From positions 1 through 23,439 of the IMG/VR virus record IMGVR_UViG_3300022200_005722: a DNA stretch of 23,439 nucleotides, one strand, 5' to 3'. The stretch comes from a virus. Positions within the stretch are counted from its first letter, which is position 1. Every line of letters starts with the position of its first letter. The notes under the pieces are model-generated. The model worked only from the letters and a program-made list of their open reading frames with translations, was not told where the DNA came from and searched no databases. The translations under genes and the position numbers were made by a program. Below, piece after piece: positions 1 to 23,439 of the stretch.

Positions 1-1
1 C

Positions 2-166
2 GCTCGGAGGGCTTCTGAGGCCCTGGACAAGCGCTTGGGGGACATCGCCCGGCACCACGCCCGAGACGAGGTGAGGGGGTGGGTGGAGGCCCATGCGAGG
101 CGTCTGGAGCGGGAGCAGTCTTGTCGATGGCCGGACTACCCCCACAAGACGCAGGGGGGACTGTGA
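2..166 (+). CDS. 3' end of an unknown early gene (partial)
   Basis: Frame 2 is open from the left edge and ends at TGA 164-166, giving 54 visible residues. The peptide is rich in Arg, Ala and Glu (for example ALDKRLGDIARHH and HARRLEREQ) and probably helical. It ends in a Trp/Pro/Tyr-containing tail. The stop overlaps the GTG start of the next gene by GTGA, the coupling style used throughout this window, which supports it as a real gene end. No family is recognisable from the fragment, and the start lies outside the window. Confidence 0.6.
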   Translation, partial: ARRASEALDKRLGDIARHHARDEVRGWVEAHARRLEREQSCRWPDYPHKTQGGL

Positions 167-771
167 GCAGCGCCCGCAAGCATGGCAATCGGGACACTCT
201 CGACCGCTTCTACTCGCCGACCGTGCTGGCCGAGGCCATCGTGGATGAGCTGCCCGCGTCCATCGGCAAGGACTCCCGTGGCATCTGGGAGCCTCACGTA
301 GGTGGGGGCGCTTTCGCCCGCGCTGTCCTGCGTCGATGGCCCAAGGCTCGCCTACGGGTGTCTGACCTCGATCCCACCTCTCCTGCGCTGCTGGACATGG
401 GTGGAGAGTTGGGGGACTTCCTGACGCTCTCAGGGGCCCCGTGGCTGGTCATTGGGAACCCGCCCTACTCCGAAGCCGAGGAGCACGTGCGCCACGCTCT
501 TGAGGTCACTCAGCGGCACGTGGTCTTCGTCCTGCGGCTGGCCTTTCTGGAGTCGGCTACCCGAGAGGCCTTCTGGTCTGGAGATGGCTCCTGTCTGCGC
601 AAGGTCTGGGTCATGGCGGAACGCCCCTCCTTCAGCACCGACGGCAAGACGGACTCGTGCGCCTACATGGCTGCTTGGTGGGACACCTCCTACCGAGGCA
701 AGGCCGAGATCGTCCCCGGCTGGTCCTGGGTCCACCACCGCCAGCCCAGCCTCTTCGGGAGTGCCTCGTGA
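163..771 (+). CDS. N6-adenine DNA methyltransferase
   Basis: The 202-residue product is predicted to transfer a methyl group from S-adenosylmethionine to adenine N6 in DNA. Residues 14-19 (DRFYSP) match the usual N-terminal signature. EPHVGGGAF at 43-51 is the AdoMet-binding motif I, DLDP at 68-71 is the acidic loop, and NPPY at 99-102 is the catalytic motif IV. No target-recognition insert is obvious, so it is a short orphan-type enzyme. I chose GTG 163 rather than the in-frame ATG 79 because it overlaps the preceding stop and has a G-rich stretch upstream at 154-159. The C-terminal QPSLF (residues 194-198) resembles a sliding-clamp-binding motif. No restriction endonuclease is adjacent, so roles in anti-restriction or in regulating replication or packaging are possible; that is inference. 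Confidence 0.85.
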   Translation: MSSARKHGNRDTLDRFYSPTVLAEAIVDELPASIGKDSRGIWEPHVGGGAFARAVLRRWPKARLRVSDLDPTSPALLDMGGELGDFLTLSGAPWLVIGNPPYSEAEEHVRHALEVTQRHVVFVLRLAFLESATREAFWSGDGSCLRKVWVMAERPSFSTDGKTDSCAYMAAWWDTSYRGKAEIVPGWSWVHHRQPSLFGSAS

Positions 772-1064
772 GCCTCCGCGAGCGCACCTTGAACACAACG
801 CTGCGGCAGACTCCGGGTCGTCCGTGGTTGCCCCGATTTGCCCATGCTGGCGGCTGGCCTCCCGACTGGCTTGGAGACCACCGCAGCGAGCTCGTCGCCA
901 ACGCTCGCGAGTGGTTCGGCCCACGCTGCCTCGCCGCCGCTGTCTACCGTGTGCCCGAGCGCTCGCACGTACCCGACTCGCCTACGCGCCTTCGTGTGGT
1001 GGTCGCCTACGGCACGGTGCGCCGGCCCGAGTGGCTTGCTGGTGTCGTGAAGGAGGCCTCGTGA
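768..1064 (+). CDS. hypothetical protein, 98 aa
   Basis: GTG 768 overlaps the methyltransferase stop by four bases, and the gene ends with TGA 1062-1064 overlapping the next GTG. The longer in-frame ORF from 657 would run inside the methyltransferase, so the coupled GTG is preferred. The protein has many Trp, Arg and Pro residues (PGRPWLP, GGWPPDWL, RPEWLAG) and no membrane segment or recognisable motif. I do not recognise the family. Its place in a tightly overlapped run with the methyltransferase and the HTH gene suggests an early gene. Confidence 0.6.
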   Translation: MSLRERTLNTTLRQTPGRPWLPRFAHAGGWPPDWLGDHRSELVANAREWFGPRCLAAAVYRVPERSHVPDSPTRLRVVVAYGTVRRPEWLAGVVKEAS

Positions 1065-1228
1065 CCCTCCCGCCCCGCAGCGCCGACTGGCCTGCCGAAG
1101 CCATCGACGAGCTGCTCGAGAGCGTTGCCATCAAGGCCGAGCAGCGACGAGAAAACCCCAAAGCACCCAGCCCCGAGACCTGGCGCCTGGCCGAGATGGG
1201 CGTGCGTCAGCGGTGGGAGAGACGATGA
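1061..1228 (+). CDS. hypothetical small protein, 55 aa
   Basis: The gene runs from GTG 1061, overlapping the upstream stop, to TGA 1226-1228, overlapping the next ATG at 1225. The product is charged and probably helical: a Trp- and Pro-containing start, then AIDELLESVAIKAEQRREN and a basic C-terminus ending RQRWERR. There is no known motif. The 4-base overlaps at both ends are the main evidence that it is translated. An upstream ATG at 452 in the same frame lies inside the methyltransferase and is rejected as a start. Confidence 0.5.
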   Translation: MTLPPRSADWPAEAIDELLESVAIKAEQRRENPKAPSPETWRLAEMGVRQRWERR

Positions 1229-1590
1229 CCGACAAGAACATGAGGAACGCTCAGATCATCCTGATGCGCAGCATGGGCAAAACCTATCGGGCCATTGCCG
1301 AGGAGTGGGGCGTCTCCAAGGCGCGCGTCAAGGAGATCTGCCACCAGCACGCCCAGCGAGAAGCGTGGGCGCTCCGTGTCGCGGAAGACCCCGAACTCCT
1401 CGACGGATCGACTCGCTTGATGGGCGTTCTCTGGAAGCAGGAGATTTATCGATACGCAGATCTTGTGGATTGGACTCCGTCTCGGCTACTCGCCCTGCGC
1501 GGCTTCGGGTTCAAGTCGCTGCTTGAGGCGAAGCGCTTGCTTGCAGCCCGTGGGCTCCGCCTTCGCGATGACTTTGAGGTGTCCTCATGA
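1225..1590 (+). CDS. sigma-region-4-like HTH fused to an RNA polymerase alpha-CTD-like domain
   Basis: This is a 121-residue basic protein. Residues 7-46 resemble sigma factor region 4 or a related helix-turn-helix: MGKTYRAIAEEWGVSKARVKEI has the usual helix-turn-recognition-helix spacing. Residues about 62-117 resemble the C-terminal domain of the RNA polymerase alpha subunit. ADLVDWTPSRLLALR matches helix 1 and the loop before the helix-hairpin-helix, FGFKSLLEAKRLLAARG matches the conserved NFGRKSL-type helix-hairpin-helix, and LRLRDDFE matches the closing segment. In bacteria these two modules sit side by side at the -35 and UP elements. A phage protein combining them would plausibly bind promoters or RNA polymerase to redirect transcription, which is inference. 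ATG 1225 was chosen over 1213 because of the ATGA overlap. Confidence 0.65.
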   Translation: MTDKNMRNAQIILMRSMGKTYRAIAEEWGVSKARVKEICHQHAQREAWALRVAEDPELLDGSTRLMGVLWKQEIYRYADLVDWTPSRLLALRGFGFKSLLEAKRLLAARGLRLRDDFEVSS

Positions 1591-1763
1591 CCCGCCCCGA
1601 GCTCCGCGACCACTTGCTGGCCCTCCCCTTCCACGAGGTCCGCCACCTCGCCGGCATCCCCGTCCTGCGCTCCCGCGCTGGCTACTCGGTCGAAGGCGGC
1701 CAGCCCGTGGACTTGGGAGCCGCGGTCAACATCATCGACTCGCTCAGGAGGATCCGGGCATGA
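1587..1763 (+). CDS. hypothetical small protein, 58 aa
   Basis: ATG 1587 overlaps the stop of the HTH gene (ATGA), and the TGA at 1761-1763 overlaps the next ATG at 1760. The reading frame is fully open between them. The product starts MTRPELRDHLLALPFHEVRHL and contains a Gly/Pro-rich middle (AGYSVEGGQPVDLG) and a basic helical end (IIDSLRRIRA). I recognise no motif. Coupling on both sides and GC-ending codons support translation. The purine-rich end of this gene supplies the AGGAGG ribosome site of its neighbour. Confidence 0.55.
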   Translation: MTRPELRDHLLALPFHEVRHLAGIPVLRSRAGYSVEGGQPVDLGAAVNIIDSLRRIRA

Positions 1764-1987
1764 AGTGCATCGCCGAGGTCAAGGACCTCAAGATCATGAA
1801 GCATCGCTCCTGTGGTCGGCGTGCTGTCGGCCGCTTCGGCCCCATGCGAGACCCGCTCTGCACCCAGCACGCCAAGGCTGAGGTTCGTTGGCTGCGAAAG
1901 CGCCTCGAAAAGCTGGAGGATGCCTGCCGAAAGGCCGGCGTGTCCCTTCCCAGCAGCGACCCGCCCAAGTCTGGACACGCAGAATGA
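1760..1987 (+). CDS. hypothetical small Cys/His protein, possible zinc-binding
   Basis: A perfect AGGAGG stands 8 bases before ATG 1760. The 75-residue protein has Cys3, Cys18 and CTQH (residues 34-37) within its first 40 residues, a spacing reminiscent of the CxxxxC...CxxH fingers in the homing endonuclease at 16547-17290. A charged helix follows (AEVRWLRKRLEKLEDACRKAG) that could form a coiled coil. The zinc site is inferred from residue pattern only. This is the last gene of the first overlapped run; a promoter-like element and folded leader follow it. Confidence 0.6.
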   Translation: MKCIAEVKDLKIMKHRSCGRRAVGRFGPMRDPLCTQHAKAEVRWLRKRLEKLEDACRKAGVSLPSSDPPKSGHAE

Positions 1988-1996
1988 CTCCCCCCA

Positions 1997-2005
1997 TGCT
2001 ATAGT
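1997..2005 (+). promoter_or_regulatory. candidate extended -10 promoter for the replication operon
   Basis: TGCTATAGT fits an extended -10 element (TG, one base, TATAGT). It lies at the first non-coding gap after seven overlapping genes. No good -35 sits at 17-18 bp; the nearest match, TGGACA at 1972-1977, has a 22-bp spacer, so recognition would rely on the TG extension. Initiation 6-8 bases downstream would start the RNA at about 2011-2013, directly before the folded leader. Confidence 0.45.
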
Positions 2006-2013
2006 CCCCATGC

Positions 2014-2116
2014 GTTCTCTCGACGCTGAGCCCCCTTTGGGCTCGCCCTCCCCAGCAAGCCCGGCCAGGCCCTGGGGAGGGGGTTCGAGAGACTGCGTGA
2101 ACCCTTGAGAGAGAAC
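2014..2116 (+). ncRNA. structured 5' leader with alternative pairings, candidate translational switch
   Basis: Fold A is a three-way junction. P1 pairs 2016-2023 (TCTCTCGA) with 2085-2092 (TCGAGAGA), P2 pairs 2028-2033 (GAGCCC) with 2039-2044, and P3 pairs 2046-2055 (CCCTCCCCAG) with 2072-2081 (CTGGGGAGGG); all are perfect. Fold B keeps P2 and P3. It pairs 2014-2021 (GTTCTCTC) with 2109-2116 (GAGAGAAC), which holds the ribosome binding site and abuts ATG 2117. It also forms GGGTTC/GAACCC (2081-2086 with 2099-2104). P1 and the ribosome-site helix use the same 5' strand, so they exclude each other. This would let the RNA switch translation of the initiator gene on or off. No ligand is identified and it matches no riboswitch class I know. 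Confidence 0.5.
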
Positions 2117-3178
2117 ATGAACTTCATACCTGTACCGCTTCAGGCGGTGAGGGGTGACCTACGTCGCCCCCATGAACACCCGGCGTCCGACTCGGTGATC
2201 CTGCTGGAGATGGGCGCGCTCATCGTCCTGGGGGAGTGGGACGAGTGGTCCCAGACCCAGTTGGCGCGCCGGTTCAAGTGCGGCAAGACGAGGCTGCTCA
2301 AGTGCGCTCAGAAGCTGGCAGACCAGTTTCAGACCATGAGCGGACCGGCAACGGACCAATGGCGGACCGCCATTCTTGAGAAGTTTCCGCAGCTTACGGA
2401 CACCCCTGGACCAGAAGCGGACCAGAAGCGGACCAATAGCGGACCCCGCGCGCGTTCTTCTCTTAAGAGAGAAGAGAAAGAAGAAGAGAACGCGGCTGAC
2501 GCCGCTGATGATGAAGCTGGGTCCAGTCCCTCGGACAAGGCCAAGCAGACGAAGAGCTACACCGAGGAGTTTCAGCGACTGGCAACGCTCAGGTCCAGCA
2601 TCCTCAACGGACAAGGCGCGCTGACCGAAGCAGCCAAGACCACGAAGCCAGCCAAGGCCATCCTGGACCAGTACCGGAAACTCCGAGACAGGGGTCTCAC
2701 CGAAGACGGCATCGCGTGGCTCATCCGGTGGACCTTCCTCGCCCCGGACGACGACAAGCCCGGGTCGGCTCACTACCTGCGGAGCAAGGGCTACACGTCG
2801 ATGAAGAACCTGCTCGTGGACGCGAAGGCAGACGACCGGATCGAGAGGGCTCGTCGGTGGGACGCCGCTGGATGCACGCTGGCTGGCCCGCACGTTGCCA
2901 ACGTGGACGAGGGCGTCTTGAAGCGCAAGGCCACGCGCAAGGGGCCGCAGGCACGCCCTGACGAGATCCCCGTCGACGACATGGTGGCCGTGGTGCTGGA
3001 CATCGCGCGCCAGCTCCGAGACGGCACCCGCCCGCTGTTCGTGACCTGGCCGAGGTGGCTGGACAGGCTGGACGATCGGCGTGTCAGACTCGCCCGACGG
3101 GTTGAGCAGGAGGCGGACGCGGTGAAGAACATCAACGACGAGAGCGGGGCTCGGGTCCTGCTGGAGGGGGCAGCATGA
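2117..3178 (+). CDS. phage replication initiator-like protein carrying the origin
   Basis: The 353-residue product is organised like phage replication initiators of the lambda O or DnaD-like type. The N-terminal part (about 24-70) contains a winged-helix-like HTH (WSQTQLARRFKCGKTRLLKCAQKL). Residues about 72-145 are a low-complexity, highly charged linker (SLKREEKEEENAADAADDEAG). The C-terminal part (about 148-240) is helical and has YLRSKGYTSMKNLL, similar in style to the C-terminal domain of replisome organisers that recruit helicase. ATG 2117 follows GAGAGAGAAC; the upstream TTG 2105 lacks a ribosome site. The DNA for residues 68-111 holds the 11-bp iteron array. The gene sits two genes upstream of the helicase. 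The role is inferred from domain layout, embedded repeats and neighbours, not from a clear family match. Confidence 0.7.
   Translation: MNFIPVPLQAVRGDLRRPHEHPASDSVILLEMGALIVLGEWDEWSQTQLARRFKCGKTRLLKCAQKLADQFQTMSGPATDQWRTAILEKFPQLTDTPGPEADQKRTNSGPRARSSLKREEKEEENAADAADDEAGSSPSDKAKQTKSYTEEFQRLATLRSSILNGQGALTEAAKTTKPAKAILDQYRKLRDRGLTEDGIAWLIRWTFLAPDDDKPGSAHYLRSKGYTSMKNLLVDAKADDRIERARRWDAAGCTLAGPHVANVDEGVLKRKATRKGPQARPDEIPVDDMVAVVLDIARQLRDGTRPLFVTWPRWLDRLDDRRVRLARRVEQEADAVKNINDESGARVLLEGAA
2319..2450 (+). repeat. 11-bp-phased iteron array (probable replication origin, initiator binding sites)
   Basis: C(G/A)GACC (TGGACC once) starts at 2319, 2330, 2341, 2352, 2363, 2407, 2418, 2429 and 2440. Every interval is 11 bp or, once, 44 bp, so nine copies share one 11-bp lattice. 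Longer matches include CGGACCAATGG, CGGACCAATAG and TGGACCAGAAG/CGGACCAGAAG. Since 11 is not a multiple of three, successive copies are read in different frames (DQ, QT/RT, GP, DQ, RT, then GP, DQ, RT, GP). The conservation is therefore in the DNA, not the protein. Iterons within the initiator gene next to an AT-rich tract is the layout of the lambda origin in gene O. Confidence 0.75.
2455..2490 (+). other. AT-rich purine tract, candidate DNA unwinding element
   Basis: This stretch is about one third G+C within a very GC-rich genome and begins 5 bp after the last iteron. The left part contains the 12-bp palindrome TCTCTTAAGAGA (2459-2470); the rest is almost pure purine on the + strand. It encodes the Lys/Glu-rich linker of the initiator. 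An easily melted, strand-asymmetric tract beside iterons is typical of theta-type phage and plasmid origins. Unwinding here is inference. Confidence 0.6.
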
Positions 3179-3606
3179 CCAACGACGAAGCGAGGGCGCT
3201 CGGACTGCGGGCGGTGGCGTGCAATGGCTGGCGTTGGATGCCCGGTATGCGATCCGAGATTCGCACACGGACGCGCCGAGCAGCGTACCGATGGCTGTCG
3301 GGACCGACCGACGAGCGGCATTGGGGCCTGGTCGTCATCGTCGAGGACCATCGGGGCTGGCCTGCTCGCACCGTCGCGACGCTCCAACCGGGCCCGCATG
3401 ACCTGCCCGACCTGGACGATGGCGCGACGCTGGGCTGTCTGCTGGCGTTGGTGCGGCTGGCGAGGCTCGACCCGTACTGGCTGCCGACGTGCCTTGACTG
3501 GGAGGGAGGGATGGCCTGGGTAATCGAGGAACCATCCCGCAAGCGGCAGACGCGACACGGGAGCTATGCCGCTGTGCTCGTGGCAGCGCTGGAGGCTGCG
3601 CCATGA
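3175..3606 (+). CDS. hypothetical phage early protein, 143 aa
   Basis: ATG 3175 overlaps the initiator stop by ATGA, and the stop overlaps the helicase start in the same way. The N-terminus contains CNGWRWMPGM (residues 16-25). From memory this is a recurrent signature of small phage early proteins in GC-rich genomes, usually annotated as hypothetical. PDLDDGATLGCLLALVRLA (about 79-97) is a second conserved-looking block, followed by a Trp-rich C-terminal half. There are no membrane segments and no catalytic motif I can name. Its position between initiator and helicase suggests expression with the replisome. Function unknown. Confidence 0.7.
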   Translation: MTNDEARALGLRAVACNGWRWMPGMRSEIRTRTRRAAYRWLSGPTDERHWGLVVIVEDHRGWPARTVATLQPGPHDLPDLDDGATLGCLLALVRLARLDPYWLPTCLDWEGGMAWVIEEPSRKRQTRHGSYAAVLVAALEAAP

Positions 3607-5003
3607 ACACCGCGCCCAACCGAGAGCCCCAGCGCCACCACCTGGAGCAGCGCCTCATCGCCACCCTGCTCGGGCCCATCGGCTCGGGCATCCCCACCGA
3701 GGAGCGGCGGGAGATGCTGGCGCGCGCCGCAGACATGAACCTGGACACGCTCATCGCTGACCCAGATCTCCGCGCCGTGCTCAAGGCAGCGTTCCACCTG
3801 CAGGACCGCAACCGGGACGTGGTGCCGATGCTCGTGGCTCGGCAGATCCAGGAGAGCACCGACGACCCGGTGCAGGCCAAGCGCCAGCGGCGGGCGATGC
3901 TCGAGGCGGTCGCGCTGGACCCGATGGCCTTCGAGGAGATCGTGCGCGGCTTGCGGACGATGAGCACCAAGAGCACCATCATCGAGATCGCTCAGCAGCT
4001 CAACGCGGTAGCCGCGCAGGGCAAGTCGGCCGAGGACATGACCGCACTCGCCACCCATCTGCTCGGAGAGCTGCTCAGCACCGCCGACGCGAATCGGGAG
4101 CGCCGCCCGAGCATGGGAGCGGCCGAGGCGCTGGACTCGTGGATGGAGGGCGTCGAGGCCGACCTGGCAGCGCGCAACGACCCCAACGCGCCCCAGCCCC
4201 TGCGCTTCCAGGCGCCGCTGAAGTGCCTCGCTGAGGACTGGTGGGACGTGCTGAAGCCTGGGCGTATGCCGGTCATCGCTGCCCGTTCGGGCGTGGGTAA
4301 GAGCGCCATGGCCTTCGAGTGGGCCAAGCGTCTCACCATGGACGGGATGCGCGGGACCTACATCACGCTGGAGATGCCCGAGGACCAGAAGGCCGAGCGC
4401 CTGATCCGGCAGTCCAGCCCCTACGGCTCGCGCCACATCTGGAATCGGCCCACGCTCATGGACGACGTGCGCCCCCACTGGCAGCGGCTGCGGGAGCAGT
4501 TGGGGAACCAGTTGCGAATCAACTACCCTCGGGGAGGCATGACCATCACGGGCTTTCGTCGGTGGTGGCTGTCCGAGTGCCGGCAGCACGGGAAGCCCGA
4601 CTACATCGTGGTCGACCACCTGCACCGCTGGTCCTACACCGACATGGACGCGCGCACGGGTGAGAACCAGAAGATCGCGGAGGTCACCGCATTCCTCAAG
4701 GACCTCGCCATCACCCAGGAATGCCTCGTTGTCCTGCTGAGCCAGATGAACCGGGAGTTCGACAAGCGCGGCGCTGACTCTCGCCCCATCCTTTCCGACC
4801 TCTACGGCTCGAAGGCCATCGAGCAGGACGCGGACGCGGTGCTGTTCCTGCACCGTCCCCAGATGGCCGACCAGCGCCTGCAAGGCGCGGAGATGGCGCA
4901 GGCCATCGTGGCGAAGAACCGAGAGGGCCCGCTGGGCACCTACGAGATCCAGTTCTTGCGCGACCACTTCACGTTCCTCGGGGACAAGCGGGTGATGCTG
5001 TGA
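3603..5003 (+). CDS. dnaB-like: DnaB-type replicative DNA helicase
   Basis: The 466-residue protein has the two-domain plan of DnaB. Residues 1-165 are the helical N-terminal collar domain (HHLEQRLIATLLGP start, then SADANRERR linker), and residues 200-466 are the RecA-like motor. Visible motifs are Walker A ARSGVGKS (227-234), the catalytic glutamate in TLEMPE (257), Walker B YIVVDHLH (334-341), LSQMNRE (379-385), LYGSKAIEQDADAVLFL (400-416) and the C-terminal KNREGPLGTYEI with its arginine-finger region. It is expected to form a hexamer that unwinds DNA 5' to 3' at the fork, loaded by the upstream initiator-like protein. ATGA couples it to the preceding gene. Length and motif order are normal for the family. 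Confidence 0.93.
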   Translation: MNTAPNREPQRHHLEQRLIATLLGPIGSGIPTEERREMLARAADMNLDTLIADPDLRAVLKAAFHLQDRNRDVVPMLVARQIQESTDDPVQAKRQRRAMLEAVALDPMAFEEIVRGLRTMSTKSTIIEIAQQLNAVAAQGKSAEDMTALATHLLGELLSTADANRERRPSMGAAEALDSWMEGVEADLAARNDPNAPQPLRFQAPLKCLAEDWWDVLKPGRMPVIAARSGVGKSAMAFEWAKRLTMDGMRGTYITLEMPEDQKAERLIRQSSPYGSRHIWNRPTLMDDVRPHWQRLREQLGNQLRINYPRGGMTITGFRRWWLSECRQHGKPDYIVVDHLHRWSYTDMDARTGENQKIAEVTAFLKDLAITQECLVVLLSQMNREFDKRGADSRPILSDLYGSKAIEQDADAVLFLHRPQMADQRLQGAEMAQAIVAKNREGPLGTYEIQFLRDHFTFLGDKRVML

Positions 5004-5767
5004 ACCTGCACCCCAACTACGCGGCCATCTGGCCCGGGTCGCTGACGCTGCTCGATGCGATGCTGGACGGGATGAGCCCTGGCGATGCGCTGGAGCATGT
5101 CCCGGCCTCGGAGCTCCCCAGGACGGACGAGGAGCTGCGTATCTGGGACCAGATCAGCACTGGAGAGATCCCCACACCACCGGCGCCCGCTGAGTTGCCG
5201 CTGTTCATGCGTGAGGCTGAGGCGCGAGCCCCACGCATCCTCCAGGACCCCACCGAGTTCGAGCGGGAGTTGGCGCGTCAGGTCTACACCTACCAGGACA
5301 TTGCGGACATGCTGGTTCAGGCGCGTCAGGAGGCCGCCACCTACCCCGAGGCGGTCGAGACACGGGAGAACCGGGCAGGCGCGCTCAGGAAGGCGCTGGC
5401 GGGGCGTCAGTGGGATGCTGGCAGGACCTACCGCGCCCCGGTGTTTCGCCCGATGGAGGAGCCGCCCAAGGTCCAGGTCTCCCGCGAGCAGTGGGAAGCG
5501 ATCGACGCCATGGACGCGGACCTCCTCGCGCAGACGATGGGCCTGGCTCGGGTGAGGGGCGGGATCGAGTGCCCGCTGCACCGTGGAGAGCACGAGGCCA
5601 AGGTCTACCGCTCGAGGCGGGGGGCGATGCACTGGCAGTGTTTCCGGTCGGACCAGGGCGGGGGATCGCTCGAGCTCTACGCTGCGCTGACCCATGGGGG
5701 CGTGCCCACCGAGAGGGAGCAGCGGCGAGCGGTAGCGGCTGAGATGGTCGCGAGGGGGCTGGTATGA
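5000..5767 (+). CDS. protein with primase-like CHC2 zinc-finger remnant
   Basis: The gene starts at GTG 5000, overlapping the helicase stop, and encodes 255 residues. Residues 188-230 resemble the CHC2 zinc-binding domain of DnaG-type primases: ECPLH (190-194), then a beta-hairpin-like VYRSRRGAMHWQCF with Cys214, then a Gly-rich turn and LELYAAL. The usual fourth ligand, normally two residues after the third, is replaced around Ser217/Asp218, so zinc binding may be lost or use another residue. The N-terminal 185 residues are mostly helical, Glu/Arg-rich, and unrecognised. No TOPRIM polymerase domain follows. It may help prime DNA or interact with the helicase; the family assignment rests on the finger and on position. 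Confidence 0.55.
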   Translation: MNLHPNYAAIWPGSLTLLDAMLDGMSPGDALEHVPASELPRTDEELRIWDQISTGEIPTPPAPAELPLFMREAEARAPRILQDPTEFERELARQVYTYQDIADMLVQARQEAATYPEAVETRENRAGALRKALAGRQWDAGRTYRAPVFRPMEEPPKVQVSREQWEAIDAMDADLLAQTMGLARVRGGIECPLHRGEHEAKVYRSRRGAMHWQCFRSDQGGGSLELYAALTHGGVPTEREQRRAVAAEMVARGLV

Positions 5768-5847
5768 AGGCGGTGTTCTGCTTCAACGAGGACGACGCTG
5801 CGAGGCGTGGTGTGCTGAGGAAGCGGATCAGGGAGGTGTTGGCATGA
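5764..5847 (+). CDS. very small ORF, 27 aa
   Basis: ATG 5764 overlaps the preceding stop (ATGA), and TGA 5845-5847 overlaps the next ATG at 5844. It encodes a basic 27-residue peptide, MKAVFCFNEDDAARRGVLRK followed by an Ile/Arg/Glu end. Its last codons, GGGAGGTG, form the ribosome site of the following gene. It may be a true micro-protein or mainly a coupling device. The perfect 4-base overlaps on both sides are the only support. Confidence 0.4.
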   Translation: MKAVFCFNEDDAARRGVLRKRIREVLA

Positions 5848-6053
5848 ACTCGAACCACCTCTACAAGCGCCAAGGGCACACGCTGGTGTGTGAGTGTGGA
5901 CACTTTCCCGGCGAGCCACGAAGCGAATGCACGAGGCCGGGAGCCCGCGCGGCGGTCATCGCTCGACTGCGAAGCCGTCCTGTCATCACCGACCGTCCCG
6001 CTGCCGTCGCGAGGGCTTGGGCTGAGCACCGGACTGGCCAGAAGACGGGCTAA
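5844..6053 (+). CDS. hypothetical small protein with CxC motif, 69 aa
   Basis: ATG 5844 overlaps the stop of the upstream micro-ORF and follows GGGAGGTG. The 69-residue product contains VCECGHF (residues 15-21) and a third cysteine at 29 (SECTRPG), a possible small metal site. The C-terminal half is basic and Arg/Ala-rich. It is the last gene of the replication run and is followed by an 81-bp intergenic region with an inverted repeat and a promoter-like element. Family unknown. Confidence 0.6.
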   Translation: MNSNHLYKRQGHTLVCECGHFPGEPRSECTRPGARAAVIARLRSRPVITDRPAAVARAWAEHRTGQKTG

Positions 6054-6072
6054 GGGAGGGCATTCGTGACCG

Positions 6073-6094
6073 CATTGGTGATGCTGCACCAATG
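6073..6094 (+). promoter_or_regulatory. perfect inverted repeat, candidate operator or transcript end
   Basis: CATTGGTG (6073-6080) and CACCAATG (6087-6094) are exact reverse complements around a 6-bp spacer. The repeat lies just upstream of the promoter-like element of the packaging genes. There is no T-tract after it, so a classical intrinsic terminator is unlikely. A dimeric regulator site or a 3'-protective hairpin for the replication transcript would both fit. Confidence 0.5.
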
Positions 6095-6098
6095 AAAG

Positions 6099-6128
6099 GT
6101 GACCAACAAACCAGCCTCGGGCTAAGGT
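6099..6128 (+). promoter_or_regulatory. candidate promoter for the packaging genes
   Basis: GTGACC (6099-6104) resembles a -35 element and TAAGGT (6123-6128) a GC-rich-genome -10 (TAnnnT), with an 18-bp spacer. The -10 ends six bases before ATG 6135, so a transcript could be leaderless. However, AAGGTGG (6124-6130) is also a good Shine-Dalgarno match, and the two readings cannot be separated here. Confidence 0.35.
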
Positions 6129-6134
6129 GGCAGC

Positions 6135-6698
6135 ATGGCCGGAAAGGAAGACCCGAAGCTCACTGCAGCCTTTGACGAGGTCATGGCGGGGCGCCTGAAC
6201 AACAAGCAGGCCGCCGAGAAGTACGGCTGCAACGTGCGCAGCCTGATGAACAAGGTGCGGCGGGCCACGAAGTCCGGCCGTCATGTTCAGCCCCCCGCCC
6301 GCGGAGCCCAAGTGCTGGGCATGGACGGCAAGGCGGTCAGCACCGGCAATGGACGGGTAGCAGTCAAGTCCGAGAGCCTGGACGCCGTGACCAAGCGCCT
6401 CATCCGCCAGGCGGTAGAGCGGAACCTCCAGATCGCCGCCTACTCGGACCTCGAGGACAGCTCGGGCAACGTCTCGCTACACGCCCTTTCCGAGGCAGAC
6501 CCCACCCGGGCCAAGGCCGCCGCGTTGGTGGTGGGCATTCTGACCGACAAGTGCCCCGGCATCCTCGGCATCGACAAGAACACGGACGGGGCTCGGGACA
6601 TGCCCGACCTCACGACGGCGCAGGGCATCGCTGAGGCTGAGGCGATGTTTGAGCAGCTGCCGCCCGACATCAAGAAGGCGCTCGTCAAGATCGCCTGA
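6135..6698 (+). CDS. HTH protein, candidate terminase small subunit
   Basis: The 187-residue product starts MAGKEDPKLTAAFDEVMAGR and has an N-terminal helix-turn-helix at about 20-46 (LNNKQAAEKYGCNVRSLMNKVRRATK). A flexible Gly/Pro/Val linker follows (about 48-85). The helical C-terminal part includes DAVTKRLIRQAVERNLQIAAYS and EAMFEQLPPDIKKALVKIA. A DNA-binding N-terminus plus a helical oligomerisation and C-terminal region just upstream of the large terminase is the usual plan for small terminase subunits, which recognise the packaging site. No sequence signature proves it. The alternative is a transcription regulator of late genes, given the promoter in front. ATG 6135 is preceded by AAGGTGG. 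Confidence 0.55.
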   Translation: MAGKEDPKLTAAFDEVMAGRLNNKQAAEKYGCNVRSLMNKVRRATKSGRHVQPPARGAQVLGMDGKAVSTGNGRVAVKSESLDAVTKRLIRQAVERNLQIAAYSDLEDSSGNVSLHALSEADPTRAKAAALVVGILTDKCPGILGIDKNTDGARDMPDLTTAQGIAEAEAMFEQLPPDIKKALVKIA

Positions 6699-6718
6699 AC
6701 ATCCCAGGAGCAACCATC

Positions 6719-6751
6719 ATGAGACTGACCCCATCGTGCGCAAGGTGGTGA
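6719..6751 (+). CDS. possible 10-residue leader ORF
   Basis: ATG 6719 has a good ribosome site, AGGAG with 9 bases spacing, in the same CCAGGAGCAAC context that precedes the gene at 11972 and resembles the one at 10027. It encodes only 10 residues before TGA 6749-6751, five bases before the next ATG. It could re-initiate ribosomes for the gene at 6756 or be a remnant of a start moved by deletion. Confidence 0.25.
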   Translation: MRLTPSCARW

Positions 6752-6755
6752 GGCG

Positions 6756-7046
6756 ATGAGCGATACGCCGACGCTGGTATCGTTGACCCCTTCCGACGAG
6801 CAGCCATGCGAGCGCGTTGTCTCGGTGCTGCGTCAGGCCCTCAACCTCGCCGAGGCGGGACAACTGCGGGCGGTGGCGCTTGCTGGCGTGGTTCAGCATG
6901 GCCCGGCCGACCGTCGTGGCCACTACTCGTGGGCCGGGGCTGACGACGCCCAACTCAGGACGATGCTGGCCGGGCATCTCGCCGTAACTCAGGCCGAGGT
7001 CGTCGATCTGATCCGTGCCGACCTGGTAGACGTTGAGGACGAGTGA
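6756..7046 (+). CDS. hypothetical protein, 96 aa
   Basis: ATG 6756 starts a 96-residue acidic protein that ends overlapping the terminase start (GTGA at 7043). The segment VLRQALNLAEAGQLRAVALAGVVQHG (residues about 24-49) resembles a small conserved family seen in proteobacteria and their phages, in which a helix precedes a beta strand; function is unknown there too. The C-terminus is acidic (RADLVDVEDE). There is no good ribosome site directly before the ATG, so translation may depend on coupling from the 10-residue ORF at 6719. Confidence 0.6.
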   Translation: MSDTPTLVSLTPSDEQPCERVVSVLRQALNLAEAGQLRAVALAGVVQHGPADRRGHYSWAGADDAQLRTMLAGHLAVTQAEVVDLIRADLVDVEDE

Positions 7047-8449
7047 GCGCCAGCCTCGCCATGATGGCGGCCCTCGCGCTCGCTGAAAACCCGCTGTGGG
7101 TCTACCACAAGGCCAAGGCCGCCCCGTTTCAGCGGGACTTCCACGAGAGCCAGGCGCGTAAGCGGATCCTCCTCGCCGCCAACAAGGTCGGGAAGTCCTA
7201 CAGCGGTGCTGCCGAGGCGTGGTGGTACTTGCAGGGCTGGCACCCCTACCGAACCGTGCCGCCCCGTGGCTCGCTGGGCTGGCTCTTGTGTCAGGACCAC
7301 ACCACCGGTTGGCCTTCGATCTCGCGCTGCCTGCGGGAGTTGGAGCCGAAGGGCGCCCTCTCGGACGAGTGCAAGTACGTCGAGGGTGTCGGGTATCTGT
7401 ACCGCGGCAAGAAGATGCTCGTCACGGCGTGGGGCTCCATCCTGGAGTGCAAGTCCTGCAAGCAGGACCTCATGGCGCTGGAGGGTCCGCGCGTTCACTG
7501 GGCGTGGGTCGATGAGCCGCCCAAGAAAGGCCACTTCGACGCGCTACGAGCTCGTCTCACCTTCGACATGGGCGACCTGTGGATGACCCTCACGCCCGTC
7601 AACCGCCCCACCGAGTGGCTGCGCGACATTGTGGAGGGCGACGAGGAGGAGGGCAAGCCGCCGCTCGAGGACGACTGGCACGTCCAGCACGTAGAACTCA
7701 GCGTCCGCAACGCTCCCCACCGTAGCCCGTCCAGCATCGAGGCGCAGATCGCCGAGACGGACGAGTGGGAGCGCCCTCAGCGCATCTACGCCAAGTGGGA
7801 AGGCTTGGCGCAGGGTCGCCGGCTGTCCCGCTTCTCTCCTCGCCTGCTCATCGACGACGAGACGGTGGCCGGGCTGCCCATCAACAAGGGCGACCTCGTG
7901 CGGGTGGGCATCGACCACGGGCAGGGAGTCGGCAAGCAGGTTGTGAGCATCGTGGCCCGCATTGGTGGCCGGTTCTATCTGCTGTGGCAGTGGGCAGCGA
8001 CGGAGGCGGGCGTGGGCGCAAAGGAGACAGCGCAGGCGGTGCTGGACGGGCTGGCCTCGTGGGACTGGACGATTCACCACGTTGACCGCATCTTCGGCGA
8101 CATCAACACCGCGGGGCTCGGTGTTCGCGGCGCCATCCAGTTCAACCAGCTTGTGGAGTACGAGCTCGCCCAGCTGCTCGGCGTCTCTCAGTGCCCCAAG
8201 CGCGTCGAGAGCCCGCACAAGGGTGGCGGTAGTGTCCGGGCAGGGGAGAGCGCCATCAACGCGCTCATGGGCGAGGAGCGATGGCTGGTCCACGAGGAGT
8301 GTCTCCCCTTCATCCGCTCGGCTCGGTACTACACCGGGACCGAGGAGGACCTGAAAGACCCGCTCGACTCGGCCCGTTACGCGGTGCTGGACCTGCTGCT
8401 GGACCCGAGGCTGCTCACGCGGGACGAGATCCCGATGCTCGTGGTATGA
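7043..8449 (+). CDS. terL: terminase large subunit
   Basis: The 468-residue product is the ATPase-nuclease that drives DNA into the procapsid. The ATPase half shows a Walker A-like loop AANKVGKS (45-52), Walker B HWAWVDEP (152-159) with the DE catalytic pair at 157-158, and motif III TLTPVN (182-187). The nuclease half carries the RNase H-like acidic residues in VGIDHG (Asp291), IFGDIN (Asp353) and KDPLDSARYAVLD (Asp442). Its length is normal for a complete TerL. GTG 7043 overlaps the preceding stop. A small terminase candidate lies upstream and the portal downstream, the standard packaging order. Confidence 0.93.
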   Translation: MSASLAMMAALALAENPLWVYHKAKAAPFQRDFHESQARKRILLAANKVGKSYSGAAEAWWYLQGWHPYRTVPPRGSLGWLLCQDHTTGWPSISRCLRELEPKGALSDECKYVEGVGYLYRGKKMLVTAWGSILECKSCKQDLMALEGPRVHWAWVDEPPKKGHFDALRARLTFDMGDLWMTLTPVNRPTEWLRDIVEGDEEEGKPPLEDDWHVQHVELSVRNAPHRSPSSIEAQIAETDEWERPQRIYAKWEGLAQGRRLSRFSPRLLIDDETVAGLPINKGDLVRVGIDHGQGVGKQVVSIVARIGGRFYLLWQWAATEAGVGAKETAQAVLDGLASWDWTIHHVDRIFGDINTAGLGVRGAIQFNQLVEYELAQLLGVSQCPKRVESPHKGGGSVRAGESAINALMGEERWLVHEECLPFIRSARYYTGTEEDLKDPLDSARYAVLDLLLDPRLLTRDEIPMLVV

Positions 8450-8489
8450 GCCACCTGCTGACAACGAGTCAACAGGCTTGACGATATAG

Positions 8490-8497
8490 GTTACACT
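8490..8497 (+). promoter_or_regulatory. GTTACACT element just before the portal gene
   Basis: GTTACACT contains a possible -10 (TACACT, 8492-8497), and the portal GTG follows after exactly six bases, so the mRNA would be leaderless. No convincing ribosome site precedes the GTG. The same 8-mer lies before the genes at 17290 (- strand) and 18973. A good -35 at 17-18 bp is missing; TTGACG at 8478-8483 is too close for a normal spacer. Confidence 0.35.
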
Positions 8498-8503
8498 CCG
8501 CGC

Positions 8504-10021
8504 GTGAGCGACTTCCGCAAGCTACGCCCGAAGCCCGAGGACGAGGCTCTCCAGGAGATCTGGGAGCACGTCACCATGCGTGTCGCCGTCCTGACGGGCA
8601 ACTGGTCCCAGTACGCAGACGAGCGCTTGGCCGACTTCTTCGCCCCCGAGGTGCTGGAGTTCCTGCCGCCCGCTGAGGTCTCGCACAATCCCGCGCTGAC
8701 CATCAACCTGCAGCTGTCGACCCTCTACGACGACCCGCCGGTGGTCGAGGCTGAGGGAACGACCGACGAAGAGCTCGAGGTGCTGATGCCTCCTGAGCTG
8801 TGGGCGCAGTCGCAAGAGTTGCTCCAGTTGGTCGTGGGCACCAACGACGTGCTCGTCCTCACGGGCTTCACCGAAGGGCGGGGGCTGTGGCACAAGGTGG
8901 TGCCGCTCAACAGTATCGAGATGTCGCCCAACCCCCAGATGCCCGACCAGCCCAACTACGTCAGGCACCTCGAGGCGAGCATTCGTCCCAACACCAGTCC
9001 GCCGCTGAAGGAATGGACCTGGACGACCTACGACCTGCGCGACCCGGCCAACCCGGTGTTCAAGGTCGAGGTTGAGGGCGAGGGGCACAGCCCTGGCGAT
9101 GCGCTGGAGGATGTCACCGAGATCTACGCCCCAGGGCTCGGCGGTCGCTACATCTACACCGATGCAGCCGGCGCTCCGATCTGGACGTGGACCGCGTACC
9201 ACCGTCGGGTCAGCAACGCGCTCATGCGCCCATGGGCCGGCTCCGAGGTCTTCAACGGCACGCTCACCGGCGCAGCCCTCAAGACGTACTGGGTGGCCGG
9301 CGTTCGCGATGGGGCTCACCCGCAGCGCTGGACCTTGGATGCCGAGCCGGTGATGGCTGGCAACACGTCGATGACGGACGGGAAGGCCAAGGGTGTCAAG
9401 GTGGTTCGGATGAACCAGATGGGCGTGCTCCAGTGGCGGTCCGTCGGAACTGACAAGTCGGGCTCGCTGGGTCAGTTCGCCCCCGCCATGGACCCGAAAA
9501 GCGCAGGCGAGGCCATTGCCGCCTACTCGGCTGAGCTCGCGGTCTACGCTGGTGTCGCGCCGCAGGACATCTCCATCAGCGGCGGCTCCACGGGGATGAG
9601 CGGCTACGCCATCGCCCTGAGCAGGGACGGGCAGCGCAAGGCTCGCAAGGCGCTCGAGGTCCCCATGATGCGCGGCGACAAGATGCGCCTGGCCACGTCG
9701 GCCACGCTGCTCAACGCCCTCACGGGGACGAGCCTCCCCGAGGACCCGGAAGACTACCGCATCATCTACGCGGATCTCAACCTGAGCCTGGATGAGGTCA
9801 AGGCCTCGCTCGAGGAGGCCAAGGTGATGCGTGAGCAGGGCGTGCTGGGGCAGGTGGACCAGTTCCTGCGCTTCAACCCGGGCATGACCCGCGAAGAGGC
9901 GATCGCGCGCATCATCAAGAACGCTCAGGAAGAGGCGGAGATCCAGCGCCAGATCGCTGAGGCCGTCCCCGCCCTGCCCGTTGACGAGTCCCCCGGCGAC
10001 GACGCCGAATCCCAGGAGTAA
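8504..10021 (+). CDS. portal protein
   Basis: The 505-residue protein lies between the large terminase and the scaffold and capsid genes, where the portal always sits. It begins with a helical region (KPEDEALQEIWEHVTMRVAVLTGNWSQY start), and the middle is beta-rich wing and clip sequence (ENTS-type strands such as LWHKVVPLNSIEMSPN). The C-terminal third is the long helical stem and crown. That part includes SISGGSTGMSGYAIALSR, RKARKALEVPMMRGDKMRLA, a typical portal segment, and a helical tail with FNPGMTREEAIARIIKNAQEEAEIQRQI. The ring of 12 copies would form the DNA channel. The start at GTG 8504 rests on reading-frame extent and the GTTACACT element; ATG 8578 is a less likely alternative. 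Confidence 0.85.
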   Translation: MSDFRKLRPKPEDEALQEIWEHVTMRVAVLTGNWSQYADERLADFFAPEVLEFLPPAEVSHNPALTINLQLSTLYDDPPVVEAEGTTDEELEVLMPPELWAQSQELLQLVVGTNDVLVLTGFTEGRGLWHKVVPLNSIEMSPNPQMPDQPNYVRHLEASIRPNTSPPLKEWTWTTYDLRDPANPVFKVEVEGEGHSPGDALEDVTEIYAPGLGGRYIYTDAAGAPIWTWTAYHRRVSNALMRPWAGSEVFNGTLTGAALKTYWVAGVRDGAHPQRWTLDAEPVMAGNTSMTDGKAKGVKVVRMNQMGVLQWRSVGTDKSGSLGQFAPAMDPKSAGEAIAAYSAELAVYAGVAPQDISISGGSTGMSGYAIALSRDGQRKARKALEVPMMRGDKMRLATSATLLNALTGTSLPEDPEDYRIIYADLNLSLDEVKASLEEAKVMREQGVLGQVDQFLRFNPGMTREEAIARIIKNAQEEAEIQRQIAEAVPALPVDESPGDDAESQE

Positions 10022-10026
10022 CCCCC

Positions 10027-10839
10027 ATGTCTGACGAGACCCCCAAGGTCCCCACGCCGCCTGCTGCTGCGCCCGCCGCTCAGCCTCCGGCCGCCCCCGC
10101 TGAGCCGAAGCTGCCTGCACACACGTCCGCTGCCGAGTTCGAGCCGACGCAGGCGCCCGAGGGCTGGAATCAGTCTGCTTGGGAGCGCTACCAGCGCACG
10201 CGCTTCGACCTCAAGCAGGCCAAGGCGCAGTTGTCGTCTTTCGGCGAGTTCAAGACCACGGCACAGCAGCAGATCGAGGCCGCCAAGCAGGCCGCGGCTG
10301 AGGCTGCCGCAAAGGCTGAGAAGGCAACCAGCGCTCTCCAGATGCAGGCCAAGCGTCACGCTCAGGACCTCGTGCTTCAGCGCGTGGGCGGCAACTTCGG
10401 CCACGCTTCGGTTCAGAACCTCGCCCGCTCCGAGTACGACCGGTACGCCCAGAGCACCTCGGAGCCCGAGGACTTCGGGACCTGGCTCAACAGCGAGGCC
10501 GTGCGCGCTGACCCCCTCCTCGGGGTCCACTTCCCCAAGGCGGCCGAGACCAACGACGAGCTCGAGGAAGAGACCGAGCAGCCGGCCGGTCAGGGCCTGC
10601 AGATCGTCGACCCCGCTACCGGCAAGGTCATCGGGACTCTCGGCCAGGGCGGTACGCTGCACACCGGCACGGCTCCTCCTCCGGGCAAGAGCGGCTCGAA
10701 GTGGACCAGCGCCAAGATCAACCGCTTCCGGGCGAAGGGTCAGTGGCGCGCAGGCCGCATCGGCGCGGACGGCAAGCCCACGGGCGGGTCGGCTGCGTGG
10801 CAGCAGTTCATGATCGACGGCGGCAAGGTCGAGGGCTGA
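10027..10839 (+). CDS. scaffold-like coiled-coil protein
   Basis: Located between portal and major capsid protein, the place of scaffolding proteins. The 270-residue product begins with a Pro/Ala-rich disordered region (residues 1-40). Then comes a long helical, coiled-coil-prone stretch (about 48-120: RTRFDLKQAKAQLSSFGEFK, QQQIEAAKQAAAEAAAKAEKA). A mixed acidic segment follows (ELEEETEQPAG), and the end is basic (SAKINRFRAKGQWRAGRIG), similar to the capsid-binding C-terminus of scaffolds. CCCAGGAGTAACCCCC precedes ATG 10027, giving a strong ribosome site. It would guide capsid assembly and then leave the head. The role is inferred from position and composition; no protease gene is seen. Confidence 0.7.
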   Translation: MSDETPKVPTPPAAAPAAQPPAAPAEPKLPAHTSAAEFEPTQAPEGWNQSAWERYQRTRFDLKQAKAQLSSFGEFKTTAQQQIEAAKQAAAEAAAKAEKATSALQMQAKRHAQDLVLQRVGGNFGHASVQNLARSEYDRYAQSTSEPEDFGTWLNSEAVRADPLLGVHFPKAAETNDELEEETEQPAGQGLQIVDPATGKVIGTLGQGGTLHTGTAPPPGKSGSKWTSAKINRFRAKGQWRAGRIGADGKPTGGSAAWQQFMIDGGKVEG

Positions 10840-10852
10840 CAGCACGTCCCGA

Positions 10853-10871
10853 TTGACGACACGTTGTCACT
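10853..10871 (+). promoter_or_regulatory. candidate promoter/operator region before the capsid gene
   Basis: TTGACG (10853-10858) is a good -35-like hexamer, but the best -10-like sequence nearby (TAAGCA, 10879-10884) is weak and 20 bp away. TGACGAC (10854-10860) and GTTGTCA (10865-10871) form an imperfect inverted repeat. CGTTGTCA is also present in reverse at 8459-8466 before the portal gene. A regulated late promoter is possible. Confidence 0.25.
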
Positions 10872-10916
10872 TGTGCTAAGCAGTCATCAAGACCCCGCGT
10901 CCCCGCGCGTGAAAAA

Positions 10917-10957
10917 CCGGGTGTAGGTCAAGGCAACCAACCTTCCCTAACCCGGAG
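10917..10957 (+). promoter_or_regulatory. capsid mRNA leader hairpin next to ribosome site
   Basis: CCGGGT (10917-10922) pairs with ACCCGG (10950-10955), and AAGG (10930-10933) pairs with CCTT (10941-10944) inside it. The last arm overlaps the CGGAG ribosome site (10953-10957) of the capsid gene at GTG 10964. This could modulate translation or stabilise the mRNA. The stem is interrupted and moderate. Confidence 0.3.
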
Positions 10958-10963
10958 TTCATC

Positions 10964-11893
10964 GTGGCGAACGAAGTCACCCACGCACTGCTGCAGACCA
11001 ACGGTGGTCAGATCAGCGCTGTCATGACGGACATGCTGATCGCTCAGCTGTTCGACCCCACCGACCTGCGTCAGTTGATGCGGTTCGACGACCTCGACGG
11101 CATCGTCGGGTCCGACACCGGCAACATCACCCAGGACGCTGTCCCCCAGCCCGCCGCCGCCGCTACCAGCGAGACGGTCGGTGGTCAGTCCAACACGGCC
11201 TACACGACCAGCCAGTACCAGCACACCTGGGCTCGCTACGTCCTGCAGTACGAGCTGACGGACCTCCTGGGCATCAACGGCGGCCCCGTCCAGATGCAGC
11301 AGGTGATCGACAACCTGAACCAGTCGATCGGCCTCACCCTGACCGACCTGCTGTGCGCGCTCTTCCCGGCGCTGGCCAACGATGTCGGCCCCGGCACGGG
11401 CAACGACCTCACCGTGGACGACATCTACAGCGCTCAGTTCCAGCTGAACAGCCAGAGCGTGCCCGGCGAGTTCGCCTGTGTCCTGCACCCCGTGCAGATC
11501 AACGACTTCCAGACCAGCCTCCGCAGCGAGACCGGTGCTCAGCAGTTCGTGCCCGCGACGGCTGACATGCTGGCGCTCCGTGGTCCCGGCTTCAAGGGCT
11601 CCTGGAACGGCATCAACTTCTTCCAGTCGGACAGCGTGACCCTGGTCAACTCGTCTGCCGACCGGTCTGGCGCGATGTTCGGCATGGGCTGCTTCGCCTA
11701 CACGCTGCGCTCCTGGCGTCGCCTGCTGCAGGGTCAGCTGGCTCCGGCCGAGATCCTCGCGGACTTCGGCATCGGCTTCGTCGAGCGCGACCGTGACGCG
11801 ACCAACGCCATGACCACCGCGATCCTCAACATGTACCCCTCGGTGGTCGAGGCTGAGGACCTGCGCGGCGTCGAGATCATCAGCGACGCGTGA
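10964..11893 (+). CDS. major capsid protein
   Basis: The 309-residue product follows portal and scaffold and is preceded by the longest gap in the head module. Features fitting an HK97-fold capsid protein are an N-terminal arm (ALLQTNGGQISAVMTDMLIA), an extended-loop-like segment with TSETVGGQSNTAYTTSQY (about 66-85), and a spine-helix-like QQVIDNLNQSIGLTLTDLL. The C-terminal half has FACVLHPVQINDF, FKGSWNGINFFQSDSV and a closing helix region SWRRLLQGQLAPAEILADFGIGFVERD, the usual place of capsid P- and A-domain strands. No cleavage site or fused protease is evident. GTG 10964 is chosen for the CGGAG at 10953-10957. No motif proves the family; position, length and structure-like pattern do. 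Confidence 0.85.
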   Translation: MANEVTHALLQTNGGQISAVMTDMLIAQLFDPTDLRQLMRFDDLDGIVGSDTGNITQDAVPQPAAAATSETVGGQSNTAYTTSQYQHTWARYVLQYELTDLLGINGGPVQMQQVIDNLNQSIGLTLTDLLCALFPALANDVGPGTGNDLTVDDIYSAQFQLNSQSVPGEFACVLHPVQINDFQTSLRSETGAQQFVPATADMLALRGPGFKGSWNGINFFQSDSVTLVNSSADRSGAMFGMGCFAYTLRSWRRLLQGQLAPAEILADFGIGFVERDRDATNAMTTAILNMYPSVVEAEDLRGVEIISDA

Positions 11894-11904
11894 TTCGCTG
11901 ACAG

Positions 11905-11933
11905 GGTGCTCGGGCTGTGATGGCTCGAGCACC
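11905..11933 (+). terminator. stem-loop after the major capsid gene
   Basis: GGTGCTCG (11905-11912) pairs perfectly with CGAGCACC (11926-11933), and the loop side can extend the stem with wobble pairs. It begins 12 bases after the capsid stop. Only TT follows the stem, so it is more likely a partial terminator or 3'-end stabiliser that sets a high capsid-to-downstream mRNA ratio than a full stop. Confidence 0.6.
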
Positions 11934-11971
11934 TTGCCCCTCCCCTTCACGCACCCCAGGAGCAACCCCCC

Positions 11972-12733
11972 ATGTCCAGCGTCACGCGGCTCACGCAGCC
12001 CAAGAAGCGCAACCGCGACAACACCCAGGCCACCGGCCTCCCGGTTGGCGGTCGCGCCAACCGCCCCGCGCACCCCTACGTCTACATCCACTACGCGCAG
12101 TCGTGGTCCTGGGTGGGTCTCTCGGACGAGAAGGGCACGCGCTACGGCTGGCTCCCTCGCCCCAAGCGCATCGTCGGCCAGCCCGGATGCAACGGCGTCA
12201 CCGACCCCCACGGCGGCGAAGTGACGATCGAGAACATGATGCCCGCGCTCAACCGGCACACCGCCAAGGGCGCCAAGGTCATCCACCCGACGGACCCGCT
12301 CCTCGGGGACTACCTCTACTACGACGAGTTTTACGACACGCAGACCGGCGGCAAGTGGTTCATCGAGCCTGGCCAGGAGGCGGTGGTCCTGCCCACCAAG
12401 GAGATCCTCTGGAACAGCGACGACGTGATCCCCGCCGTCATGAACTTCCGCCGTCACCTGCGTGACTCGGGTCTCGCCCTCCCCTTCCTGCGGGAGTTCT
12501 ACCTCAAGCAGATGGCCACCGAGCGCCAGAAGCTCAGCCGCCTCTACGAGGTCGCTGGCAAGAACCCCGGGCTTCAGCACCGCGTCGAGGCGCAGGAGGG
12601 GCGGATCGAGATGATGGAGGAGGACTACAAGGTCTACACCGGCATCCTCGCCGAGGAGACCGCCCCCGTCGTCCCCAAGCGCCGCGCCACTCGCCGCGCC
12701 AAGCCCGCACCCACGGAGACCACCGATGGCTGA
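11972..12733 (+). CDS. hypothetical head protein, 253 aa
   Basis: ATG 11972 has a strong CCAGGAGCAAC ribosome site. The 253-residue product starts basic (TRLTQPKKRNRDN). Its middle is rich in Tyr, Trp and Gly (HPYVYIHYAQSWSWVGL, DYLYYDEFYDTQTGGKWF), with turn-rich beta-like sequence. A helical segment follows (LREFYLKQMATERQKLSRLYEVAGK), and it ends with a Lys/Arg/Pro tail (VVPKRRATRRAKPAP). It lies directly after the capsid gene, where decoration, head-completion or capsid-associated proteins are found. The last 8 bases overlap the next gene. I do not recognise a family. Confidence 0.7.
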   Translation: MSSVTRLTQPKKRNRDNTQATGLPVGGRANRPAHPYVYIHYAQSWSWVGLSDEKGTRYGWLPRPKRIVGQPGCNGVTDPHGGEVTIENMMPALNRHTAKGAKVIHPTDPLLGDYLYYDEFYDTQTGGKWFIEPGQEAVVLPTKEILWNSDDVIPAVMNFRRHLRDSGLALPFLREFYLKQMATERQKLSRLYEVAGKNPGLQHRVEAQEGRIEMMEEDYKVYTGILAEETAPVVPKRRATRRAKPAPTETTDG

Positions 12734-13070
12734 GACCAAGCCCAAGCGCGCCCGCGCCCCCCGCAAGAGCCGGGCGAAGAAGGCCCCAGCCAAGAAGCCC
12801 GCCCCCGCTCCCGCTCCCGTCGTGGAGCCTGTGGTCGAGGCCGCTCCGGTCGTCGATGAGACGCCCGTCCAGGCTTCCGCTGATGTGGCTCCGCCCACCC
12901 GCCGAGAGCTCAAGGCTGCGATGGCTGAAGCCCGCGTGGTCATGCTCCGGGCCATGGATGCTGCGCTCGAGGCCGCCCGATCGGGCCGCTATGGTGATGC
13001 TGCCGAGCAGTTCGCTATGGCTGGTGTGGCCGCTGCCGATGCCCACGCTGCCAACTCGGAACTCAAGTGA
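12726..13070 (+). CDS. histone H1-like Lys/Ala/Pro-rich small protein
   Basis: The 114-residue protein has two parts. Residues 1-45 are a Lys/Ala/Pro-rich tail (KPKRARAPRKSRAKKAPAKK then PAPAPAPVVEPVVEA) resembling eukaryotic H1 and bacterial histone-like tails. Residues 60-112 are two or three amphipathic helices (RELKAAMAEARVVMLRAMDAALEAARSGRYGDAAEQF) like a single tetratricopeptide-type hairpin. The preceding gene ends in a similar Lys/Arg/Pro tail. It could bind DNA inside the head or during packaging; that is inferred from composition. ATG 12726 overlaps the previous stop by 8 bases. Confidence 0.6.
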   Translation: MAETKPKRARAPRKSRAKKAPAKKPAPAPAPVVEPVVEAAPVVDETPVQASADVAPPTRRELKAAMAEARVVMLRAMDAALEAARSGRYGDAAEQFAMAGVAAADAHAANSELK

Positions 13071-13234
13071 GCACCACCGCCAAGAAGAGCGCCGCTGCTG
13101 CGCGCCGGGCCGCTGCCCTCGAGAAGGACAAGCAGGCCAAGATGAACGCCCTTTACGAGAAGCTGGGCGTTGCCCTGCGTCGAAAGGACCTCGCTGCTGC
13201 GTCCGCTCTCTTCACTGAGGGGGCTGCGCTGTGA
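13067..13234 (+). CDS. small basic helical protein, 55 aa
   Basis: GTG 13067 overlaps the preceding stop, and TGA 13232-13234 overlaps the next GTG at 13231. The product begins STTAKKSAAAARRAAALEKD and ends with a helical hairpin (YEKLGVALRRKDLAAASALF). The hairpin resembles the C-terminal part of the preceding 114-residue protein (a helix, then R/K-x-x-D/G-x-A-A-x-x-F). The two may be short paralogs from a local duplication. No function can be assigned. Confidence 0.5.
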   Translation: MSTTAKKSAAAARRAAALEKDKQAKMNALYEKLGVALRRKDLAAASALFTEGAAL

Positions 13235-13524
13235 GCATGTTCGAGACCGCCGAGGAGCGCGCTGACCGCCGTTTCCGCTCGGATGGCGGCTCGGACCCGT
13301 TCGCCCACATCGCCCTGCCTGATGGGCTGCGTGGCTCTCCTGACACGGTGGACATGCGCCACCTTCCCAGCGGGGGCGAGGTCCCTGGCATGCGGGCCAC
13401 GATGGACCGCTTCACCAAGCAGCTCATCGACAACGGGAACGACCCCGCTACGTCTCGACGGATCGCGCGAGAGCAGGCGCACCGCATGGAGCGCCGCCTC
13501 GGACGACCCAAGAGGAGCTCTTGA
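13231..13524 (+). CDS. hypothetical protein, 97 aa
   Basis: GTG 13231 overlaps the previous stop. The 97-residue protein is polar, with FETAEERADRRFRSDGG at the start, a central PDGLRGSPDTVDMRHLPSGGE, and a helical basic C-terminus (SRRIAREQAHRMERRLGRP). I recognise no motif. Its stop codon (13522-13524) overlaps the left arm of a 12-bp inverted repeat, so it closes this transcript segment. It may be a head or head-tail accessory protein by position only. Confidence 0.6.
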   Translation: MSMFETAEERADRRFRSDGGSDPFAHIALPDGLRGSPDTVDMRHLPSGGEVPGMRATMDRFTKQLIDNGNDPATSRRIAREQAHRMERRLGRPKRSS

Positions 13525-13584
13525 TGCGGCCCGCAGCGGCACGCCTCGCCGCTCCTGGGATGGTTCGCTGACGCGGGCCGCATC
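13523..13584 (+). terminator. long branched stem-loop between head and fibre genes
   Basis: GATGCGGCCCGC (13523-13534) and GCGGGCCGCATC (13573-13584) are perfect 12-bp reverse complements. Inside, AGCGGC (13535-13540) pairs with GCCGCT (13548-13553), stacking directly on the outer helix. The 3' side continues CTTCTG rather than a long T-run. It could be a terminator or an RNase III-type processing and stability element ahead of the strongly translated gene at 13624. Confidence 0.6.
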
Positions 13585-13623
13585 TTCTGAAATGGGCGAG
13601 AGCCCGGGAATAGGAGAACAGAA

Positions 13624-14703
13624 ATGGCAAAGGTACAGAAGGGCAGCAACCCGTTCGTGATCGCCCGTCAGGTGCATCACAAGTACGGTGGCGAAGCCAT
13701 CACGATGAGCGGGGCCCTGACCCTGACTCGTCAGGACGCGCAGGTCCTCACCCTGGACCCGGGCGGCGCCGCTCGGACCGTGACCCTTCCGAAGGAGGAG
13801 GGCAACGAGGGCATGTACTTCGAGATCCGCAACGCCGGCGAGGCTGGCGAGGATCTCACCATCAACAACGACGCGGCTTCTGCGGTCGTGGTCATCCCCG
13901 GCGGCGGCTGGGCCAAGGTCCAGGTCAGTGCGGCCAGCGCATGGCAGATCGCCGGTCAGGGCGTTGGCCCCTCGGCCTCGGGCGTGCAGGCCCTGCCCTT
14001 CACCTCGCGCCCCCAGGGCTACAACGGCCTGAGCCCGCGCTTCGAGCTCAAGTGGGTCGCTGGTGCCGAGGGTCTCCCGGACCTGAACGCGACCGCCGCG
14101 TCTGACCTCATCGATCCCCGCTTCGAGATCCTGGGCACCAACGCCAGCGCCGACGACGTGACCTACTACGCCGAGGGCGGCATCAAGCTCGAGACGGACG
14201 GCGCCGACGGTGACGAGGTCATCGTGCTCCCCCACCTGGACGCCGGCCAGTCTGTCTGGACCGAGGTCACCTGGGGCACGGACAAGAGCGTCGTGTGGGA
14301 GGCCCACATCAAGACGGGCTCCAACATCACCAACGCCATCATCTGGGCCGGTCTCAAGCTGACCAACACCGAGGTGAAGGCCACGGACGACGATCAGGTG
14401 TACTTCCGCTACGAGGACGACGTGGCCTCCGGCAACTGGGAGGTCGTGGACTCCATCGGCGGCACCGACACCAGCACCGACACCAGCGTGGCTGGCGCGG
14501 TCGACACCGAGATCTACCTCAAGATCATCATCGGGAGCGACCGGGTGGCCAAGTGCTACCTCAACAACACGCTGGTGCGGACGACCTCGGCCCTTACCGA
14601 TGCTACCGACTTCATCCCCTACATCGGCGTCGCCGCTGACGGGGCTGCGGCTGCCAAGCACATCTACGTCTTCGGCCAGGCGATCTCTCGGGTCATCGGC
14701 TGA
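13624..14703 (+). CDS. beta-rich virion surface protein (head fibre or decoration-like) with lectin-like C-terminus
   Basis: ATG 13624 follows AATAGGAGAACAGAA, one of the best ribosome sites in the window, suggesting an abundant product. Of 359 residues, about 1-115 form a Gly-rich beta domain (TLPKEEGNEGMYFEIRNAGE, NDAASAVVVIPGGGWAKVQV, SAWQIAG). This repeat-like pattern occurs in phage head fibres and decoration proteins. Residues about 135-358 alternate strands with Trp and Asp/Thr (SVWTEVTWGTDKSVVWEAHI, IWAGLKLTNTE, VYFRYEDD, YLKIIIGSDRVAKCYLN), resembling concanavalin A/LamG-like jelly-roll modules. It has no membrane segment. It may bind cell-surface sugars or decorate the capsid. The domain calls are from sequence texture, not a confirmed family. 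Confidence 0.65.
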   Translation: MAKVQKGSNPFVIARQVHHKYGGEAITMSGALTLTRQDAQVLTLDPGGAARTVTLPKEEGNEGMYFEIRNAGEAGEDLTINNDAASAVVVIPGGGWAKVQVSAASAWQIAGQGVGPSASGVQALPFTSRPQGYNGLSPRFELKWVAGAEGLPDLNATAASDLIDPRFEILGTNASADDVTYYAEGGIKLETDGADGDEVIVLPHLDAGQSVWTEVTWGTDKSVVWEAHIKTGSNITNAIIWAGLKLTNTEVKATDDDQVYFRYEDDVASGNWEVVDSIGGTDTSTDTSVAGAVDTEIYLKIIIGSDRVAKCYLNNTLVRTTSALTDATDFIPYIGVAADGAAAAKHIYVFGQAISRVIG

Positions 14704-15368
14704 TGAGCCACGCCTGCGAGCGCCTGGTGCATGCGGACATGCCGCGCACCGGGACCGTCTACACGAGCAAGGTGATCCTCCGAAAGGGTCGCCTGCCGCG
14801 TGCGGTCATGCGTTTGCAGGACGGCTCGGCTCGACACCTCCCGGCCTGGTGGCTTCGGCTGCACGGCTGGGGGGAGTCGCGCCTCATCGTGGCGACGGTG
14901 AGAGACCCCTACACCTGGCTGCCGTCCTGGTACGCCTGGTGTGTACGCAACGAGCCCGAGGCGCTCGCTCGCATCGGCCGAGGCTCCATGGCCTGGGCGG
15001 ACGTGCTCGAGGGCGCCCTGGAGCCTCACGAGGGCTGGGGAGACTTCCCCCTGCTCATCGGCACGCGACCCAGTGAGATCGGTGCCGAGTGGGCCCCTGA
15101 CGCTGCCGAGGGCGGCATCTGGTCCTGGGCCACCCGCTACTACACCCAGAACGCCCTTGGCGACTGGGAGGCTGACGTGCTCATCGGTGAGGACATCGCT
15201 GCTGACCTGGCCCGCCTGGGCCTCGTGGACGACCTGCCCCCGAAGCACGTCACCCGCAAGTCCGACCTGCCGACCCTGACCGCTGCTCAGCGCGCCCGCA
15301 TCGCCGAGGTCGAGGGCCCGCTCTGGGTCCAGGTTCAGGACAAGATGCGCAACCGGAGGGCTGCCTGA
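14703..15368 (+). CDS. sulfotransferase-like protein
   Basis: The 221-residue product carries the two hallmarks of the PAPS-dependent sulfotransferase fold. The first is an N-terminal phosphosulfate loop, ADMPRTGTVYTSKVIL (residues about 11-26; family form PRSGST/PKTGTT). The second is a central segment, LIVATVRDPYTWLPSWYAW (about 61-79; family form RxPxDxxxSxY), with Arg67 and Ser75 in the expected 3'-phosphate-binding places. LIGEDIAADLARLGL near 160-174 resembles the late ExL-D segment. It lacks a signal peptide. ATG 14703 overlaps the preceding stop by one base. It could sulfate a virion or host-surface glycan or protein, or be a degenerate fold serving structurally. The adjacent lectin-like surface protein makes a sugar-related role attractive but unproven. 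Confidence 0.6.
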   Translation: MSHACERLVHADMPRTGTVYTSKVILRKGRLPRAVMRLQDGSARHLPAWWLRLHGWGESRLIVATVRDPYTWLPSWYAWCVRNEPEALARIGRGSMAWADVLEGALEPHEGWGDFPLLIGTRPSEIGAEWAPDAAEGGIWSWATRYYTQNALGDWEADVLIGEDIAADLARLGLVDDLPPKHVTRKSDLPTLTAAQRARIAEVEGPLWVQVQDKMRNRRAA

Positions 15369-16099
15369 TGGCCATCGTGCATCGCTACCAGCTCCCCAGG
15401 CTCATCGAGATCGGCGTTGCGGAGTCGCTGGATCTCATCGTCACGGACGAGGACGGGACGGCACTCACGCCCGACGCTGGCGCTACGGTCACCATCTACG
15501 ACGGCGCCGAGAAGCTTGTCACGGCCGGTGACGTGACCGAGGGGTCTACCAGCACCTACACGCTCGCAGCGGCGACCACGACCAGCCGCAGCCCCTCAGA
15601 CGGCTACCTTGAGGTCTGGTCTGCCACGGTCGACAGCACCGCGCAGATCTTCCAGCGCGAGGGCTACATCGTCCGGCGGGCCTACCACCCGACCATCACC
15701 GACACGGACCTGACCGACCGGCACACGGAGCTGTCCAACATCCGCACCAAGCGCGGGATCGACAGCTTCGCCAAGTACCGCAACGAGGCCAACGTCGAGG
15801 TCCAGATGGCCCTGCTGAATCAGGGGCGCCGGCCTTGGCTGATCTTCGACCGCAGCGCAGCGCGGCGGGCCCACCTCTTCATGTCCCTGCACCTCATCTT
15901 CATGGACGAGAGCAGCGTCATCGGAGACGGCCGCTATCGTGAGCTCGCAGCGACCTACCTCGAGCGGTACAGGTACACGATCGAGAACATGAACTTCCGC
16001 TATGACTCGGACGAGACGGGCACCATCTCCGAGGCGAGCCGCGAGAGCGCTGGGACCAACCTCATCATCACGGCTGGCCCGCGTAGGCGGTGGCGATGA
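15368..16099 (+). CDS. candidate head-tail connector / neck protein
   Basis: The 243-residue protein combines an N-terminal beta domain (about 15-100, with ESLDLIVTDEDGTALTPDAG, ATVTIYDGAEKL, a bacterial Ig-like texture) and a helical C-terminal domain. The latter includes TDLTDRHTELSNIRTKRGID, RRAHLFMSLHLIFMD and LERYRYTIENMNFRYDSDETGTI, similar to phage connector proteins with a helix bundle and an extended tail. It lies between the surface gene and a tail-completion-like gene, the normal place of neck components. ATG 15368 overlaps the upstream stop by one base. Family not certain. Confidence 0.5.
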   Translation: MAIVHRYQLPRLIEIGVAESLDLIVTDEDGTALTPDAGATVTIYDGAEKLVTAGDVTEGSTSTYTLAAATTTSRSPSDGYLEVWSATVDSTAQIFQREGYIVRRAYHPTITDTDLTDRHTELSNIRTKRGIDSFAKYRNEANVEVQMALLNQGRRPWLIFDRSAARRAHLFMSLHLIFMDESSVIGDGRYRELAATYLERYRYTIENMNFRYDSDETGTISEASRESAGTNLIITAGPRRRWR

Positions 16100-16539
16100 G
16101 CGGCTACCTGCTGAGCGATACGCTGGCCGAATACGAGACCGTGCTCGAGGGCGCGGACCTGGGCCTGAAGGTCATCGACCGTATCGGGCCCATCACGACC
16201 CACACGCCCAACACGCTGGCCAACAAGGGCGTACTCGTCCGGTCGGACACGACCAACAACCGGGACCAGTACCGAGACCGGCACCTGGCCCGGGTCCTGG
16301 ACGACATCACGGTGGAGTTCCTTTACCAGATCGTCGCCACTAAGCAGAAGGCATGCCGCGCCGAGGCCATGCTTCTGGAGGAGCAGATCCGTAAGCTTCT
16401 CACCTCGCGGGCCCCCCAGCTTGCGAGCCACACCACCTTTCGGGGAGCATCACGAGGGCTGCATCCGCTGGATGCGTCTTGGTGGTTCTGCTCGATGACC
16501 TTCACCACGTCCAGGGACGCAGCCCTGGGAGGAGCCTGA
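16096..16539 (+). CDS. candidate tail completion / tail terminator protein
   Basis: The 147-residue protein starts at ATG 16096 with an ATGA overlap; GTG 16090 in the same frame is less likely. It has an early helix (SDTLAEYETVLEGA), a strand region (GLKVIDRIGPITTHTPNTL), then DQYRDRHLARVLDDITVEFLYQI and a helical TKQKACRAEAMLLEEQIRKLL. It ends in strands (DASWWFCSMTFTTSRDA). Size, alpha/beta mix and position between connector and tail tube fit gpU-like tail terminators or head-tail joining proteins. It is immediately followed by the inverted homing endonuclease. Confidence 0.5.
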   Translation: MSGYLLSDTLAEYETVLEGADLGLKVIDRIGPITTHTPNTLANKGVLVRSDTTNNRDQYRDRHLARVLDDITVEFLYQIVATKQKACRAEAMLLEEQIRKLLTSRAPQLASHTTFRGASRGLHPLDASWWFCSMTFTTSRDAALGGA

Positions 16540-16546
16540 GATGCTC

Positions 16547-17290
16547 CTACTGATGACGGTCCTCGTTGGCGTGAGTCATGAGTTCGGCCCGCAGGGCTCG
16601 GGCTCGTTCAACGGCCTCGTCCTCGGTGGCGAAGACGCCGCCGTAGTGCGAAACACCATTGACCATCACGTCCACTTGGTAGGGCCGTCGTCCGCCACGG
16701 GACCTGCGCGAGACTCCGCGTGCGCGCTCACGACCAGGCCGGGCGACGTTCTGGGCATTCTCGGCCGGGGTGACGGCGCGCAAGTTGCTGCGACGGTTGT
16801 TGAGGCGGTCGCCGTCGATGTGGTCGCAGTACAGGGCACTGTCCTCGATGCCAAGAAGGATGCGCCCCAACTGGACATCGCCCACTCGTGCGTACCCGTT
16901 GCCATCGCGGTGGATTCGTCCCAGCGCACGGACCCGGCCAAGGTCGGCGAGGTCGATGACGCAGATCGCCACCGGCATTCCGTGACGGTTGGTCAGGCTC
17001 AACTCCACCGATGCGCAGTCGGCCCCGACAACGGTATTGGTCCCACTGTCCCGCAGGGGACGCATGACCTGCCCTCGCCTATGCTGCACGTAGTGGCCCT
17101 GACACAGGCCCTTGCAGGTGGCGCCAAGGCCACACCCAGGGAAGGTGCATACCTTCCCGACGTTCGGCCTGTACGGCTTGAGCGGCTTGAGATCCTTGCC
17201 CTGCCACTGCTGCTTGTAGTGACTGCGGCACAGCCCCTTTGTGGACGCAGCGCGCCCGCATCCCTTGAAGCTACAGAAGTTCTGACCCAT
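16547..17290 (-). CDS. HNH homing endonuclease with two zinc fingers and AP2 domain
   Basis: The 247-residue protein is encoded against all neighbours. Two tandem finger-like repeats come first: Cys6-Cys11-Cys21-His24 (CSFKGCGRAASTKGLC) and Cys48-Cys53-Cys63-His66 (CTFPGCGLGATCKGLC). The HNH nuclease core is CDHIDGDRLNNRRSNLR (155-171) followed by AVTPAENAQN, with the catalytic DH at 156-157. Residues about 191-236 are an AP2-type DNA-binding domain (GVSRRSRGGRRPYQVDV, HYGGVFATEDEAVERARA). This is the usual make-up of free-standing phage homing endonucleases, which cut unoccupied alleles and spread by repair. ATG 17290 has no clear ribosome site but lies 5 bases after TACACT, so a leaderless transcript is plausible. 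Its insertion separates two structural genes. Confidence 0.9.
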   Translation of the reverse strand: MGQNFCSFKGCGRAASTKGLCRSHYKQQWQGKDLKPLKPYRPNVGKVCTFPGCGLGATCKGLCQGHYVQHRRGQVMRPLRDSGTNTVVGADCASVELSLTNRHGMPVAICVIDLADLGRVRALGRIHRDGNGYARVGDVQLGRILLGIEDSALYCDHIDGDRLNNRRSNLRAVTPAENAQNVARPGRERARGVSRRSRGGRRPYQVDVMVNGVSHYGGVFATEDEAVERARALRAELMTHANEDRHQ

Positions 17291-17295
17291 GCCTA

Positions 17296-17303
17296 AGTGT
17301 AAC
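17296..17303 (-). promoter_or_regulatory. GTTACACT element before the homing endonuclease
   Basis: On the - strand this reads GTTACACT, then five bases, then ATG. TACACT could be a -10 giving a leaderless mRNA. The same octamer lies before the genes at 8504 and 18973. No clear -35 is seen. Confidence 0.35.
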
Positions 17304-17343
17304 ACGGCGGCGAGCATCGCACAGCTTGTGCGGGAGGTGTACC

Positions 17344-17841
17344 ATTAGTGAGTCTACCATTGTAAGGACCAAGCGCGACATCCAGGTGGCCTACACCGAC
17401 GGTGTCAACACCTACACCGTGGCCTACGAGCCGGGTGACTTCAACCTGGACATCCCCAAGGCCTCGGTCAACCTCTTCCTGGACCGGGGCGTCATCGGCT
17501 CCACGCCGAGCATCCGTCTGGGCGATGAGGCCCCGATGACGTTCAGCCACACCGCCTACGAGCGGGACTGGCTGAGCGCCGCGGGTCACGCCACGCTCCT
17601 GGACCTGGCGGTCATCTTCTCCAGCAAGTACGTCGCCAGCAACTGGACCAGCACCATCGGCACCAGCAGCGACGCGACGACCTGGAGCGTCAACCTGACC
17701 CAGGAGGGCAGCGACTTCGGCGAGAGCGACATCACGCTGCAGCTGCCCTACTCGACGATCCGGGCCAGCCGGGCCGATGGCGACCCCAACACCACGTCCA
17801 TCTCGGGAACCAGCCACGCGCTGATCCCGACCGTGCTGTAG
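17344..17841 (+). CDS. tail tube-like protein with probable ATT start
   Basis: The product (165 residues from ATT 17344) is beta-rich. It has a turn-rich N-terminus (VAYTDGVNTYTVAYEPGDF), then LDIPKASVNLFLDRG, SIRLGDEAPMTFSHTAYERD and a helical insert LLDLAVIFSSKYVAS. The C-terminal strands (ATTWSVNLTQEGSD, DITLQLPYSTIRAS) match the texture of siphovirus major tail proteins. No ATG, GTG or CTG lies near the start in this frame. The only well-placed ribosome site, GGGAGGTG (17332-17339), points to ATT 17344; TTG 17326 lies upstream of that site and the next in-frame GTG is at 17383. The homing endonuclease ends its 5' side just upstream, so insertion may have removed the original start. The tube assignment is by position and beta pattern. 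Confidence 0.55.
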   Translation: MSESTIVRTKRDIQVAYTDGVNTYTVAYEPGDFNLDIPKASVNLFLDRGVIGSTPSIRLGDEAPMTFSHTAYERDWLSAAGHATLLDLAVIFSSKYVASNWTSTIGTSSDATTWSVNLTQEGSDFGESDITLQLPYSTIRASRADGDPNTTSISGTSHALIPTVL

Positions 17842-17850
17842 GGGGACGAC

Positions 17851-18405
17851 ATGGCTTCGACGATGAAGGCCACGGTTCAGTTCTCGATCCGTGGCGCCGA
17901 GGTGGTCAGCGATGGTCCCCTCAAGGGCGTGAACCGGCGAGAGCTCGAGCTCTTCCTGGACATGGCCAACGGCACGTCCGATGGAGAGTGCGACCTCGTG
18001 TACTCCGACCAGAAGACGGGCATCGGCGCGAGCGTGACCACGGTCTACGACCTCGACACCAGCCTGGCCGACCTGAGCGGTGGCGCTCTCGACTTCGCGG
18101 AGGTGGTCCTGATCGCCATCCGCAACCGATCCAGCACCGCCGCGAACTACCTGCTGATCGGCCCCGACGCTACCAACGGCTTCGGCGTGGTGGCGAGCAA
18201 TAAGGGCTTCTGGGCGGATGCGTCCGACCGCAACGTGGTCCCGGCTGACTTCAACAGTCAGGACGGGGATGGCTCCTGGGTCATCCTGCACAGCCGAGGC
18301 GGCGTCCCGGTGGCCGCTGGGTCCACGGACGAGCTCGCGGTCATCACCCAGGGTGGCACCAGTAGCAACACCTGGGACCTGCTGATCATCGGCCGCTCGG
18401 CTTAG
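17851..18405 (+). CDS. virion structural protein, 184 aa
   Basis: ATG 17851 follows AGGGGGACGAC, 9 bases after the previous stop. The 184-residue product is beta-rich with few charged helices: TMKATVQFSIRGAEVVSD, DFAEVVLIAIRNRSSTAANYLLIG, GSWVILHSRGGVPVAAGSTDELAVIT and TWDLLIIGRSA at the end. Short strands with Gly/Asp/Ser turns suggest a jelly-roll or tube-like virion component. It may be a second tail protein, a tail decoration, or the tube itself, with the preceding gene as accessory. An intrinsic terminator follows, closing the transcript. Confidence 0.6.
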   Translation: MASTMKATVQFSIRGAEVVSDGPLKGVNRRELELFLDMANGTSDGECDLVYSDQKTGIGASVTTVYDLDTSLADLSGGALDFAEVVLIAIRNRSSTAANYLLIGPDATNGFGVVASNKGFWADASDRNVVPADFNSQDGDGSWVILHSRGGVPVAAGSTDELAVITQGGTSSNTWDLLIIGRSA

Positions 18406-18423
18406 CCGCTGCTCTCCCGAGAG

Positions 18424-18455
18424 AGAAGGCCCGCCCTAATCGGCGGGCTCTTCTG
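18424..18455 (+). terminator. bidirectional intrinsic terminator
   Basis: AGAAG then GCCCGCC (18429-18435), a 6-base loop and GGCGGGC (18442-18448) are followed by TCTTCT. The flanking AGAAG and CTTCT extend the stem, giving a U-rich run on one side and, read leftward, TTCTCTC on the other. It sits between the convergent + gene ending at 18405 and the - gene ending at 18470, so it likely stops both transcripts. Confidence 0.75.
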
Positions 18456-18469
18456 CTCTGGCCATACGC

Positions 18470-18628
18470 TCACTCCTCCCTCAACGGTCGAGCCAGCCAC
18501 GCTGACCGGCTCACCTTGCCACGTTGCCGGTCCAACTCCACCGCCTGCGCCTTGGTCAGGCGGACAGTGACGCGGACGGTCTGAAGGTCCTCGGTGGCCT
18601 TGGGAGGGCGGCCTCGCTTGGGTGTCAT
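18470..18628 (-). CDS. ribbon-helix-helix DNA-binding protein
   Basis: The 52-residue protein starts at ATG 18628, one base after the stop of the leftward gene upstream; the longer ORF to 18730 would overlap that gene. The N-terminus KRGRPPKA resembles an AT-hook-like basic arm. TVRVTVRLTKAQAVELDRQR with KVSRSAWLARPL fits the strand-helix-helix of the MetJ/Arc/CopG superfamily. These proteins act as dimers inserting a beta ribbon into the DNA major groove, mostly as repressors. The likely targets are its own promoter region (18842-18972) or the divergent tail promoter. Confidence 0.75.
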   Translation of the reverse strand: MTPKRGRPPKATEDLQTVRVTVRLTKAQAVELDRQRGKVSRSAWLARPLREE

Positions 18629-18629
18629 G

Positions 18630-18818
18630 TCAGGCCCAGGAGATGTAGGGCGCAGCGTAGCCGTGCATCTCCAGTGACCATGCTCCTGCAATGGCGCCTG
18701 TTTCTGGTTCGATGAGATCGCCAGCCGCACACTCGTCCTCCGTGCTTGTGAGGACGACGGCGAAGCGCCCGCCAGTGTAGGAATCGACGGCCTCGATGAT
18801 GTCGGCGATGCTGAGCAT
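18630..18818 (-). CDS. hypothetical small protein, 62 aa (first gene of leftward cassette)
   Basis: ATG 18818 follows GGGAG at a good distance and a strong promoter-like element. The 62-residue acidic protein starts MLSIADIIEAVDSYTGGRFA and ends with LEMHGYAAPYISWA. It has no transmembrane or catalytic motif. Operon structure with the downstream ribbon-helix-helix gene (one-base gap) could be an effector-regulator pair, including toxin-antitoxin-like. The order effector first, regulator second is less common for type II antitoxins. Function unknown. Confidence 0.6.
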   Translation of the reverse strand: MLSIADIIEAVDSYTGGRFAVVLTSTEDECAAGDLIEPETGAIAGAWSLEMHGYAAPYISWA

Positions 18819-18841
18819 GTTGTCTCCCGGGTTGATGCCTA

Positions 18842-18870
18842 CTTATACGGCGCCACCTAATCCACGTCCA
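18842..18870 (-). promoter_or_regulatory. promoter for the leftward cassette
   Basis: On the - strand TGGACG (18865-18870) and TATAAG (18842-18847) are separated by exactly 17 bp, matching TTGACA/TATAAT at 4 and 5 of 6 positions. It is the best housekeeping-type promoter in the window and lies 23 bp before ATG 18818. The whole 18840-18900 region is AT-richer than its surroundings. Confidence 0.65.
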
Positions 18871-18936
18871 CAACTATTATCCGGTGTCGTGCAATTAGTT
18901 GAGGAGCCAACACCCGCGCCAATTCCTCGACACGTC

Positions 18937-18945
18937 GGTTACACT
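18937..18945 (+). promoter_or_regulatory. GGTTACACT element before the tail assembly genes
   Basis: GGTTACACT matches the nine bases before the portal gene (8489-8497) exactly. TACACT could be a -10; here a leader with CAGGAGAG ribosome site follows before ATG 18973. It would restart transcription of tail genes after the terminator at 18424-18455. Confidence 0.4.
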
Positions 18946-18972
18946 GGCCCCACATCCCAGGAGAGTTTCGCT

Positions 18973-19539
18973 ATGCAGGCGTCCTACTCCGAGACATCGC
19001 TGGTCTCGGCCCTGCCCGTTGAGGCAGAACCCCACGCAACCGAGATTCACGCCATCGAGGCCGAGCTGGACCGCATCTGGCCCGGCTACGACCGGCTGCC
19101 CAACGTGGTCAAGACCCCCCACGGTCCGGCACACCTTCCCGGGTACAAGCTCAAGGGCCGCCCGTTCACCGTGGGCGGAATGCCGGCTGCCCCGTACACC
19201 CTGAGCCACGTCAAGCGGTTGAAGTGGCTGCTCAAGCGGCACAGCCTGCTCATGCGCGGGATGGACTACGGCGTCGTCGTGTCCTCGGGTGCTGGTCGGC
19301 AGGAAGGCAAGTGCTTCGCGCACCCCATCGAATCGGCCCCCGAGCATCACCCCGAACCGCCTCCGCGGGTGTCTCCCGTGGCGCTCCCTGCTGCCCCTGG
19401 ACCGGTCGCCCCTGTCCTCTCGGCTCCTCGCCTGGCCTTGGAGGTTGGGCGCAGCCTGGAGGTCGTGGAGGCTGCGCTGGAGGCCATGCCCAAGGGTGCT
19501 GACGCTCGCGAGTGGGTCGAGCAGTGGGGGCGAGGATGA
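18973..19539 (+). CDS. hypothetical tail-region protein, 188 aa
   Basis: ATG 18973 has CAGGAGAG at 8-15 bases upstream; the longer ORF from 18796 crosses the divergent promoter region and is rejected. Residues 20-110 look globular (HAIEAELDRIWPGYDRLPNV, PAHLPGYKLKGRPFTVGG, HVKRLKWLLKRHSLLMRG). About 118-160 is a Pro-rich linker (EHHPEPPPRVSPVALPAAPG). The C-terminus is a helix (SLEVVEAALEAMPKGADARE) with WVEQWGRG at the end. The protein is unrecognised. It is coupled to the next gene by ATGA and likely belongs to tail assembly by position. Confidence 0.65.
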   Translation: MQASYSETSLVSALPVEAEPHATEIHAIEAELDRIWPGYDRLPNVVKTPHGPAHLPGYKLKGRPFTVGGMPAAPYTLSHVKRLKWLLKRHSLLMRGMDYGVVVSSGAGRQEGKCFAHPIESAPEHHPEPPPRVSPVALPAAPGPVAPVLSAPRLALEVGRSLEVVEAALEAMPKGADAREWVEQWGRG

Positions 19540-20078
19540 AGCCCCGTGACAACTACCGCGAGATCCCGCCCAACTCCCAGCGCTACTGGACCGTGGACCT
19601 GCAGGAGCCCAAGGGCCTGCACGGCTTCCGCTTCCCCGGCTGGGCCATGGCGGACAAGGTGCAGCGGCTCACGTCACAGGCGTTGCTGGAGTGCGAGGCC
19701 GAGGGTGCTGCCCAGCTTCGTCAGCTGTCCCCGTGGATGGGGCTGGTCCTCGGCTCGTGCTGGTGGCACCGGGGCTTTGACCTCGTGACCGAGCACCCGG
19801 GCTGGCGTGCCGACGACAACGCCTTGCTGGAGTACGGCGAGCAGGTCGCAGACGAGCTGATGGAGCACGACTACCGGCTCCTCGAGGTGTCCGCGCTGTA
19901 CACCGCGTGCGGGGCGGCGATGCGTGACCGCCTCAACGTCGTGGCCCGAGCTCGGGAGCGTGCGGATTTCTCCGCTTCGGGCGAAGCCGCTCCCCCCGAA
20001 AGCAGCCAGGCGCCCAGCGCCGAAGAGCGGACGACCGGTCAGGGTGGCTCGACTACATCGCCACGGACCTCGGCATGA
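19536..20078 (+). CDS. tail assembly chaperone candidate (gpG-like)
   Basis: The 180-residue product begins MKPRDNYREIPPNSQRYW. It has a mostly helical core (AMADKVQRLTSQALLECEAE, QLRQLSPWMGLVLGSCWW, ADELMEHDYRLLEVSALYTACG, AMRDRLNVVARARERADF) and ends in a low-complexity tail. In siphoviruses a helical chaperone gene upstream of the tape measure is often extended by a -1 frameshift. Here the -1 frame becomes the better coding frame in the last ~40 bases before the stop, and a C6 tract lies at 19992-19997, so a gpG/gpGT-like pair is plausible. Unlike the lambda layout, three more genes separate it from the tape measure. Confidence 0.55.
   Translation: MKPRDNYREIPPNSQRYWTVDLQEPKGLHGFRFPGWAMADKVQRLTSQALLECEAEGAAQLRQLSPWMGLVLGSCWWHRGFDLVTEHPGWRADDNALLEYGEQVADELMEHDYRLLEVSALYTACGAAMRDRLNVVARARERADFSASGEAAPPESSQAPSAEERTTGQGGSTTSPRTSA
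19991..20043 (+). other. candidate -1 ribosomal frameshift window
   Basis: Frame 0 reads GCT CCC CCC GAA across the C6 run (19992-19997), where a Pro tRNA can re-pair one base back without loss. From there the -1 frame is open into the ORF at 20075. From about 20040 to 20074 the -1 codons (encoding SGWLDYIATDLG) have almost all G/C third positions, whereas frame 0 has about half, so the coding frame appears to change before the stop. No ATG/GTG/TTG start lies in the -1 frame there. Confidence 0.45.
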
Positions 20079-20302
20079 TGATGGGTCACCCCTCCGCGCT
20101 TCTGGACATGCACCTGGACGACCAGGTGGAGGCGCTTGCCTGGGCCTTCGCGCGTAGCGAAGACGAGAGCCTGGGGGCCGTCTCTCAGCACCCCTCGACG
20201 AAGCGGGACGCTATCTCCCTGCACAACGCCGTCCACGCCAAGAAGAAGCCGGAGACGGATGAGGCGGCGATGGCTGGCGTGCAGACCTGGATGGACACAT
20301 GA
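20075..20302 (+). CDS. tail chaperone frameshift extension (gpT-like) or coupled small protein
   Basis: Starting at ATG 20075 it encodes 75 residues (GHPSALLDMHLDDQVEALAWA then a polar, Lys-rich tail) and overlaps the preceding stop (ATGA). The open frame extends upstream with protein-like sequence WLDYIATDLG, which could only be translated by a -1 shift from the preceding gene; a shift at the C6 tract would give a 255-residue fusion. The helical PSALLDMHLDDQVEAL is reminiscent of tail chaperone extensions. Whether it is made as a fusion, alone, or both cannot be told from sequence. Confidence 0.6.
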   Translation: MMMGHPSALLDMHLDDQVEALAWAFARSEDESLGAVSQHPSTKRDAISLHNAVHAKKKPETDEAAMAGVQTWMDT

Positions 20303-20499
20303 CCTCGATCCCGCTGGAGTGCGTCCACTGCCTGCGCAGGGGTGAAGCCCTCGTGGACATCGACAAGATGGACATCACCAAGCCCGAGGAGGCGCTTGCC
20401 GGCGCCATGCCTCGTGGGTGGTCGCTGGTCACGGTGTCCAGTCCCGTGGGCGCTCGGGTCAAGGTGGCGTGTCCATCGTGCAGCGTGGGGGTTCACTGA
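20299..20499 (+). CDS. small zinc-ribbon-like protein, 66 aa
   Basis: ATG 20299 overlaps the preceding stop by four bases. The 66-residue product has CVHC (residues 8-11) and CPSC (59-62) near its two ends, the spacing of a zinc ribbon with a long insert (RGEALVDIDKMDITKPEEAL). Metal binding is inferred from the CxxC pairs. Its neighbours are tail assembly genes, and the role is unknown. The next gene starts at the base after its stop. Confidence 0.65.
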   Translation: MTSIPLECVHCLRRGEALVDIDKMDITKPEEALAGAMPRGWSLVTVSSPVGARVKVACPSCSVGVH

Positions 20500-20952
20500 G
20501 TGGGCATCCGCGTACCGATCCGGCTGCGGTCCGTTGAGGACTACATCGTGCAGGCTCATGGCTCGTTTCGGCAGCTCACGCTGGCCGAGCGGCAGGTCCT
20601 GCGTCGGTGGGCGGATCACATCGTGGACCTCATCCAGGCCAACTGGCCGGTAGACACGGGGCTGAGCCGAGACGGCTACTTCGCCACCATTCAGGCCAGC
20701 CGCAGGCCGCTCCAGATCATCATCCAGGACGACGTGGGCTATGTGCAGTGGGTGCGTCGCAAGGGGGAGAAGCAGGCGGGCCTTGACTTCCTTTGGCGTC
20801 GCCTCATCCCCCAGATCATCCGGCAGGTCTCCCCAGCCCTGCTCGCCGACATGAAGACCGCCATCGACAAGACGGAGGCCGAGTTGAAGCGCCAGCAGCA
20901 GGGCCCCGGCGTTCAGGGCTTCCTGCGCCTGTTTGGGGTGACCAATGGCTGA
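20500..20952 (+). CDS. HK97 gp10-like tail protein, copy 1
   Basis: GTG 20500 directly follows the previous stop. The 150-residue product shows the HK97 gp10-like pattern of a tail-completion or head-tail joining protein: helix LTLAERQVLRRWADHIVDLI (26-45), NWPVDTGLSRDGYFATIQ (48-65), a strand PLQIIIQDDVGYVQWVRRKG (70-89) and helix LWRRLIPQIIRQVSPALLADM (98-118), then a charged tail. The VDTG-LS-S/D region with a later YAxyvEfG-like segment is typical of this family. The next gene is a diverged copy. It overlaps that gene by 8 bases. Confidence 0.65.
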   Translation: MGIRVPIRLRSVEDYIVQAHGSFRQLTLAERQVLRRWADHIVDLIQANWPVDTGLSRDGYFATIQASRRPLQIIIQDDVGYVQWVRRKGEKQAGLDFLWRRLIPQIIRQVSPALLADMKTAIDKTEAELKRQQQGPGVQGFLRLFGVTNG

Positions 20953-21415
20953 CGTGAAGATCACCACCACCACGCCCAGCACCAAGACGCTCGGTCGCAG
21001 GCTGTCTCAGGCTGAGCGGGCTGTGCTCAAGAAGTGGGCGAGGCGCTTCCGTGAGGGCTTTCAGAACCCGTGGGTGGGCTGGAAGTACGAGGGCCGACCG
21101 GCTGACGCCCCTCGGCTGGTCTCCTACGATGCGTGGACGGAGCGCATCGACAGCACGATGAGAGGCCCGCGCATCACCATCCTCAACGAGGCGCGAGGCT
21201 GGCGCAGCGGCAAGCCCTACGTGGGCTACGTCCGCAGGAGCAAGAACTCCCCGCGCGAGGTGCAGCGCCTCACCGACCATGTGAACAGGCAGCTGCTTCC
21301 TCAGTTCGTCGCGGAGTTGACCCGCGAGATCATGAACGGCCTGACCAAGCCTGGCCCCAGTCGGCCGATCCGAGACGGCGACACCGGCACCGAGACGCTG
21401 GACCTGGAGATCTGA
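20945..21415 (+). CDS. HK97 gp10-like tail protein, copy 2
   Basis: ATG 20945 starts a 156-residue protein that aligns with the preceding one. LSQAERAVLKKWARRFREGF matches LTLAERQVLRRWADHIVDLI. GPRITILNEARGW with YVGYVRRSKN matches PLQIIIQDDVGYVQWVRRKG. LLPQFVAELTREIMNGL matches LIPQIIRQVSPALLADM. The tail is Gly/Thr/Asp-rich. A tandem duplication followed by divergence is the simplest explanation; the two may form hetero-oligomers or have split tail-completion tasks. The stop TGA 21413-21415 shares one base with the tape measure ATG. Confidence 0.65.
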   Translation: MADVKITTTTPSTKTLGRRLSQAERAVLKKWARRFREGFQNPWVGWKYEGRPADAPRLVSYDAWTERIDSTMRGPRITILNEARGWRSGKPYVGYVRRSKNSPREVQRLTDHVNRQLLPQFVAELTREIMNGLTKPGPSRPIRDGDTGTETLDLEI

Positions 21416-23439
21416 TGGCCGACCAAGAAGTAAAGATCAGCTACACCGCGGACACCACCGACCTTGAGAAGGGTGTAGAGCGCGCCCAGAAGGCCACTGC
21501 GGATCTCGGCAAGTCCTCGCGCGAGACTGCGAAGGAACTCGACAAGCAGGAGAAGGAGACCCGGGACGTAGCGAAGGAGTCCAAGGCTGCGGCTGACGCC
21601 ATGAAGAAGACGGCGGCGGCAGGCTCGGCGCTGGCTGCTGCTGTGGCTGTGGCTGCCAAGGCGACGTTTGAGCTGGCCAACGCTGCCAGCGTCATGGTCG
21701 ACGACATGAACATCCTGAGCCGAAGGGTGGGCCTCTCCCAGGAGACGCTGCTTGCTCTCGGTGATGCGGCCAGCCGTGGCGGCTCGGGCCTCGAGCAGAT
21801 GGAAGCCGGGCTCGCTGCCTTCGTGCTGCGGGCGGGTGAGGCTCATCGTCTGGGCGGCGCTTCGGCCAAGGTCTTCGAGGACTTCGGGATCTCCATCGAG
21901 GACAGCAGCGGCAACCTGCGCGACATGGACGCCATCCTCGCGGACACGCTCGACGCTATCGGCAACCTGGACAGCGAGACGGAGCAGGCGGCGGCGGCGG
22001 CGGCGCTGTTCGGAGCTCGCGGTTCTGAGATCGCGGCGGCGCTGGGCAACAGCAGCGAAGCCCTCACCGAGGGACGCATTCGTACCGCGGAACTCTCGGC
22101 CGCCTTCGACAACGCCCAGGGCGCCTCTGCCGAGATGGACCTGGCGATGCAGGACCTCAAGATCGCTACGGACCAGGCAACACTCGCCTTCGGTGCAGGC
22201 CTAACGCCCGAGGTGGCTGAGACAATCAGCCTGATGTCTCAGCTCATTGTGACGCTGGCTGAGGCCTCCAAGGAGGTGACGGGTATCACCAAGGCGTTCG
22301 GCCAGTTCACCGGCCTGGGCCAGATCGAGGAAGCCCGCAAGGCGGCGGTCACCCTGGCTTCGGCGCTGGAAGATGACGCGGACGCCATGGCTGGATTCGC
22401 AGCCGAGATCGATGCCGCTGGCGATGAGTTGGACACGCTGTCCGAGGTTGCCGAGGGGGTCAAGGCCGTCAGAAAGGAGTTCAAGAAGGCCGACGCTGAG
22501 AAGGCCATCCGCGAGCAGGAAAAGGCCCTCAAGGACCAGGCGGCAGCCGCTGAGAAACTCCAGGACATCATCGACAAGACCAGCGACCCGCACAAGCAGA
22601 TCGTGCAGGAGTTGGAGAAGCAGCTCGAGCTCATCGACGAACTCGAGGCGAGGACCGGCGACGTTCAGCAGGCCGACGCCGCCCGCGCTGCGGCCCTGCG
22701 GCAGTTCACCGAGGAGCAGGCTGCCCTTGAGGCCAAGGCGGCCGAGGAGAGCGAGAAGGCCGCCCAGGAAGAGCTCGACCGGATGCTCGAGGACCTCAAG
22801 CTCATCCGTGAGGCCAACCAGGCCAACATCGACGCCCGTCGAGAGGCCGAGATGCTGGCTCAGGAGGAGGCTGCACAGCGGAACGCGGACTTCCAGACGG
22901 CGACCATCTCGGCAGCGCAGGACACGCTGGCGGCGATCTCCATGCTGGCGCAGGCCGCCCAGGACGAGCGCCTCGCCAACGCTGAGGCCTTGCAGATGGA
23001 GCTCGACCGGCTCGCTGAAGAGGGCATGTCTCAGTTCCGCGCGGACATCAATGAGCGCACGGATCTCAGTCGCGAGGAGAAGAAGCAGGCCATCAAGGCT
23101 GAGCGGGAGCGACTGAGCGAGGAGAAGAAGGTGCTCCGCGAGCGCATCAAGGCTGAGAAGAAGGCCGCGCGTGAGGCCTTCATCGCCAACAAGATCGCCG
23201 CCCTCCTCCAGATCACGGTCAACACGGCGGTGGCCATCACGCAGGCCGTCGCTCAGTTGGGCCCGATTGCTGGCGCTATCGCTGGCGTCGGTATCGGCAT
23301 CCTCGGCGCCGTACAGGCGGGCATCGTGGCCCGTCAGCAGCCCACGTTTCACCAGGGCGGCATCGTGACCGCTGACCTGCTGCCAGGCGAGGCGGTGCTG
23401 GATCGGTCGACCACGGAGCGGCTGGGCGCCGAGGGCATC
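21415..23439 (+). CDS. tape measure protein (partial, runs off the right edge)
   Basis: The frame is open from ATG 21415 to the window end (675 codons without a stop). The N-terminus (ISYTADTTDLEKGVERAQKA) matches the start of many tape measure proteins. A hydrophobic segment (SALAAAVAVAAKATFELANA, about 63-82) is followed by MNILSRRVGLSQETLLAL and AALFGARGSEIAAAL, then very long coiled-coil-rich charged helices (about 300-590). A second hydrophobic Gly-rich region (about 620-640, AGAIAGVGIGILGAVQAG) precedes FHQGGIV and PGEAVLDRSTTERLG, the common C-terminal tape measure signature. Nearness of that signature suggests the true end is close. It sets tail length and passes through the host envelope during DNA entry. 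Confidence 0.9.
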   Translation, partial: MADQEVKISYTADTTDLEKGVERAQKATADLGKSSRETAKELDKQEKETRDVAKESKAAADAMKKTAAAGSALAAAVAVAAKATFELANAASVMVDDMNILSRRVGLSQETLLALGDAASRGGSGLEQMEAGLAAFVLRAGEAHRLGGASAKVFEDFGISIEDSSGNLRDMDAILADTLDAIGNLDSETEQAAAAAALFGARGSEIAAALGNSSEALTEGRIRTAELSAAFDNAQGASAEMDLAMQDLKIATDQATLAFGAGLTPEVAETISLMSQLIVTLAEASKEVTGITKAFGQFTGLGQIEEARKAAVTLASALEDDADAMAGFAAEIDAAGDELDTLSEVAEGVKAVRKEFKKADAEKAIREQEKALKDQAAAAEKLQDIIDKTSDPHKQIVQELEKQLELIDELEARTGDVQQADAARAAALRQFTEEQAALEAKAAEESEKAAQEELDRMLEDLKLIREANQANIDARREAEMLAQEEAAQRNADFQTATISAAQDTLAAISMLAQAAQDERLANAEALQMELDRLAEEGMSQFRADINERTDLSREEKKQAIKAERERLSEEKKVLRERIKAEKKAAREAFIANKIAALLQITVNTAVAITQAVAQLGPIAGAIAGVGIGILGAVQAGIVARQQPTFHQGGIVTADLLPGEAVLDRSTTERLGAEGI

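Follow-up and report, generated by a model that had tools for sequence, protein, structure and literature searches.

Positions 2319-2490 of the viral window (the whole stretch of 23,439 nucleotides analysed here) are very probably a replication origin, as judged from the anatomy of the DNA and from precedents, and lie within the gene for the putative initiator. We put a probability of roughly 0.86 on the complete reading, namely that this is a theta-type origin in the hinge-coding part of an initiator gene, at which a helix-turn-helix (HTH) of the initiator would bind the repeats, an adjoining tract would melt and a helicase would be loaded. A sequence-only reading of this DNA had proposed an origin hidden inside the initiator gene, and this remains the best supported explanation, given the selection acting on the DNA, the weakest duplex of the record next to the repeats, a DnaB-like gene close by, the recurrence of the module in a set of relatives (family A) and an anatomy shared with phage SPP1. 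The features concerned are the following.

2117 to 3178, plus strand: candidate replication initiator gene, an open frame of 353 aa upstream of the DnaB-like helicase gene
2249 to 2293, plus strand: HTH-like segment SQTQLARRFKCGKTR, residues 45-59 of the candidate initiator, putative iteron-reading helices
2319 to 2368, plus strand: iteron group 1, five copies (2319, 2330, 2341, 2352 and 2363)
2407 to 2445, plus strand: iteron group 2, four copies (2407, 2418, 2429 and 2440), in register with the lattice of group 1
2447 to 2454, no strand: alternating CGCGCGCG, a (CG)4 spacer separating the iterons from the AT tract
2455 to 2490, no strand: candidate DNA unwinding element, AT-rich, and purine-rich on the plus strand
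3175 to 3606, plus strand: gene for a 143-aa protein, overlapping both neighbours (the initiator and helicase genes) by 4 bp
3603 to 5003, plus strand: DnaB-like replicative helicase gene (Pfam DnaB_C, 1.4e-42; PHROG_19, 8.6e-49)

Re-reading the sequence recovered all nine of the hexamers reported earlier, each at its reported position; they share the consensus [CT][GA]GACC and lie on a single 11-bp lattice that spans 2319-2445. The copies at 2319 and 2330 read CAGACC, those at 2341, 2352, 2363, 2418, 2429 and 2440 read CGGACC and TGGACC occurs once, at 2407; the lattice slots at 2374, 2385 and 2396 are empty, which splits the copies into five plus four. Self-identity within the repeat region is 0.52 at lag 11 and 0.46 at lag 22, and just these two lags stand out, the others lying mostly at 0.19-0.31 and none above 0.35. 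The motif alone is not rare, and CRGACC is not over-represented across the window (39 occurrences vs 51 expected). A scan of both strands, proposed with the original observation, revealed no second cluster of this kind anywhere in the window.

The lattice is selected as DNA, a conclusion supported by recoding tests in which neither the protein nor codon usage could explain the nine sites. When the gene's own synonymous codons were shuffled, the check that the sequence-only reading had called for, nine lattice sites were obtained in none of 20,000 trials and eight only once. Codon-order shuffles gave three at most, and synonymous codons drawn from the rest of the phage with the protein held fixed gave no more than seven in 50,000, against the nine observed. 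Rare codons sit in or beside the iteron cores, at places where the bases of the core, or the base that follows it, call for them: GGA provides 7.7% of the glycine codons of the phage yet all three of those at iteron cores, and CCA (4%) and CAA (3%) are further rare codons found in or beside cores. The same selection had been argued earlier from the presence of copies in all three codon phases; the selection holds on the strength of the recoding tests, but the phase argument falls away, since any 11-bp repeat in a coding frame hits all three phases automatically and the point proves nothing by itself.

Because the iterons are translated, into an initiator linker reading ..ADQKRTNSGP.., the repeats might be a feature of the protein, an 11-residue hydrophilic linker (D..RT..GP) kept for flexibility or charge and having no role as DNA. 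The repeat does encode a low-complexity and probably disordered hinge, the counterpart of which is the least confident stretch of the structure model of a relative described below. The linker explanation is nevertheless highly improbable: the DNA unit is 11 bp and not 33 bp, relatives change the hinge peptide when their N-terminal domain changes, and both the ceiling of seven sites with the protein fixed and the placing of rare codons where the core needs them would be left unaccounted for.

The origin reading gains further from the DNA next to the iterons. The 36-bp AT-rich, purine-rich tract previously noted after them was confirmed at 2455-2490, beginning 10 nt on from the last iteron. Its GC content is 33%, compared with 66.6% for the whole record, and no other 36 bp in the entire 23.4 kb are as AT-rich or as unstable, with a mean nearest-neighbour dG of -1.19 vs -1.605 (sd 0.079) for the window. 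The CG run recurs at the matching place, in a shorter form, in L034, and most relatives of family A have it there too, even the ones whose N-terminal domain differs. The GC skew of the window was uninformative on origin position. Further along the same candidate initiator gene, an 18-bp repeat, CGAAGCCAGCCAAGACCA, is present in two copies at 2626-2660.

It is also conceivable that the repeats are an operator array that controls transcription of the replication operon while replication starts elsewhere. Initiators commonly autoregulate, and many operators consist of HTH sites repeated at regular intervals. This array, however, lies more than 200 bp inside the gene, away from the promoter, and adjoins the 36 bp at which the duplex is weakest in the record, and in SPP1 gene 38 the equivalent layout serves as an origin. 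We therefore regard a purely regulatory array as very unlikely, although a regulatory role could be present on top of the origin function.

Gene context supports the assignment of the 2117-3178 product as a replication initiator. The order in the window is candidate initiator, 143-aa gene and DnaB-like helicase, and the middle gene sits where SPP1 has its gp39 loader and where a helicase loader would be expected; its product showed no family match, no loader match and no detectable similarity to SPP1 gp39, which counts against the origin reading. Elsewhere in the window, 79-771 is a DNA methyltransferase-like gene (PHROG_799, 1.8e-30), and 1213-1590 encodes a protein of 125 aa that begins in HTH-like fashion and whose C-terminal part resembles the alpha CTD of RNA polymerase (23.1 bits in Pfam, against a cut-off of 23.8). 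On the minus strand, 16547-17317 is an HNH_3 endonuclease gene, possibly for a homing endonuclease, amid oppositely oriented structural genes.

The candidate initiator itself is laid out as an N-terminal HTH-like segment, the repeat-encoded hinge and a C-terminal region. It has no match in Pfam, PHROG or INPHARED, apart from one PHROG hit at 0.082 whose family has no known function, and specifically none to the DnaD-like profiles PHROG_2514/428/186, to O-like PHROGs or, in the Pfam search, to a RepA_N domain. Among viral contigs the only relative found was an identical copy, carried by one contig, and INPHARED had none. Comparison by hhalign with family A gave E 3e-4 and a probability of 39% for whole proteins, while the N-terminal part alone aligned weakly both with family A (E 0.005, probability 7%) and with the DnaD-like family (E 0.045, probability <10%). 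An hhalign alignment with the DnaD-like family pairs SQTQLARRFKCGKTR with the helix pair S...L..RW.W[SG]K.K, and a segment of this type occurs in just one of the 22 window genes scanned, 2117-3178. A structure model of the product was too poor (pLDDT 44.5) and was discarded. The protein appears to represent an orphan lineage of initiators, its likeness to known families outside the hinge being weak, and this too counts against the origin reading.

Searching viral sequences for the DNA pattern, as three CGGACC spaced by 11 bp, yielded 60 stretches, about 20 of which, the window not counted, fall in two sets of initiator-family frames. The first set, family A (L014, L043, L052 and others), consists of genes for proteins of ~300 aa that start MKQW.P.P..I and have the hinge ADQKRTK.GP, and its DNA carries the same module as the window, a CGGACC lattice followed by a CG run and then an AT tract. 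Terminase (38% identity) and portal (33%) are homologous between these phages and the window phage, from which we take them to be the same lineage at a distance. Directly after the initiator gene, one of the two family A loci scanned (L014) has a gene matching the PHROG_2289 helicase loader (8.9e-5), to which SPP1 gp39 also belongs, and the other (L052) has a gene with no PHROG_2289 match. One member of alignment A1 matches the O-like phrog_678 at 5e-4. The family A sample is biased, most members having been retrieved via the CGGACC pattern itself; among four found by protein alone with the hinge intact, L110 has GGACC on the lattice and three have other repeats.

In three loci (L115-L117), the family A C-terminal domain is kept and the N-terminal domain is different. 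The CG run and AT tract are retained here, and the hinge has no GGACC lattice, showing instead, on reading the sequence, CCG-type repeats at 10, 10 and 11 bp. A similar joint exchange is seen between the RepA_N plasmids pPR9 and pSK41, in which the N-terminal domain and the origin differ together and the C-terminal domain is kept (PMC5703833). Taken together, the exchange and its plasmid parallel support the view that the N-terminal domain would be the part that reads the repeats. A more specific code, in which a recognition helix starting with K or R would go with [GA]ACC and one starting with N with GACA, was dropped. It had separated a first set of genes at 28:1 vs 1:20 (Fisher 9e-12) and dissimilar representatives at 15:0 vs 1:3 (p 0.004), with few independent changes on the tree, but it failed on 35 held-out relatives, where K/R went with RACC in 2, with GACA in 5 and gave 11 ties (p 1).

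Across such initiators the pitch is 10-11 bp and not strictly 11. A scan at 10-bp spacing, intended as a negative control, gave 38 stretches, and two of these (L081 and L083) are initiator-like frames whose CGGACCC cores are spaced by 10 and 21 bp, from which the wider limit follows; downstream they have a run of CCCTCA units. When genomes were scanned for CGGACCA at 11 bp, most of what was found lay outside initiator genes, a single Bacteroidales assembly contributing the bulk of these repeats, together with two loci (L147 and L205) that match the DnaD-like initiator family strongly. In the series L119-L237, mainly from Bacteroidales bacterium UBA3630, there are dozens of scattered tandem arrays of 11-bp units resembling CGGACCATCCT; many are not spanned by any long frame, and there is no sign of kinship to the phage origins.

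Such dispersed arrays, mostly lying outside initiator genes in the genomes that have them, lend some substance to the idea that the window array is a functionless tandem-repeat expansion that happened to land in a tolerant hinge. However, the window copies are alike mainly in the core and share little in their 5-bp spacers, the second group returns to the lattice of the first after three empty slots, and the array recurs in the corresponding hinge of many initiators with different flanks, all of which makes a chance expansion extremely improbable.

The second set of frames, family B, is the DnaD-like or replisome-organizer family (L009, L026, L028, L039, L041, L056 and L059), into which SPP1 gp38 falls (PHROG_428/2514). 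One locus, L028, has the complete SPP1 order of initiator, gp39-like loader (PHROG_2289, 8e-17) and DnaB, and in SPP1 itself the hinge of gene 38 carries an 11-bp lattice of AAACGACACAG-like units followed by an AT-rich AACAATGATAACAATG. Across 28 dissimilar family B genes, lag-11 identity is 0.46 in the hinge vs 0.23-0.28 in the flanking domains; in 35 held-out relatives the values are 0.43 vs 0.26-0.28, and lag 11 is the best in 19 of 34. Bordetella phage IFTN1 has a different kind of replication protein, and lag 11 again gives the best local repeat in its hinge. Among DnaD-like phage initiators a hinge pitch of 11 bp, or of 10-11 bp in some relatives, is general, and for this reason the short, helical-turn-sized unit that had been singled out in the window is not special to the window phage. 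The model of a family B relative (pLDDT 78) has an N-terminal winged helix, in which the segment comparable to SQTQLARRFKCGKTR forms helices 61-68 and 72-84, and a PDB fold search with it returned mostly winged-helix entries, with plasmid initiator or Rep entries lower (E >0.03). A search of 300 genomes of the Paenibacillus phylum with DnaD-like profiles gave few full-length matches. Searches of the open literature gave no description of GGACC iterons, of an 11-bp pitch for this class or of a CG-run boundary; the pitch may already be reported in subscription papers on SPP1 oriL.

Origins inside initiator genes are already known, from lambda, SPP1, 80alpha and the RepA_N plasmids. The sequence-only reading had named lambda O as the parallel, which is apt in that both combine iterons and an AT tract within the initiator gene, but SPP1 gp38 with oriL and the pSK41-type Rep are the closest precedents. 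Lambda has four iterons, which are larger than 11 bp, compared with nine 6-bp cores at 11 bp in the window. The mid-gene placing of iterons and AT-rich tract is shared by lambda O and its lambdoid relatives (PMC7466680). Gene 38 of the Bacillus phage SPP1 contains the proven oriL, with direct repeats and an AT-rich unwinding region (PMC6316719). The two systems are alike in having the origin site, a probable one in the window, in the initiator gene, the 11-bp hinge lattice and the AT-rich tract, and likewise in the order of initiator, small gene and DnaB-like helicase (38-39-40 in SPP1). They differ in the core, which is ACGACAC-like in SPP1 and GGACC in the window, in the membership of gp38 in PHROG_428/2514, which the window protein does not share, and in the middle gene, which is unlike gp39. 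The RepA_N systems (pSK41 Rep, pPR9) have the origin inside rep, in the linker-coding part, and a winged-helix N-terminal domain that binds it (PMC5703833); they are, however, plasmids with four Rep boxes, and the window protein has no Pfam match to them. In phage 80alpha, the origin is thought to be embedded in the gene of the gp38-related initiator ORF20, which is followed by a DnaC-like loader with no phage helicase (PMC5499656), in contrast to the DnaB-like helicase one gene downstream in the window.

We propose the following sequence of events for the window phage. The 2117-3178 product would bind the nine GGACC-type iterons through its N-terminal helix-turn-helix and, the iterons being one helical turn apart, the bound initiators would stack along a single face of the DNA. 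Acting across the (CG)4 boundary, the initiator complex could then melt the 36-bp AT tract, where the DnaB-like helicase from the downstream gene would be loaded. Replication would start at 2319-2490, as the anatomy and the precedents suggest.

What is new here is such a probable origin in an undescribed lineage of phage initiators; less expected are how general the helical-turn pitch is and the presence of a CG-run boundary. A wider reading, which we advance tentatively and at slightly less than even odds, is that helical-turn iterons in the hinge are a general and probably convergent design of unrelated winged-helix phage initiators, recognisable from sequence alone, in which N-terminal domain and repeats are swapped jointly, with the CG-run boundary belonging to the lineage of the window. 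It would take in the DnaD-like initiators, the orphan lineage of the window, L081 and L083 and the IFTN1 replication protein. For the window phage, a likely origin and initiator can now be assigned in a lineage with no described initiator family. The anatomy also suggests a way of finding origins in uncultured phages: the gene that precedes the helicase or loader gene can be searched, in its hinge-coding part, for a 10-11-bp lattice accompanied by an AT tract. The natural exchanges of N-terminal domain and repeats offer matched pairs for tests of initiator specificity, and, if the pitch is general, the stacking of initiators on one face of the DNA would be testable across many phages by changes of spacing alone.
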